Positions 1-64,000 of a stretch of 64,000 bases of DNA are shown here, one piece after another. A model generated the notes under the pieces. The model was given only the letters and a program-made list of their open reading frames with translations. It ran no database searches and was not told where the DNA came from. Both the position numbers and the translations under genes were made by a program. The DNA is from Kyrpidia sp. Its GTDB lineage: Bacteria; Bacillota; Bacilli; Kyrpidiales; Kyrpidiaceae. Within the stretch, counting starts at the first letter, position 1. Every line of letters starts with the position of its first letter. The stretch spans positions 1 through 64,000 of the forward strand of contig JASBVV010000001.1 in the NCBI GenBank assembly GCA_029960885.1, read 5' to 3'.

Positions 1-2
1 TG

Positions 3-365
3 GTCCAGGAGCTGGAGGCCGCTCTGGAAGGGGCGGGACTTCCGGCTTTCATGGTGGATCGCGGCGGCGACCCGGGTCCCGATGGGCGGGTGCGCAGTCT
101 GACCATGCATCGCAGCAAAGGCCTGGAGTTTCGTGTGGTGTTTCTCTGCGGAGTCAATGAAGAAGTTGTCCCGCCCGGAATTTCCGGGTATCGCCAAGGT
201 GCGCGTGGAGATGATCCGATGGTCGCGGATTTGGCTGGGGAAGAGGAGGACCGCCGGAAGGAGCGGATCAGCCAGGAGCGCTGCCTGCTCTATGTCGCCG
301 CCACCCGGGCCCGGGATCGGCTGTATGTGACCTCGTACGGACGGCCGAGTCCGCTGTGGCCGTAG
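3..365 (+). CDS. UvrD/PcrA-type helicase, C-terminal fragment (5' end outside window)
   Basis: Frame open from the window start; motifs TMHRSKGLEFRVVFLCGVNEEVVP and CLLYVAATRARDRLYVT match UvrD-family motifs V and VI; ends abruptly after the VI motif. Confidence 0.85.
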   Translation, partial: VQELEAALEGAGLPAFMVDRGGDPGPDGRVRSLTMHRSKGLEFRVVFLCGVNEEVVPPGISGYRQGARGDDPMVADLAGEEEDRRKERISQERCLLYVAATRARDRLYVTSYGRPSPLWP

Positions 366-582
366 TGAATACGTTTCATAGCCCGCGGCGGGGCGCCCCG
401 TCGGTGAGGTGCACGTCGTGCGGACGGCACATCCAGAGCACCCGAACCCCGACCTGCCAGGGGGCCCCGGGGCTCCGGGCACGTCGGGCCCATGGGCGTT
501 GCCATGGTGAACCACGCGGCGTCGGCGGTCTCAGACAATGCCCCTTTGACCGTGCAATGCATCAAGGTGGGGGTGTCAATGA

Positions 583-972
583 TTGATCCCGACATACCAG
601 GAAATCATGCTCCCGCTGTTAGAGGAGCTGGCGGATGGAAGAGAGCATACATCCGCGGATTTATATCAGGTCTTGGCCAACCGCTTTGGTTTGACTGAGG
701 AAGAGCGCACGCAACTGATGAACAATGGACGCCAGCCCCTGTTTCATAACCGAGTCGGTTGGTCTGTGACATACTTGAAAAAAGCCGGTTTGCTTCAGGC
801 GCCGAAACGTGGGTCATATCGCATTACGAATCGGGGGCAAGAGGTCCTTAACCAAAAACCGGCGTCCATCACGGTAGACTACCTCATGCGGTCTCCTGAG
901 TTTGCCGAGTTTCGGTCTGGAAATTCCGATAGTGGCACCAAGCTGGATCAAGACTATTTTCTGGATGACTAG
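583..972 (+). pseudogene. Truncated Mrr-like restriction protein (N-terminal winged-helix Mrr_N domain only)
   Basis: IPTYQEIMLPLLEELADGREHTSADLY...LTEEERTQLMNNGRQPLFHNRVGWSVTYLKKAGLL...GSYRITNRGQEVL is typical Mrr_N; the catalytic Mrr endonuclease domain is absent. Confidence 0.65.
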
Positions 973-1091
973 GCCGTTGGGCTTGCCTTGATTCGTCGGA
1001 GTTTTCGCCTACATCCCGGATGTACCTGAAGGGGCAAGGATCTCGTCAGAAGCCAATTTGCATGGTCCACCCCGCCCCGGGGCCGACCGGG

Positions 1092-1274
1092 TCACGGGTC
1101 TTTTCGGCTCAACGGGTGAAGGGTGACGGTGACCCGGACGGCGTATTCCCGGGCGCAGTTGGGGCAGCGCCAGAGGCCCACCGGCTCGGGGTCGTACATC
1201 CCCACTTCCAGATCTTCAGGTACTTCATAGTAGTCATGGCGTTGGCAGGCCGGACAGACGACAAAGATTTCCAT
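1092..1274 (-). CDS. Small zinc-ribbon-like hypothetical protein (CPxC...CPNC)
   Basis: 60 aa with VCPACQ and WRCPNCA motifs; good RBS (GGAGGG) upstream on the - strand. Confidence 0.55.
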   Translation of the reverse strand: MEIFVVCPACQRHDYYEVPEDLEVGMYDPEPVGLWRCPNCAREYAVRVTVTLHPLSRKDP

Positions 1275-1294
1275 ATCGCAATCCCTCCGGAGAG

Positions 1295-1317
1295 AAAAAG
1301 CCGCTGTTCAGCGGCTT
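1295..1317 (-). terminator. Rho-independent terminator on - strand
   Basis: AAGCCGCTG-TT-CAGCGGCTT perfect stem followed on the - strand by a T-run; downstream of the DUF1292 gene. Confidence 0.7.
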
Positions 1318-1480
1318 CATTCATGACGACCGATTCCCAACCGGCACCGGATGTCGATCGGATCGGCCTATGCTTCCGGTGTCCGGCAGATCGGTCTGCA
1401 CCCTGGTGCGGGACGGGACGGCGCGCGGGACAGGCCGGACAGGCCGATGCCGGCAACCGGGCGCTGTCTTGAGAAAAAGC

Positions 1481-1777
1481 TCACGCGTCTTCCCCGACCG
1501 CGGCCTCGTAGGCGCGCACCACGCGATTCCATTCGTCGTCATCCTCGATGTCCACCAGGTACTCTTCCCCGTCCCCGGCGGTGTCGATGCGGAGAACCAC
1601 CCCGTCTCCTTCGGGGTCGTCGCGGGGGACCAGCACCGCATATTCCTTTCCTTCCACCTCGATGACCTCGACGATCTGAAACGCCCGCTCGTTCCCCTCT
1701 TCGTCCTCCAGAAGGACGGTGTCATCCTGATCGCCATGTTCGTTGTGCACATGATCGTCGTGAGGCACGGATGCCAT
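1481..1777 (-). CDS. DUF1292 (YrzB-like) acidic protein
   Basis: DDTVLLEDEEGNERAFQIVEVIEVEGKEYAVLVPRDD...VLRI pattern; internal ATG MASVPHDD with RBS. Confidence 0.8.
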   Translation of the reverse strand: MASVPHDDHVHNEHGDQDDTVLLEDEEGNERAFQIVEVIEVEGKEYAVLVPRDDPEGDGVVLRIDTAGDGEEYLVDIEDDDEWNRVVRAYEAAVGEDA

Positions 1778-2082
1778 CGACTCCTCTCGCGGAATTCGCC
1801 TCATCATACCACGTTTATCCGCTTGCCGGCAAGCGGATGTGGGGCCCGGGAACCGGATGCGCGAATGCAGCCAGGCACAGGACGGTCCCATCGGTTTTGC
1901 GGGCGGATGAGCGGATCGGAGTCACAGCCGCGTCGGGCCTGCGGTCCGGCGAATGTGGGACCCGGCCGCCCGGCGTGCCGAACGGCGAGCGGCCGGGTGC
2001 CCGGTAAAGGAGCTGTCCCGGAAGAGGCCCCACCCCGCAGCCCACCGGCGCCCGTCGTCCGGACGGACAACCCGGAGCGGTA

Positions 2083-2463
2083 TCAATTGCAGTCGCAGTC
2101 GCCCGGCGGCGGCCCGGGAGGGTCTTCCATCGCGGACATGATGGTCCGGGTCACTTCCTGAAGGAGGTCATTCACCCGTTGTTGGGCCTGCTGGAATGCC
2201 GCCACTTCGGGGATCGCCTCCAATGCTTTCAAGATTTCGTCAACGCTTTCCTCCAGCGGACGCACATAGTCTCCCGACCCGTGGCGCCTCAGAGAGTCGA
2301 GCTGTTCCTGCTGTTCCCGCAGCCGCCGCAGCAGGACCTGGGCTTCGGCGTTTTCGTTCAACGCCTGCTCCGCTTGGCGATAGGCCTCCACCTCGGGAGA
2401 ATCGGCGATGAGCAGTCCGAGCTCGTAGGCTTGCGCCCACAGTTCATTGGGATCCAAAGCCAA
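2083..2463 (-). CDS. YlbF/YmcA family protein
   Basis: Helical, Gln/Glu-rich: IADSPEVEAYRQAEQALNENAEAQVLLRRLREQQEQLD...IPEVAAFQQAQQRVNDLLQEVTRTI. Confidence 0.75.
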   Translation of the reverse strand: MALDPNELWAQAYELGLLIADSPEVEAYRQAEQALNENAEAQVLLRRLREQQEQLDSLRRHGSGDYVRPLEESVDEILKALEAIPEVAAFQQAQQRVNDLLQEVTRTIMSAMEDPPGPPPGDCDCN

Positions 2464-2699
2464 GATCGTTCCTCCTCACCATCGGTCCGTCAAGTTCCTT
2501 GCAAAGGCATTTTGAACGGCACGGCCCGCGGTGCGGCCGTCGGCCGTCTCTTCCGTTTCGATTGTATTCCCCCGCCGGTGCCGGGTGCAAGGCCGGTGTG
2601 CGGGACAATCCCAACCGTTCTGTGCGGTCTGTGCGGACATCCGGTGCCGGGGACAATCGGAACCTTTTCATGACGGGGCCGCGGCGATGGTTCTTCGAC

Positions 2700-2729
2700 T
2701 TGACGTCCGCGGTACATTGTTTTTATGCT
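2700..2729 (+). promoter_or_regulatory. Putative sigma-A promoter TTGACG-18-TATGCT
   Basis: -35 at 2700-2705, -10 at 2724-2729, upstream of the 2767 small ORF. Confidence 0.45.
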
Positions 2730-2766
2730 TATGGGGGAAGCGTAAGGGAAAAAGGAGGCGGGACGT

Positions 2767-2886
2767 ATGCTTGGAGTATTGGCTGCCGCGGTGGCGGTGA
2801 TCGCATTAATGTTTATGTGCGCATCTGTGACCAAGGAGAATACGGAACGCGCGATTCGCAAGCAGTACGAATCGTGGAAACGGTGA
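2767..2886 (+). CDS. 39-aa putative membrane peptide MLGVLAAAVAVIALMFMCASVTKENTERAIRKQYESWKR
   Basis: ATG with strong RBS (aaaaaggaggcgg), hydrophobic N-terminal helix; below the ORF-track cutoff. Confidence 0.6.
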   Translation: MLGVLAAAVAVIALMFMCASVTKENTERAIRKQYESWKR

Positions 2887-2962
2887 ACGGACGTCGGCGG
2901 GGCGTGTCCCTGCCTTTTTCGCGCCGGGGAGATCCATTGGACACGGGGAGGGGGATTTCGCG

Positions 2963-3550
2963 GTGATGTTCACCTTCACCAAGGCCCGGCCGTACGCCTT
3001 TTTTTACGGGGATGCGCATCTGGTTCTGTGGAAATTCGATCGGGATGGTCGAAGAGATCTGTATGTGATTCACGAAGGCGAAGACGGCACCGCGGTCCTT
3101 GAGTATCCCGGGGAAATGTTCACCGAGCGCGTGTTGGACGAGATCGGGGATGTCTTTTTCCTGTCTGTGCCCGGCGAAACCCGCACCATTGAGGCGGCGC
3201 TGGGGGCGGTGTTCGAGCACGGCGGCCGGCGGTACGGGGCCTACTACGACCGGGCGGAAACCCCAGTGCCAACGGTCTGGTTTTTCCGCATCGACGGCGA
3301 TGCGGGCAGCTCGAATGTCAAGCCCTTGGACGAGAACGAGCATCGCGAGATTTCGGAAGTGTTTGTCGAGCGGTACGGAGAAGTGCTCCGGATCGGTCAT
3401 GAGGTGCCGGCGGGGGGCGCACAGGACCCCGGGAACGGGGAGGATCTTGGGGACGTACCGAATCCGTCGCCCGGCGGTCATGCTCATTCCGGAAACGGGC
3501 GGACGGAGGGGGGTGCGGCCGGTCGTCCCGGGCCCGGACATGGAAGATGA
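2963..3550 (+). CDS. DUF1292-like hypothetical protein
   Basis: VFEHGGRRYGAYYDRAETPVPTVWFFRIDGD resembles the DUF1292 core; RBS-like region upstream; start uncertain. Confidence 0.6.
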   Translation: MMFTFTKARPYAFFYGDAHLVLWKFDRDGRRDLYVIHEGEDGTAVLEYPGEMFTERVLDEIGDVFFLSVPGETRTIEAALGAVFEHGGRRYGAYYDRAETPVPTVWFFRIDGDAGSSNVKPLDENEHREISEVFVERYGEVLRIGHEVPAGGAQDPGNGEDLGDVPNPSPGGHAHSGNGRTEGGAAGRPGPGHGR

Positions 3551-3598
3551 GGCGGCGTGTTAAGAAAAAAGAGCCGGGGGATCCCGGCGGGGGCCTTT

Positions 3599-4039
3599 TC
3601 ACTCTTCCAGTTCTGCAAGAGCTTGGGCCCACCGGAGAAACGCCCCGCGGTCCCGGCGCTCGAGCGCCTCATCGATCCGGTGCATCAATTCGTCGCGTTT
3701 CTGCACCCGTTCCTCGATCTCTCGAATGACCGACGTCACCGCATCGGGAAACTGGATCTCCGGAAGATTGATGAACACATACAGGGTTTGCTCCAATTCA
3801 AAAAATCGCTGCAGTGCTTCGAGGATCTCCGGAGGTTGACTCAACTTGTTCACGCGCCCGTCCAAGGGCAGCCTGGCGATCATGCCGTGCCTCCCGATGA
3901 TGAGCAGAGGCACATGCTCCAGGATAATCGACGTGATCTCCAGCTTCTGATGATGCTGTGAGAGCAGCTCAATGACCGGGCCGGCTCCCGGGGGGAGTAT
4001 GCGATTCTTTAACGCAAGCAATTGCTCCTTGGCTACCAT
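3599..4039 (-). CDS. IDEAL-domain protein (YpiB-like C-terminus)
   Basis: C-terminal MHRIDEALERRDRGAFLRWAQALAELEE matches the IDEAL domain pattern. Confidence 0.5.
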   Translation of the reverse strand: MVAKEQLLALKNRILPPGAGPVIELLSQHHQKLEITSIILEHVPLLIIGRHGMIARLPLDGRVNKLSQPPEILEALQRFFELEQTLYVFINLPEIQFPDAVTSVIREIEERVQKRDELMHRIDEALERRDRGAFLRWAQALAELEE

Positions 4040-4200
4040 CGCTCCACCCTCCTATCGGTATATCCGACGGGGAAAGAAAACTCGTTCTTATGTACCATCA
4101 TACGCAGAATGGGGTCGTTGGACAACCCAAATTTCGCGAAAGATCGGTCGGGTCGCCTGCGGCGTGCGGACCGGCCCGGAATGAACGGAGGGATCTCCCG

Positions 4201-4827
4201 ATGGACTGGTTCGACCTCCCGCTGTTCCCTTTGCATACCGTCCTCTTTCCGCGCCAATCCCTGACCTTGCACGTGTTCGAACAGCGGTATCGCACCATGA
4301 TGGAGTGGTGTCTTCTGCAAGAGGTGCCTTTCGGAGTCGTGCTCATTCAGGCCGGGGACGAGGTCGGCAATGAGGCGGTTCCGCACCGGGTCGGGACCGT
4401 GGCCTGGATTCAGGAACTCACCCAATTCGCCGACGGCCGCATGATGGTCAAGGCGGTGGGGCGCCAGCGATTTTTCATTCTGTACAGCGCTTATGACGGT
4501 CCCTGTCTCACGGCCCGGGCCCGCCCTCTTTATGATCGCGAAGAGGCGTTTCGAGAGATCGAGACCCTGGTAGCCCGGGTGAGAGCGCAGTTTCATCATT
4601 ACTGTGCGGCTCGCCGGCCGCAAAATCAAGCGTCGTGGCACATTCCCCGGGATCCGGCCCGACTGAGCTGGGTGGTGGCCCAGACCCTGGAGCTTGACGC
4701 CATGGAACGGCAGCGCCTGTTGGCGTCCACCCGGGCGAGCGAGCGGCTGCTGGTACTCTCGTCGTGGCTCGATCACGCCCTTCATCAGATGAGCCGATCG
4801 GAGCGGGGAGGGGGCGAATGCGGATGA
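4201..4827 (+). CDS. LON substrate-binding (Lon N-terminal) domain protein
   Basis: LPLFPLHTVLFPRQSLTLHVFEQRYRTMMEWCL...FGVVLIQAGDEVG...HRVGTVAWIQELTQFADGRMMVKAVGRQRF. Confidence 0.85.
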   Translation: MDWFDLPLFPLHTVLFPRQSLTLHVFEQRYRTMMEWCLLQEVPFGVVLIQAGDEVGNEAVPHRVGTVAWIQELTQFADGRMMVKAVGRQRFFILYSAYDGPCLTARARPLYDREEAFREIETLVARVRAQFHHYCAARRPQNQASWHIPRDPARLSWVVAQTLELDAMERQRLLASTRASERLLVLSSWLDHALHQMSRSERGGGECG

Positions 4828-5084
4828 TCCCCTTCACGGACGATGAGATCGGGGCTATTCAGTCATCGGCCCGGCGGGATGCCGCCCACTGGGGTCCGTT
4901 GATGGAGGAGCGGCTCCGGGCCTGTGTGGCGGCGGGTTGCCGGCGGGAGCTCCTCGACCGTTTACTGGAGGCGGCGGCAGGGTATCATCAGGCAGTGGGG
5001 CGATTGGTCTGTGCCGGTTTGGTGAAACAATTTACAAGCCCTCCCCTCGATGATACCATGGGGACGGAACGGGACGATCGTTGA
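4818..5084 (+). CDS. Hypothetical protein
   Basis: ATG overlaps the preceding gene and has an RBS (ggagggggcg); no family recognised. Confidence 0.5.
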   Translation: MRMIPFTDDEIGAIQSSARRDAAHWGPLMEERLRACVAAGCRRELLDRLLEAAAGYHQAVGRLVCAGLVKQFTSPPLDDTMGTERDDR

Positions 5085-5103
5085 GAAAGGTGTGTGACGG
5101 GTC

Positions 5104-5577
5104 TTGAAAAAGGCGCTGCTGATCACCGATGTACAGGAGGATTTCTTGGGAAATACCCTGGATTACATTGAGACCCTCTGCCAGAAGTATTTGGATGAAC
5201 ACGGCAATGAGTACGATCTGATCGTTTTAACCCGCTGGGTGCACGAGGACAACCGGGACGAAGACACTCTGCTTCTTCATCATGACAAAGCGGAGATTGT
5301 GGAAAAGACCACCTACTCCGCATTCATCCCGGAGGTTCGGGAACGATTGGAAAAGGCGGGTGTTGAGGAGGTTCATCTGGCCGGGGTCGACTCCGAGACC
5401 ACCATCCTGGCGACCATGTTCGATCTGGTCGATGCCGGTTACAAGGTCAAGATCCTTCAGCGGTTGTGCGGATCGTACTTTACTCACGGCTCCAATGCCA
5501 TGGCGTTGAAGGTGGCCGGGCAGGTGCTCGGTCAAGAAAATATTCTTTACGTCGGCGGGGACCGGGTCTGGCTGTGA
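5104..5577 (+). CDS. Isochorismatase-like cysteine hydrolase
   Basis: LLITDVQEDFLG...VHLAGVDSETTILATMFDLVDAGYKVKIL. Confidence 0.8.
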   Translation: MKKALLITDVQEDFLGNTLDYIETLCQKYLDEHGNEYDLIVLTRWVHEDNRDEDTLLLHHDKAEIVEKTTYSAFIPEVRERLEKAGVEEVHLAGVDSETTILATMFDLVDAGYKVKILQRLCGSYFTHGSNAMALKVAGQVLGQENILYVGGDRVWL

Positions 5578-5656
5578 CGTCCGTGCCTTGGCCCCTCCGG
5601 CATAATCCCCGGGCCGCGGCCGCAGAATAAGGGAAAAGCGGCGAAGGGGATGAAAC

Positions 5657-5818
5657 ATGTCCTGGATTTACTGGGCAGGACTGTACGAAAGCAAGTTTGA
5701 GGCCTACTGCGCCGTCATGTGGGTGGAGGGCGATAAGCGCATTCACGGTCCCCATCCACCCAAGGAAGTCGAATTGTATCGGACCAGTCGGGGGAAATTC
5801 GGAGTCCGGTTCCGCTGA
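5657..5818 (+). CDS. 53-aa hypothetical protein MSWIYWAGLYESKFEAYCAVMWVEGDKRIHG...
   Basis: ATG with upstream RBS (gcgaaggggatg); followed by terminator; below the ORF-track cutoff. Confidence 0.5.
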   Translation: MSWIYWAGLYESKFEAYCAVMWVEGDKRIHGPHPPKEVELYRTSRGKFGVRFR

Positions 5819-5842
5819 CGCGCCGGATGTGCAACAGTTCGA

Positions 5843-5886
5843 AAAGCGCCACTTTTGCAGTGGCGCTTTGATTTGACCATTTTTGA
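5843..5886 (+). terminator. Rho-independent terminator
   Basis: AAAGCGCCAC-N7-GTGGCGCTTT stem followed by T-rich sequence. Confidence 0.7.
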
Positions 5887-5888
5887 CC
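5872..5888. promoter_or_regulatory. CtsR operator
   Basis: TTTGACC-ATT-TTTGACC, i.e. GGTCAAA-AAT-GGTCAAA on the - strand; matches CtsR consensus RGTCAAA-NAN-RGTCAAA; overlaps the clpP -35. Confidence 0.85.
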
Positions 5889-5911
5889 TTTTTCGTTTCA
5901 TATGGCATAAT
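5883..5911 (+). promoter_or_regulatory. sigma-A promoter TTGACC-17-CATAAT of clpP
   Basis: -35 at 5883-5888, -10 at 5906-5911, 17-bp spacer. Confidence 0.75.
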
Positions 5912-5925
5912 GAGCGCAGGATCAC

Positions 5926-6525
5926 ATGGGAAAAGGGGGACCGGGGATGTATTTTGTACCCGTTGTTGTAGAGCAGACCAGTCGGGGAGAACGTTCGTAC
6001 GATATTTATTCGCGCCTTTTGAAGGATCGGATTATTTTTCTGGGAACGCCCATCGACGACCAGGTGGCCAACTCGGTGATCGCCCAGTTATTGTTCTTGG
6101 ACGCTGAAGACCCGGAAAAGGACATTTCCCTTTATATCAACAGCCCGGGGGGATCGGTGTCGGCGGGGATGGCGATTCTCGACACGATGCAGCATATCCG
6201 GCCGGATGTGGCGACCATCTGCGTGGGAATGGCCGCCAGCATGGCGGCGGTCCTGTTGGCCGCCGGCGCCAAGGGCAAGCGCCGGGCGCTGCCCAACAGC
6301 GAAATCATGATTCACCAACCTCTCGGAGGAGTCCAGGGCCAGGCGGTGGACATCAAGATCCACGCCGACCGCATTCTGCGCATTCGGGAAAAACTCAACC
6401 GGATTCTGAGCGAGCGGACCGGACAGCCTCTTTCGCGCATCGAGGAAGACACGGACCGGGACCGGTTTATGTCCGCCGATGAAGCCAAAGAGTACGGTCT
6501 CATCGACGACGTGATCCGCCGATGA
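5926..6525 (+). CDS. clpP: ATP-dependent Clp protease proteolytic subunit ClpP
   Basis: Catalytic GMAASMAA and IMIHQPLGG motifs; [19 protein letters not shown]; the ATG at 5947 may be the true start. Confidence 0.95.
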
Positions 6526-7670
6526 ACGGTCGGGACGGCCGGCCGCCGGTTCGGGAGGGCGCGGCCGCCGCTCCGCCGGTCCACGCGGCGCCATGGGTCC
6601 CTCTCAAGGACCGGTTGGCGGAACACATCCGGCGCAATGGCCCCATGACGGCGCGGGAGTTCATGCAATGGGCCCTGTACGACCCCGCGGACGGGTATTA
6701 CATGAAGGAGCATGCGGTGTTCGGGCGGGGCGGGGATTATTACACCGCCCCGGATATTCATCCGGTGTACGGGAGAACCCTGGCGGGCTGGATGACCGAG
6801 CGCACCCGGGAACTGGGGTGGCCGGATGTTCACGTGGTGGAGTTTGGGGCGGGGACCGGGCGGTTGGCCGCTCAGATCCTGGAGAGTTGGCAGCGGCTCG
6901 ACCCCGGCCCGCTGCGGTATTCCATCGTGGAGTTGTCCCCGGCCTGGCGGAGACATCAGGCTGTGGAGCTGGCCCCGTGGGGATCGGCGGTGGCTTGGCC
7001 GGAGGAAATGCCCGTTGTCGACCGGGCCGTGGTGATTGCCCACGAATTGCTCGACGCCATGCCGGTCCATCTGTTGCGACGGACGGCCCGGGGGCTTGAG
7101 GAGGCGTGGGTTGACCTGAGTCCGGAGGGCCGGCTGATTCGCCGGTATGCCCGCGCTTCTTCCGAGGGCCGGTCCGCATGTGAGCAGTGGCGGCCCGCGG
7201 TGCCGCAGGATTGCGGTTTTGAAGTGGCACCCGGGGTCACGGACTGGGTGCGAACGGTCTTGGAACGGGTGAGGGAAGGGATCATCCTCGTGGTGGACTA
7301 CGGCGACGACGAAGAGCGCCTGTATGGACCCCACCATCCCCACGGGACCCTTCGTGCCTTCTTTCGCCACCGGTGTCTCGACGCGTGGTGGGACGAGCCC
7401 GGAGAACGGGATATCACCGCCGACGTGAACTTTACCGCGGTTCGCCGGGCGGCCCGGGAGGCGGGGGGCGAGACGGCTTTTGACGGGTCTCTCGGGGAGT
7501 TCCTGTGGGCGGCCGGAATTGCGCGGGAATTGTCCGATTGTCCGGTGGACCGGCCCTTTGATCCCCGGGCTCGGCAAAATCGCGCGGTAAAACACCTGCT
7601 CTTGCCCGGAGGTCTGGGCGGGGCGTTTCGGGTTTTGGAAATCGACAAAGGGGTCGATGCCCGATGCTGA
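6522..7670 (+). CDS. MidA/NDUFAF7-family SAM-dependent methyltransferase
   Basis: [39 protein letters not shown]...[16 protein letters not shown]. Confidence 0.85.
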
Positions 7671-7756
7671 AAAAATTGTCCATCGCCCTGTTGGTGGCCG
7701 GCGCCCTGTTTTTGGCCATGGGGGTGGCTTTTACGCTGCGGGCAGTGCATCCGTAA
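7664..7756 (+). CDS. 30-aa single-TM peptide [30 protein letters not shown]
   Basis: ATG overlaps the methyltransferase stop codon; hydrophobic core; below the ORF-track cutoff. Confidence 0.5.
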   Translation: MLKKLSIALLVAGALFLAMGVAFTLRAVHP

Positions 7757-7797
7757 TCCACGGCCGGCGGGCTGCGAGGTCCGGTCGGACGCCCAAT

Positions 7798-7808
7798 TGT
7801 GACATACT
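7798..7808 (+). promoter_or_regulatory. CcpN box TGTGACATACT
   Basis: Full match to the CcpN operator consensus TRTGHYATAYW as I recall it; lies just upstream of a TTGCCC-16-TATAGA promoter and before gapB. Confidence 0.65.
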
Positions 7809-7810
7809 TT

Positions 7811-7838
7811 TTGCCCGGGTGCCCGAAAATAGTATAGA
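7811..7838 (+). promoter_or_regulatory. Putative sigma-A promoter TTGCCC-16-TATAGA of gapB
   Basis: -35 at 7811-7816, -10 at 7833-7838. Confidence 0.45.
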
Positions 7839-7897
7839 ACAATCCGTCGCGACCATGTACAATGGAAGGGAGGAATCTGCGCGGAGGAGGTACATCT

Positions 7898-8955
7898 ATG
7901 GCAATTCGAGTCGGCATCAACGGATTTGGACGAATCGGCCGGATGGCCTGCGGGCGGCTTTGCGGTACAGCGATGTGGATATCGTGGCCGTCAACGGCAC
8001 CGCGGACGCCGAGACATTGGCTCACTTGGTGAAATACGACTCGGTCCACGGATTGTTCCGAGGGGACGTGGAAGCCGGGGACGGCTGTCTGTGGGTCAAT
8101 GGCCGGGAAATTCGACTCCTGAGCGATCGGGATCCGCTGAATCTGCCCTGGGGGGATCTCGGGGCGGACATTGTCGTTGAGGCGACGGGGAAGTTTCGGG
8201 ATCGGGAAGGGGCCGAAAAGCATTTGCGGCAGGGCGCCAAAAAAGTGGTGATCACCGCGCCCGGCAAAGACGAAGATGTCACGATTGTCATGGGCGTCAA
8301 CGAAAACCGCTACGATCCAATGAATCACCACATTATTTCCGCGGCCTCATGCACCACCAACTGTCTGGCTCCGGTGGCCAAGGTGATCCATGAGAGATTC
8401 GGCATCGTTCAAGGCATGATGACCACGGTTCATGCGTACACAAACGATCAGCGAAACCTGGACAATCCTCATAAAGATCTCCGGCGAGCCCGGGCGTGCG
8501 GGCAGTCGATCATTCCCACCACCACGGGTGCGGCCAAGGCGGTGGGCAAAGTGTTGCCGGAGTTGGCGGGCAAATTGAACGGTGTGTCTCTCCGGGTGCC
8601 GACCCCCGATGTGTCCATCGTCGACTTGGTGGCCGTTCTCGAAGACCCGGCCACCGCGGAAGACGTCAATCGGGCGCTGCGGGAAGCCTCCCTGGGGTCT
8701 ATGCGAGGGGTGCTGGATTACACCGAGGAGCCTTTGGTGTCCATCGATTTTGTCGGGCGCAGTGCCTCCGCCATCGTCGACGGGTTTTCCACCATGCTGA
8801 TCGAGAACCGGATGGTGAAAGTCATGGCATGGTACGACAATGAATGGGGGTATTCCTGCCGGGTGGTCGACCTGGTCCGGCACATCGGGCGCCGGGGTTT
8901 GGACCGGGAGGTTTCCGGCGAAAGCGGCGCGGTGGTGGGCGCGTATCGCGGATAA
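7898..8955 (+). pseudogene. gapB: Type-I glyceraldehyde-3-phosphate dehydrogenase, GapB-like, with an apparent -1 bp frameshift near 7946-7953
   Basis: ATG 7898 (RBS aggagg) encodes MAIRVGINGFGRIGRMAC in frame 2; the remainder RAALRYSDVDIVAVNGTADAETLAHL...SCTTNCLAPVAKVI...NEWGYSCRVVDL is in frame 1. GapB-type TAPGKDEDVTIVMGVNE. Confidence 0.85.
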
Positions 8956-9094
8956 GCGGCGGACCCGCCGCGCTCCCCGGAAGGGCGGCCTGGGTTGCGC
9001 CGCTCCCCGGGGCTTTTTTATAATGAAGATCGAATCGCCGGGCAAGGGGTCCGATCCATCGGCGCCCATTCGATCAGGCCGGGGGGCGACAGTG

Positions 9095-10234
9095 ATGATT
9101 TACTTGGACAACAGTGCGACGACGCCGCCGCTGCCCGAGGTGGTTGAGACCATGGCCTCCGCCGCCCGGGAATGGTTCGGGAACCCGTCTTCACTGCATC
9201 GGCTCGGAATGGAGGCGGAGAATGCGCTGAATGCAGCCCGGGCCGAGGTGGCGCGGCTGCTGGGCGTCAAACCCAAAGAGATCGTGTTTACCTCCGGGGG
9301 AACCGAGGCGATCAACAGCGCACTGGTGGGGACGGCTCTGGCTCATCGACACCGGGGGCGGCACATCGTCACCACGGCGGTGGAACACGCGGCGGTCTTG
9401 GAGACCTGCCGTTTTCTTGCGACGCTGGGGTTTGAGGTGACCGAGGTTCCTCCCGGGCCCGACGGAGTGGCGGCCGTAGAGGCCGTTCAGGCCGCTGTCC
9501 GGGAGGACACCATCTTGGTGTCGATGATGCATGTGAACAACGAAACCGGGGCCGTTCAGCCGGTGGAGGCGCTCGGCCGGTGGTTGGCGAACCGGCCCAA
9601 GGTGATTTTTCACGTGGATGCCGTTCAGTCCTTTGGAAAAATGGCCGTTCCCCTGCAGGGCGCGGATCTGATTTCCGTGAGCGGCCATAAGATTCACGGC
9701 CCCAAGGGAGTCGGCGCGCTTTACATCCGAGAAGGACTCAAGTGGACGCCCTTTGTGCACGGCGGCGGACAGGAGGGAGGCCGGCGGTCGGGAACGCAAG
9801 CCGTGCCGGCGATCGTCGGTTTCGCCGCAGCCTGTCGATGGTGGCGGGATCGCCGGGCCGAGGCGTGGGACCGTCTGAACCGTCTCGGTCGCGCCTTTGC
9901 GCAAAGGCTGCGGGAAAAGGTGCCGGACTGTCGAGTGAACTCTCCGGCCGGCGGCGTGCCTTACATTGTCAATCTCTCCATCCCGGGATTCAAGGGAGAA
10001 GTTCTGGTCCATGCTCTGGAAGGCCGGGGCGTGTATGTCTCCACCGCGTCCGCCTGTTCCTCTCGATCGGCGAAGGGCAGTCATGTCCTGCGGGCGATGG
10101 GGGTTCCCCGGGAGGTGGAGGAGGGGGCTTTGCGGTTCAGCTTCAGCCCGTTGAACGACGTCTCCGAAGTCGAGGAGGCGGTGGATGCGCTGGCCCGGGC
10201 GGTGGAAGAATTGCGGCCGGTGATGCGGAGGTAG
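9095..10234 (+). CDS. Cysteine desulfurase (NifS/IscS family)
   Basis: MIYLDNSATTPPLPEV...FTSGGTEAINSALVG...HVDAVQSFGK...SVSGHKIHGPKG...VSTASACSSRS; paired with thiI. Confidence 0.92.
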   Translation: MIYLDNSATTPPLPEVVETMASAAREWFGNPSSLHRLGMEAENALNAARAEVARLLGVKPKEIVFTSGGTEAINSALVGTALAHRHRGRHIVTTAVEHAAVLETCRFLATLGFEVTEVPPGPDGVAAVEAVQAAVREDTILVSMMHVNNETGAVQPVEALGRWLANRPKVIFHVDAVQSFGKMAVPLQGADLISVSGHKIHGPKGVGALYIREGLKWTPFVHGGGQEGGRRSGTQAVPAIVGFAAACRWWRDRRAEAWDRLNRLGRAFAQRLREKVPDCRVNSPAGGVPYIVNLSIPGFKGEVLVHALEGRGVYVSTASACSSRSAKGSHVLRAMGVPREVEEGALRFSFSPLNDVSEVEEAVDALARAVEELRPVMRR

Positions 10235-10238
10235 CGCC

Positions 10239-11468
10239 ATGTACCGTTTGCTTTTGTTGCGGGAAGGGGAAACGGCGCTCAAGGGGAAGAATCGTTCCTC
10301 CTTCGAGCGCCAATTTGTTGGCAATGTGAAGGCGGCGCTGAGGCCGTTTCCCGGGGCTCGGGTGTACCGGGCGGATGGGCGGGCGTTGGTGGATGTGGGC
10401 GATCACCCTTGGGAAGAAGTGGCCCGGGCGGTCTCTGGGGTGTTCGGCCTGGTCTCTCTCAGTCCCGTCCGGGTTTCCCGCCTGGATTGGGAGGATGTCG
10501 AAGAAGCTGCGGTGGAATTGATGCATGCGGTGGTCGAACGCAGAGCTGCGGGGTCGCCGGAAGCGGCGCCGGTGACGTTTAAAGTGGAGTCCCGCCGGGC
10601 GTTCAAAGAGTATCCGCTCACTTCACCGGATATCAGCCGGCGTCTGGGAGGAATTTTGTTAAAACGGGTGCCGGGGCTGCGGGTGGACGTGCATCAACCC
10701 GAGGCGGTGCTGTCGGTGGAGGTGCGCCCGGAAGAGGTGTACCTGTTTGCCGAAACGATCCCCGGTCCGGGCGGACTCCCGGTGGGGGTGAGCGGCAAGG
10801 CGCTTCTTCTGTTGTCGGGGGGCATCGACAGCCCGGTGGCCGGTTGGATGACCATGAAACGGGGCGTTCGGCTGGAAGCGGTGCATTTTTACAGTTATCC
10901 GTTCACCAGCGAGCGGTCCCGCCAGAAAGTGGAGCAGTTGGCGGCGCTCCTGGCGTCCTTCGGGGGCGGGGTCGCCCTGCATGTGGTCCATTTTACCGAG
11001 ATCCAGAAAGCCATCCGGATGCACTGCCCTGAAGCGCTGACTGTGACCATCATGCGGCGCATGATGGTGCGCATCGCCGAGCGGATCGCCGCCCGCCGCA
11101 GGGCCTTGGCGCTGGTCACCGGGGAGAGTTTGGGTCAGGTGGCGAGCCAGACGTTGGAGAGTATGGCGGCCATCAACGAAGCGGCGACCTTGCCGATTCT
11201 GCGGCCGCTGGTGGCCTGGGACAAGGTTGAGATCATTCGTCTGGCCCGGACCATCGGCACGTACGAGGTGTCCATTCAACCTTATGAGGACTGCTGTACG
11301 GTGTTCGCCCCCAAGAATCCCGTCACCCGCCCGAAGATCGCGAAAGTTCGCCGGGCCGAGGCGGCTCTCGATGTGGAGAGGTTGGTCTCCGAGGCGGCGG
11401 ATTCGGCCGAGACGATGGTGTTTGGCATGAACTGGTCCGGACTGGGCGGCGACGGCGGGGCATACTAG
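10239..11468 (+). CDS. thiI: tRNA 4-thiouridine sulfurtransferase ThiI
   Basis: THUMP region plus LLLLSGGIDSPVAGWMTMKRGV and EDCCTVFAPKNPVTRPK. Confidence 0.95.
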   Translation: MYRLLLLREGETALKGKNRSSFERQFVGNVKAALRPFPGARVYRADGRALVDVGDHPWEEVARAVSGVFGLVSLSPVRVSRLDWEDVEEAAVELMHAVVERRAAGSPEAAPVTFKVESRRAFKEYPLTSPDISRRLGGILLKRVPGLRVDVHQPEAVLSVEVRPEEVYLFAETIPGPGGLPVGVSGKALLLLSGGIDSPVAGWMTMKRGVRLEAVHFYSYPFTSERSRQKVEQLAALLASFGGGVALHVVHFTEIQKAIRMHCPEALTVTIMRRMMVRIAERIAARRRALALVTGESLGQVASQTLESMAAINEAATLPILRPLVAWDKVEIIRLARTIGTYEVSIQPYEDCCTVFAPKNPVTRPKIAKVRRAEAALDVERLVSEAADSAETMVFGMNWSGLGGDGGAY

Positions 11469-11499
11469 ACTTGACCCACCACGCAAAGGAGGGGTCTCG

Positions 11500-11646
11500 A
11501 TGGCAACCGTCGGCCGGGTGATGCGGGCCATTTCCGCGGTGTTGGGGATAATCGGCGGGGTGATGACCATGCGTGCCGCGCTGTTGCGCCGCAGGCAAAG
11601 CCCCGCCCGGGTCTGGTTGAACCGAATGAGACGGCGGGTGATGTAA
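11500..11646 (+). CDS. 48-aa hypothetical basic protein [34 protein letters not shown]...
   Basis: ATG with RBS (aaaggaggggtctcg); hydrophobic N-terminus; below the ORF-track cutoff. Confidence 0.5.
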
Positions 11647-11759
11647 CGGGCAAGGGCAGGTCGATGTCGGCCTGCCTTATTTTTATACGTCTGCGAGGTT
11701 TAAGAATCGGGGGAAGCGGGTATACCGGGGATAGATCACACGGCATGGGGGATTCCGGA

Positions 11760-12347
11760 ATGAAAACGATGCGACAGGATGCCTGGACGGCGGAAGATGA
11801 CACGCGGCTGGCGGAGATCGTGCTCCGCCACATTCGGGAAGGGAGCACCCAACTGGCCGCTTTTGAAGAAGCCGCGGAACAACTCAACCGAACAGCGGCG
11901 GCCTGCGGATATCGCTGGAATGCCTGTGTCCGGAAACATTGTCAGCCAGCCATCGATATCGCCAAGAAACAGCGCAAGGAACAAGGGGTTCCTTGGCGGC
12001 GGGCGGCGGATTGGCCCCGGATGCGGGAAAGCACGGAGGTTCAGCCCGTTTTGTCCTGGGGCGGAGTGATTCGTTTTCTCCGCCAATACAAGCAGGAGTA
12101 TCAGGGACTGTATATCCGGGTCAAACAATTAGAACGGGATCTCGAACGATCCCGGGAGGAGCTGTCCGTGCTGCGGGAAGAACGGGAGGAGTTGGCCGAG
12201 GCGTGCCAGCGGTGGCAACAACGCTACCAGGCCTTGGTGGAAGATTATCGGTCGGTGCTCGGGATCATGGACCGGGCTGAGCGCAATGTTCGCACGATGG
12301 AGGTGTGCCTGCGCCGAGTGGCTGGAGAGACGGAACCCGGCGACTGA
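11760..12347 (+). CDS. rsfA: RsfA-family (Myb/SANT-like) sporulation transcription regulator
   Basis: [57 protein letters not shown]...[12 protein letters not shown] closely resembles B. subtilis RsfA/YlbO. Confidence 0.85.
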
Positions 12348-12490
12348 TCGGACACTCGGCCGTCGGCGGATTCTTCCCGATTCATCCGTTTTCGTCTCGG
12401 CCGGCCCTCTCTGGTCTATTTGACGTGGGCAACGCGAGCGTTCTATTGTATACTGGAGCCCAGGAGATCAAGACCCTGGGGAGGGCCGAC

Positions 12491-15400
12491 ATGCAGGACA
12501 TTCGCAAATTCTCGAAACTCCTCGTTGCCAACCGCGGAGAGATCGCCATTCGGGTTCTGCGGGCGGCGACGGAGCTCGGCATTCATACGGTGGCCATCTA
12601 TTCCAAGGAAGACAGTTTGGCGCTGCACCGGTACAAGGCGGACGAGGCTTACCTGATCGGGGAAGGCAAAGGTCCGGTGGAGGCGTATTTGGACATCGAA
12701 GGCATCATCGCTCTGGCCAAGCGCTTGGACGTCGACGCCATTCACCCGGGGTACGGGTTCTTGGCCGAAAACGCCCGGTTTGCCGCCCGTTGCGAGGAAG
12801 AGGGGATCACCTTCGTCGGACCCCGGCCGGAGCATCTGGAGGCATTCGGGGACAAAGTGGTCGCCAGGCGGATGGCCGTGGAGGCGGGGCTTCCGGTGAT
12901 TCCCGGGACGACCGAGCCGGTGCGCCATCTTCAAGAGGCCCTGCGTTTCGCCAAAGAATATGGGTTCCCCTTGATTGTGAAAGCGGCCGCCGGAGGCGGA
13001 GGACGGGGCATGCGCATCGTGCGCCGCAAGGAGGAGCTTGAGGAAGCCCTGGAGCGGGCCAGGTCCGAGGCGGAGAAATCGTTCGGCGACGGAACGGTCT
13101 ACCTGGAAAAATACCTTGAGCGTCCGAAGCACATCGAAGTTCAGGTGCTGGGGGACCGGTACGGCCATTTGGTACATCTTTTTGAGCGCGATTGCTCCAT
13201 TCAGCGGCGGCACCAAAAAGTGGTGGAGATCGCCCCTTCTTTGACGCTGACCGAACCGCAGCGGCAGGCGATTTGCGATGCGGCGCTGCGCCTGATGCGC
13301 CGGGCGGGGTATGTCGGTGCGGGGACGGTGGAATTTCTCGTCTCTCCGGACGGATCCTTTTATTTTATCGAGGTCAATCCCCGGATCCAGGTGGAACACA
13401 CCATCACCGAACTGATCACCGGAGTGGACCTGGTTCAGGCCCAGATCCTGATCGCCGAGGGACACCGCCTGGACGACCCGGCCATCGGCATCCGCGGCCA
13501 AGAATCGATCAACCGGAGGGGATATGCCATTCAGTGCCGGGTGACCACCGAGGATCCGGACAATCACTTCGTCCCGGATACCGGGAAGATCCTGGCCTAC
13601 CGAAGCGCCGCGGGGTTCGGTATCCGTTTGGACAGTGGCAACGGCTACGCCGGGGCGGTCATCCAGCCCTATTACGATTCCATGTTGGTCAAAATCTCCG
13701 CCTGGGCGCTGACGTTTGAGAGCGCCGCGCACAAAATGCTGCGGTCTCTCAGGGAGTTCCGGATCCGGGGCGTGAAGACGAACATCCCGTTTCTGGAAAA
13801 CGTCGTGCAACACCCCGATTTTTTGGCCGGCCGCTGCGATACTTCCTTTATCGACAGCCATTCGGAGTTATTCAGAACGGCGAAAAAGCGGGATCGGGGC
13901 ACCAAGTTGCTCCAGTTTATCGGCCGTATTACCGTCAATGGCCATCCCGGGGTGAAACGCCCGGAGAAAAAGCCGCGTTTCCGCCCGGCGGTCGTTCCGG
14001 ATTTTTCCGGGAATGAGCGGGGCGTCGCCAAAGGGATTCTCGATCGGGAGGGCCCGGAGGCCCTGGCCCGCTGGGTTCTGGAACAGAAGCCGCTCTTGAT
14101 CACCGACACCACATTCCGGGATGCCCATCAGTCGCTCCTCGCGACCCGGGTTCGCACCCAGGACATTCTCCGGGTGGCGGAAGCCACGGCGGAGGGGCTG
14201 CCCCAATTGTTTTCCTGGGAAATGTGGGGAGGCGCCACTTTCGATGTCGCCCTGCGGTTTTTGAAAGAGTGCCCGTGGGAGCGATTGGCCCGGATGCGGG
14301 AGAGGGCCCCGGACGTGCTCTTCCAAATGTTGTTTCGCGGCGCCAACGCCGTGGGTTACACGAATTATCCGGACAATGTGATTACCGCCTTTATCCGGGA
14401 GGCGGCCCGGACCGGGATCGACGTCTTTCGCATCTTCGACAGTTTGAATTGGCTTCCGGGGATGGAATTGGCCATCGACGCCGTCCGCCGGGAAGGCAAA
14501 GTGGCCGAAGCGGCGCTGTGCTATACCGGGGACATTTTGGACCCCCGTCGGGATAAATACACCCTGAAGTATTATGTGAACCTGGCCAAGGATTTGGAAC
14601 GGGCCGGGGCCAATATCCTCGGGATCAAAGACATGGCGGGGCTGCTCAAACCGTATGCGGCCGAAAAGTTGATTCGGGCGCTGAAAGAGGAAATCGGCAT
14701 TCCCGTGCATCTTCATACCCATGATACCAGCGGCAATGGAGTGGCGATGCTGCTTAAAGCGGCCGAGGCCGGGGTGGATATCGTGGACGCCGCGGTGAAC
14801 GCCATGAGCGGACTCACGTCTCAGCCCAGCCTGGGAGCGGTGGTGGCGGCGTTGCGTTTTCAGGAGCGGGACACCGGGATCGATCTGAATGCCGTGGATC
14901 GACTGAGCCAGTACTGGGAAGCGGTGCGCGGGTATTACGAGCCTTTTGAGAGCGGCCTCAAAGCCCCCTCCACCGATGTGTATTATCATGAAATGCCGGG
15001 GGGACAATTTACGAACCTTCGCCAACAGGCCGAGGCGGTGGGGCTGGGTGCCCGCTGGCCGGAGGTGGTCAGGGCTTACCGGACGGTGAACGACATGTTC
15101 GGGGACATCGTGAAAGTGACGCCTTCGTCCAAGGTGGTCGGAGACTTGGCCTTGTTCATGGTACAGAACGGCTGGACGCCCGAAGATGTCTACACCCGGG
15201 GGGCCACGGTGGATTTCCCCCAATCGGTGGTGGAGTTTTTCCGGGGGTACATCGGCCAGCCGCCCGGCGGTTTCCCTCCGGAACTCCAGGCGGTGGTCCT
15301 CAAGGGCAAGGAACCGATCACCTGCCGTCCGGGGGAACTCCTGGAGCCGTTTGATTTTGCGGCCGCCCGCCGGCACTTGGAGGAGAAATTCGGACGGGCT

Positions 15401-15949
15401 TTCTCGGACCGGGATCTATTGTCATATGCTCTCTATCCCCAGGTGTTCGAGGAGTTCGTGGCTCACCGGGAGGAGTTCGGCGATGTGTCCGTTTTGGATA
15501 CGCCGACTTTCTTCTACGGTCTGCGCCTGGGCGAGGAAATCACCGTGGATATCGAACCGGGCAAGACGCTCATCGTTCAACTCACCTCGGTCGGAGAACT
15601 GCGTCCGGACGGGACCCGGGTGGTGTATTTTGAGCTGAATGGGACGCCTAGGGAAGTGGCGGTTCGGGATGAGAGCGCCAAGATGTTGGTTCAGGAGCGG
15701 AGAAAGGCCAATCCGTCCGTTCCGGGGGAGATCGGGGCGACGATGCCCGGCAAAGTGAGCAAAATCATGGTGGAGCCCGGGGATCAGGTGCACCGGGGCG
15801 AACTGCTCATGGTCACCGAGGCGATGAAGATGGAGACGGTTCTGCAGGCTCCCTTTGACGGAGTGGTGAAAGAGGTGCTCGTGAAGGAATTGGATTCGGT
15901 AGAGGCGCGAGATCTGCTCCTCGTCATGGAAAAACCGGCCGGGTCGTGA
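12491..15949 (+). CDS. pyc: Pyruvate carboxylase
   Basis: Biotin carboxylase domain (KLLVANRGEIAIRVLRAA, AAAGGGGRGMRIV), carboxyltransferase domain (ITDTTFRDAHQSLLATRVRT), biotinyl motif VTEAMKMETVL. Confidence 0.97.
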   Translation: MQDIRKFSKLLVANRGEIAIRVLRAATELGIHTVAIYSKEDSLALHRYKADEAYLIGEGKGPVEAYLDIEGIIALAKRLDVDAIHPGYGFLAENARFAARCEEEGITFVGPRPEHLEAFGDKVVARRMAVEAGLPVIPGTTEPVRHLQEALRFAKEYGFPLIVKAAAGGGGRGMRIVRRKEELEEALERARSEAEKSFGDGTVYLEKYLERPKHIEVQVLGDRYGHLVHLFERDCSIQRRHQKVVEIAPSLTLTEPQRQAICDAALRLMRRAGYVGAGTVEFLVSPDGSFYFIEVNPRIQVEHTITELITGVDLVQAQILIAEGHRLDDPAIGIRGQESINRRGYAIQCRVTTEDPDNHFVPDTGKILAYRSAAGFGIRLDSGNGYAGAVIQPYYDSMLVKISAWALTFESAAHKMLRSLREFRIRGVKTNIPFLENVVQHPDFLAGRCDTSFIDSHSELFRTAKKRDRGTKLLQFIGRITVNGHPGVKRPEKKPRFRPAVVPDFSGNERGVAKGILDREGPEALARWVLEQKPLLITDTTFRDAHQSLLATRVRTQDILRVAEATAEGLPQLFSWEMWGGATFDVALRFLKECPWERLARMRERAPDVLFQMLFRGANAVGYTNYPDNVITAFIREAARTGIDVFRIFDSLNWLPGMELAIDAVRREGKVAEAALCYTGDILDPRRDKYTLKYYVNLAKDLERAGANILGIKDMAGLLKPYAAEKLIRALKEEIGIPVHLHTHDTSGNGVAMLLKAAEAGVDIVDAAVNAMSGLTSQPSLGAVVAALRFQERDTGIDLNAVDRLSQYWEAVRGYYEPFESGLKAPSTDVYYHEMPGGQFTNLRQQAEAVGLGARWPEVVRAYRTVNDMFGDIVKVTPSSKVVGDLALFMVQNGWTPEDVYTRGATVDFPQSVVEFFRGYIGQPPGGFPPELQAVVLKGKEPITCRPGELLEPFDFAAARRHLEEKFGRAFSDRDLLSYALYPQVFEEFVAHREEFGDVSVLDTPTFFYGLRLGEEITVDIEPGKTLIVQLTSVGELRPDGTRVVYFELNGTPREVAVRDESAKMLVQERRKANPSVPGEIGATMPGKVSKIMVEPGDQVHRGELLMVTEAMKMETVLQAPFDGVVKEVLVKELDSVEARDLLLVMEKPAGS

Positions 15950-16043
15950 CGGCGCCGGCCCAACTTCGGCCGGGACAATTGACGGTGTTTTTGGTCCCTG
16001 AATACCCTGGTAGCGGGGCGCAAACCTAGGGGAAAGGGGCTGC

Positions 16044-16331
16044 ATGACTTTGTTTGCGAGCACCTTTGAGTGGGATTGGGACCTGTTGTGGCAGGAGGGG
16101 TTCAAAAAGGTCAAAGAAGTGGGCGACGACGATCTCGACCGGATGGAACGGTATCTTCGCGTGATGGATCGTATGCACGAAATGATGATGCGCAGGGAAC
16201 AATGGATGATGATGATGCACTATCGGCAGGTCATGATTCGCTACAACGAAATGGTGATCGCGCACCTTTTGCAAGGCGGCCGTCTTCCTTATCATAAGGG
16301 GTTGGCGGCGGCTCATGCCCATCATTACTGA
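16044..16331 (+). CDS. Met-rich small hypothetical protein
   Basis: 95 aa with about 13 Met, including MHEMMMRREQWMMMMHYRQVM; RBS (ggggaaagggg). Confidence 0.55.
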   Translation: MTLFASTFEWDWDLLWQEGFKKVKEVGDDDLDRMERYLRVMDRMHEMMMRREQWMMMMHYRQVMIRYNEMVIAHLLQGGRLPYHKGLAAAHAHHY

Positions 16332-16484
16332 AAGTGCGACGTCATCGTTCCGGATGCGGCGCGCCGCGATCGACCGCGGGACGGCCTGGGGCCGCCGGGC
16401 GGCGGGGTCCGCTGGCCGGGCCGGGGCAGTGGCGGTCATCCACCGGCGCTCCAAACGGCCCACAGGGGCAGAGCGTGAAAACCA

Positions 16485-16540
16485 GCCGGGTTCCCGGGGG
16501 TGATAATGCCCCCCGGAAACCCGGCCTCTTGTTTTTGTGA
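16485..16540 (+). terminator. Strong Rho-independent terminator
   Basis: GCCGGGTTCCCGGGGG ... CCCCCCGGAAACCCGGC followed by a T-rich tract. Confidence 0.75.
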
Positions 16541-16616
16541 ATTGGCGAACTTCGGTGCACACTAATCTTCACGTTAGAATACGCCGCGGAGAGAGAGCGC
16601 TCTTGCGGCCACGATG

Positions 16617-16645
16617 TTGACCCTGGACTGAAAAACCCGTATAAT
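16617..16645 (+). promoter_or_regulatory. sigma-A promoter TTGACC-17-TATAAT
   Basis: -35 at 16617-16622, -10 at 16640-16645, exact 17-bp spacer, upstream of the HxlR-like gene. Confidence 0.8.
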
Positions 16646-16714
16646 AAAGAAGTAAGTATCCTACCCGGAGGTAAGCCCTGTCGAAAGTGGTTCCGAGGAG
16701 CTGTACGTGAGGGG

Positions 16715-17026
16715 ATGAATGACATGGGCGGCAATGATTGTCCCATTGAACGAACCCTTCAGGTCATCGGGAAGAAGTGGATGGTCCTGATTATTCGCGA
16801 GCTGTTTCGGGGGAAACGCCGTTTCGCAGAGATCGGCCGGAACCTCCAGATCACCGACAAGGTGCTGTCCGAGCGCCTCAAAGAGCTGGAGGAGCACGGG
16901 ATCGTCGAGCGGACGGTGTACCCGGACGCTTCTCCGCCCAGGGTGGAATATACGCTGACGGACAAGGGGAAATCCCTGCACATTGTCCTTCAATCGATGA
17001 TCGAATGGGGTTCCAAGTACGCATAA
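16715..17026 (+). CDS. HxlR-family winged-helix transcriptional regulator
   Basis: CPIERTLQVIGKKWMVLIIRELFRGKRRFAEIGRNLQITDKVLSERLKELEEHGIVERTVYPDASPPRVEYTLTDKG. Confidence 0.93.
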   Translation: MNDMGGNDCPIERTLQVIGKKWMVLIIRELFRGKRRFAEIGRNLQITDKVLSERLKELEEHGIVERTVYPDASPPRVEYTLTDKGKSLHIVLQSMIEWGSKYA

Positions 17027-17071
17027 GTCCGCCGGGCGCGTCGATACTAGGGGCAAAACGGCCCTGGAAAG

Positions 17072-17320
17072 GTGGACGGCGCGATGCCCAGGCGAGAGGA
17101 AAGGCGTGCGGGATCGGGTTATCAGGAACGGCTGAAACGAATGTACACCGAGCAAGAAGAGGCATACCATGCGGCGTACCCGGACCGGCCCATGCCGTGG
17201 ACCACGGGATTCTTGACGGGGCTGTTCGGCCGGTACGGGAGGGGCTTCGGGATCTGGGCCCTGATGGGGGCTCTGGTGGCCGTGGCGCTGTGGGTGGTCA
17301 TTGCCTGGTTCAGCCGGTGA
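17072..17320 (+). CDS. Small membrane protein, hypothetical
   Basis: C-terminal TM helix FGIWALMGALVAVALWVVIAWF. Confidence 0.5.
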   Translation: MDGAMPRREERRAGSGYQERLKRMYTEQEEAYHAAYPDRPMPWTTGFLTGLFGRYGRGFGIWALMGALVAVALWVVIAWFSR

Positions 17321-17365
17321 TCGTGACGCAATCCGGTGCCGGCACCCGGAATTGTGTGAACATGG

Positions 17366-18118
17366 GTGATAAACGTGGAGAGAGAACACATTATTTTTGA
17401 TTTGGATGATACTTTGGTGCACTGCAACGTGCACTTTCTTCGTGTTCGCAGGCAGTTTGTGGATCAAATGTTGCGGTGGTTCGGCCGGGCGGGGGTCACC
17501 GCCCGGGAGATATGGCGGCTTCAGGCGCGGATCGATCTCGAACAGGTGGAACGGGACGGGCTGGGGAAGGATCGCTTTCCCCAGTCGCTGGTTGCCGCAT
17601 ACCGGGTATTCTGCGGGAAATTCCGGCGTCCGACGGACGCAGAGGAGGAGCGGGCGCTCCTGTCCTTGGGCTACACAGTTTACGAATACCCGGTCACGCT
17701 CTATCCCCACGCCCGAGAAATTCTCGAGCATTTGCACAATCAGGGGCATGTCCTCTATCTGTATACCGGCGGGGATCCGGATGTGCAGTTGGACAAATTG
17801 ACCCGGTCCGGATTGGATCGTTTTTTTGCCCCGGACCGGCGGTTTGTCACGCCGTTCAAGGATCGCGCTCACCTCCGGCACCTGATGGACCGGCACGGGG
17901 TGCCGCCCTTCGGCGGATGGATGGTGGGGAATTCGCTGCGCAGCGACATTCTGCCGGCGTTGGAATTGGGACTGATGGCGATTCATATCCCGGAGTCCCA
18001 GCCCTGGGAATTCGATCACGCGGTCATTCCCGACGTGTACCATCCCCGGTTCCGGTCGGTGTCGGAATTGCGGGAGGTTCCCGCCGTCATTTCCCGGGGG
18101 AGGGTTGCGGCCGGATGA
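17366..18118 (+). CDS. HAD-superfamily hydrolase
   Basis: HIIFDLDDTLVHCN motif I; LYLYTGGD; GGWMVGNSLRSDILPALELG motif IV. Confidence 0.88.
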   Translation: MINVEREHIIFDLDDTLVHCNVHFLRVRRQFVDQMLRWFGRAGVTAREIWRLQARIDLEQVERDGLGKDRFPQSLVAAYRVFCGKFRRPTDAEEERALLSLGYTVYEYPVTLYPHAREILEHLHNQGHVLYLYTGGDPDVQLDKLTRSGLDRFFAPDRRFVTPFKDRAHLRHLMDRHGVPPFGGWMVGNSLRSDILPALELGLMAIHIPESQPWEFDHAVIPDVYHPRFRSVSELREVPAVISRGRVAAG

Positions 18119-19947
18119 ACGATCAACACTATCTGCGCAACGTGGCCATTGTGGCCCACGTGGATCACGGCAAAACCACCCTGGTGGACCAGATGCTGCG
18201 GCAGGCGGGCACGTTTCGCGCCGGGGCTCAGGTGGAAGACCGAGTGATGGACCAGGGGGAACTGGAGAGAGAACGGGGTATCACAATTCTCGCGAAGAAC
18301 ACGTCGATTCGCTATGGAGAGTATGTCATCAACGTCGTGGACACCCCGGGGCACGCCGATTTCAGCGGCGAGGTGGAACGGATCATACGCATGGTGGACG
18401 GCGTTCTCCTGGTGGTGGATGCGTTCGAAGGGGTGATGCCCCAGACCAAGTTTGTGTTGCGAAAGGCGTTGGCTTACGGGCTGGCGCCCATTGTGGTTCT
18501 CAACAAAATGGATCGTCCCCAGGCCAGGCCCAGGGAGGTACTGGAGCAGGTTTACGATCTGTTTTTGACCTTGGAGGCGTCGGACGATCAGTTGGATTTC
18601 CCCATTCTGTATGCGTCCGCCGTTCGGGGGGTCGCCAGTTCGGAGGCGAGCGAACCCGGGACGGATCTTCGCCCGCTGTTTGAGGCCATCATCCGGCGAA
18701 TTCCGGCACCGCGGGGGGATGCGTCGGGGCCGCTGCAGTTTCAAGTGGCCCGGTTGGATTACGATGAGTACCTGGGCCGCATCGGCGTGGGCCGAATCTA
18801 CCGGGGAAGGCTTCGCGCCGGGCAAAGGGTTGCGGCGGTCTCCCCGGGCGCCGACCCGCAGCCGGCGCGGATCCAAAAGGTGTTCGGCTTTATCGGGCTG
18901 TCTCGAACGGAGCTGGAAGAGGCGGGGGCGGGGGATCTCGTCGGGGTGGCGGGCATCCCGGACATCACTGTGGGCCAGACCTTGGCCGATCCCGACCGGC
19001 CGGATCCCCTGCCGGCCATCGAAGTGGAAGAACCGACGATGGAGATGACCTTTTTGGTCAACGACAGCCCTTTCGCCGGGCGGGGAGGCACGTTCGTGAC
19101 ATCCCGGCAACTGCGGGAAAGGTTGTACCGGGAGATCGAAAGGGACGTGAGCCTGCGGGTCGAGGACACCGAGAGTCCTGACATGTGGCGGGTGTCCGGT
19201 CGCGGTGAACTCCATCTTTCCATTCTGATCGAGACCATGAGAAGGGAAGGGTACGAGCTGCAGGTGTCGAACCCCCGGGTCATTCTTCTCGAGGAAAGCG
19301 GCCGCCTGTACGAACCTTACGAATGGCTCATCGTCGATGTGCCCGAGGAGTTCGTCGGCGTGGCCATGGAGCAGATCGGCGCCCGGAAGGGCGAGTTGCA
19401 GAACATGGAACCGGGCGGACAGGGCAACATCCGATTGGAGTTTGTCCTGCCCACCCGGGGCCTGATCGGGTACCGGAGCCAATTCCTCAGTGAGACCCGG
19501 GGCACCGGGGTGATGCATCACCGGTTTTACCAGTATCGTCCCCGGGAGGAGGGGCTGCCCGGCCGGTTGCACGGTGTACTCATCGCCGCAGTGGAGGGAA
19601 CGGCCACGTCGTACGGGATCGAATCGGTGCAAGACCGGGGAGTGATGTTCATCGAGCCCGGCACCGAAGTGTACGAAGGGATGATTGTGGGCGAACATTC
19701 CCGGGAGCAGGACATCACGGTGAATGTGTGCAAGACCAAACATGTGACCAACATGCGGGCTTCCACCAAAGAGGAAGGGATTCGTCTCAAAACGCCGCGC
19801 AAGATGACCCTGGAGGCGGCTCTGGAGTATTTGGCCGACGATGAATACTGTGAGGTGACACCCGAAACTGTGCGTCTGCGCAAACAGGTTCTCTCCAAAT
19901 CCGAGCGCGAACGGATGAATCGCGGGAAGGCGGGCTCCCGAGCGTAG
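18115..19947 (+). CDS. typA: GTP-binding protein TypA/BipA
   Basis: [51 protein letters not shown]-terminal ...[11 protein letters not shown]. Confidence 0.97.
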
Positions 19948-19970
19948 GCGCTCGCCTTTCTTTTTGATTG
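19939..19970 (+). terminator. Rho-independent terminator after typA
   Basis: CGAGCG-TAGG-CGCTCG stem followed by CCTTTCTTTTT. Confidence 0.6.
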
Positions 19971-20084
19971 CCCGAAGAAAAATTCATGCACATTCCCCGA
20001 GATGTGCTATACTGTGTGGTAAAGAACAGGTTAAGGCCGCTTCACACCGGATGACAGGGCCTGTTTCCGCCAGGGGGGATTCCG

Positions 20085-20552
20085 GTGGATCAAGAGTTCG
20101 TCTATCCGTTAACGATGAAAGACGGCAAGGTGTTCGATGCGCTGGGACAGGATGTCACGGAACAGTATCAGCGGGTCAAACAGGCGGAAGCCGCCGAACG
20201 CATGTTGCGGGCGTTGGAGATTCTTCAGCAGAGAAAAAACGAGGGGATCCCCACCCAGCACCTGTTGTATGTCGATACCGCGTTTCGGTACTGTGCCGTG
20301 GTGGAAACGTTTGTCGGCGACGATCTGTCCGAACGGTTGAATCTGGCTTATGCGGAACGCGTGCACGAGGACGGAGAGGGTCGTCTGTATTTGGACAAGG
20401 TCAACCGGGCCCTGTACCCCATCGAAAGTTTGGCCGAGCTGTACCGCATGGCTCAGTCGGGGATGTTCTCCGTGGCTGTCGCCGAGGCGATATGGGATAA
20501 CCGGGGAGCGGCTTTTTACTTGATTCGAGATCTTTGGGATCCCACGGTGTAG
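20085..20552 (+). CDS. Hypothetical protein
   Basis: 155-aa ORF with RBS (ggggggattccgg) and -10-like TATACT upstream; family not recognised. Confidence 0.55.
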   Translation: MDQEFVYPLTMKDGKVFDALGQDVTEQYQRVKQAEAAERMLRALEILQQRKNEGIPTQHLLYVDTAFRYCAVVETFVGDDLSERLNLAYAERVHEDGEGRLYLDKVNRALYPIESLAELYRMAQSGMFSVAVAEAIWDNRGAAFYLIRDLWDPTV

Positions 20553-20642
20553 TCGTGTTGAAAAGCCTTGCTTTTCAGAGGGCCAAGGGGATACACTGAA
20601 GATGCGGGTGCCATTCGATCTTTACCGGGAGGTGCTGGACAG

Positions 20643-20999
20643 ATGGTGACGTTGACCCAGGAGGCGGCCGGCAAGCTCAAGGAGCTGATGGCCGACAAGG
20701 GGCGCGATGATCTTGCTGTTCGGGTATTTATCAAGGCCGGGGGCTGCAGCGGGTTCAGCTACGGCATGGCCTTGGATGAACCGAAGGGCGAGGACAACGT
20801 GGTGGAGTCCGAAGGCGTTCGGGTGCTGATCGACCCGATGAGTGCTCCGTACCTGCAGGGGGCGGAAATCGATTACGTAGACGGCCTCACGGGTGCGGGA
20901 TTCAAGATTCATAATCCGAATGCCGTCTCCACGTGCGGGTGCGGCCATTCGTTCCGGACCAAGGAGCAGGCCGGGAGTCCCGGTTACTGTGATCACTGA
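20643..20999 (+). CDS. HesB/IscA/ErpA-type iron-sulfur assembly protein
   Basis: MVTLTQEAAGKLKELM...KAGGCSGFSYGMALDEP...NPNAVSTCGCGHSF; conserved Cys pattern. Confidence 0.92.
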   Translation: MVTLTQEAAGKLKELMADKGRDDLAVRVFIKAGGCSGFSYGMALDEPKGEDNVVESEGVRVLIDPMSAPYLQGAEIDYVDGLTGAGFKIHNPNAVSTCGCGHSFRTKEQAGSPGYCDH

Positions 21000-21012
21000 G
21001 AAACGTGTCTTT

Positions 21013-21042
21013 GCCCGCGGCCGGAGCCGCGGGCTTTGTTGT
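21013..21042 (+). terminator. Terminator after iscA-like gene
   Basis: GCCCGCGGC-CGGA-GCCGCGGGC stem followed by TTTGTTGT. Confidence 0.6.
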
Positions 21043-21055
21043 GCCCGGGCGCCGG

Positions 21056-21820
21056 TCAGGGATATTGTCCGCCGTTTGGACTGAGGGTTTGGCCGGTGAT
21101 CCACCCGCTCTCCGGAAGGGCCAGGAACAAAACCGCTCTGGCAATGTCGCCGGGCGTTCCCAGGCGTCCGACCGGGATGCGATCGATGATCTCCGAACGC
21201 TCCTGTTCGGAAAACGGCTCGAGCATGGCCGAGTGCACCGCCCCGGGCGACACGGCGTTGACGGTGACCCCGGTCCGGGCCACTTCCTTGGCGAGAGCCC
21301 GGGTGAAGGCAATAACGCCGCCTTTGGCGGCGGAGTACGCCACTTCGCCGGCCGCGCCGGTCTCGCCCCAAATCGAAGCAATATTGATAATCCGCCCGAA
21401 TCGCCTGCGGATCATCGCCGGAAGGACCGCCCGGCAGGTCAGGTAAACGGCCTTCAGGTTGACGGCCATGATCCTGTCCCATGTCTCTTCGGGGGTGTCG
21501 ATGAGAAGGGTGTAATCGGTGCAGCCGGCGGCGTTGACGAGCACGGTGATCGGCCCCAGGGAATCGGTCACATGACGGACCAATTGGATGGCCTCCCGGC
21601 CGCGGGTCAAATCGGCCCCGGCGGCGATGGTTTCGACCCCCCACTCCCGGCACTGGCGGGCGGCCCCCACGGCGGCATCCCGCCGGGAGTGATGGTGCAG
21701 GGCGACGTGGGCGCCTGCCCGGGCGAGAAGGCGGGCGACTTCGCCGCCGATGTTTCCGGAGGCGCCGGTGACCAGGGCCACGTGGCCGGCCAAGGGCCGG
21801 TCGTCAGGAGAAAGATGCAC
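21056..21820 (-). CDS. Short-chain dehydrogenase/reductase (FabG-like)
   Basis: ALVTGASGNIGGEVARLLARAG; VLVNAAG; YSAAKGGVIAFTRALAKEVARTGVTVNAVSPGAV. Confidence 0.92.
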   Translation of the reverse strand: MHLSPDDRPLAGHVALVTGASGNIGGEVARLLARAGAHVALHHHSRRDAAVGAARQCREWGVETIAAGADLTRGREAIQLVRHVTDSLGPITVLVNAAGCTDYTLLIDTPEETWDRIMAVNLKAVYLTCRAVLPAMIRRRFGRIINIASIWGETGAAGEVAYSAAKGGVIAFTRALAKEVARTGVTVNAVSPGAVHSAMLEPFSEQERSEIIDRIPVGRLGTPGDIARAVLFLALPESGWITGQTLSPNGGQYP

Positions 21821-21940
21821 TTGAACTCACCCCGATCGATGCATGCTCGGTGACGGATGCTCGATCCCCAGATTACTCGGGCGGGAAGAAAAAAACAAGA
21901 GTTCGGATTCTGAACGAGCGATCGGTCGGAGAAGGGGTTT

Positions 21941-22924
21941 TTGCCGGATTTGTCGAAGATGGTTAGGGAATCCGAGATTAGGCGGAATGAACAAGGCGAG
22001 GTGAGTTCGGTGAATGTATGGCCCCGAAAGGTGCAGATCGTGGAAGTCGGGCCCCGGGACGGATTGCAAAACGAAGCGGAAGTGGTGCCCACCGATGTGA
22101 AAGTGGCCTGGATCGATCGTCTGAGCGAGGCCGGGCTCCAGCGCATTGAGGTCACGTCGTTTGTCAACCCCCGGTGGATACCGGCGCTGGCCGACGCGGA
22201 CGAGGTGATGCGCCGGATCCGTCGGGCGGACGGCATCCAGTACAGTGCCCTGGTTCCCAATGTGAAAGGGCTCGAGCGGGCGGTCGCCGTCGGCGTGAAC
22301 GCCGTGGCGGTGTTTATGTCCGCCAGCGAAACGCACAACCGGAAGAACATCAATAAATCCATTGCCGAAACCTACCCGGTTCTTGAAGAAACGGTGCGGG
22401 AAGCTAAGGCGGCGGGGTGTTTTGTGCGCGGCTATGTCTCCACCGCATTCGGTTGTCCCTTTGAGGGAGCGGTGCCCGTCGCCAGGGTTCGGGAGGTGGC
22501 GCTGCACCTGTTGGAGATGGGCATTGATGAACTGTCGGTGGGGGATACCATCGGTGTGGCGACGCCGGCCGATGTGCACCGGGTGGTGGACGTTCTGCTC
22601 AAAGACATGCCCGTCCGGCGCCTGGCCCTGCACTTTCACGACACATACGGCATGGCCATAGCCAATATCTGTGCCGCATTGGAACATGGGGTGCAGATCT
22701 ACGACGCGTCGCTGGGCGGGCTGGGCGGCTGCCCCTACGCGCCGGGGGCCACGGGGAATGTGGCCACCGAAGACGTGTTGTACCTGATGCGGGGATGCGG
22801 GATCGAAACCGGCGTTTCCATCGAGGCCGCCGTGGAAGCGGCGGGTTTTATCGAAGATCATCTCGGGCGGCCGCTTCCCGCTCACAACCTGAGAGCCCGC
22901 CGGGGGGCCTGCACGACAACATGA
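21941..22924 (+). CDS. Hydroxymethylglutaryl-CoA lyase
   Basis: VEVGPRDGLQNEAEVVPTDVKVAWIDRLSEAGLQRIEVTSFVNPRWIPALADA; C-terminal GGLGGCPYAPGATGNVATEDVLY; GTG 22012 is an alternative start. Confidence 0.93.
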   Translation: MPDLSKMVRESEIRRNEQGEVSSVNVWPRKVQIVEVGPRDGLQNEAEVVPTDVKVAWIDRLSEAGLQRIEVTSFVNPRWIPALADADEVMRRIRRADGIQYSALVPNVKGLERAVAVGVNAVAVFMSASETHNRKNINKSIAETYPVLEETVREAKAAGCFVRGYVSTAFGCPFEGAVPVARVREVALHLLEMGIDELSVGDTIGVATPADVHRVVDVLLKDMPVRRLALHFHDTYGMAIANICAALEHGVQIYDASLGGLGGCPYAPGATGNVATEDVLYLMRGCGIETGVSIEAAVEAAGFIEDHLGRPLPAHNLRARRGACTTT

Positions 22925-24462
22925 AGGGGGAAGGCGCGCCCATGCAGTCATACGAGGAGACCCGCAACCGAATTCTTCAGGGAGGAGATGCGAAATACCG
23001 CGAAAAACTCCGGCGGGACGGAAAATTGTTTGTGCGGGACCGGCTGAGGCTGTTGTTGGACGAGGACATCTCGTTTGAAGACGGGTTGTATGCGAACTGT
23101 CTCGCCGACGGGTTGCCGGCGGACGGCGTGGTGACCGGCGTCGGGCGCGTTCACGGGCGAACGGTTTGTTTTATGGCCAATGATTCCACGGTGAAAGCCG
23201 GATCCTGGGGAGCGCGCACGGTGGAAAAAATTCTGCGGATTCAAGAACTCGCCGAGAAGATGCGGGTGCCCTTGTTGTATCTGGTGGACTCCGCCGGAGC
23301 CCGGATTACCGATCAGGTGGACATGTTCCCCGGGCGCCGGGGGGCGGGGCGGATTTTTTACCACCAAGTCCGCCTGTCCGGGGTTATTCCCCAGGTGTGC
23401 CTGTTGTTCGGCCCGTCGGCGGCGGGGGGAGCCTACATTCCCGCGTTCTGCGACGTGGTCATCATGGTGGAGGGAAATGCCAGCATGTACCTCGGATCTC
23501 CCCGGATGGCCGAAATGGTGATCGGGGAAAAAGTCTCTTTGGAGGAGATGGGCGGGGCCCGGATGCATTGCTCGGTGAGCGGTTGCGGGGATGTGCTCGT
23601 GCAGACGGAAGAGGAAGCGATCGCCGCGGCCCGGGCGTATCTGCGCTTTATGCCTTCCCACTGGCAGGAGCGGCCCTCCCGGATCGAGGGTCGACCTCCC
23701 AAATCTTCAGAGCGGCCTCTTTCTGCGATCATCCCGGAGAATCAAAACGTCCCGTTCAACATGTACGATGTGATTGAACGTTTGGTGGATGAGGGATCGT
23801 TTTTCGAAATCAAGCGGCTGTTCGCCCAGGAATTGATCACGGGATTGGCGCGCATCGACGGCCGCCCCGTGGGAATTGTGGCCAATCAACCCCGGGTCAA
23901 AGGCGGCGTCCTCTTTGTGGATTCGGCGGACAAGGCGGCCCGGTTCGTCATGCTTTGCGACGCCTTTTCGATTCCACTGGTGTTTCTGGCGGATGTGCCC
24001 GGTTTTATGATCGGCACCAAAGTGGAGCGGCAGGGCATCATCCGTCACGGGGCGAAAATGATCGCCGCGGTGTCCGAGGCCACCGTGCCGAAGGTTTCGG
24101 TCATCGTGCGGAAAGCGTACGGAGCGGGCCTGTATGCCATGGCGGGTCCCGCGTTTGAACCCGATGTGTGCCTGGCCCTTCCCGGATCCCAGATCGCCGT
24201 GATGGGTCCCGAGGCGGCCGTCAATGCGGTTTACAGCAACAAGATCCAGGCGCTCCCGGAGGAAGAGCGTCCGGCATTTATCGAAGAGAAACGGGAGGAA
24301 TACCGCCGGGACATCGACATCTACCGGCTGGCCGGAGAGTTGGTGGTGGACGACATCGTCGATCCGGACCGCCTGCGCGAAGAACTGATTCGTCGGCTGG
24401 CCGCCTACGAAGACAAGCAGGTGGTTTTTGCCCGGCGGAAACACGCGGTGTATCCGGTTTAA
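22921..24462 (+). CDS. Acyl-CoA carboxylase carboxyltransferase (beta) subunit
   Basis: YLVDSAGARITDQVDMFPGRRGAGRIFYHQ...FGPSAAGGAYIPAFCD...DVPGFMIGTKVERQGIIRHGAKM; ATG 22942 is an alternative start. Confidence 0.93.
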   Translation: MKGEGAPMQSYEETRNRILQGGDAKYREKLRRDGKLFVRDRLRLLLDEDISFEDGLYANCLADGLPADGVVTGVGRVHGRTVCFMANDSTVKAGSWGARTVEKILRIQELAEKMRVPLLYLVDSAGARITDQVDMFPGRRGAGRIFYHQVRLSGVIPQVCLLFGPSAAGGAYIPAFCDVVIMVEGNASMYLGSPRMAEMVIGEKVSLEEMGGARMHCSVSGCGDVLVQTEEEAIAAARAYLRFMPSHWQERPSRIEGRPPKSSERPLSAIIPENQNVPFNMYDVIERLVDEGSFFEIKRLFAQELITGLARIDGRPVGIVANQPRVKGGVLFVDSADKAARFVMLCDAFSIPLVFLADVPGFMIGTKVERQGIIRHGAKMIAAVSEATVPKVSVIVRKAYGAGLYAMAGPAFEPDVCLALPGSQIAVMGPEAAVNAVYSNKIQALPEEERPAFIEEKREEYRRDIDIYRLAGELVVDDIVDPDRLREELIRRLAAYEDKQVVFARRKHAVYPV

Positions 24463-24571
24463 AACGCCCGGCGGGGTGCATTCCCCGGGTGCTCTCTCCG
24501 GCACAGCGAGAATGAGTGACAGGGGCCGCGGGCATCCTAGCTCTAGCGGATGTGGAGGGAGGCCGGGAGTC

Positions 24572-24991
24572 ATGTGGCGGCAATCACGAAACTCGTCTTG
24601 GATGTGGTTGGCGGTGGTGGGGGCTCTCCTGCTGGCAAGCCCCCAGGGCCGCAGGACGGTGGCGCGGTGGGCCCGGGCGGCGGCGCGGTGGCTTGAGGAC
24701 ACTTCCGGGGATCGCGGGATGTCCGGTTCGGACGGGAAGTGGGCGATGGGCGAGGTGTCCCGATCCTGGGATTCCGGGCTCCCAAGGCGGCGATCCGGGC
24801 GCGCCGCGGAGGAGCCCGGAGAGCGGCGATCCGGAGGAGAGGTGCGATCCCAGGGCGAGAGGCACTCCGGAAAGGACGGGCTCTCCAGAGATGACCGGCG
24901 GGGAGCCGGCGACCGGGAGGGCCGGGGCGGGGACGGCCAGGTGATGTGGTGGGTCACGAAACCCGCCGACACGGTCGACGGTCCGGAATGA
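24572..24991 (+). CDS. Hypothetical protein: N-terminal TM, low-complexity Arg/Gly/Asp/Ser-rich tail
   Basis: MWRQSRNSSWMWLAVVGALLLASPQ... with charged, likely disordered tail; RBS ggaggccgggag. Confidence 0.45.
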   Translation: MWRQSRNSSWMWLAVVGALLLASPQGRRTVARWARAAARWLEDTSGDRGMSGSDGKWAMGEVSRSWDSGLPRRRSGRAAEEPGERRSGGEVRSQGERHSGKDGLSRDDRRGAGDREGRGGDGQVMWWVTKPADTVDGPE

Positions 24992-25008
24992 GTCGGGAAA
25001 ATCCATTC

Positions 25009-25038
25009 GATCCTGCCGTATCGGGCAGGATTTTTTAT
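25009..25038 (+). terminator. Terminator upstream of dcw cluster
   Basis: ATCCTGCC-GTATC-GGGCAGGAT followed by TTTTTATT. Confidence 0.75.
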
Positions 25039-25061
25039 TGCCGGGGAGAATATGAAGAGTG

Positions 25062-25086
25062 TGGTGGAAAGTGGGGGAAAGTGGGG
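25062..25086 (+). promoter_or_regulatory. MraZ-binding direct repeats (MraZ box)
   Basis: TGGTG-N5-TGGGG-N5-TGGGG: three direct repeats on a 10-bp period immediately upstream of mraZ. Confidence 0.75.
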
Positions 25087-25113
25087 GATTGAGGTGAAAG
25101 GTGGTGAGCCGGC

Positions 25114-25545
25114 GTGTTCATCGGGGAGTTTGCTCATACGGTGGATGAGAAAGGCCGGCTCATCATGCCCGCCAAGTTCCGAGAGGGGCTTGGGCCGGGG
25201 TTCATTCTCACCCGGGGCTTGGACCGCTGCCTGTTCGCCTACCCGCGGCGGGAATGGGAAAGTGTTGAGGCCAAGCTCAAAACCCTCCCCATGGCCAGGC
25301 CCGAAGCCCGGGCGTTCATGCGGTTTTTCTTTTCAGGGGCCACCGAGTGTGAATTTGACCGCCAGGGACGGTTTTTGATCCCGGTTTCCCTGCGCGGGTA
25401 TGCTTCCCTGGAACGGGACTGCGTGATCATCGGGGTTTCGAACCGGGTGGAAGTGTGGGCAAAGGAGGCGTGGGAGGTGTATTTCAACCAGTCTCAGGAT
25501 TCCTTTGCCGGCATTGCGGAAAGCCTGGCGGACCTGGGATTTTAA
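25114..25545 (+). CDS. mraZ: Transcriptional regulator MraZ
   Basis: [26 protein letters not shown]; first gene of dcw cluster. Confidence 0.97.
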
Positions 25546-25562
25546 GAACGGAGGGAAACAGG

Positions 25563-26510
25563 GTGCCATTCCGCCATGAACCGGTTCTGCTCCGGGAGAC
25601 CCTGGAGGCGCTTGGCCCCCGTCCGGGCGGACTGTATGTGGACGGGACGCTGGGAGGCGGCGGTCACGCCAGGGCGATTCTCGACGCTTCGGCACCCACC
25701 GGGCGGCTGATCGGGATCGACCAGGACGATGAAGCCTTGGCCGCGGCATCCGCCCGTTTGGCGCCGTACGGAGACCGGGTCCTCATCCGGAAAGGGAATT
25801 TTCGCCGTTTGAAAATGATCCTTCAGGACGCGGGGGTTCAGGACGGGGTGGACGGGGTTCTTTTCGATGTGGGGCTGTCCTCCTTCCAATTGGACGAAGC
25901 GGGCCGGGGATTCAGTTATCGGCTGGATGCCCCTCTGGACATGCGCATGGATCCCTCCGGTTCGCTGACCGCCCGGGAGATCGTCAACACATGGTCCGAA
26001 GCGGAGTTAATCCGGGTGATTCGGGCGTACGGGGAGGAGCGGTGGGCGCCGCGGATCGCCTCGGCGGTGGTGAAGCGGCGGCGGGAGCGCCCGATTCAAA
26101 CCACCGGTGAATTGGCCGAGTTGGTGAAGACGGCGATTCCGGCCCCCGCCCGCCGGCAGGGTCCCCACCCGGCCCGAAGGACTTTTCAGGCTTTGCGCAT
26201 TGCGGTGAATGACGAGTTGGGAGCCCTCGAGGAGGGGATTCATGCGGCGATTGACGCGCTGTGCCCCGGCGGGCGACTGGCGGTGATTAGTTTCCATTCC
26301 TTGGAGGATCGCAGGGTGAAGCAGATTTTTGTCGAAGAAGCGAAATCGTGCGTGTGTCCGCCGGAAGCGCCGGTCTGCACCTGCGGACACCGGCCGCGCC
26401 TTCGGATGCTCAACCGGAAACCGATCACAGCCGGTCCGGAAGAAGTGCGACGCAATCCCAGGGCGCGTTCGGCGAAGCTTCGCGCCGCCGAACGGCTTGC
26501 GCGGGAATAA
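25563..26510 (+). CDS. rsmH: 16S rRNA m4C1402 methyltransferase RsmH
   Basis: FRHEPVLLRETLEALGPRPGGLYVDGTLGGGGHARAIL; position after mraZ. Confidence 0.97.
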   Translation: MPFRHEPVLLRETLEALGPRPGGLYVDGTLGGGGHARAILDASAPTGRLIGIDQDDEALAAASARLAPYGDRVLIRKGNFRRLKMILQDAGVQDGVDGVLFDVGLSSFQLDEAGRGFSYRLDAPLDMRMDPSGSLTAREIVNTWSEAELIRVIRAYGEERWAPRIASAVVKRRRERPIQTTGELAELVKTAIPAPARRQGPHPARRTFQALRIAVNDELGALEEGIHAAIDALCPGGRLAVISFHSLEDRRVKQIFVEEAKSCVCPPEAPVCTCGHRPRLRMLNRKPITAGPEEVRRNPRARSAKLRAAERLARE

Positions 26511-26522
26511 GGAGTGTGTGGG

Positions 26523-26912
26523 ATGGCGGCTGTAAAACCGTTGGGGTATGTTGCGACCAGACCGAATCCCAAAACCCGCCCTGGACGCGCGGGATTGCCG
26601 CGTTTGTCCCCAGAGACGGTCCGCGACCGCCTTTCACTGGTCGGTGTGGTTTTGGTGTCCATCGGGGTGCTGTGCTGGGTGATTTCCCGGGATGCGGCCG
26701 TGACGGCCCAAAACTACCGGATCCAGGCGCTGCAGGCCGAGGTGGCCGGCTTGGAACAGGAGAACAGCCAACTGGAAAGTCGGGTCAATCAGCTTTCGGC
26801 CCCCTCGCGCTTGGTGGACGTCGCGAAGAAAATGGGCCTGATGCAAGCTTCCCCTGATCAGTGGCGGGTGTTGCCGGCTTCGCCGGCCTCCGGAGGCGCA
26901 GCGGCTCGATGA
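26523..26912 (+). CDS. ftsL: Cell division protein FtsL
   Basis: Single TM plus leucine-zipper-like coiled coil; position between rsmH and pbp. Confidence 0.85.
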   Translation: MAAVKPLGYVATRPNPKTRPGRAGLPRLSPETVRDRLSLVGVVLVSIGVLCWVISRDAAVTAQNYRIQALQAEVAGLEQENSQLESRVNQLSAPSRLVDVAKKMGLMQASPDQWRVLPASPASGGAAAR

Positions 26913-29065
26913 AACGCCGACGGCTGCGCCATCTGTGGCTGTTGCTGGGGTTGAGCGGGACGCTTTTTGGGATCGCTTTTCGGCTCGGCTGGATTCAAGT
27001 GGTGGATACCCCCGCCTGGGCGGCCAAAGCGGACAATGTCTGGGTGGCCGACCAGGACCTTCCGGCAAAACGGGGAGCGATACTCGATCGAAATGGGCGG
27101 GTTCTGGCGACCACCGCTGTGGCGTATAATGTGATTCTTCACACCAAGCCGGATGAGTTTCCCGATATTCCAACCGTGAATGAGGCCACGGTCGCCCAGC
27201 TCGCCCCTTTGGTGCACATGACCCCTCAGGACATCGACAAGGTGGTTTCGGCCGCCGGGGAGTGGACCGAGTTGCGGCCGGGGGGCATGAGACTGGATGA
27301 AGACGTTGCCCGGAAAATTCAAAGTCTTCGTCTCGCCGGCGTATTTCTCACCGAGACCACCAAACGGGTTTACCCGGGAGGTTCTTTGGCGGCCCACGTC
27401 ATCGGTTTTACCAACGTGGACACAGGAGAGGGACAGGCCGGGGTGGAACTGCAGTACAACGACATCCTTAAAGGCCGGCCCGGTCACGCCCGTTATCTCA
27501 AGGACCGAAACGGGGACCCGCTTCCTTTTGGAAGGGAACAAATTCAACCGCCGGTGGACGGGAAAAATGTGGTCCTGACCATCGACAGTGCCATCCAGGC
27601 CATCGTGGAACGCGAATTGGACCGGCTGATGGCCGATGCGCATCCCCAATCGGCCACGGCGATCGTCGCCGACCCCCGCACCGGGGAAATCTTGGCCCTC
27701 GCCAACCGGCCGACATTCGACCCGAATGCGTATTGGACATCGACGTCCAACGTTCTCGACCGCAATATTGCCATATCCGATCCTTTCGAGCCGGGATCGA
27801 CCTTTAAACTGGTGACTTTGACCGCGGCCTTGGCCGAACACAAGGTGAATCTCAATGACACCTTTCGTTCGGGCCGGATTGTGGTGCAGGGGGTGCCGAT
27901 CCACGACTGGAACTGGTCCGGATTCGGCACCATCACTTTCCGCCAGGCGGTGGTTCGTTCCAGCAACGTCGGGTTCGTCATTCTCGGACAGCGGGTCGGG
28001 GCGGAAAAACTGTATGAATACATCGATCGGTTCGGATTCAATTCCCGCACCGGCATCGACTTACCCGGGGAAAGCGGGGCGCAATTGTTCGACCCGGCCA
28101 CCATCCGGCCGATCGATTTGGCCACCACTTCGTTCGGCCAAGGCATTGCGGTGACGCCCATCCAACAAGTGGCCGAAGTCATGGCCGTGGCCAACGGGGG
28201 TCAACTCCTTCGCCCGCACGTGTTGAAAGAGGTGGTCGATCCCCGGACCAGCAAGGTGCTGCGCCAACAGGGGACGGACGTTATCCGGGACGGGGTGGCG
28301 CCGCCGGATGTTTTGGACACCGTTCGGCAGGTTATGGAAGACGTGGTACGGTTGGACGAAACCAAGGCCGCCTATATCCCCGGGTATCATGTGGCGGGGA
28401 AGACCGGCACGGCCCAGATCCCTCTGCCGAACCACACGGGGTACTATTCGGACCGGTATCGGACTTCGTTTATCGGATTTGCTCCCGAAAACGATCCCCA
28501 GGTGTTGATTTACGTGACGGCGGAGGCGCCGAAGGTGGCCGTGCAGTTCGGAAATACGGTGGCTTCTCCCGTGGCCAAGCGGATCCTGGAACAGGTGCTC
28601 CCCTATCTGGGGGTCGCCCCGGATCCGTCGGACCTGGCCGCCAACCGGCCAAAGGCGGCCCCGGCTCCCGCGGGCACATCCGGGCCGGATTTCGTCCAGG
28701 TCCCGTCGGTGGAGGGGCAGGATAGCCGGCAGGCCGAACAAACGTTGAAATCGGCCGGGCTCAAGGCCTGGCTGACCGGCAAGTCCGGGCCGGTGGCCCG
28801 CCAATGGCCGGCGCCCGGCGCGGCTGTGCCCAAAGGCGCCGGAGTGGTCCTGCAAACCCCGGTCCGGGACGACGGCAAAATCGTCGTCCCCGACGCCACA
28901 GGGCTCACCATGCGGGACATGGCCGATCTGTGTGCGGTGCTCGGCCTGAAGCTGAACGCCTCGGGGGACGGCTGGGCGACGTCCCAAGATGTGACTCCCG
29001 GGAAGGCGGTCCCGGCCGGGGCCGCCCTGCGGGTGACGTTCCAGGGCCGCCCGCCGGGATCGTGA
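26909..29065 (+). CDS. pbpB: Division penicillin-binding protein 2B with PASTA domains
   Basis: PGSTFK catalytic motif, SSN, KTGTAQ; C-terminal PASTA repeats. Confidence 0.93.
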   Translation: MKRRRLRHLWLLLGLSGTLFGIAFRLGWIQVVDTPAWAAKADNVWVADQDLPAKRGAILDRNGRVLATTAVAYNVILHTKPDEFPDIPTVNEATVAQLAPLVHMTPQDIDKVVSAAGEWTELRPGGMRLDEDVARKIQSLRLAGVFLTETTKRVYPGGSLAAHVIGFTNVDTGEGQAGVELQYNDILKGRPGHARYLKDRNGDPLPFGREQIQPPVDGKNVVLTIDSAIQAIVERELDRLMADAHPQSATAIVADPRTGEILALANRPTFDPNAYWTSTSNVLDRNIAISDPFEPGSTFKLVTLTAALAEHKVNLNDTFRSGRIVVQGVPIHDWNWSGFGTITFRQAVVRSSNVGFVILGQRVGAEKLYEYIDRFGFNSRTGIDLPGESGAQLFDPATIRPIDLATTSFGQGIAVTPIQQVAEVMAVANGGQLLRPHVLKEVVDPRTSKVLRQQGTDVIRDGVAPPDVLDTVRQVMEDVVRLDETKAAYIPGYHVAGKTGTAQIPLPNHTGYYSDRYRTSFIGFAPENDPQVLIYVTAEAPKVAVQFGNTVASPVAKRILEQVLPYLGVAPDPSDLAANRPKAAPAPAGTSGPDFVQVPSVEGQDSRQAEQTLKSAGLKAWLTGKSGPVARQWPAPGAAVPKGAGVVLQTPVRDDGKIVVPDATGLTMRDMADLCAVLGLKLNASGDGWATSQDVTPGKAVPAGAALRVTFQGRPPGS

Positions 29066-29146
29066 TGCGCCAGGCGGACAGGGCCTTCTAGTTCGTCCGC
29101 ATCGCGCATATGGTTCCCACAGAGGCCGTGAAGGGAGGGGGCCGAT

Positions 29147-31090
29147 GTGGGGGACCGGGAGTTGACCAGAAGGCGGCGATTGGCCGTGATGAGCTTGGCC
29201 GCCCTCCTGGCGTTTGCACTGTTGATCGGACGCCTGGGGTACATCCAGCTCTATCAATCTTCCTGGCTCACCCAGCGCGCTCTGGACTCGTGGAAACGGG
29301 ACATCCCGGTTGAGCCGAAAAGAGGAACGGTGTATGATCGAAACGGCCGCGTGTTGGCGTACAATGTCAGCGCTCCCACCGTGGTGGCCGTGCCGGCCCA
29401 GGTTCGGGACAAAGCGGCGACGGCCGCCCGGTTGGAACCGCTTTTGGGTGTCTCCCGGGACCGGATCTCGCAATTGCTTTCCAAGCGCACCCTGATGGTT
29501 TACGTGGCCGGGGGACGCAAGATCGACGACGCCAAAGCCGGGGCGGTCCGGGATTTGCATTTGCCGGGCATCTATATCACCGAGGAGGGCCGGCGCTACT
29601 ATCCTTTTGGAGAACTCGCCGCCCACGTGCTCGGGTTTGTCGGGATTGACAACCAGGGACTCGCCGGACTCGAGGCGCAATACGATGCACGGTTGCGCGG
29701 GTTTCCGGGAGCAATTTCTTTTTTTGCCAATGCCCGGGGCGAAGCCATGCCCGGGACGGAGAATACGTACATTCCGCCGAAACCCGGAGAAGACGTCTAT
29801 TTGACTTTGGATGAACAGATTTCCGCTTTTGTGAGACGGGAAATCGACCGGGTGGCGGCCTTGTACCGTCCCGACAATGTGACGGCGGTGGTCGCCGACC
29901 CGAGCACCGGGGAAATTCTCGCCATGGAGAATGCGCCGGCGTTCAACCCGGCGAATTATCGGGATTATCCCCGTGAGGTGTACGATCGGAATCTGGCGAT
30001 CTGGAAAACGTTTGAGCCCGGATCCACCTTTAAAATCGTCACCCTGTCCGCCGCGTTGCAGGAAAACAAAATTCGGCTGGACGAGCGGTTTTTCGACCCG
30101 GGGTATTTTGAGGCGGCCGGACACCGGATCCGGTGCTGGAAGGCCGGGGGACACGGCTCCGAGTCTTTTTTGGAAGTGGTGGAGAACTCGTGCAATCCCG
30201 GTTTTATGCTGATGGGCCAACGATTGGGCAAAGACGCCCTCTTTCAATACATTCGCGCGTTCGGCTTCGGGGCCAAGACCGGAATCGACCTGCCTGGGGA
30301 GGGCTCCGGGATTTTGTTCAAGTTGTCCCGGGTCGGCCCCCTTGAGCTCGCCACTACGTCGTTTGGCCAGGGGGTCTCCGTCACCCCCATCCAGCAGGTG
30401 ATGGCGGTCAGTGCCGTGGCCAACGGCGGCATGCTCATGAAACCCTATGTGGCGGCCAAGTGGGTCGATCACGATACGGGCCAATTGATCAGTGAGCGGA
30501 CTCCGACGCCGGTCCGCCGGGTGATTTCTCCGGAGACCGCACAGTTGGTGAGAAGGGCGCTGGAAAGTGTGGTGGCCCGGGGAACCGGGAAAAATGCCTA
30601 CGCCGAAGGATACCGCGTGGCCGGGAAGACCGGGACGGCCCAGGTGGTGGGCCCGGACGGCCGGTATATGCGCAACCATTACATCGTGTCGTTTATCGGA
30701 ATGGCGCCGGCGGATCGCCCTCGATTGGTGGCCTACGTCGCGGTGGACAATCCGAAAGCGCCGGTGATTTTCGGCGGGGTGATCGCGGCGCCGGTGGTGG
30801 GTCACATTCTGGCGGATAGTCTTCAGTATTTGGGCGTGCCCCCCAGTTCCCAGGGGATTTCCAGGGAATATGGATATCTCGATGTCAAACCCGTGGAGGT
30901 TCCGGACGTCTCCGGGCGGTCGCTGGACGAAGCCCGGCGGACCATGCTGGAAAGCGGCGCCCAGTTGGGGGTCCAGCCCGTGGGGCAGGGCGATTACGTT
31001 CTCGCCCAGGCTCCCCGGGCGGGCACCAAGGTGCCCCCGGGGAGTACGGTGCGCATTTACTTGGGCTCGAAGCCCGGGTCGGGACCATGA
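29147..31090 (+). CDS. spoVD: Sporulation-type penicillin-binding protein SpoVD (PASTA)
   Basis: Second PBP in tandem with PGSTFK, SCN, KTGTAQ; C-terminal PASTA; dcw position as in Bacillus. Confidence 0.88.
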   Translation: MGDRELTRRRRLAVMSLAALLAFALLIGRLGYIQLYQSSWLTQRALDSWKRDIPVEPKRGTVYDRNGRVLAYNVSAPTVVAVPAQVRDKAATAARLEPLLGVSRDRISQLLSKRTLMVYVAGGRKIDDAKAGAVRDLHLPGIYITEEGRRYYPFGELAAHVLGFVGIDNQGLAGLEAQYDARLRGFPGAISFFANARGEAMPGTENTYIPPKPGEDVYLTLDEQISAFVRREIDRVAALYRPDNVTAVVADPSTGEILAMENAPAFNPANYRDYPREVYDRNLAIWKTFEPGSTFKIVTLSAALQENKIRLDERFFDPGYFEAAGHRIRCWKAGGHGSESFLEVVENSCNPGFMLMGQRLGKDALFQYIRAFGFGAKTGIDLPGEGSGILFKLSRVGPLELATTSFGQGVSVTPIQQVMAVSAVANGGMLMKPYVAAKWVDHDTGQLISERTPTPVRRVISPETAQLVRRALESVVARGTGKNAYAEGYRVAGKTGTAQVVGPDGRYMRNHYIVSFIGMAPADRPRLVAYVAVDNPKAPVIFGGVIAAPVVGHILADSLQYLGVPPSSQGISREYGYLDVKPVEVPDVSGRSLDEARRTMLESGAQLGVQPVGQGDYVLAQAPRAGTKVPPGSTVRIYLGSKPGSGP

Positions 31091-31206
31091 TCCGGCCGGC
31101 GATTCACCGCGCGGTCCGTGTCGAGGGAGGGCGCCCCCCGGCGACCGGCGGTCTGTGGTCCCGGGAATCGGTCTATACTGGAGAGGGGACGAAGTGAGGG
31201 ATTTCC

Positions 31207-32709
31207 TTGAAATTGGAAGATTTAGCGAGTGCTTTGTTGCATCGGCGGACGGCCGGAGAGGTGTCGGGGGTTGAGGTGACCGACGTGACCGCGGATTCCC
31301 GAACGGTTCACCCGGGGAGTCTGTTCATCGCCGTGCGAGGCCATACGGTGGACGGCCATGCGTTTGTGGACGAAGCCCACCGGGCCGGAGCGGCGGCCGC
31401 CGTGGTCGAAGAAGTTCAGGATACGCCCCTGCCGCAAATCGTCGTCCCCGATACCCGCCGGGCGGCCGCCGTCCTGTCGGCGGTGTTTTTTCGGCATCCG
31501 TCCAGGGACATGCGGGTGATCGGCGTCACCGGAACCAATGGAAAAACCACCGTGACCCACCTGATCGACCATCTGCTTCGGGGAGCCGGGGCCAGGACGG
31601 GGCTGATCGGCACGATTCATACCCGGATCGGGGACGCGGACGAGAAGTCGATCAACACCACGCCGGAAGCGGTGGAATTGCAACGGCTGTTGGCGCGGAT
31701 GCGGGATGCGGGGGTCACCCATGTCGCCATGGAGGTGTCCTCCCACGCCCTGGAGTTGGACCGGGTGGCGGGAACGCGGTTCCACACGGCGGTGTTCACG
31801 AATCTGACCCAAGACCACCTCGATTTTCACGGCACCATGGAGGCGTACCGGGAAGCGAAGGGGAAGCTGTTCGCCCGGTTGGGGAACGAATACGGCGACA
31901 GGCGGGAGGATCAATCGTTTGCCGTCGTCAACCTGGACGATCCCGTGGGAAAGTGGATGGCCAGGCAGACGGTGGCGCAAACCCTCACGTACGCGGTGGA
32001 TCGCCCGGCCGACTTTCGTGCAAGGGATCTGGACATGGATCAAAACGGCACCCGGTTCGTCGTTGAGGCGGTGGGCCGGCGGGTGGTGGTACACCTCGCT
32101 CTGCCCGGGCGGTTCAGCGTATACAACGCTCTGGCGGCCATGGGGGCGGGGTGGGTCCAGGGCCTCGACCTCGATCAGATGGCGGTGCTGCTCCACCATG
32201 TCCCCGGGGTGCCGGGCCGGATGGAGCGGGTGGACGCAGGTCAGCCGTTCGGGGTGGTGGTGGATTACGCCCATACGCCGGATAGTCTGGCTCATGTGCT
32301 TCGAACTCTGCGGGAATTCACCCGGGGCCGGCTCATCGTGGTGTTCGGCTGCGGGGGCGATCGGGATCGGGGAAAACGGCCGCTCATGGGGCAAATCGCA
32401 TACCGGGGGGCGGATTATGCGGTGTTGACTTCGGATAATCCCCGGACCGAAGACCCCGAGCGGATTCTCGACGATGTCGAGGCCGGTCTGGTGGAGATCG
32501 GCGCGGACCGTTCCAGGTACGAGCGGATTCCGGACCGGGCGGAGGCCATTCGACGGGCGGTGGCCCTGGCCGGGGATGGGGACATGGTGCTCATTGCCGG
32601 AAAGGGCCATGAGACTTACCAGATCATCGGCCGGCGCAAATTCGCGTTCGACGATCGACTGGTGGCCAGGAGAGCCATTGAGGCCTGCCGCAACGAGGGC
32701 GGCCGGTGA
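31207..32709 (+). CDS. murE: UDP-MurNAc-tripeptide synthetase MurE (meso-DAP type)
   Basis: GVTGTNGKTTVTHLI; DNPRTEDP signature of DAP-adding MurE. Confidence 0.96.
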   Translation: MKLEDLASALLHRRTAGEVSGVEVTDVTADSRTVHPGSLFIAVRGHTVDGHAFVDEAHRAGAAAAVVEEVQDTPLPQIVVPDTRRAAAVLSAVFFRHPSRDMRVIGVTGTNGKTTVTHLIDHLLRGAGARTGLIGTIHTRIGDADEKSINTTPEAVELQRLLARMRDAGVTHVAMEVSSHALELDRVAGTRFHTAVFTNLTQDHLDFHGTMEAYREAKGKLFARLGNEYGDRREDQSFAVVNLDDPVGKWMARQTVAQTLTYAVDRPADFRARDLDMDQNGTRFVVEAVGRRVVVHLALPGRFSVYNALAAMGAGWVQGLDLDQMAVLLHHVPGVPGRMERVDAGQPFGVVVDYAHTPDSLAHVLRTLREFTRGRLIVVFGCGGDRDRGKRPLMGQIAYRGADYAVLTSDNPRTEDPERILDDVEAGLVEIGADRSRYERIPDRAEAIRRAVALAGDGDMVLIAGKGHETYQIIGRRKFAFDDRLVARRAIEACRNEGGR

Positions 32710-32730
32710 GACAGAAGGAGGACACTTCCG

Positions 32731-33690
32731 ATGCAGGCGATGTGGTTGACGGCGGGGACGGCCTTTGTGGTGGCCGTGCTTCTGGGACCCCTGTTCATCC
32801 CCGTGCTGCGCCGACTCAAGATCGGTCAAAGCATCCGCGAAGAAGGACCCGCTTCTCACAAAAAGAAGTCCGGGACCCCGACGATGGGAGGGACAATCAT
32901 TCTGCTGGCGGCGGCGGTGACCACATGGCAATTCGCCGGCAATTCGCCCAAGGCCCTTCTGGCCGTCGGGGTGACTCTGGCGTTTGGGCTGATCGGATTC
33001 ATGGACGATTATATCAAGGTCGTGAAACGGAGGAACCTGGGGCTGACGGCGCGGCAAAAACTGCTGGCGCAAGGGGTTGTGGCCGTGCTGTTTTTTGTCG
33101 CCCTGGCCAGGTTTCACGGCTTTTCCTTTGACGTTTACCTCCCGTTGATCGATGTGACCTGGCACCTCGGCGGGTTGTATCTGCCGTTTTTGGCCCTGGT
33201 CCTGATCGGTACGTCCAACGCAGTGAATTTGACCGACGGGTTGGACGGCCTCGCGGCCGGAACGGCGGCCATCGCCTTGGGGACCTACGTCGTGGTGGCG
33301 TGGTGGAACAGTCAGTATGATCTGGTGGTCTTTTGTGCGGCGATGATGGGCGCGCTGCTCGGTTTTCTGGTATTCAACGCCCACCCGGCCCGGGTCTTCA
33401 TGGGGGATACCGGCTCGCTGGCCATTGGGTCGGCCCTGGCGTCGACGGCGGTGTTGACCAAAACGGAGTTTTGGCTGATTCTCATCGGTGGGGTGTTCGT
33501 GGTCGAGGCGCTGTCGGTGATGATTCAGGTGTTTGCCTTTCAGACGTTCGGCCGCCGGGTCTTTCGCATGAGTCCGCTTCACCACCATTTCGAACTCGGC
33601 GGGTGGTCCGAATGGCGGGTGGTCAGCACCTTTTGGGCCGTGGGGCTGTGTTTGTCGGCCGGAGCGCTGGTGCTCTATGCCAAGGGATAG
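32731..33690 (+). CDS. mraY: Phospho-MurNAc-pentapeptide transferase MraY
   Basis: SHKKKSGTPTMGG; NLTDGLDGLA; MSPLHHHFELGGWSE. Confidence 0.97.
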   Translation: MQAMWLTAGTAFVVAVLLGPLFIPVLRRLKIGQSIREEGPASHKKKSGTPTMGGTIILLAAAVTTWQFAGNSPKALLAVGVTLAFGLIGFMDDYIKVVKRRNLGLTARQKLLAQGVVAVLFFVALARFHGFSFDVYLPLIDVTWHLGGLYLPFLALVLIGTSNAVNLTDGLDGLAAGTAAIALGTYVVVAWWNSQYDLVVFCAAMMGALLGFLVFNAHPARVFMGDTGSLAIGSALASTAVLTKTEFWLILIGGVFVVEALSVMIQVFAFQTFGRRVFRMSPLHHHFELGGWSEWRVVSTFWAVGLCLSAGALVLYAKG

Positions 33691-33717
33691 GATGCGGATG
33701 GGAAGAGGTGATACGAC

Positions 33718-35079
33718 ATGAACGAATGGGCCGGCGCCCGGGTGCTCGTGGTGGGATTGGCGCGCAGCGGAGCGGCCGCCGCCCGCCTGCTGGCCCGGCA
33801 CGGTGCGGAGGTGACCGTCACGGACCGTCGATCGGAGCGGGAGTTGGGCGAGGAGCTCGCCGGGCTGGAGGGATACGGGATCCGTCTGGTGGTCGGGGGC
33901 CATCCGGGGAGACTGTTCGCCGAGCGGGTCGATTGGGTGGTGAAAAACCCCGGGGTGCCGTACAGTGCATATCCGGTGGCCGAAGCGATCCGCCGGGGCA
34001 TTCCGGTGGTGACGGAACTGGAGCTGGCCTGGCGGATCCGCCCGGAGCGGTGGATCGGGATCACCGGCACCAACGGCAAAACCACCACCACCACCTGGGT
34101 GGGCCACATGTTGGCATCGGCCGGCATGCCCCACCGGGTTGCGGGCAATATCGGAGTGCCCCTGTGCGATGTGGTGGAGGAGATCGGGGACGATCTTTGG
34201 CTCGTGGCCGAGTTGTCGAGTTTCCAGCTCCAGGGTATTCTGCGGTTTCGCCCGCGTATCGGGGCGATTTTGAACATCTATCCGGCCCACCTCGATTATC
34301 ACGGAAGTCTGGAAGCCTATGCGGCGGCGAAAAAGAAACTGTTCGCCAATCAGGAAACGGAGGATTGGGCGGTCACCGGAGGGGGCCGGGAGGATGTTCA
34401 GCGGCTCACCGAAGGGGTTCGAGCCCGGTTCGCCCGATTTGGCGGCCGTCCGGTCAAGGGGATTCCCGGGATGGTGGTCGAGGGAGGTCGGGTGATGTGG
34501 TGGGACGGCCGGGATGGCGAGCCGGTCTGCGCCGTGGAAGAGGTGGCTCTGCCCGGAGCGCACAATCTCGACAATTTCCTGGCGGCGGGAACGGTGGCCC
34601 GGCTCGCCGGGGCGCCGCTGTCAGCGGTGGCCGCGTCGGGTCGGGGATTTCGAGGTGTGGAACATCGCATGGAATTCATCCGGCGTTGGCGGGGCGTCGC
34701 GTTTTACAACGATTCGAAGGCGACGAATCCGGATGCGGCGGCCCGGGCGCTCGGTGCATTTTCTCGCAATGTGATCTGGATTGCCGGCGGGCTGGACCGA
34801 GGCGACGATTATCGGTGTCTGCTGCCGCTGCTTGGGGCGGGACGGGTAAAAATGGTGATGGTCATGGGTCAGTCGGGGCCCCGGATCGAGGCCTTGGCCA
34901 AAGAAGCCGGGATTTCAACCAGGCGTGTATCGGACGTGGAGGAGGCGGTGCGTCAGGCCGCCTCCCTGGCCCGGGAGGGCGATGTGGTGCTGCTTTCCCC
35001 GGCGGCGGCCAGTTGGGATCAATACCGTTCCTTTGAGGAGCGGGGCCGCATGTTCAAGGAGGCGGTGAATAAACTGTAG
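33718..35079 (+). CDS. murD: UDP-MurNAc-L-Ala:D-Glu ligase MurD
   Basis: ITGTNGKTTTTTWVGHML; FYNDSKATNPDAAARAL. Confidence 0.96.
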   Translation: MNEWAGARVLVVGLARSGAAAARLLARHGAEVTVTDRRSERELGEELAGLEGYGIRLVVGGHPGRLFAERVDWVVKNPGVPYSAYPVAEAIRRGIPVVTELELAWRIRPERWIGITGTNGKTTTTTWVGHMLASAGMPHRVAGNIGVPLCDVVEEIGDDLWLVAELSSFQLQGILRFRPRIGAILNIYPAHLDYHGSLEAYAAAKKKLFANQETEDWAVTGGGREDVQRLTEGVRARFARFGGRPVKGIPGMVVEGGRVMWWDGRDGEPVCAVEEVALPGAHNLDNFLAAGTVARLAGAPLSAVAASGRGFRGVEHRMEFIRRWRGVAFYNDSKATNPDAAARALGAFSRNVIWIAGGLDRGDDYRCLLPLLGAGRVKMVMVMGQSGPRIEALAKEAGISTRRVSDVEEAVRQAASLAREGDVVLLSPAAASWDQYRSFEERGRMFKEAVNKL

Positions 35080-35114
35080 CAGACTGGACGAGACCGGATA
35101 CAGGGGGTGGTTTG

Positions 35115-36215
35115 ATGCCCAGCCGGGATCGCGGGCCGGATCTGCTGCTGTTGACCACAACGCTGCTGCTTTTGGGGATCGGGGTGGTGATGGTTTACAG
35201 CGCCAGCGCCGTCCTGGCCGATCAGCGATACGGAGACGCGTTTTATTACGCAAAACGCCAGGTGATTTGGGCCGCCCTGGGGGTGGTCATGCTGTTTGTC
35301 ATGATGCGGATCGATTATTGGAGACTCCGGCAGTGGGCCAGACCAGTACTCGGGTTGTGTCTGCTCATGCTGGCGATGGTGCTGACCCCCATCGGGGCGG
35401 TGCGGGGCGGGGCCAGGGCGTGGCTGGGAGTGGGGTCTTTGGGCATCCAGCCCAGTGAATTCGCCAAGCTGGGGTTCATTTTATTTTTTGCGGACTGGTT
35501 AGCCAGGCCCACTTCGAAGATTGAGTCGTTTTGGCGGGGATTGGCACCGGCCCTGGGTCTGGTGGCGGTGGCCGTGGCGCTGATCATGTTGGAACCGGAC
35601 CTGGGGCAGACGGTGGTGCTGGTCGGCACCATGGGGGTGGTGATTTTTGTGGCGGGGGCCCGGGTTCGTCATCTCGTTTCCCTGGCCGCTGCCGCGATGC
35701 CGGTGTTCGCCGCTCTGGTGGCGGTGGCGCCGTACCGATTGGGGCGGGTGGTGGCCTTCCTTGATCCCTGGAAGTACCCGTTAACCGAAGGCTATCATAT
35801 CATCCAGTCGCTGTATGCCCTTGGACCCGGCGGGCTGTTTGGCCTGGGGCTCGGAAGGAGTCGGCAAAAGTTTCTCTATTTGCCCGAACCGCAGACCGAT
35901 TTCATTTTTGCGATCCTGGCGGAGGAATTGGGGTTTATCGGGGCGGCGACGATCCTGGTGTTGTTCGCGGCGCTGGTGTGGCGGGGCGTCCATGTCGCCA
36001 TGCGGGCGCCGGACGGGTTCGGCAGTTTGCTCGCCACAGGGATCGTGGCGATGATCGGGGTGCAGGTGTTGATCAATGTCGGGGTGGTGACCGGATCCAT
36101 GCCGGTGACGGGCATCACCCTGCCGCTGATCAGTTATGGGGGTTCATCGTTGGTCCTCATGTTGACGGGCATCGGCATCTTGTTGAACATCTCCCGGCAC
36201 GCGGGGTGCGGATGA
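35115..36215 (+). CDS. spoVE: SEDS peptidoglycan polymerase, FtsW/SpoVE
   Basis: MVYSASAVLA...QPSEFAKLGFILFFA...YHIIQSLYALGPGGLFGLGLGRSRQKFLYLPEPQTDFIFAILAEELGF. Confidence 0.93.
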   Translation: MPSRDRGPDLLLLTTTLLLLGIGVVMVYSASAVLADQRYGDAFYYAKRQVIWAALGVVMLFVMMRIDYWRLRQWARPVLGLCLLMLAMVLTPIGAVRGGARAWLGVGSLGIQPSEFAKLGFILFFADWLARPTSKIESFWRGLAPALGLVAVAVALIMLEPDLGQTVVLVGTMGVVIFVAGARVRHLVSLAAAAMPVFAALVAVAPYRLGRVVAFLDPWKYPLTEGYHIIQSLYALGPGGLFGLGLGRSRQKFLYLPEPQTDFIFAILAEELGFIGAATILVLFAALVWRGVHVAMRAPDGFGSLLATGIVAMIGVQVLINVGVVTGSMPVTGITLPLISYGGSSLVLMLTGIGILLNISRHAGCG

Positions 36216-36305
36216 CGCGCGATGCCCAGTCCGGCGCGCGCCGGGGATGCCGGGCCCGGCGGTGAAAACGGACGGAGCGGGACGGGACGAAGAGAGGGAT
36301 GGGGT

Positions 36306-37427
36306 ATGCGGGTGCTTCTCACCGGCGGCGGAACCGGGGGTCACATTTACCCGGCTCTGGCGTTGGCCCGCCATCTGCGGCGGACGGTACAGGGCGTTGA
36401 ACTTTTGTATGTGGGAACGGCGACGGGGATGGAGAGGGACCTGGTCCCCCGCGCCGGCATCCCCTTTAGAACCATTGAGGTGCGGGGGCTGCCCCGGCGC
36501 CCCGGCCTGCGGCAGGTGCGGGCCCTGTGGCGAGCATGGCGCAGTCTGGCCGAGGCCAGACAGATCCTTCGCCGGTTTCGGCCGGATGTGGTGGTGGGCA
36601 CCGGAGGGTACGTTTGCGGGCCGGTGGTGTATGTGGCTTACCGGATGAGGATTCCGACCCTCATTCATGAGCAAAACGTCATCCCCGGCTTGACCAATCG
36701 GCTGTTGGCCCGGCTGGTGGACGTGGTGGCCGTCTCGTTTCCGGATACCACTTTCTTCTCCAAAGCCAAGAGGGTGGTGATCACCGGGAATCCCAGGGCC
36801 AGCGAACTCGTCGATGTGGATCCCGCCCGGATCGGGGCGCTTCGGACCGAGTACGGGCTGCGGTCCGACCGTCCGGCGGTGGTGATTGTGTCGGGGAGTC
36901 GCGGGGCACCCCCGATCAATCGGGCGGCGGCGGGGCTGTTGTCGAGATTGCGCCGGGCGCCGTTTCAATTGGTTTGGGTGACCGGACGCGTTCACTACGA
37001 TGCCGTCCGATCGCAGATCCGGCAGATGTTCGGCTCCGGCGAGCTGCCGGGTCTGACGGTGATGCCTTTTTGCGACGATATGCCGGCTCTGCTGCAATTG
37101 GCCGCCTGCGCGGTCTGCCGGGCAGGGGCGTCCACGGTGGCGGAATTGACAGCGGCGGGGACGCCGGCTATTCTCATTCCGTCGCCTTATGTGGCCGGCC
37201 GCCATCAGGAGCGCAATGCCCAGTGGCTGGCCGAACGCGGCGCGGCAATCGTCATTCCCGAGGAGGAACTGACTCCCGACATCCTGTATCACAAGATCAT
37301 ACATATCTTAGAAAATGATGCATCGAAGGAGATGCGCCGCCGCTCCCGGGAGCTCGGGTTGACCGACGCGGCTCAGACTTTGACGCTCCTGGTGTGTTCT
37401 TTGGCTTCGAGGCAACGGGCGCGGTGA
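36306..37427 (+). CDS. murG: MurG N-acetylglucosaminyltransferase
   Basis: MRVLLTGGGTGGHIYPALALA; GTGGYVCGPVVYVAY; HEQNVIPGLTNRLLA. Confidence 0.96.
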   Translation: MRVLLTGGGTGGHIYPALALARHLRRTVQGVELLYVGTATGMERDLVPRAGIPFRTIEVRGLPRRPGLRQVRALWRAWRSLAEARQILRRFRPDVVVGTGGYVCGPVVYVAYRMRIPTLIHEQNVIPGLTNRLLARLVDVVAVSFPDTTFFSKAKRVVITGNPRASELVDVDPARIGALRTEYGLRSDRPAVVIVSGSRGAPPINRAAAGLLSRLRRAPFQLVWVTGRVHYDAVRSQIRQMFGSGELPGLTVMPFCDDMPALLQLAACAVCRAGASTVAELTAAGTPAILIPSPYVAGRHQERNAQWLAERGAAIVIPEEELTPDILYHKIIHILENDASKEMRRRSRELGLTDAAQTLTLLVCSLASRQRAR

Positions 37428-37438
37428 CGAAGGAGCGA

Positions 37439-37470
37439 GTCCCTGGGTCGCGACGGACCCGGGGGCTTTT
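37439..37470 (+). terminator. Intra-cluster terminator between murG and murB
   Basis: CCCTGGGTC-N6-GACCCGGGG (one G-T wobble) then CTTTTCGT. Confidence 0.6.
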
Positions 37471-37603
37471 CGTGTTCAGCCGGAAAACTGTGCCGGTGCC
37501 TGGAGGTGGGCGTTTGTCACACCGGGCGGTGCCAATCCATAGTATAGGGATGCGATGGTTGGCAAGGGTTCCTGCCCTGGCCAGCCGGCGAGGAGGTTCA
37601 CCG

Positions 37604-38527
37604 GTGAAAGAAGAGATGGGGTCGATTCTCGGCCGAGTGGATGTTGGCCGGGTGCTGCACAATGAACCGATGGCACGCCACACCACGTGGCGGATCGGAG
37701 GTCCGGCCGATGTCCTTGTGCTGCCGACCGCCGAAGACCAGATTCATCGCCTGATGGCTCTGATCGCGGAACACCATTGGCCGTGGATGGTTATGGGCAG
37801 GGGGTCGAATCTTCTGGTCCGGGACGGCGGGATACGGGGAGTCGTCATTAAATTGGCCGACAATTGGTCGGCCATGGAGATCGACGGGACCGTGCTCGTG
37901 GCCCAGTCGGGCCGGCTCATCGTATCCGCGGCCAACGTGGCGATCCGCCGGGGACTGGCCGGTCTGGAATTCGCCACGGGGATTCCCGGAAGCGTGGGCG
38001 GAGCGGTGCGAATGAACGCCGGCGCCCACGGCGGAGAAATTCGTCACGTGTTGAAGTGGGCCGACCTGGTTTTTCCGGACGGTACCCCTCGCCGGGTGAC
38101 CGGCGAGGAGATGGGGTTCGGGTATCGCTCCAGTCGTGTCGCCGAGTGGGGGGCCTTGGTGGTGCGCGCGGCCTTTCAGTTGTCCCCCGGCGACCCGGAG
38201 GCGCTGATCCGGCGGGCGAAAACCTGGACCCGCCGGCGCCGCCAGACCCAACCCCTGTCCCAGGCCAGCGCCGGAAGTGTTTTTCAAAATCCGGCGAACC
38301 ACTTTGCCGCCCGGCTGATCGAAGAAGCGGGGCTCAAGGGGACACGGGTCGGGGGAGCCCAGATTTCCCCCATCCACGCCAATTTCATCGTCAATCTGGG
38401 CGGGGCAACGGCCCGGGATGTGCTGGAATTGATCTGTTTGGCCCAGGAAGAGGTCTATCGAAAGTTCGCCATCCGGCTGACGCCCGAAGTCAAAATTGTC
38501 GGGGAGGATGTTGAAACCGGGGGGTGA
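37604..38527 (+). CDS. murB: UDP-N-acetylmuramate dehydrogenase MurB
   Basis: [49 protein letters not shown] start with aggagg RBS. Confidence 0.95.
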
Positions 38528-39792
38528 AGGCCTTGGACCAGATTGTCGTGGAAGGGGGCACGCCGCTGCGGGGCGCGGTCCGGGTGCACGGTGCGAAGAA
38601 CGCGGCCTTGCCGATTCTCGCCGCCAGCCTGCTCGTCGATGGTGTGTGCGTTGTCGACGATGTGCCGGACCTGCAGGACATCCGCGTCATGGTCGACATT
38701 CTGCGCGCACTGGGCGCTTCGGTGGAGTATTCGCCTCCGGTGGTCCGGGTGGATGCCCGACGGATTTCCCAAACCGAGGTGCCCGAAGAACTGATGCGGC
38801 GGATGCGCTCCTCGATTTTCCTTATGGGCCCGCTTTTGGCCAGGTATGGTCACGCCCGGGTCTCCCGCCCGGGGGGATGCACCATCGGGTCCCGGCCTAT
38901 CGATCTGCACTTGAAAGGGCTCGCGGCCCTGGGGTCATCCATCGACGAACGACACGGTTATATTGATTGCCGAGCGCGGCGGTTGCGGGGGGCGGCCATC
39001 TATTTGGATACTCCCAGTGTGGGAGCGACGGAGAATTTGATGATGGCGTCGGTCCTGGCGGAGGGCACCACGGTGATCGGCAACGCCGCGCGGGAACCGG
39101 AGATCGCGGACCTCGCCGATTTTCTGAACCGCCTCGGGGCGAGAATCGAGGGGGCCGGGGAGGATACCGTCGTCATATCCGGGGTGCAGAGCCTGGCCGG
39201 GGGAAGACACACGATCATTCCCGATCGCATCGTGGCCGGAACCCTGGCCATCGCCGCAGCCATGGCGGGCGGTGAAGTGACCCTGGAACACGTGCGGCCG
39301 CGCCATCTGGGGGCGGTATTGACGAAATTGCGCGAGGCCGGTGTTGAAATCGAGGTCGGCCGTGATATAATGAGGGTGCGTTCGGACGGGGAGTTGTCCG
39401 CCGTTGAACAGGTGCGAACGGCGCCGTATCCCGGTTTTCCCACCGACCTTCAGGCGCCGTTCATGGCGCTGCTGAGCGTGGCCCGGGGGATGTCCATCGT
39501 TTCGGAAACGGTGTTTGAGGAGCGATTCAAACACGTCGGCGAACTGTGCCGAATGGGTGCCAATATCCGGGTGGATTTGCGGACGGCGTTCGTACAGGGA
39601 GTGCCCCGGCTGACCGGGGCCGTGGTACAGGCGAGCGATTTGCGGGCCGGGGCCGCCCTGGTTTTGGCGGGCCTCGCGGCGAAGGGGACGACCGTGGTGG
39701 AACAGGCCCATCACATCGATCGAGGGTATGAGCGGTTGGACGAAATGCTGCGGGGCCTGGGGGCCCGGGTGCGGCGATTGTCCCAATCATAG
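38524..39792 (+). CDS. murA: UDP-GlcNAc 1-carboxyvinyltransferase MurA
   Basis: [44 protein letters not shown]. Confidence 0.96.
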
Positions 39793-39803
39793 ATGGTACC
39801 GGG

Positions 39804-39844
39804 AGAGCGGCATACTGTGGAACATAGATATGCCGCTCTTTTTT
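39804..39844 (+). terminator. Terminator between murA and ftsQ
   Basis: Perfect 11-bp stem AGAGCGGCATA / TATGCCGCTCT followed by TTTTTT. Confidence 0.9.
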
Positions 39845-39867
39845 CAGTATGACGGGGGTTCGGCATT

Positions 39868-40623
39868 TTGAAGACGGGCGGCACAGCGGGACATCGGGGA
39901 GCGGTCGACGGCAAACGGCGTTTTCGGGCTCGGATGCTGTTGATCGGGTTTCTTCTCGGTTCCGCCGTGGCATTGTTTTTTGGGTCTCCCTTATCCCGGG
40001 TGACGAATATACGTGTGGAGGGGACGCACAGTCTGTCGCCGGTCGAGGTGGAACAGGCGGCAGGGATTTCCCGGGGTACGTGGTGGTTTCGGGTGAAGCC
40101 GGGTGAGGTGGCCGACCGGATCAAAAAGGTCTTTCCGCTGGCGGCCGATGTTCAGGTGCACCTCGGTTGGACGGGCACGATGACGATCTCCGTGACAGAA
40201 AAAGGGGTTGTGGCGGTGTTCCCGGCTGGCGGGGCGTGGTACCGGCTGTTGGACGACGGGACGGCTCTGGACGTGGTGCGGCCCGGGGAATCGATCGGCA
40301 TGCCTCTGGTGACGGCGGACGGTGCCGCCCCGGTGACGTTGGGCAAACCGGTGCAGGCGGCGGTTCAGGCGTGTAAACAGTTGGCGAAGCTTTCCCCGGA
40401 TCTGCGGGCCCAACTGGCCGAGGTGCACCTGGGCGATCCGGACGTGTGGACGGTTTACACCACGGACCATTATGAATTGCACGTGCCGGATGAGAATTTT
40501 GCCGGACGTATTCAGTGGTTCCCGAAGATTCGGGATCAGGTCAAGGACAAGGGCCCCGGGGAGATCTGGCTGACGGATCCGTTCCGGTACATCCCGTTTT
40601 CGGGCGGGAAGGGGAGCCGCTGA
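39868..40623 (+). CDS. divIB: Cell division protein FtsQ/DivIB
   Basis: TM segment then POTRA-like SPLSRVTNIRVEGTHSLSPVEVEQAAGIS. Confidence 0.9.
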   Translation: MKTGGTAGHRGAVDGKRRFRARMLLIGFLLGSAVALFFGSPLSRVTNIRVEGTHSLSPVEVEQAAGISRGTWWFRVKPGEVADRIKKVFPLAADVQVHLGWTGTMTISVTEKGVVAVFPAGGAWYRLLDDGTALDVVRPGESIGMPLVTADGAAPVTLGKPVQAAVQACKQLAKLSPDLRAQLAEVHLGDPDVWTVYTTDHYELHVPDENFAGRIQWFPKIRDQVKDKGPGEIWLTDPFRYIPFSGGKGSR

Positions 40624-41330
40624 TGGTGAAACGGGTGGAAACTGCGGTGTTGTTGACCTTGATCGGGGTGTTGCTCGGCTTTATGGTGACCGTGCAGCTC
40701 AAGAGCACCCATGCCGTCCGGGGAGCGCCGCCGCCCTTGCGCATCGATGAAACATCCCGGCTCATGGATTCCCTGGCGGCGGCCAGGCACACCAATGCCG
40801 CGCTGGAGAACAAGATTGCGGAACTCCAGGCCCGGGTGGATCAATACGAAAAACAGATGGATGCTGAGATGGGGCCGGCGGCGCCGGATCGAAAGAAGCT
40901 GGAAGACTATCAGATTTTGGCGGGGACCGTTCCGGTTCACGGTCCCGGGGTCACCCTGACCATCGACGATCATCACGGCCCCATTCCCGCCGGCGTCGAT
41001 TCCCGGTACGCCATCGTGCACGATTTTGATTTGCGCCGGGTGGTGAACGAGTTGTACGCCGGAGGCGCCGAGGCGGTATCGATCAACGGCGAACGGATGG
41101 CGGTGAGCACCGGCGTGGTGTGTATCGGGCCGACGATTCGGGTGGGGATGGCGCGGTTGGTCCCGCCCTTTACCATTGAAGCGATCGGTGATACGCGGCG
41201 ATTGCAGGACCAGTTGAACCGGTCTGGAGGGATCCTGGATTTGTTGCGGAGCCGAAGTGTGACGGTGTCCGGTCCTGTCGTCCGGGCGGATCTCCATCTG
41301 AACTCGGCGGCCGGCAATCAAACGGAGTGA
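40623..41330 (+). CDS. DUF881 protein (YlxW/YlxX-like)
   Basis: DYQILAGTVPVHGPGVTLTIDD...VNELYAGGAEAVSINGERM. Confidence 0.9.
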   Translation: MVKRVETAVLLTLIGVLLGFMVTVQLKSTHAVRGAPPPLRIDETSRLMDSLAAARHTNAALENKIAELQARVDQYEKQMDAEMGPAAPDRKKLEDYQILAGTVPVHGPGVTLTIDDHHGPIPAGVDSRYAIVHDFDLRRVVNELYAGGAEAVSINGERMAVSTGVVCIGPTIRVGMARLVPPFTIEAIGDTRRLQDQLNRSGGILDLLRSRSVTVSGPVVRADLHLNSAAGNQTE

Positions 41331-41342
41331 GGGGCGAGGACG

Positions 41343-42092
41343 GTGTCGGCAACGCGGGAATCCGGAGCGGCGGGTCGTCCGGGAAAAACCCTGTATGTGG
41401 TGCTGTTCGCGGCGTCCACCGTGGTGGGGTTCATGGCGGCTGTGCAGATCGCCACGGTTCGCCAACCGGCCACGGCTCACGGCGACATTGTTGAATTGCG
41501 CAGTGAGCTGGTTCAACAACAGGCCAAGCAGGAAGGACTTCTCAAGACGCTGGGGGACCTGCAGCGACAATTGGAGAAGTACCAGGCGACGGGAGGCAAC
41601 CGGAGCGACATGGCGGCGGCGCTCATCCAAGAGGTGCAGGACGCCAGACGCCAGGCAGGTCTGGAACCGGCCGGCGGTCCCGGGGTGGTGGTGACCGTTC
41701 GGGATATCCCCGGGCCTCCGGTCAGCGGACAGGACACTCATATTTACGACTGGATGCTGCAGATGATCGTCAATCTCCTGTACGGGAACGGTGCCGAGGC
41801 CATTGCCCTCAACGGCCAGCGGTTGATTACGACCTCCTTTATCCGGGAGGTCAACGGCGTGATGCAGGTGAACACCCACCCCATCTCGATGCCCTACGTG
41901 ATTGAGGCGGTCGGGGACGCGGAGCGCATGAAGGCGGCGTTGACCATCAATCCCATCGTTCAGGACTATCGGCAAATCGGGAAAGAGGTGACCATCGAGG
42001 CGCGCCAGGGTGGTGCGGTGGTCGAGGTTCCCGCCTACCGGGATCCGGTGGAGTTCCGTTTTGCGAAGAAAGAGGTGACCGGGGGATCATGA
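41343..42092 (+). CDS. DUF881 protein, second copy (YlxW/YlxX-like)
   Basis: PAGGPGVVVTVRDIP...IVNLLYGNGAEAIALNGQRL. Confidence 0.9.
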   Translation: MSATRESGAAGRPGKTLYVVLFAASTVVGFMAAVQIATVRQPATAHGDIVELRSELVQQQAKQEGLLKTLGDLQRQLEKYQATGGNRSDMAAALIQEVQDARRQAGLEPAGGPGVVVTVRDIPGPPVSGQDTHIYDWMLQMIVNLLYGNGAEAIALNGQRLITTSFIREVNGVMQVNTHPISMPYVIEAVGDAERMKAALTINPIVQDYRQIGKEVTIEARQGGAVVEVPAYRDPVEFRFAKKEVTGGS

Positions 42093-42442
42093 TCTGGTTG
42101 TCCATCGTGGGGTTGATCCTGGGTGTGTTGTTGGGACTGGCTTTTAATGTGACCATCCCTCCCCAGTTTTCCAGTTATCTGTCCATTGCGGTTCTGGCGG
42201 CCCTGGATACGGTGTTCGGAGGGATTCGCGCCGGATTGGAAGGCAACTTCGACAGCCGCGTCTTCATCAGCGGATTTTTCTTCAATACCCTGCTGGCGGC
42301 GTTTTTGGCGTTTATCGGCGTACAACTGGGGGTGGACCTCTATTTGGCGGCGGTGTTCGCCTTTGGCGTCCGACTGTTCCAGAACATCGCCACCATTCGG
42401 CGTATTCTCATGGACCGAAGAAGACCTTCGTCTTCGGCCTGA
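42089..42442 (+). CDS. sbp: Small basic protein Sbp (DUF1290)
   Basis: LSIAVLAALDTVFGGIRAGLEGNFDSRVFISGFFFNTLLAAFLAFIGVQLGVDLYLAAVFAFGVRLFQNIATIRR. Confidence 0.93.
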   Translation: MIWLSIVGLILGVLLGLAFNVTIPPQFSSYLSIAVLAALDTVFGGIRAGLEGNFDSRVFISGFFFNTLLAAFLAFIGVQLGVDLYLAAVFAFGVRLFQNIATIRRILMDRRRPSSSA

Positions 42443-42455
42443 TCCGTTTTTGCCG

Positions 42456-42486
42456 GTGCCGGGGAAGCCCGGCGCTTCTTTTTTGT
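42456..42486 (+). terminator. Terminator between sbp and ftsA
   Basis: GCCGGG-GAAG-CCCGGC stem followed by GCTTCTTTTTTG. Confidence 0.85.
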
Positions 42487-42576
42487 AAAGATGCCTTCGA
42501 AAAAAAAAGGGATTCCCTGCGTTGCGTCGAATTTTCTAGAAGAGCATCTAGGGAGTGGGTTTGGGGGTGCCACTTT

Positions 42577-43797
42577 TTGACCAAGGGCGACATCATCGTC
42601 AGTCTGGACGTTGGGACGTCCAGGATCCGGGTCATCATTGGAGAAATTGCAGGTAGCAATCTGAACGTGATCGGAGTCGGCACCGCACCCGGAGACGGCC
42701 TTCGGCACGGGGCCATTGTCGACATCGACAAGACCGTCCAAGCCATTCGGGAAGCGGTGGAACACGCGGAGCGCATGGTCGGCGTACATATTCAGTCGGC
42801 CTATGTGGGGGTGTCGGGGAGCCATATCGCCCTTCAGTCCAGCCATGGGGTGGTGGCGGTCTCGTCACCCGACCGGGAGATCACCGAAGACGATGTGGAC
42901 CGAGTGCTTCAAGCCGCCCGGGTGATCGCCCTGCCTCCCGAGCGGGAGATCGTGGATGTGGTCCCCAAGGAATACGTGGTCGACGGTTTGGAAGGGATTA
43001 CCGATCCGCGGGGAATGATCGGGGTTCGTCTGGAAGTGGACGCCCACATCATCACCGGATCCCGAACGGTGATCCACAACCTGGTTCGATGTGTGGAACG
43101 GGCGGAACTAGAGATCGCCGGTTTGGTTCTCCTTCCTCTCGCCGCGGGAGCTGTCGCCCTCTCCCCCGATGAGAAAAAGCTCGGCGTCGTGCTGGTCGAT
43201 CTCGGCGCCGGCGCCACGACGATCTCGGTGTTCGAGCGAGGCACCCTGGCCGGAATGAGTGTACTACCGGTCGGCGGCGACTATGTGACCAATGATATTG
43301 CCATCGGTCTGCGGACGCAAACGGACGTGGCCGAGATGATCAAATCGAAATACGGATGGGCCATGGTCGCCCTGGCGCCCGGGGATGAACATTTCAAAGT
43401 CCCACGGATCGGCAGCCAGGACGAGAAAGAGGTCTCGGCGCCGGAGTTGGCGGAAATCATCGAACCGCGCCTGCAGGAGATTTTTTACCTGATTCGCCGT
43501 GAAATCGAGCGCATGGGTGTGGCCAGGGAGGTTCCAGGAGGCTATGTCCTGTACGGCGGCGTCTCCGCCACCCGCGGCATCGACAAACTCGGTGAGCACG
43601 AATTGTCCGCCCCCGTGAGGGTGGCCGTACCGGAATTTCTGGGAGTGCGGGATACTTCGTTTGTCAACGGGGTGGGCATTATCCGCTTTGTCGCCAACCA
43701 TAGCCACCGCCGGGCCGTGGTTCATCAGCCCGCTCGCAGGGGGGCTTCCCCGGGGCTGATTCGACGGATTAAGAGTTGGTTTGCCGATTTTATGTGA
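42577..43797 (+). CDS. ftsA: Cell division protein FtsA
   Basis: IVSLDVGTSRIRVIIGEI; AVLVDLGAGATTISVFERG-type actin-fold motifs; upstream of ftsZ; TTG start. Confidence 0.95.
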   Translation: MTKGDIIVSLDVGTSRIRVIIGEIAGSNLNVIGVGTAPGDGLRHGAIVDIDKTVQAIREAVEHAERMVGVHIQSAYVGVSGSHIALQSSHGVVAVSSPDREITEDDVDRVLQAARVIALPPEREIVDVVPKEYVVDGLEGITDPRGMIGVRLEVDAHIITGSRTVIHNLVRCVERAELEIAGLVLLPLAAGAVALSPDEKKLGVVLVDLGAGATTISVFERGTLAGMSVLPVGGDYVTNDIAIGLRTQTDVAEMIKSKYGWAMVALAPGDEHFKVPRIGSQDEKEVSAPELAEIIEPRLQEIFYLIRREIERMGVAREVPGGYVLYGGVSATRGIDKLGEHELSAPVRVAVPEFLGVRDTSFVNGVGIIRFVANHSHRRAVVHQPARRGASPGLIRRIKSWFADFM

Positions 43798-43813
43798 GCG
43801 GAGGGGAACGGTG

Positions 43814-44883
43814 ATGCTCGGTTCGAATTCGACACGGAGCACCTCGCACAGATCAAGGTGATCGGCGTGGGAGGGGGAGGTTGCAATGCGGTCAACCGGA
43901 TGATCGAGGCGGGCATCAAGGGGGTGGAGTTCATTGCGGTGAACACCGATGCCCAGGCCTTGCAATTATCCAAGGCGGAGAGCCGGCTGCAGATCGGGGA
44001 GAAGTTGACCAGGGGTCTCGGGGCCGGGGCCAACCCCGAAATCGGCAAGAAAGCGGCGGATGAAAGCCGGGAGCAGATCATGAATTCCCTGCGCGGGGCG
44101 GACATGGTTTTCGTCACGGCGGGGATGGGCGGCGGCACCGGAACCGGGGCGGCGCCGGTGATTGCCGAGATCGCCAAGGAGCTCGGTTCGCTGACGGTGG
44201 GGGTGGTGACCAAGCCGTTCAGCTTTGAGGGGCGCCGGCGCATGAACCAGGCGGAGCAAGGGATTCAACACCTGAAGGAGAAAGTGGACACACTGATCGT
44301 GATACCCAACGACCGCCTGTTGGAGATCGTGGACCGCAACACGCCGATGCTCGAGGCGTTTCGGGAAGCGGACAACGTGTTGCGTCAAGGGGTCTCCGGC
44401 ATTTCGGACCTGATCGCCGTGCCCGGGTTGATCAATGTGGACTTTGCCGACGTGAAAACGATCATGACCGAGCGGGGCTCGGCGCTGATGGGCATCGGCG
44501 TCTCCAGCGGGGAGAATCGTGCGGCGGAAGCGGCGAAAAAGGCGATTTGCAGTCCGCTGCTGGAAACGTCGATCGACGGGGCGCGCGGCGTGCTGATGCA
44601 TATCGCGGGGGGGAACAATCTCAGCCTGTTCGAGGTCAACGAAGCGGCGGACATCGTGTCCTCGGCGGCCGATCCGGAAGTCAACATGATTTTCGGCGCG
44701 GTGATCAATCAGGATTTGAAAGATGAGATCGTGGTGACCGTGATTGCCACCGGTTTTGAGCACAAACCGCAGATGCAGGCGAAACCGGTGAACAAGCTGG
44801 AAATTCGTCCCTTTCAAAACTCCGCCTCGAATCAGCAAGAGGATTACCACATCCCCGCATTTCTCCGACATCGGCGGGGATAA
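43814..44883 (+). pseudogene. ftsZ: Cell division protein FtsZ with apparent 1-bp deletion at the N-terminus (around 43817-43822)
   Basis: [17 protein letters not shown]..., [19 protein letters not shown]-terminal [13 protein letters not shown]; the only well-placed ATG (43814, after gaggggaacggtg) is in frame 2 while the protein is in frame 1. Probably a functional gene with a sequence error. Confidence 0.85.
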
Positions 44884-44912
44884 GCGGCGACGCGCTTCCC
44901 CTGCGGCTGCGC

Positions 44913-44938
44913 TCCCGGACCATCCGGGGGCTTTTTTT
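44913..44938 (+). terminator. Terminator after ftsZ
   Basis: CCCGGA-CCA-TCCGGG then GGCTTTTTTT. Confidence 0.85.
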
Positions 44939-44944
44939 GTCCCC

Positions 44945-44988
44945 TTCGTCAAGGTATGACAAAGTTTGTCATAGACATGTACTATACT
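44945..44988 (+). promoter_or_regulatory. spoIIG promoter with Spo0A boxes
   Basis: Box starts at 44945 (TTCGTCAAG), 44955 (TATGACAAA, inverted) and 44965 (TTTGTCATA) on a 10-bp period; long-spacer promoter ATGACA-21-TATACT (-10 at 44983-44988). Confidence 0.75.
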
Positions 44989-45019
44989 GTTTCGTACGAC
45001 GCCCCGGTTTGAAGGTGGG

Positions 45020-45979
45020 GTGGAACCCGTGCCCGTGATGTACGGAGATCTGGTTTTCGCGGTGAACGCGTTGATGGACGCGGCGACCCTGTGGGCCACA
45101 GCCTGGATTCTCCGCATCCGCCCGAGGCCGTGGCGGGTGATCCCGGCCGCCGCCCTCGGGGCGGTTTACGCTTTGGCGGCGCTGTTCCTGCCGGTTCTCG
45201 GAGACTGGTGGTTCCGCACGGCGGTATCCGTGGTCATGTTGCGGTTGGCTCTGCCTCTTCGCGGCGGATGGGACCTCATTCAGGGCACCGCCTGCTTTTA
45301 TCTGGCCAATTTTGTGTTCGCCGGGGCCGTGATCGCCCTACAGGTCACCGCGGGGGGAAGCGCCCAGACCGGGGCCGGCCTGGTGGTGTTCACCCGGACT
45401 CCCGGGTGGCTTTGGCGACTGCGGACCGGGGCGCTTTTGGCCGGCATTCCGTTGGGGCTTATGGCCCTGGCCGGACTGTATCGGGTCAAGGTGCAAAACG
45501 ACCGCCTGTTTCGACATGTCGGCCGGCTGGTGATCGTCACGCCGCTGGGTTCTTGTGAGGTACCGGCTCTGGTGGACTCGGGGAACCAGCTTCTGGAACC
45601 TCTCAGCGGCTGGCCGGTGGTCATTGCGGAAGCCGGCGCTCTTCGGTCGGTCCTTCCGGAACAACTGACCGACTGGCTGATGGGGAGCCCGGGGTTGGGG
45701 CGCGATCCGCCGAGGCTGCCCGAAGTGCAGCTTCCCGAAGAGTGGTCTTCCCGAGTTCGGGTGGTTCCCTGGCGGGGCATCGGCGGTCGCGGCGGGGTTC
45801 TGGTCGCGATTCGTCCCGACATGATTCAAATGCGGCAGGGAAGGGACATGTGGATCAGCGACCGGGTGTATGTGGCGGTTCAGGGGCAGCCCGTGGACGC
45901 GCGTGACCGGTACGCGGCCATTGTACCTGCATCGGTGTTCGATTCGGAGGCGGCCCTCGCGGAACGAGCCGGTCACTGA
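45020..45979 (+). CDS. spoIIGA: Pro-sigma-E processing peptidase SpoIIGA
   Basis: Multi-TM N-terminus plus aspartic protease motif ALVDSGNQL; directly upstream of sigE. Confidence 0.93.
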
Positions 45980-45992
45980 AGGAGGACACGAT

Positions 45993-46721
45993 ATGAGCGA
46001 ACGCTGGGAGAGGTGGCGATGGCGTCTCCGCTTTTGGTGGTGGCGCATCACCGGACGGCTGTTCAAAGGGGAAGAAGTGGATTATGTCGGAGGCGGTGAG
46101 GCCCTTCCACCTCCCTTAACCCGGGAGGAAGAAGAAGCCCTGTTGGCGCGATTGACCCAGGGCGATGAATCGGTGCGTTCCACCTTGATCGAGCGGAATC
46201 TGCGACTGGTCGTGTACATCGCCCGGAAATTCGAGAATACCGGAATCTATATTGAAGATCTCGTATCCATCGGCACCATCGGCCTCATCAAAGCCGTGAA
46301 CACGTTCGACCCCCAGAAGCGAATCAAGCTGGCCACTTATGCGTCCCGATGCATTGAAAACGAGATCCTCATGTTTTTGCGGAGGAACAACAAGGTTCGG
46401 GCGGAAGTCTCTTTTGACGAGCCGTTGAACGTGGATTGGGACGGCAACGAATTGCTGTTGTCCGACGTGCTGGGGACCGAGAACGACACGATTTATCGGA
46501 ACATCGAGCAAGAGATCGACAGGCACTTGCTGTACGACGCCTTGGGGAAACTCACCGAGCGGGAACGAAAAATCATGGAACTGCGATTCGGCCTGACGGG
46601 AGGCCGGGAGATGACCCAGAAGGACGTGGCGGATTTGCTCGGGATCTCCCAGTCCTACATTTCTCGTTTGGAAAAACGGATCATCAAACGGCTGCGCAAG
46701 GAATTCAATCGAATGCTATAA
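45993..46721 (+). CDS. sigE: RNA polymerase sigma-E (pro-form)
   Basis: [21 protein letters not shown]...[59 protein letters not shown]. Confidence 0.97.
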
Positions 46722-46723
46722 CT

Positions 46724-46752
46724 GCATATTTCTTCCCTCCCAGGGGATACTG
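46724..46752 (+). promoter_or_regulatory. Predicted sigma-F(/G) promoter for sigG
   Basis: GCATA-N14-GGGGATACTG; the -10 fits GGNRANAMTR at every position. Confidence 0.65.
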
Positions 46753-46795
46753 ATGACCGGGCCGACGGCCCACGGATCGACGCGGGAGGGACAAC

Positions 46796-47581
46796 ATGAA
46801 ACGCAACAAGGTGGAAATTTGCGGAGTCAACACCTCGCAGTTGCCGGTACTGACCAACGCCGAGATGCGAAAGTTGTTCGCCGACCTCCAGGCCGGCGAC
46901 CTCACCGCCCGGGAACGCTTGATTCATGGCAACCTGCGCCTGGTTCTCTCCGTCATCCAGCGTTTCAACAACCGGGGAGAGAATGTGGACGATCTGTTCC
47001 AGGTCGGATGTATCGGTTTGATGAAAGCCATCGATAACTTCGATCTCAGCCAGAACGTCAAATTTTCCACCTATGCGGTTCCGATGATCATCGGGGAGAT
47101 TCGGCGGTATCTGCGCGACAACAATCCCATTCGCGTCAGCCGCTCGCTGCGGGACATCGCGTACAAAGCCCTGCAGGTGCGGGATCAACTGACCAACGAA
47201 CGGTTGCGGGAACCGACCATCACGGAAATTTCCGAGCAGTTGAATCTGCCCAAAGAGGATGTGGTGTTCGCCCTGGATGCGATCCAAGATCCGGTGTCCC
47301 TGTTCGAGCCGATCTATCATGACGGGGGCGACCCGATTTATGTCATGGACCAGATCCGGGATGAGCGCCACCAGGATGTCCTGTGGGTGGAGGAGATCGC
47401 CCTTCGGGAAGCGCTGAACAAACTGGGGAAGCGGGAACAAAAAATTCTATCAATGCGCTTCTTTGAAGGGAAGACCCAGATGGAGGTGGCCGAGGAAATC
47501 GGGATCTCCCAAGCTCAGGTGTCCAGATTGGAAAAATCGGCCATCCAGCATATGCAAAAATTCATCAAGGTCCAGGGATGA
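46796..47581 (+). CDS. sigG: RNA polymerase sigma-G
   Basis: KRNKVEICGVNTSQLPVLTNAEMRKLF...RNNIP-type LRDNNPIRVSRSLRDIAYKALQVRDQL; follows sigE. Confidence 0.96.
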   Translation: MKRNKVEICGVNTSQLPVLTNAEMRKLFADLQAGDLTARERLIHGNLRLVLSVIQRFNNRGENVDDLFQVGCIGLMKAIDNFDLSQNVKFSTYAVPMIIGEIRRYLRDNNPIRVSRSLRDIAYKALQVRDQLTNERLREPTITEISEQLNLPKEDVVFALDAIQDPVSLFEPIYHDGGDPIYVMDQIRDERHQDVLWVEEIALREALNKLGKREQKILSMRFFEGKTQMEVAEEIGISQAQVSRLEKSAIQHMQKFIKVQG

Positions 47582-47602
47582 AAAGTCCGGTCCTCACACG
47601 GC

Positions 47603-47629
47603 GGCGCCTCGGGGGCGCTTTTTTTTTTT
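47603..47629 (+). terminator. Terminator after sigG
   Basis: GCGCC-TCGGG-GGCGC followed by a run of about 11 T. Confidence 0.9.
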
Positions 47630-47699
47630 GGGCACTTTCCCAGGCCGGCCGCATATATAAGGGGTGAAAGGCAAGGACCGCGGAAGCAGGGATGAGGCG

Positions 47700-47999
47700 A
47701 TGGCCACCATGAAGGCATCGGAACTGCAAGCGAAGGATGTCGTCAATATTCGTGACGGCGCCAGGCTCGGGACGGTGGGGGACTTGGACATCGATCTCGA
47801 CCAGGGGGTGGTCCGGGCCATTGTCGTGCCCGGATCGGCCCGGCTGTTCGGATTGTGGCGGGGCGGGCAGGAGTATGTGATCCCTTGGGATCAGATCGTG
47901 AAAATCGGCACGGATGTCATCTTGGTGGAGTTGCGCCCGGCCGTGGAGGCCGAGGTGTACCGCCCCACGGGCGGTCCCGGTGTGTCCGAGGGGTACTGA
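47700..47999 (+). CDS. ylmC: YlmC/YmxH-family PRC-barrel sporulation protein
   Basis: MKASELQAKDVVNIRDGARLGTVGDLDIDLDQGVVRAIVVPG...EYVIPWDQIVKIGTDVILV. Confidence 0.9.
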   Translation: MATMKASELQAKDVVNIRDGARLGTVGDLDIDLDQGVVRAIVVPGSARLFGLWRGGQEYVIPWDQIVKIGTDVILVELRPAVEAEVYRPTGGPGVSEGY

Positions 48000-48046
48000 G
48001 ATGTGGTACACTGTGGGCGAGAACCTACAGGTTGGGGGAGCGGGGC

Positions 48047-48892
48047 ATGGAATGGGAGTTGGCCCGGACGGGGGGCGTGGCCTATTGGAGAATGGCGGCA
48101 TGGGAATCTCTGGGCGGGGTTCGCGCCCGTTTTTTCACCCGGTTGGGCGGCTCCAGCCGGCCTCCTTACGACAGCCTGAATTTCGGGTTTGGGTCGGGGG
48201 ATGCGATCGAGACGGTACAGGACAACCGCCGGCGGGCCGCCGCCTCTTTCGGCCGGTCACTTGAATCCTGGACGTTTTGCCATCAGGTTCACGGCAACCG
48301 GATCCTGTCCGTCTCCGCGGCCGATGCGGGTCGGGGAGCTCTGGGGCCGCACGACATTCTGGGGGAAGCGGACGGGATGGTCACCCGGGAGCCGGGGGTG
48401 GTCCTCGCCGTTCTGGCGGCCGATTGTGTGCCGGTTCTGCTTTATGCCCCCGATATCGGGGCGGTGGCGGCGGTCCACGCCGGGTGGCGCGGCACGGCGG
48501 TTCGGGTTGTGGAAGCGGCCATCGGCGCATTGGTGGATTGGGGGGCGGCCGCGGATCGGATGTACGGGGCCATCGGGCCGTCCATCGGTCCGTGCTGTTA
48601 CGAGGTGGACGATCGGGTGCGCCTTGCGTTCGACGATCACTGGACCGCCGTCCCCGAAGGGGTGTTTGTGCCGAATCGTCCCGGCCACTACACCCTGGAT
48701 TTGTGGGGGGCCAACCGAGAGATCCTGCGGCAAAACGGCGTGCCCGGGGAACGGGTTGCGGTGCTGGGCGTGTGCACGTCCTGTCGGCCCGATGTCTGTT
48801 ATTCGCACCGAAGAGATCGCGGCGTGACCGGCCGGATGGCGGCGGCTGTGGCTCTGGTGCACGGCGGTCCGACGTCCGGGACGGAGGGATAA
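48047..48892 (+). CDS. pgeF: Peptidoglycan editing factor PgeF (YlmD, laccase domain)
   Basis: VRARFFTRLGGSS...HQVHGNRI...AADCVPVLLYAPDIGAVAAVHAGWRGT...IGPSIGPCCYEVDD. Confidence 0.95.
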   Translation: MEWELARTGGVAYWRMAAWESLGGVRARFFTRLGGSSRPPYDSLNFGFGSGDAIETVQDNRRRAAASFGRSLESWTFCHQVHGNRILSVSAADAGRGALGPHDILGEADGMVTREPGVVLAVLAADCVPVLLYAPDIGAVAAVHAGWRGTAVRVVEAAIGALVDWGAAADRMYGAIGPSIGPCCYEVDDRVRLAFDDHWTAVPEGVFVPNRPGHYTLDLWGANREILRQNGVPGERVAVLGVCTSCRPDVCYSHRRDRGVTGRMAAAVALVHGGPTSGTEG

Positions 48893-48895
48893 GAC

Positions 48896-49630
48896 ATGAC
48901 CATCGAAGAGCGGCTCGAGTTCGTGAAAGGACGGATTGCCCGGGCGTGCGCCCGGGTGGGACGCGATCCGGGCGGGGTCCGGCTGGTCGCCGTCAGCAAG
49001 TACATCGATGCGCTCCAGGCCGGGCGGTGGGTGAGAGCCGGGCTGACCGACCTCGGGGAGAATCGGTGGCGGGTGGCGAAAGAGAAGGTCGAGTCTTTCG
49101 GGGGCGAGGTGACCTGGCATTTTATCGGCCACCTGCAAACCAACAAGGTCAAACCCGTGGTGGAACATTTCACATGGCTTCATTCGCTGGACAGGCTTTC
49201 CCTGGTCGACGCCTTGGCCAAACGGTTGGGAGAGGTCGAGCTTGCGGGGGGTCGTCCTTTTTATACCCTGGTGCAGGTGAACGTGGCCGGGGAAGAGACC
49301 AAAAGCGGCATCCCCCCCGAGGATGTGGGGGATCTCCTCGATTACATACACGGTCTTCGCCGGTCGCCGCGCTGGAAGATGGCCGGATTTATGACCATGG
49401 CTCCCCGGGTGCGGGAGGCCGAAGAGGCGCGGGAAGTGTTTCGCGGACTGCGTGAAATTCGAGACCGGTTTGCCGATCATCCCGTCTGGGAAGGTCGGAG
49501 TGCCCTGGAGTTGTCCATGGGCATGTCCGACGATTATGAAGTGGCGGTGGAAGAAGGGGCGACCATGGTTCGCCTGGGCCGGGTGTTGCTGGGGGATGAG
49601 GGAGCCGGTGGAGCAGCCGACTCTGAATGA
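48896..49630 (+). CDS. ylmE: YggS/YlmE-family PLP homeostasis protein
   Basis: LVAVSKYIDALQ...LGENRWRVAKEK...WHFIGHLQTNKVK; LELSMGMSDDYEVAVEEGATMVRLGRVLLG. Confidence 0.95.
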   Translation: MTIEERLEFVKGRIARACARVGRDPGGVRLVAVSKYIDALQAGRWVRAGLTDLGENRWRVAKEKVESFGGEVTWHFIGHLQTNKVKPVVEHFTWLHSLDRLSLVDALAKRLGEVELAGGRPFYTLVQVNVAGEETKSGIPPEDVGDLLDYIHGLRRSPRWKMAGFMTMAPRVREAEEAREVFRGLREIRDRFADHPVWEGRSALELSMGMSDDYEVAVEEGATMVRLGRVLLGDEGAGGAADSE

Positions 49631-49649
49631 AAGGGAGAGGGATGACGGT

Positions 49650-50075
49650 ATGAGCGGTCGGGTTCGCCGATGGTTGCAGTTCCTCGGTTTTGGCGACGAT
49701 GACTTGATCGAAGAACCCCGGGAGGAGGAGGTTCCGGGTCCGATGGCGGCGCCCGGGAAAAAGGGGGCGGTGGTCAGCCTTCACCAGCCCAAGGCGGTGA
49801 AACTGGTGCTGTGTGAACCCGCCCGATTCGAGGAAGGGCAGGGCATCGCGGATCACCTGCGCAATCGCCGGGCGGCGGTGATCAATCTGCAAAAGGTTCC
49901 TTATGAAGAAGGGCTGCGCATCATGGATTTTCTCAGCGGCGTCTTGTACGCTTTGGGGGGCACCATGCAGAAAATCGGCCCTCAGATTATTCTCTGTGCT
50001 CCGGACAATGTGGATGTGCAGGGGGCCATCTCCGATTACCTGAACCAACAGGAGTCCCAGGACAAAATGAGGTGA
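49650..50075 (+). CDS. sepF: Cell division protein SepF
   Basis: VKLVLCEPARFEEGQGIADHLRNRRAAVINLQKVPYEEGLRIMDFLSGVLYALGGTMQKIGPQIILCAPDNVDVQG. Confidence 0.95.
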   Translation: MSGRVRRWLQFLGFGDDDLIEEPREEEVPGPMAAPGKKGAVVSLHQPKAVKLVLCEPARFEEGQGIADHLRNRRAAVINLQKVPYEEGLRIMDFLSGVLYALGGTMQKIGPQIILCAPDNVDVQGAISDYLNQQESQDKMR

Positions 50076-50084
50076 AGCGCGGCG

Positions 50085-50387
50085 TTGAACGTGTACATGA
50101 CGGTGATTCAACTGGTGGAGATCGTGCTCAATGTCTACTGGTACCTGCTTGTCGCCCGGGGATTCCTTTCATTTTTTCCCGACGTCTGGCATACCCGGTT
50201 GGGCGATTGGCTGGTGCGGCTGACGGAGCCGTACCTGGCTTTGTTTCGGCGGTTCATTCCCAGTTTGCCCCTCGGTGCGGTCTCGCTGGATCTCTCGTAT
50301 CTCGTGGCTCTCATCGTCTATTTGTTCCTCGAACGGGGTGTGTGGCAACTGCTCGCATGGATCTTTCAGATGGCGGGGCTGATGTAG
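50085..50387 (+). CDS. ylmG: YggT-family membrane protein (YlmG)
   Basis: VLNVYWYLLVARGFLSFFPD...WLVRLTEPYLALFRRFIPSLPLGAVSLDLSYLVALIVY. Confidence 0.92.
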   Translation: MNVYMTVIQLVEIVLNVYWYLLVARGFLSFFPDVWHTRLGDWLVRLTEPYLALFRRFIPSLPLGAVSLDLSYLVALIVYLFLERGVWQLLAWIFQMAGLM

Positions 50388-51161
50388 GTGTCATTTCCGT
50401 GGGAATCTCACCTTCATCCGGGTGAGCGGCCGTTCGCCCGGCAGGCCCTGCGGTGGGTGGAGGCGGCCGGGGAACGTTGGCGCCCGGTGTTGACCGATTT
50501 TTACGATCATCGCCGGCAACAGATCGTCCGGGTGATCGCCGCCACCGTGGGCGGTGTCAAGGTTCGCGCCTGGGGCGGTTACCCCGAGGCCGAGCGGGCC
50601 AGGCTGTGGATCGCCCCCGAGCCGCTCGTGCCCCGGGAGGACGACTGGGAGCTGGGGTTTGTGAGGGTCCGGGCCAGAGGCGCCTCCTGGTCGCACGGGG
50701 ATGTGCTGGGATCCCTTCTCGGCCTGGGCATTCGCCGGGAGAAAATCGGCGATCTCTCGGTGGCTCCCGAGGAAGCCCGGTGCATTGTCACCGAGGAAAT
50801 GACGGCGTTTTTGTGCGTCCACTGGCGAAAGATCGGAAGGTTTTCCGTTCATCCCGAGGCGATCGCGGACCGGGATTTTGTCCCCCCGGAGATGTCCTGG
50901 CGGGAGGAGCGCGTGTCCGTCGCCTCCCTGCGCTTGGATGCGGTGCTGCACGAGGCGTTGCACTGGCCCCGCCAAAAGGCGGCGGATTGGATCAAGAAAG
51001 GCATGGTTCAGGTCAATTGGGCCGTGTGCGGGGAAGTTTCCCGGGAGGTGGCGGCCGGGGACACTCTCTCGGTTCGCGGCGTCGGGCGTCTGAGGATCGC
51101 CGGAGTGGAAGGGCGGAGTCGTCGGGGAAGATGGATCTTGCGGGTCGGGTTTCTGCAGTAG
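50388..51161 (+). CDS. ylmH: S4-domain RNA-binding protein YlmH
   Basis: FYDHRRQQIVRVIA...GYPEAERARLWIAPE...VASLRLDAVLHEALHWPRQKAADWIKKGMVQVNW. Confidence 0.92.
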   Translation: MSFPWESHLHPGERPFARQALRWVEAAGERWRPVLTDFYDHRRQQIVRVIAATVGGVKVRAWGGYPEAERARLWIAPEPLVPREDDWELGFVRVRARGASWSHGDVLGSLLGLGIRREKIGDLSVAPEEARCIVTEEMTAFLCVHWRKIGRFSVHPEAIADRDFVPPEMSWREERVSVASLRLDAVLHEALHWPRQKAADWIKKGMVQVNWAVCGEVSREVAAGDTLSVRGVGRLRIAGVEGRSRRGRWILRVGFLQ

Positions 51162-51237
51162 TCGGGTGCAGGATTTCCCGAACCGGCGTCGAATTTTTAG
51201 GGACAGCACGGATGCAGACTCGGGGGAGGTGGGCGGC

Positions 51238-51729
51238 GTGCCGCTGACGCCGTTGGATATTCACAATAAGGAATTCAGCGTATCCTTTCGTGGTTATAAT
51301 CAAGATGAAGTGAATGAATTTCTGCGGCAGATCATCCAGGAGTTCGAGGCGCTGATCCGGGAAAACAAACAACTGACGGAACAGGTGCGCCAGATGGAGG
51401 AACGGCTTGGGCACTTCACCAACTTGGAAGAGAGCCTCAGTAAGTCGATCGTCGTGGCCCAGGAGGCGGCCGAAGAGGTGAAGGCGAACGCCCGGAAAGA
51501 GGCCCAGTTGATCGTGCGCGAAGCGGAGAAAAACGCCGACCGGATCGTCAACGAGGCGCTGATGAAGTCCCGGAAGATTCTCATGGACATGGAGGAAATC
51601 CAAAAGCAGGTGTCGGTGTTCCGCACCCGTTTCCGGTCACTGGTTCAGGCGCAGTTGGAATTGATCGAAGCCCCCGACTGGGACCACCTGGTCGAAGATT
51701 TGCAGCAGGCCGGACAGTTGGAATCGTAA
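51238..51729 (+). CDS. divIVA: DivIVA
   Basis: PLTPLDIHNKEFSVSFRGYNQDEVNEFLRQIIQEFEALIRENKQL; coiled coil; GTG start. Confidence 0.96.
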   Translation: MPLTPLDIHNKEFSVSFRGYNQDEVNEFLRQIIQEFEALIRENKQLTEQVRQMEERLGHFTNLEESLSKSIVVAQEAAEEVKANARKEAQLIVREAEKNADRIVNEALMKSRKILMDMEEIQKQVSVFRTRFRSLVQAQLELIEAPDWDHLVEDLQQAGQLES

Positions 51730-51755
51730 ACCGGCGAAGGGGGAAGACGCCGAAT

Positions 51756-51784
51756 TTGACAGGTTTTCCGGCAGAATTTATACT
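51756..51784 (+). promoter_or_regulatory. sigma-A promoter TTGACA-17-TATACT of ileS leader
   Basis: -35 at 51756-51761, -10 at 51779-51784. Confidence 0.9.
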
Positions 51785-51790
51785 GAATGG

Positions 51791-51899
51791 TGCGGATTGG
51801 CGTCGATCGGCCGGTGGGTCGACGCTGCGGGAGTATGGAGAGGGTTGTGCGGCGAAAGGTGACGGCCTCTCGTCCCTGCGCGGGGATGGGGGCTTTTTG
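51791..51899 (+). promoter_or_regulatory. Short ileS leader: degenerate T-box-like attenuator
   Basis: Hairpin GCGTCGA/TCGACGC (51800-51825) next to ATC, AGGGTTGTGCGGCG (51841-51854; 11/14 to AGGGTGGNACCGCG), then GCCTCTCGTCCCTG..GGGGATGGGGGC-TTTTT terminator. Confidence 0.5.
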
Positions 51900-51925
51900 T
51901 TTGTCGGGTGAAAGGAGGACGCCTC

Positions 51926-54712
51926 ATGGACTATAGCCACACCCTGCACTTGCCGAAGACCGATTTTCCAATGAAGGGAAATTTACCCAAACGCGAGCCG
52001 GAGATTCAGCGCCGGTGGGATGAGATCGGCTTGTATCGCCGGTCGGTGGAAATGCGGCGGGGGCGGCCGAAATTCATTCTCCACGACGGTCCCCCGTACG
52101 CCAACGGGAACATTCACGTGGGCCACGCCCTGAACAAGATTCTGAAAGATATCATTGTGAAGTTCAAGACCATGGACGGTTATGAAGCCCCGTATGTGCC
52201 GGGCTGGGACACCCACGGACTGCCCATTGAACATGCGATCATCAAGTCCGAAAAGTTGAATCGCCACGAGATCGATGTGCTGGGGTTCAGAGAGATGTGC
52301 CGGCAGTACGCCCTGGAGTACATTGATCGCCAGCGGCAGCAATTCAAGCGCCTGGGGGTGCGCGGGGATTGGGATCATCCGTACATGACCCTGGAACCCG
52401 CCTATGAAGCGGCACAGATCCGGGTGTTCGGGGAAATGGCGAAAAAGGGCTATATCTATAAGGGACTGAAGCCCGTCTATTGGTGTCCGTCTTGTGAAAC
52501 CGCCCTCGCCGAGGCGGAGATCGAGTATCGGGACAAGGTGTCCCCGAGCATTTACGTCAAATTTCCCGTCGTGGACGGGAAGGGCGTCGTCGAGCCGGAC
52601 GGTGCCTCGGTGGTGATCTGGACCACGACCCCGTGGACGCTGGTGGCCAACCAGGCGGTGGCCTTGGGCCCATCGTTGCGCTATGTGCTCGCCCAGGTCG
52701 GCGCCGAGCGGTGGGTGGTGGCCAAGGACCGGCTCGAAGATGTGTTGACAGCGGCGGGAGCCGGTCCGAATGCCGGACGGGTCTTGACCGAGTTTGAAGG
52801 GCGGGATTTCGAAGGCGGTCTGCTTCAGCACCCGTTTTACGCCGACCGGAGGGTGCCGGTGGTGTTGGGGGATCACGTCACCCTGGACGCCGGCACCGGA
52901 GCGGTGCACACCGCCCCGGGGCACGGCATGGAAGATTACGTGGTGGGACTGAAATATCACTTGCCCATCGTGGCGCCGGTGGATGACCGCGGGCGGTTCA
53001 CCGAGGAGGGACGGCCGGTGCAGGGTCAGTTTTACGCCAAGGCGAACGATGCGCTCTGCGATCTTCTGCGGCGGGAGGGGGCCATGGTGGCGGAAGGGCG
53101 GATCAGCCACCAGTACCCCCATTGTTGGCGATGCAAAAACCCGGTGATTTATCGGGCGACGGAGCAGTGGTTCGCGTCCATCGACCGGTTTCGCCGTGCG
53201 CTGCTCGATGAGATTGAACGGGTTCGGTGGATCCCCGCCTGGGGCCAACATCGGATTCACAACATGGTGGCCGAGCGCGAGGATTGGTGCATCTCCCGCC
53301 AGCGGGTGTGGGGCGTGCCCATCCCGGTTTTCTACTGCGAGTCGTGCGGGGAGACGGCGATCGACGATCGGACCATTGATCAGGTGGCGCGGCTGTTCGA
53401 GCAATACGGGTCCCAGGTGTGGTTTGCCCGGGAGGCGAAAGATCTGCTGCCGGAAGGATATCGCTGTCGTTGCGGAGGAGATCGATTCCGCAAGGAAACG
53501 GACATTATGGACGTCTGGTTCGATTCGGGATCCAGCCACATGGCGGTATTGGAGCAAAGGCCGGAGTTGCGGTGGCCGGCCGACATGTACCTCGAGGGAT
53601 CGGATCAGCACCGGGGATGGTTCAATTCATCCCTGTCGACGGCCGTCGCCGTCAAAGGCAGAGCCCCGTACCACGCCGTGCTCACCCACGGATTTCTCCT
53701 GGACGGCGAGGGCCGGAAGATGTCGAAGAGCTTGGGGAATGTGGTGGACCCCCTGGACGTCATGAACCGGCTCGGCGCGGACATTTTGCGACTGTGGGTC
53801 GCGTCGGTGGATTACCGTTCGGATGCCCGGGTGTCCGACGCGATTCTCAAACAGGTGGCGGAAGTCTATCGGAAGATCCGCAACACCTTCCGGTTCCTGC
53901 TCGGCAACCTCCATGATTTCGACCCGGCGGAGCACAGGGTTCCGTACGAGCGGATGGCCGAGTTGGATCGCTGGGCGCTGGATCAGTTGCAGCGGGTGGT
54001 GGAGCGGACCACGGCCGCCTATCGGAATTACGAATTTCACCTGGTGTTCCACGCTGTGCACAATTTTTGCGCCGTACAGATGAGCGCGTTTTATCTCGAT
54101 GTGCTTAAGGACCGGATGTACTGCAGCCGGTCGGACGACCCGCTCAGGCGGTCCGCCCAGACCGCGCTGTACGACATCTTGGTGACATTGGTCAGGTTGG
54201 TCGCTCCCATCATCAGCCACACCGCCGATGAGGTTTGGGGGTATATCCCGGGGGTGGACGGACCGAGCGCCCAACTGACCGATTGGCCGGCTGTGCAAGT
54301 CGAGTGGAAAGATGACGCCCTCATGCGCAAGTGGGACCTGGTCCTGGCTCTGCGCTACGAAGTGGCCAAAGGGCTGGAAGCGGCCCGGCAACAGAAGATC
54401 ATCGGCAACAGCTTGGGGGCGGCGGTGGAGCTCTGGCTTTTCCCTCCTTTTGAAGAGCTCCGACCCATGGCCGGCGATCTGCCGCAAATCCTGATTGTTT
54501 CCCAGGTCATGGTGCATGGGCCGGAAGAGGCGCCGCCCCCCGACGCCCTGCAGTTCGAGGGAGTGGCTGTAAAAGTGCACCCCGCTCCGGGGAACAAATG
54601 TGAACGGTGCTGGATGGTGCTGCCGGAGGTGGGCACCGTGGAGGGCCATCCGGATCTTTGTGTGCGGTGTGCCGGTGTGATCGGGGAAAAAAAACTTGAT
54701 GACCAATCCTGA
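51926..54712 (+). CDS. ileS: Isoleucyl-tRNA synthetase
   Basis: HDGPPYANGNIHVGHALNKILKD; KMSKSLGNVVDPLDV; C-terminal Zn motif CERCWMVLPEVG...CVRC. Confidence 0.97.
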   Translation: MDYSHTLHLPKTDFPMKGNLPKREPEIQRRWDEIGLYRRSVEMRRGRPKFILHDGPPYANGNIHVGHALNKILKDIIVKFKTMDGYEAPYVPGWDTHGLPIEHAIIKSEKLNRHEIDVLGFREMCRQYALEYIDRQRQQFKRLGVRGDWDHPYMTLEPAYEAAQIRVFGEMAKKGYIYKGLKPVYWCPSCETALAEAEIEYRDKVSPSIYVKFPVVDGKGVVEPDGASVVIWTTTPWTLVANQAVALGPSLRYVLAQVGAERWVVAKDRLEDVLTAAGAGPNAGRVLTEFEGRDFEGGLLQHPFYADRRVPVVLGDHVTLDAGTGAVHTAPGHGMEDYVVGLKYHLPIVAPVDDRGRFTEEGRPVQGQFYAKANDALCDLLRREGAMVAEGRISHQYPHCWRCKNPVIYRATEQWFASIDRFRRALLDEIERVRWIPAWGQHRIHNMVAEREDWCISRQRVWGVPIPVFYCESCGETAIDDRTIDQVARLFEQYGSQVWFAREAKDLLPEGYRCRCGGDRFRKETDIMDVWFDSGSSHMAVLEQRPELRWPADMYLEGSDQHRGWFNSSLSTAVAVKGRAPYHAVLTHGFLLDGEGRKMSKSLGNVVDPLDVMNRLGADILRLWVASVDYRSDARVSDAILKQVAEVYRKIRNTFRFLLGNLHDFDPAEHRVPYERMAELDRWALDQLQRVVERTTAAYRNYEFHLVFHAVHNFCAVQMSAFYLDVLKDRMYCSRSDDPLRRSAQTALYDILVTLVRLVAPIISHTADEVWGYIPGVDGPSAQLTDWPAVQVEWKDDALMRKWDLVLALRYEVAKGLEAARQQKIIGNSLGAAVELWLFPPFEELRPMAGDLPQILIVSQVMVHGPEEAPPPDALQFEGVAVKVHPAPGNKCERCWMVLPEVGTVEGHPDLCVRCAGVIGEKKLDDQS

Positions 54713-54724
54713 TCGTGTTACAAT
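54696..54724 (+). promoter_or_regulatory. sigma-A promoter TTGATG-17-TACAAT of the M-box/ABC operon
   Basis: -35 at 54696-54701, -10 at 54719-54724; overlaps the 3' end of ileS. Confidence 0.7.
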
Positions 54725-54753
54725 CGCGGTGTCAAAAAAGCAGATTTCACCAT

Positions 54754-54900
54754 CCTCGTTAGGTGAGGCGTGTGTACAAACACAGGCCACTGCCCCACCT
54801 TGAAGCAATGGGTAGACCAGGAATTGCCGGATTAAGGCTTTTCCTAAGGTGGCTGAGCGGTGCGGCTCTACGTTGTACACTGTCGAAGCTCGACTAGGGG
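54754..54900 (+). ncRNA. M-box-like (ykoK leader, Mg2+-sensing class) riboswitch
   Basis: CTCGTTAGGTGAGGC..ACAGGCCACTGCCC..GCAATGGGT..ATTAAGG..GGCTCTACG..TACACTGTCGAAGCTCGACTAG in the order seen in ykoK/mgtE leaders. Confidence 0.75.
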
Positions 54901-54925
54901 GACGGGTGTGCGGCCTGCGCATGGA

Positions 54926-54951
54926 TTCCCCCGGATGTCGGGGGTTTTTTT
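54926..54951 (+). terminator. Riboswitch-associated intrinsic terminator
   Basis: CCCCCG-GATGT-CGGGGG then T7; its 5' arm can alternatively pair with GGGGGA at 54897-54902. Confidence 0.85.
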
Positions 54952-54992
54952 GTGGCCGATCGACGGATTCTGTTGACGAAGGGGGGGCGGGC

Positions 54993-56705
54993 ATGTCGGC
55001 GTACGGACAGGCCAGGCAAAAGCCGGGTTGGTGGGTGGATGTCGCGCTGTTGGCCGGAGTTCTCGGACTCTTTTATGGCATCGTTGAAGTGGGCAGAGGA
55101 ATGGTGGAACCGTATGCACCCCAGTCGTCCATGACCGTCTCCCTGGACCCGGCCGTGTTGCCCTATTACGCCGGACGAAGTCTGGTACGGATGTTCTTGG
55201 CCCTGGGGGCTTCCCTGGTGTTCACCGTCCTCTATGCCCGGTTGGCCTCCCGCAGTCGGATGGGGGAACGGATTCTGATCCCGCTCCTCGATATTCTGCA
55301 GTCGGTGCCGGTGCTCGGATTTCTTTCGGTGACGGTGGTCGGGTTCATGGCGCTGTTTCCTGGGAGTTTGCTCGGTCCGGAGTTGGCGTCGATCTTCGCG
55401 ATCTTCACCGGTCAAGTGTGGAACATGACCTTCGGATTCTACCAGTCGATCACCGGAGTGCCCAAGGAACTGCGGGAAGCGAGCCGGTTGTACGGCCTCG
55501 GCGGGATCCGGCGGTTTTTTCTTTTGGATTTCGCGTATGGGGCGGTGCCCTTGGTGTGGAACAGCATGATGTCTTTTGGCGGCGGATGGTTTTTTCTGGC
55601 CGTCAGCGAATCGATCACCGTCCTTCACCGGGATATCCGTTTACCGGGCATCGGTTCTTATATGGCGGCGGCGATGGATCAGGGCAACGTGCGCGCCATG
55701 CTCTACGCCATGGTGGCCATGGTCATCGTCATCGTTGTGGTGGATCAGTTGTTCTGGAGGCCGTTGGTGGCCTGGGTCCAGCGGTTCAAAGTGGAACAGA
55801 CGGCGGGCCTGGATTTGCCGACGTCGTGGATGTTGACGCTTCTGCGCCGTTCCCATGCGGCCGAATGGGCGCGCAAAGCCGTTTTTCAACCGTTCTGGGC
55901 TTGGATGATCGCTGGCCGCCCCCGTTCCCGCCCCCGTCCGTCCCCGGCTCCCGGGGTGAAAAAAGGCGTATCCGCCGCGATCTGGGTGATGGTGATCGGC
56001 GTGATCGGCTACTGGATCCTCCGGGGCGGATTGATGGTGGCGGAATTGGGATGGAAAGAATTGCTCGCGCCCATCGGCTACGGGTGTTTGACCTTGATCC
56101 GGGTGGGTGCGGCAGTGCTGATCGGCGCTCTGTGGACGGTTCCCGTGGGGGTGTGGATCGGGACCCACCCGAAATGGTCCCGGGTGGCCCAACCCGTGGT
56201 GCTCATCGCGGCGTCGTTTCCGGCCAACATGTTCTTCCCGCTGATCACGGCGGCGTTTTTATCGCTGCACATCAGCCTGCAGTGGGGATCGATTGTCCTG
56301 ATGATGCTGGGAACCCAGTGGTACATTTTGTTCAACGTGATCGCCGGGGCTTCGGCCATTCCGGGTGACCTCCGTGAGGCCAGCGACCTGATGCGGCTCC
56401 GAGGCTGGCGGCGGTGGCGTCTGCTCATTCTCCCGGTGATTTTTCCTTCGCTGACCACCGGGCTCGTCACGGCGGCGGGAGGCGCATGGAACGCCAGCAT
56501 CGTTGCGGAAATGGTTTCCTGGCAAGGCACCGAACTCGCGGCCACCGGGCTCGGGGCTTATATTACCCGGGCCACCACCGATGGAGACTGGCCGGCCATC
56601 GTCTGGGGCATCATCGTGATGGCGGCGTTTGTCGTGGCCGTCAACCGCCTGGTGTGGCGGCGAATGTACCGGTTGGCGGAAAGTCGATACAGGTTAGAGG
56701 TGTGA
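54993..56705 (+). CDS. Fused dual-domain ABC permease (BPD/NitT-TauT-like)
   Basis: Two permease domains, each with an EAA-like loop (GVPKELREASRLYGLGGIRRF and AIPGDLREASDLMRLRGWRRWRLLILP). Confidence 0.88.
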   Translation: MSAYGQARQKPGWWVDVALLAGVLGLFYGIVEVGRGMVEPYAPQSSMTVSLDPAVLPYYAGRSLVRMFLALGASLVFTVLYARLASRSRMGERILIPLLDILQSVPVLGFLSVTVVGFMALFPGSLLGPELASIFAIFTGQVWNMTFGFYQSITGVPKELREASRLYGLGGIRRFFLLDFAYGAVPLVWNSMMSFGGGWFFLAVSESITVLHRDIRLPGIGSYMAAAMDQGNVRAMLYAMVAMVIVIVVVDQLFWRPLVAWVQRFKVEQTAGLDLPTSWMLTLLRRSHAAEWARKAVFQPFWAWMIAGRPRSRPRPSPAPGVKKGVSAAIWVMVIGVIGYWILRGGLMVAELGWKELLAPIGYGCLTLIRVGAAVLIGALWTVPVGVWIGTHPKWSRVAQPVVLIAASFPANMFFPLITAAFLSLHISLQWGSIVLMMLGTQWYILFNVIAGASAIPGDLREASDLMRLRGWRRWRLLILPVIFPSLTTGLVTAAGGAWNASIVAEMVSWQGTELAATGLGAYITRATTDGDWPAIVWGIIVMAAFVVAVNRLVWRRMYRLAESRYRLEV

Positions 56706-56718
56706 GGGGGGAACGGCC

Positions 56719-58005
56719 GTGTCTCTCTTGGAATTGCGCCACGTGTCCAAAGACTGGGAAGTGGGGCCGGGGACGGAGACCACCATCCTCAAAGATGTTT
56801 CGCTAAAAGTGGAAGAAGGGGACTTCGTCGCTCTCCTCGGCCCTTCCGGATCGGGAAAATCGACCCTTTTACGGATTATCGCCGGACTCATCCCGCCAAC
56901 CGAGGGACAGGTGCTCTACCACGGTCGCCCGGTGGACGGCGTCGCGCCGGGGGTGGCGATGATCTTCCAAAATTTCGCCCTGTTCCCTTGGTTGACGGTG
57001 TTGGAAAATGTTGAACTCGGTCTGGAGCGCCAGGATCTGCCGGCGGCGGAAAAGCGGAAAAGGGCGCTGCAGGTCATCGACATGGTGGGACTCGACGGGT
57101 TTGAAACGGCGTTTCCCAAAGAACTGTCCGGAGGCATGCGCCAGCGGGTGGGGTTCGGCCGCGCCCTGGTGGCGGAACCGGATGTGCTTCTGATGGACGA
57201 GCCGTTTTCCGCTTTGGACGTCCTGACGGCGGAAAACCTGCGGCGCGACCTGCTGGAGTTGTGGCTGGAGAAGAAGATTCGCACCAAGGCCATCATTCTG
57301 GTGACCCACAGCATTGAAGAGGCGGTGTACCTGGCCAATCGGGTCGTGGTGCTGTCCCGGGACCCGGCCCGGGTGGTGACCGACGTGCGGATCACCCTGC
57401 CGCACTGGCGGGATAAACAGTCGCCGGCCTTTCTTTCGTTGGTCGATCAGCTTTACGCCATTATCACCCGGCGCACACCTGCGGTGGAAGCCGCGCCGAG
57501 CTCGGGGCGGCCGGTCACCCGGGTGCCGGAAGTCCGGTCCGGTGCGCTCACCGGGCTGTTGGAACTGTTGGATGATCTGGAGATCCGGGTGGATCTGTAT
57601 AAATTGGCCGACAATCTCATGCTGGACGTGGAAGATTTTTTGCCCATCGTGGAAGGGGCGGAGTTGCTCGGCCTGGTTAAAGTGGAACACGGCGACATCG
57701 AGCTCACCGATATCGGCCGGCAGTTCGCCGATGCCAGCGTATTGGAGAGAAAAGAAATTTTTCGGGATCTGGTGTTAAAAAAAGTTCCAACCATGGAAAA
57801 AATGTTATGGGTGCTTCAATCGAAACGCAACAAGCAGATCGCCAAGGAGTTTTTTCTGCAGATTTTTGAACGGAGATTCAGCCCGGAAGAGGCGTCGAAA
57901 CAACTGGATATCCTCATTGACTGGGGACGGTATGCGGAACTGTTCGGCTATGATGAGCAGGGGGGGCGCCTCTACCTCGAAGGGGAAGACGAAGCGGCCC
58001 GGTGA
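56719..58005 (+). CDS. ABC ATPase with C-terminal AAA-associated domain (AAA_assoc_C)
   Basis: LLGPSGSGKSTLLRIIAGL; LSGGMRQRVGFGRALVAEPDVLLMDEP; C-terminal about 140-aa helical domain DDLEIRVDLYKLADNLMLDVEDFLPIVEGAELLGLV. Confidence 0.9.
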   Translation: MSLLELRHVSKDWEVGPGTETTILKDVSLKVEEGDFVALLGPSGSGKSTLLRIIAGLIPPTEGQVLYHGRPVDGVAPGVAMIFQNFALFPWLTVLENVELGLERQDLPAAEKRKRALQVIDMVGLDGFETAFPKELSGGMRQRVGFGRALVAEPDVLLMDEPFSALDVLTAENLRRDLLELWLEKKIRTKAIILVTHSIEEAVYLANRVVVLSRDPARVVTDVRITLPHWRDKQSPAFLSLVDQLYAIITRRTPAVEAAPSSGRPVTRVPEVRSGALTGLLELLDDLEIRVDLYKLADNLMLDVEDFLPIVEGAELLGLVKVEHGDIELTDIGRQFADASVLERKEIFRDLVLKKVPTMEKMLWVLQSKRNKQIAKEFFLQIFERRFSPEEASKQLDILIDWGRYAELFGYDEQGGRLYLEGEDEAAR

Positions 58006-58042
58006 GTCGAACCATGGCGACTTTCCTCGATTTTCCTGTTCT

Positions 58043-58083
58043 TTTGTCGAGCGGCAGGATTTCCCGGCCGGAATCGCGAATTG
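58043..58083 (+). promoter_or_regulatory. spoIIA promoter: 0A box plus sigma-H promoter
   Basis: 0A-like TTTGTCGAG (58043-58051), then GCAGGATTT-N12-CGCGAATTG matching sigma-H RnAGGAwWW/RnnGAATww with two -10 mismatches. Confidence 0.65.
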
Positions 58084-58111
58084 GTGGTGAAGATCGGGAG
58101 GAGGGAAGGGC

Positions 58112-58462
58112 ATGGGGCTGAACGTGGAAGCCGTGCATCGGTCCGGGGTCGTCGTGGCGCGGTTGCGAGGCGAGTTGGATCATCACACCTCCGATGCCGT
58201 ACGGGCCAGAGTGGACACGCTGCTGGAAGATACCGGTTCGATCCGGCTGTTGTGGAACCTCTCGGAGTTGACCTTCATGGACAGTTCGGGTCTCGGAGTC
58301 CTCCTCGGGCGGTATCGCCGAATCAGCCAACGCGGAGGAAAGATGGCCTGCTGCGGGTTGACGGCGCCGGTCCGCAAACTGCTGGAATTGTCGGGTGTCC
58401 TTCAGATTGTGCCGGTGTACGACGACGAATCCGGCGGGATTGCCGCATTGAGGGAGGCCTAG
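58112..58462 (+). CDS. spoIIAA: Anti-sigma-F factor antagonist SpoIIAA
   Basis: STAS domain: [18 protein letters not shown]...[18 protein letters not shown]. Confidence 0.95.
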
Positions 58463-58463
58463 G

Positions 58464-58910
58464 ATGGACGCGAGGCGAAATGTGATGCGGGTGGAGTTTT
58501 CCAGTCGTTCGGAAAACGAATCTTTCGCCCGGGTGGCCGTCGCTGCGTTTGTCGCCCAGTTGGACCCCACCGTGGAGGAACTCACCGAGATCAAGACGGC
58601 CGTGTCCGAAGCGGTGACCAACGCCATCATTCACGGGTATGGAGAAAGGGAAGGGATGGTGACGGTCACCTGCACCCTGGAGGGGGACACGGTGGAGATC
58701 ATGGTCGAAGATCAGGGCATCGGTATGGAGGATGTCGAGTTGGCTAGACAGCCGATGTACACATCGCGGCCGGATTTGGAACGATCGGGAATGGGTTTTA
58801 CGATCATGGAGAACTTTGTGGACCGGGTCGAGATCGACTCACGTCCCCGTCAGGGAACCCGGGTGCGTCTGATCAAGCAATTGAAGAGCCGGGCGACGCC
58901 GGACGACTAG
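58464..58910 (+). CDS. spoIIAB: Anti-sigma-F factor SpoIIAB
   Basis: [58 protein letters not shown]. Confidence 0.96.
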
Positions 58911-58918
58911 GTGAGATC

Positions 58919-59689
58919 ATGCATCCGGGAAAAGAACTCTCTTCCACCAAGGTGAAACTCACCGATCGGCAGGTTCGGGAATTGATCGCCCGAAGCCAGT
59001 CCGGGGACGCGGAGGCCCGGGAGACCCTCGTCCTGTTCAACCAGCGGCTGGTGTGGTCGGTGGTGCAGCGTTTTTTGGGGCGGGGATATGAACCGGAAGA
59101 CCTGTTTCAGATCGGTTGCATCGGTTTGATGAAGGCGATTGACAAGTTCGACCTGAGCTACGATGTGAAGTTCTCCACCTATGCGGTACCCATGATCATC
59201 GGGGAAATCCAGCGATTCCTGCGGGATGACGGGACGGTGAAAGTGAGCCGTTCGGTCAAAGAGACCGCCCGCCACATCCGGCGGGCCAGGGATGAATTGG
59301 CGAAACGGCTGGGGCGACAGCCCCACATTAACGAGTTGGCCGAAGAACTCGGGATGGATCCGGCCGAGGTGGTGTTCACCCAGGACGCCATGCGGGCGCC
59401 GGCGTCCATCCACGAGACGGTATTTGAGAATGACGGCGATCCGATTCTGCTGATGGACCAGATTGCCGATGAGAACCAGGACAAATGGTTTGACCGGCTG
59501 GCATTGACCGATGCCCTCAACCGTTTGCCCGAGCGGGAGAGGTTGATTGTGTTTCTGCGATTCTTCAGAGACAAGACCCAGTCGGAGGTGGCGGAGGTCC
59601 TGGGGATTTCCCAGGTTCAGGTCAGTCGGCTGGAAAAGAAAATTCTCCACCGTATCCGCCTTCAACTTCTCGGTGAAGAGGACGGATGA
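58919..59689 (+). CDS. sigF: RNA polymerase sigma-F
   Basis: Sigma-70 region 2 YEPEDLFQIGCIGLMKAIDKFDLSYDVKFSTYAVPMIIGEIQRFLRDDGTVKVSRS; after spoIIAB. Confidence 0.96.
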   Translation: MHPGKELSSTKVKLTDRQVRELIARSQSGDAEARETLVLFNQRLVWSVVQRFLGRGYEPEDLFQIGCIGLMKAIDKFDLSYDVKFSTYAVPMIIGEIQRFLRDDGTVKVSRSVKETARHIRRARDELAKRLGRQPHINELAEELGMDPAEVVFTQDAMRAPASIHETVFENDGDPILLMDQIADENQDKWFDRLALTDALNRLPERERLIVFLRFFRDKTQSEVAEVLGISQVQVSRLEKKILHRIRLQLLGEEDG

Positions 59690-59696
59690 GAAGTCG

Positions 59697-59724
59697 CCCC
59701 GGTCCGGCGGGGGGCTTTTTTTTT
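59697..59724 (+). terminator. Terminator between sigF and spoVAA
   Basis: GCCCC-N8-GGGGGGC followed by T9. Confidence 0.8.
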
Positions 59725-59819
59725 GGCGTCCACAGGCGGTGTTTCCGGTCGCGGGGGCCGGCGGGCGGATCGGATGGGATGGATATACTAAGGGAGCAGT
59801 GGGAGGAGGCGGATTTTCT

Positions 59820-60491
59820 TTGGGTGAACGGCCCGAGATCGATGTTTACATTCGTCCGAAGGAACGGTTGAGTCTGCGTTCGGGTGAACCCCTCACGGTG
59901 GGCGGGGTGGCGGAGGTGGTGGCTTTGGGTCCCGGCGGCGGTGATTTGGGATATGCGGTCGGGGCGATTCCTGTGGAAGAGTGGAGTCCCCGCCAGGGGG
60001 AGCTGCGGGTGATTCAGGCGATCGATGTGGTGGCGGCGATCAAGAGGCGCTTTCCGGAAGTGAACGTCCACCTCGTCGGTCCCACGGAAACCATTGTCGA
60101 TTTGGACCGTCCGGACGAACCATCCCCTCCCTGGTACAAAGTGGTGGCCGTGTGGCTGCTCCTGTTCGTCGGATCGGGCTTGACCATCATGAATTTTCAC
60201 GCCGACGTCAGCATGGTCCGGGTCCATCAGAGGGTGTATCAATTGATCACCGGGGAACACCAAGCGCATCCCTATGTCTTGCAAATTCCCTATGCTTTCG
60301 GCGTGGGTCTGGGTATGGCGCTTTTTTTCAACCACCTGTTGCGGCGGCGGATCAATGAACATGAACCGAGTCCGCTGGAGGTGGAAGTGTTTCAATACGA
60401 GCAGATGATCAATCAATATCTCATCACCAGGGAAGGAAGCCGGAAATGGGAGAAAGCCCGCCCAAGCCGGCGGCAGGGCCATGATCCATGA
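59820..60491 (+). CDS. spoVAA: Stage V sporulation protein SpoVAA
   Basis: EIDVYIRPKERLSLRSGEPLTVGGVAEV...; TM region LFVGSGLTIMNFHADVSMVRVHQRVYQLITG. Confidence 0.88.
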   Translation: MGERPEIDVYIRPKERLSLRSGEPLTVGGVAEVVALGPGGGDLGYAVGAIPVEEWSPRQGELRVIQAIDVVAAIKRRFPEVNVHLVGPTETIVDLDRPDEPSPPWYKVVAVWLLLFVGSGLTIMNFHADVSMVRVHQRVYQLITGEHQAHPYVLQIPYAFGVGLGMALFFNHLLRRRINEHEPSPLEVEVFQYEQMINQYLITREGSRKWEKARPSRRQGHDP

Positions 60492-60903
60492 AGGGTTGGC
60501 GGCGGGAGTCGGGTTGGCCTGGGGGGTGACGGTGGGCAGTGGATTTTTGGCGCTGCTTTCGGTGTTGGACGTGGTTCCCCGGCTGGTTCAGTTGACACGG
60601 TCCAAAGGTGCGCTGCTGGCTTACGAATGGGCCTTGATCGCCGGTGCCTTTCTGAGCACCCTCTCGGAAATTTTCCCGATGCCGATGAACCTCTCCCGGT
60701 GGGTTGCCGGCTTGTGGGGGCTGCTCGCCGGGGTGTTTGTGGGCATGGTGGCCGGGGCGTTGACCGAGGTGCTCAATGTGCTGCCCATTGTCGCCAGGAG
60801 GCTCCGGTTGGAGTCCATTCTGCCGTTGCTCGTTTCCGCCATGGTGATCGGCAAGATCATGGGGTGTCTGATCAATGTCTTGTTTCCCGAGCTGGCCCCG
60901 TGA
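60481..60903 (+). CDS. spoVAB: SpoVAB
   Basis: GLAAGVGLAWGVTVGSGFLALLSVLDVVPRLVQLTR...; order in spoVA operon. Confidence 0.9.
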   Translation: MIHEGLAAGVGLAWGVTVGSGFLALLSVLDVVPRLVQLTRSKGALLAYEWALIAGAFLSTLSEIFPMPMNLSRWVAGLWGLLAGVFVGMVAGALTEVLNVLPIVARRLRLESILPLLVSAMVIGKIMGCLINVLFPELAP

Positions 60904-60977
60904 CCGACACCGGGCATAGCCGAACCGCGGCCTGCACATTCTACCTACGGTACCACCGGGATGGGGGTGAGAGGTCG

Positions 60978-61451
60978 ATGAGGGCCGGAACAGCGGATGA
61001 CAAGAAGCTTCAAAAGGAGTATCGGGCGGTGGTGAAACAGCACCGGCCGCCGAGGCCGCTGGTGCGCAATGCCGTCCGGGCTTTTGCGGTGGGGGGATTG
61101 GTGTGCGATCTGGGACAATGGATCCAGAGTCTCTACATGCGATGGGGCGGCTTTGACCGGGAGGCCGCCGCGAATCCCACGGCGGCCACCCTCGTGTTTG
61201 CGGCGGTGTTGCTCACCGGCCTCGGGGTGTACGACCGTTTCGCCCAGTGGGCGGGAGCCGGTCTGGCCGTCCCGGTTACGGGGTTTGCCAATGCCATGTC
61301 GGCTTCCGCCATCGAAGCGCGGAGTGAAGGATTAGTGCTCGGGGTCGGAGCGAACATGTTCAAAATGGCCGGCCCGGTCATCGTGTTCGGTGTGGTGGCC
61401 GCTTTCTTTGTGGCGCTGATCCGGGCGGTGCTCCCGAGACTCATCGGGTGA
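60978..61451 (+). CDS. spoVAC: SpoVAC
   Basis: AFAVGGLVCDLGQWIQSLY...GVYDRFAQWAGAGLAVPVTGFANAMSASAIEARSEGLVLGVGANMFKMAGPVIVFG. Confidence 0.95.
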   Translation: MRAGTADDKKLQKEYRAVVKQHRPPRPLVRNAVRAFAVGGLVCDLGQWIQSLYMRWGGFDREAAANPTAATLVFAAVLLTGLGVYDRFAQWAGAGLAVPVTGFANAMSASAIEARSEGLVLGVGANMFKMAGPVIVFGVVAAFFVALIRAVLPRLIG

Positions 61452-62503
61452 TCGGCCGGTCGGGGAAAGGAGGGGCGCCCGTGGCCCGGTCCCTGGGACG
61501 GTACACCTGGCAATTTGATCGGGTATTTCTGGTCGGTGAGGCGGCGGTGGTGGGCCCAAAAGAAGGAGAAGGGCCGCTGCGGGACGATTACGACGGAATC
61601 TTTTCCTGCCCGTATGCCGGGCAGCCGAATTGGGAGAAGGCCGAACAGAGCTTTTTACGCGATGCTTGCGAGAAAGCCTTGGAGAAAGCGGGAAAGGCGA
61701 AAGAGGAGGTGGGCTTGTTCGTTGCAGGGGATTTGATGAACCAACTCACCACGTCCAGTTTTGTGGCCCGTTCCCTGTCTCTGCCGTATCTCGGGGTATT
61801 CAGTGCCTGCGCCACGATGGCGGAGGCCCTGGCGGTGGCGGCCCTGGCGGTGGACAGCGAGGCGGAATCCCTGGTGATGACCGGCACGGCCAGCCACAAT
61901 GCGACGGCGGAACGCCAGTATCGTTACCCCACGGAGTACGGTGCCCAAAAAGCGGACACCGCCCCTTGCACGGTGTCCGGGGGCGGGGCCGCCCTTCTTG
62001 GCAGAGATTCCCCTGGGGGAGCGGGCCGGGTGCGAGTGGCGGCGGCCACGCTCGGAAAGGTGGTGGATCTGGGGGCCAAGGATCCCCTGAACATGGCCAC
62101 CGCCATGGTGCCCGCCGCGGCGGACACCCTGGCGGTCCATTTTTCGGAGATGAAAAGGGACCCCTCGGATTACGACCTGATCGTCACCGGGGACCTCGGG
62201 TTCCACGGCATGCCGGTGCTCCGGGATTGGATCCGGAGACACGGATACGATTTGGGGGACCGGTATTCGGATTGCGGAGCGCTCATCTATTCGCCGACCC
62301 AGCCGGAGGTGTTCAACGGGGGCAGCGGGTCGGCCTGTTGCGCGGTGGTGACGTTCGGCCATCTGGTCCGACGTCTGCGGCGGGGGGAATTGCGCCGGGT
62401 TCTCGTTGCCGCCACCGGATCGCTTCATTCCACGGTGTCGGCGCGACAGGGCGAGACGATTCCGGCGATCTGTCACGCGGTGGTGCTGGAACGGGAAACC
62501 TGA
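61448..62503 (+). CDS. spoVAD: SpoVAD (thiolase-fold)
   Basis: [22 protein letters not shown]...[45 protein letters not shown]. Confidence 0.95.
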
Positions 62504-62553
62504 ATCCCGGGTCTCCGGTGGAGTGCAGTCCCAAACAGAAAGGCGGGAGACGG

Positions 62554-62904
62554 ATGATTTATGTTTGGGCATTTGTCGTGGGCGGCCTGATCTGCCTCGT
62601 GGGGCAGTTGTTGATGGATGTCGGCCGGCTGACGCCGGCGCACGCCATGACCGTCCTGGTGGTGAGCGGGGCGATTCTCGACGGATTGAATCTGTATGAT
62701 CCGCTGATCCGGTTGGCCGGAGCTGGGGCCACGGTCCCGATCACGAGTTTCGGCCATGCCCTGACCCACGGTGCGCTGATGGAGGCCCGGCAGCACGGGA
62801 TTGTCGGAGTCATCACCGGCATCTTCGAGGTCACCAGTGCCGGGATTTCTTCCGCGATCGTCTTCAGTTTTCTCGCCGCTCTGTTGTTTAAGCCAAAAGG
62901 ATGA
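62554..62904 (+). CDS. spoVAE: SpoVAE (SpoVAEb type)
   Basis: [72 protein letters not shown]. Confidence 0.93.
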
Positions 62905-62913
62905 TGGTATAAT
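62884..62913 (+). promoter_or_regulatory. Putative sigma-A promoter TTGTTT-18-TATAAT of lysA
   Basis: -35 at 62884-62889, -10 at 62908-62913. Confidence 0.5.
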
Positions 62914-62977
62914 CGGTTTAGCCGGCAACCGGCGCGGCGCCGGTTGCTTTCGTCTATTTGCGGAGAGGAGAAGCCCG

Positions 62978-64000
62978 ATGGTTCTTCTTCATGGCACGAG
63001 CCGCATCAACGATCGGGGACATCTGGAGATCGGCGGATGCGATACGGTGGAGTTGGCGAAGCGGTTTGGGACGCCGCTGTATGTGTTCGATGAGGCGCTG
63101 TTGAGAGAGACGTGTCGGGAATTTCACACGGCATTTCGAAAGACGGGATTGCGCTACCAAGTGGCTTATGCCAGCAAAGCGTTTTGTACCCAGGCCATGT
63201 GCCGGCTCGTCGATGAAGAAGGGCTGCATCTGGACGTGGTGTCGGCCGGTGAACTGCACACGGCGCTCACGGCCGGTTTCCCGCCCGAGAAGATCCATAT
63301 GCACGGCAACAACAAGAGCCGGGAAGAGTTGACCTACGCGCTGGAAGCGGGGATCGGCGGATTTGTGTTGGATAATTTCCATGAATTGAACCTGTTGGCG
63401 GAGTTGACGGAACGCATGGGTCGCCGCCCTTCGGTGTTGCTGCGGCTCACGCCAGGGGTGGAGGCGCACACCCATGAATACATTCAGACGGGCCAGCAGG
63501 ACACCAAGTTCGGTTTTGACCTGGCGAGCGGACAAGCGGATGAGGCGGCGCATCGGCTGACGGCTGACCAAAACCTGAATTGGGTCGGCATTCACTGCCA
63601 TATCGGCTCCCAGATTTTCGAGACCGAAGGGTTTGCGATCGCCGTCGATCGCATGATGGAATTTTACGCGAAAGCGGTGAATCAGTGGGGCGCCGACCTG
63701 CGGGTGCTCAACGTCGGCGGCGGTTTTGGAATCCGCTATGTGGAAGAGGACCGGCCTCTTCCGGTGCGGGTGTACATCGAGGCGATCGCCGACCGGGTGA
63801 AGGCGGCCGCCCACCGGCTTGGGGTTGAGGTACCCGAGGTGTGGGTCGAGCCTGGGCGGCGCATTGCCGGGCCGGCGGGGACCACGCTGTACACGGTGGG
63901 GGCGAGGAAGGAGATTCCCGGGGTGCGACGCTACATCTCCGTGGACGGAGGGATGGCCGACAACCCTCGGCCGATCATCTATCAGGCCCGGTACGAAGCG
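62978..64000 (+). CDS. lysA: Diaminopimelate decarboxylase LysA (3' end beyond window)
   Basis: Frame open to window end (hence missing from the ORF track): GTPLYVFDEALLRETCREF...VAYASKAF...GIHCHIGSQIFE...LNVGGGFGIRY...EPGRRIAGPAG. Confidence 0.95.
   Translation, partial: MVLLHGTSRINDRGHLEIGGCDTVELAKRFGTPLYVFDEALLRETCREFHTAFRKTGLRYQVAYASKAFCTQAMCRLVDEEGLHLDVVSAGELHTALTAGFPPEKIHMHGNNKSREELTYALEAGIGGFVLDNFHELNLLAELTERMGRRPSVLLRLTPGVEAHTHEYIQTGQQDTKFGFDLASGQADEAAHRLTADQNLNWVGIHCHIGSQIFETEGFAIAVDRMMEFYAKAVNQWGADLRVLNVGGGFGIRYVEEDRPLPVRVYIEAIADRVKAAAHRLGVEVPEVWVEPGRRIAGPAGTTLYTVGARKEIPGVRRYISVDGGMADNPRPIIYQARYEA

Follow-up and report, generated by a model that had tools for sequence, protein, structure and literature searches.

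An M-box riboswitch ahead of a fused dual-permease ABC transporter in Kyrpidia and other bacteria: a candidate Mg2+ importer

Introduction

In the window, the whole 64-kb stretch of Kyrpidia DNA analysed here, a genuine M-box precedes an operon for a fused dual permease and an ABC ATPase, and the same arrangement is found in many other bacteria, either beside known Mg2+ transporters or in place of them; for this reason Mg2+ import is the most likely role of the pair. Judged from sequence, the operon probably encodes a Mg2+-repressed, ATP-driven Mg2+ importer that would work without a linked binding protein. The initial annotation, which had predicted a divalent-cation role and named Mg2+ before Mn2+, therefore still offers the best reading, and neither an anionic substrate nor a binding protein turned up. 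We know of no ABC importer of Mg2+, and a literature search for one gave no more than passing mentions, in four papers. A published list of Mg2+ uptake systems likewise includes no ABC transporter (PMC8806188).

The system had also been proposed as undescribed, which is true in part. In Candidatus Liberibacter asiaticus, CLIBASIA_02415/02420 was reported as an Nrt/Ssu/Tau-like “possible novel ABC system,” with neither a substrate nor a riboswitch assigned; by architecture it resembles the window pair, both having a permease with two transmembrane domains, an ATPase with PF09821 and no binding protein (PMC3688454). In Bifidobacterium breve, an M-box was described in the 5′ UTR of the ABC operon Bbr_0406-07, which includes a COG4986 permease, and a role in metal homeostasis was suggested; by its description this is the same M-box/ABC arrangement, given as a single case without comparative analysis (PMC5746004). 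From its fused architecture and the B. breve description, the permease of the window would also belong to COG4986 (duplicated permease). The architecture and one M-box/COG4986 pair were already known; the cross-phylum association with the M-box and the genomic case for Mg2+ are the new elements. A precedent for the reasoning is NrmT, an NRAMP-related protein under M-box control that was proved to be a Mg2+ transporter: it belongs to an unrelated protein family and its function was tested, but the logic, an M-box before an unexpected transporter family, is the same, so the inference of a Mg2+ substrate from an M-box has succeeded once (PMC4072509).

If the reading is correct, the operon would represent a further class of bacterial Mg2+ importers, the first known to us among ABC transporters, and many proteins labelled as nitrate, sulfonate or bicarbonate transporters would be misnamed. 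It would explain how members of the window's genus, in which CorA, MgtE, MgtA and NrmT are missing, acquire Mg2+, and would pose a problem of mechanism: by what means a type I importer fold, unaided by a binding protein, could take up a small hydrated cation. There may also be a bearing on Liberibacter crescens, in which B488_11500, the orthologue of the Ca. L. asiaticus permease, is listed in the essential gene set (PMC4837290).

The Leader and Its Predicted Switch

The leader and the two genes are made up of the following features:

54696–54724, + strand: putative SigA-type promoter, TTGATG-17-TACAAT (pattern match and position relative to the M-box)
54748–54907, + strand: M-box (Mg2+-I) riboswitch aptamer, full length (RF00380, score 114.1 bits, gathering threshold 44, E 1e-24)
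54896–54932, + strand: predicted antiterminator, AGGGGGA (54896–54902) with TTCCCCC (54926–54932) (constrained folding)
54928–54951, + strand: intrinsic terminator, the hairpin CCCCCGGATGTCGGGGG with seven T behind it (sequence and folding)
54993–56705, + strand: dual permease of 570 aa with two fused BPD_transp_1 halves (Pfam); ATG at 54993, stop at 56703–56705
56719–58005, + strand: ABC ATPase, 428 aa, ABC_tran and C-terminal AAA_assoc_C (Pfam); GTG at 56719, stop at 58003–58005

The leader, initially called M-box-like, is a genuine M-box by its RF00380 score. It is the sole Rfam match in the window and the single M-box found in the genome from which the window comes (2.04 Mb, 86% complete). 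The span first given for the system, 54993–58005, was exact for the two genes but omitted the leader at 54696–54951. The promoter-like motif overlaps the end of ileS (51908–54712), which lies directly upstream and gave no T-box match in Rfam at the gathering score.

The AGGGGGA segment is the 3′ strand of the aptamer helix P1, and the fold that combines aptamer and terminator has an energy of –90.4 kcal/mol, against –85.2 kcal/mol when the antiterminator is forced. As far as the sequence tells, this layout is that of a Mg2+-off transcriptional switch, to which a Mg2+ response of the window's copy would correspond. With adequate Mg2+ in the cell the M-box would fold, its P1 helix would hold AGGGGGA, the terminator would form and transcription would stop; upon a drop in Mg2+, AGGGGGA would instead pair with the 5′ arm of the terminator and the operon would be transcribed. 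The P4 arm of the aptamer measures 26 nt in the window, 8 nt less than in the sister genome, which has 34 nt like most others (30 and 59 nt in loci L030 and L031, respectively), with an overall score still well above the cut-off. A standard P4 arm is common in M-boxes and not strictly defining, its length varying among accepted members; owing to the shortened arm, however, activity of this exact copy is not to be assumed.

The Permease and the ATPase

The proposed dual-permease polypeptide and ATPase with a C-terminal AAA-associated domain were both confirmed by Pfam, the latter domain (PF09821) spanning residues 294–412 with 138.7 bits, and only BPD_transp_1 and ABC/AAA-type domains occur in the pair. 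No match was obtained with PF01544, PF01769, TIGR01524 or PF01566, the models of CorA, MgtE, MgtA and NrmT, respectively. The BPD_transp_1 permease and the ABC_tran ATPase of NitT/TauT importers are both present, and in this respect the sequence family fits an ordinary anion importer of the nitrate/sulfonate/taurine type, whose binding protein would be encoded elsewhere and whose M-box would have been captured by chance. Such an explanation is hardly credible, because none of the named nitrate, sulfonate or taurine models reaches its cut-off with the pair (score and cut-off: ntrB, 57.9 and 209.05; ntrCD, 192.6 and 291.8; taurine ATPase, 210.4 and 357), because no conserved binding protein lies nearby, and because the M-box recurs in several lineages with a negligible expectation by chance.

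Importers of this permease fold usually depend on a binding protein. The initial annotation saw none near the operon, and this holds more widely: no substrate-binding protein is conserved beside the pair in 80 named loci, none is annotated near it in 20 plasmid loci, and a crude pattern for lipoprotein-like ORFs found none in the window.

The AlphaFold model of the permease (pLDDT 87, pTM 0.86) consists of two similar halves, and that of the ATPase also has a pLDDT of 87. Foldseek returned FbpB as the best full-length match of the permease, and CmpB and NrtB rank next as matches to single halves; for the ATPase, NrtD/CmpD were matched, and all matches were to nucleotide-binding domains, with none for the C-terminal domain. 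Among solved relatives, CmpBCD and NrtBCD, bicarbonate and nitrate importers that work with a partner binding protein, come nearest to the permease halves and to the ATPase. Unlike the window pair, they have separate permease subunits and an anionic substrate, and they are not known under an M-box. FbpBC of Thermus thermophilus (9j4r) also has two permease halves in one chain and a metal substrate, but it is an Fe3+ system, and its resemblance to the permease of the window amounts to 16% identity and a TM-score of 0.51. The two fused halves would form one pathway, driven presumably by two copies of the ATPase, through which Mg2+ most likely, or less likely another divalent cation, would be imported without a linked binding protein.

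The M-Box Upstream of the Permease Across Lineages

Among 100 relatives, 41 M-boxes were found, and the genes behind them were classed by BLAST clustering and by reading representatives. Counting the first gene downstream, MgtE follows 10 of them, an MgtA-type ATPase 8, CorA 7, an NRAMP-related gene 6, the permease 7 (window included) and another gene 3, so that 31 of the 41 precede the MgtE, MgtA-type, CorA or NRAMP-related families. The NRAMP-related genes are in loci L003, L004, L005, L006, L007 and L009, and all four of their proteins that were examined (L003, L004, L005 and L007) carry the DNDAGG motif of the NrmT type.

The survey for RF00380 upstream of homologous operons, proposed in the initial annotation, found the M-box in several lineages of Bacillota and in Actinomycetota. 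In a class sample of 396 genomes the permease has 18 carriers, half of which (9/18) have an M-box upstream; a phylum sample of 299 genomes added 17 carriers, with an M-box in 12 of the 16 that are testable, the remaining locus lying at a contig edge. It is also present in 16 of the 80 named loci, all of them in Bacillota (Alicyclobacillaceae, Paenibacillaceae, Bacillaceae, Sporolactobacillus, Sporomusaceae and Lucifera), and in each of these 16 a terminator-like hairpin follows. Two plasmids extend the list: one of Enterococcus gilvus, with an M-box upstream of the permease, and one of Tsukamurella (Actinomycetota), in which the M-box is followed by an mgtC-permease-ATPase operon. When Rfam's own model was run on nine of the loci (Enterococcus, Tsukamurella and seven others), every one of them scored above the cut-off, and the association is therefore independent of the M-box model built for this analysis. 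By a rough binomial estimate, chance placement of the M-box upstream of the permease is negligible, and on the permease tree the M-box label requires 6 changes, against a mean of 21 after shuffling.

The M-box might instead mark a low-Mg2+ response in which the operon moves a solute other than a divalent cation, needed when Mg2+ is scarce, for example for the envelope or for balancing nucleotides. M-boxes do control non-transport genes too, one of them preceding a gene of the FtsW/RodA type; mgtC, which is often adjacent to the operon, is to our knowledge not thought to encode a transporter; and the permease halves have their closest solved relatives in carriers of nitrate and bicarbonate. We nevertheless consider such a solute unlikely, given the predominance of Mg2+ transporter families behind the M-boxes of the relatives and the existence of congeners that have the operon and lack the usual Mg2+ importers.

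Several observations concern riboswitches at other positions. The FtsW/RodA-type cell-wall gene is in genome G065 (L037:4926-6056, – strand; PF01098, 280 bits), and its M-box suggests Mg2+ control of cell-wall synthesis. The M-box of a Mycolicibacterium plasmid (L190:378-549, – strand) faces away from the ABC pair, toward a hypothetical gene. No M-box was found at the Alicyclobacillus-type and f47 relatives of the permease. Control of the M-box-less relatives by other riboswitches was considered and rejected, since Rfam gave S-boxes on the opposite strand at the Alicyclobacillus loci and unrelated elements elsewhere; these S-box (SAM) riboswitches lie upstream of the Alicyclobacillus-type permease in L059, L060, L067, L069, L074 and L088.

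Other Mg2+ Transporters in Carrier Genomes

CorA is encoded in 329 and MgtE in 223 of the 396 class genomes, whereas among the 18 carriers CorA occurs in 7 and a partial MgtE in 1. Both are missing from 11 of the 18 carriers, which come from three families, and from 16 of the 378 non-carriers (Fisher p 4e-10, a value that ignores shared ancestry). Two genomes from the genus of the window, both 99% complete, gave no CorA, MgtE or MgtA above the cut-off; each has a single NRAMP, which carries the Mn/Fe-transporter motifs DPGN and MPHV. Among the 17 further carriers of the phylum sample, MgtE was found in 2, bringing it to 3 of the 35 carriers of both samples, and CorA in 14. The replacement of CorA as a general rule was consequently dropped: with CorA so frequent in the phylum carriers, replacement of all other importers is confined to some lineages. 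On balance, we lean towards regarding these operons as widespread Mg2+ importers of the ABC superfamily that work without a substrate-binding protein and that, in some Bacillota, would replace CorA and MgtE as the main uptake route.

The C-Terminal Domain of the ATPase

In the AlphaFold model, residues 274–420 of the ATPase show an order of helices and strands that looks like two winged helices; a winged-helix fold was also assigned by HHsearch to the C-terminal domain of the Liberibacter homologue (PMC3688454). The initial annotation regarded this domain as a possible regulatory sensor. An essential sensor is ruled out by ten M-box-controlled loci (L175–L183 and L191), nine in the Bacillota families f71 and f147 and one in Enterococcus, whose ATPases of 249–259 aa have no AAA_assoc_C. 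The permeases of these loci are more distant, with 31–39% identity over nearly the full length, three of them being aligned only partially. As M-box-controlled relatives do without it in two Bacillota families and in Enterococcus, AAA_assoc_C is optional and not essential to the core function, and what stands of the earlier suggestion is that the winged-helix domain may serve as an optional regulator.

Neighbouring Genes

Genes related to Mg2+ also occur next to the pair at loci where no M-box was found. MgtC adjoins the pair or lies one gene further in Cupriavidus, Aureimonas and two Azospirillum records, and is close by in an Anaerolineae locus. In Rhizobacter, a true MgtA (1173 bits) is found 87 nt downstream of the pair, and CorA lies about 100 nt downstream in a member of the Burkholderiales. 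In one Paenibacillus, CorA is just upstream of the M-box.

Genes for VIT (PF01988) and for cation diffusion facilitators are adjacent in Paraburkholderia, Burkholderia and Azospirillum, and hint at other divalent metals. A divalent-cation importer whose main substrate is not Mg2+ but Mn2+, Fe2+ or another metal would agree with these neighbours and with FbpB, a fused dual-permease ferric importer, as the best full-length fold match. It is nonetheless very unlikely, since the M-box senses Mg2+ in vivo and pointed to the correct substrate in the case of NrmT (PMC4072509), and since the congeners already have a canonical NRAMP of the Mn/Fe type.

In Gram-negative bacteria, an OprB-type porin is encoded upstream of the permease in L103, L104, L122, L199 and L194, at a distance of 10 nt or less in three of them, and is a possible outer-membrane partner of the pair. 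Near the pair in unrelated bacteria, kdpB or kdpC of a K+ transporter is found (L078:1190-3223 and L147:3238-3822), and a stretch of P-type ATPase near L139 may be another K+ transporter gene.
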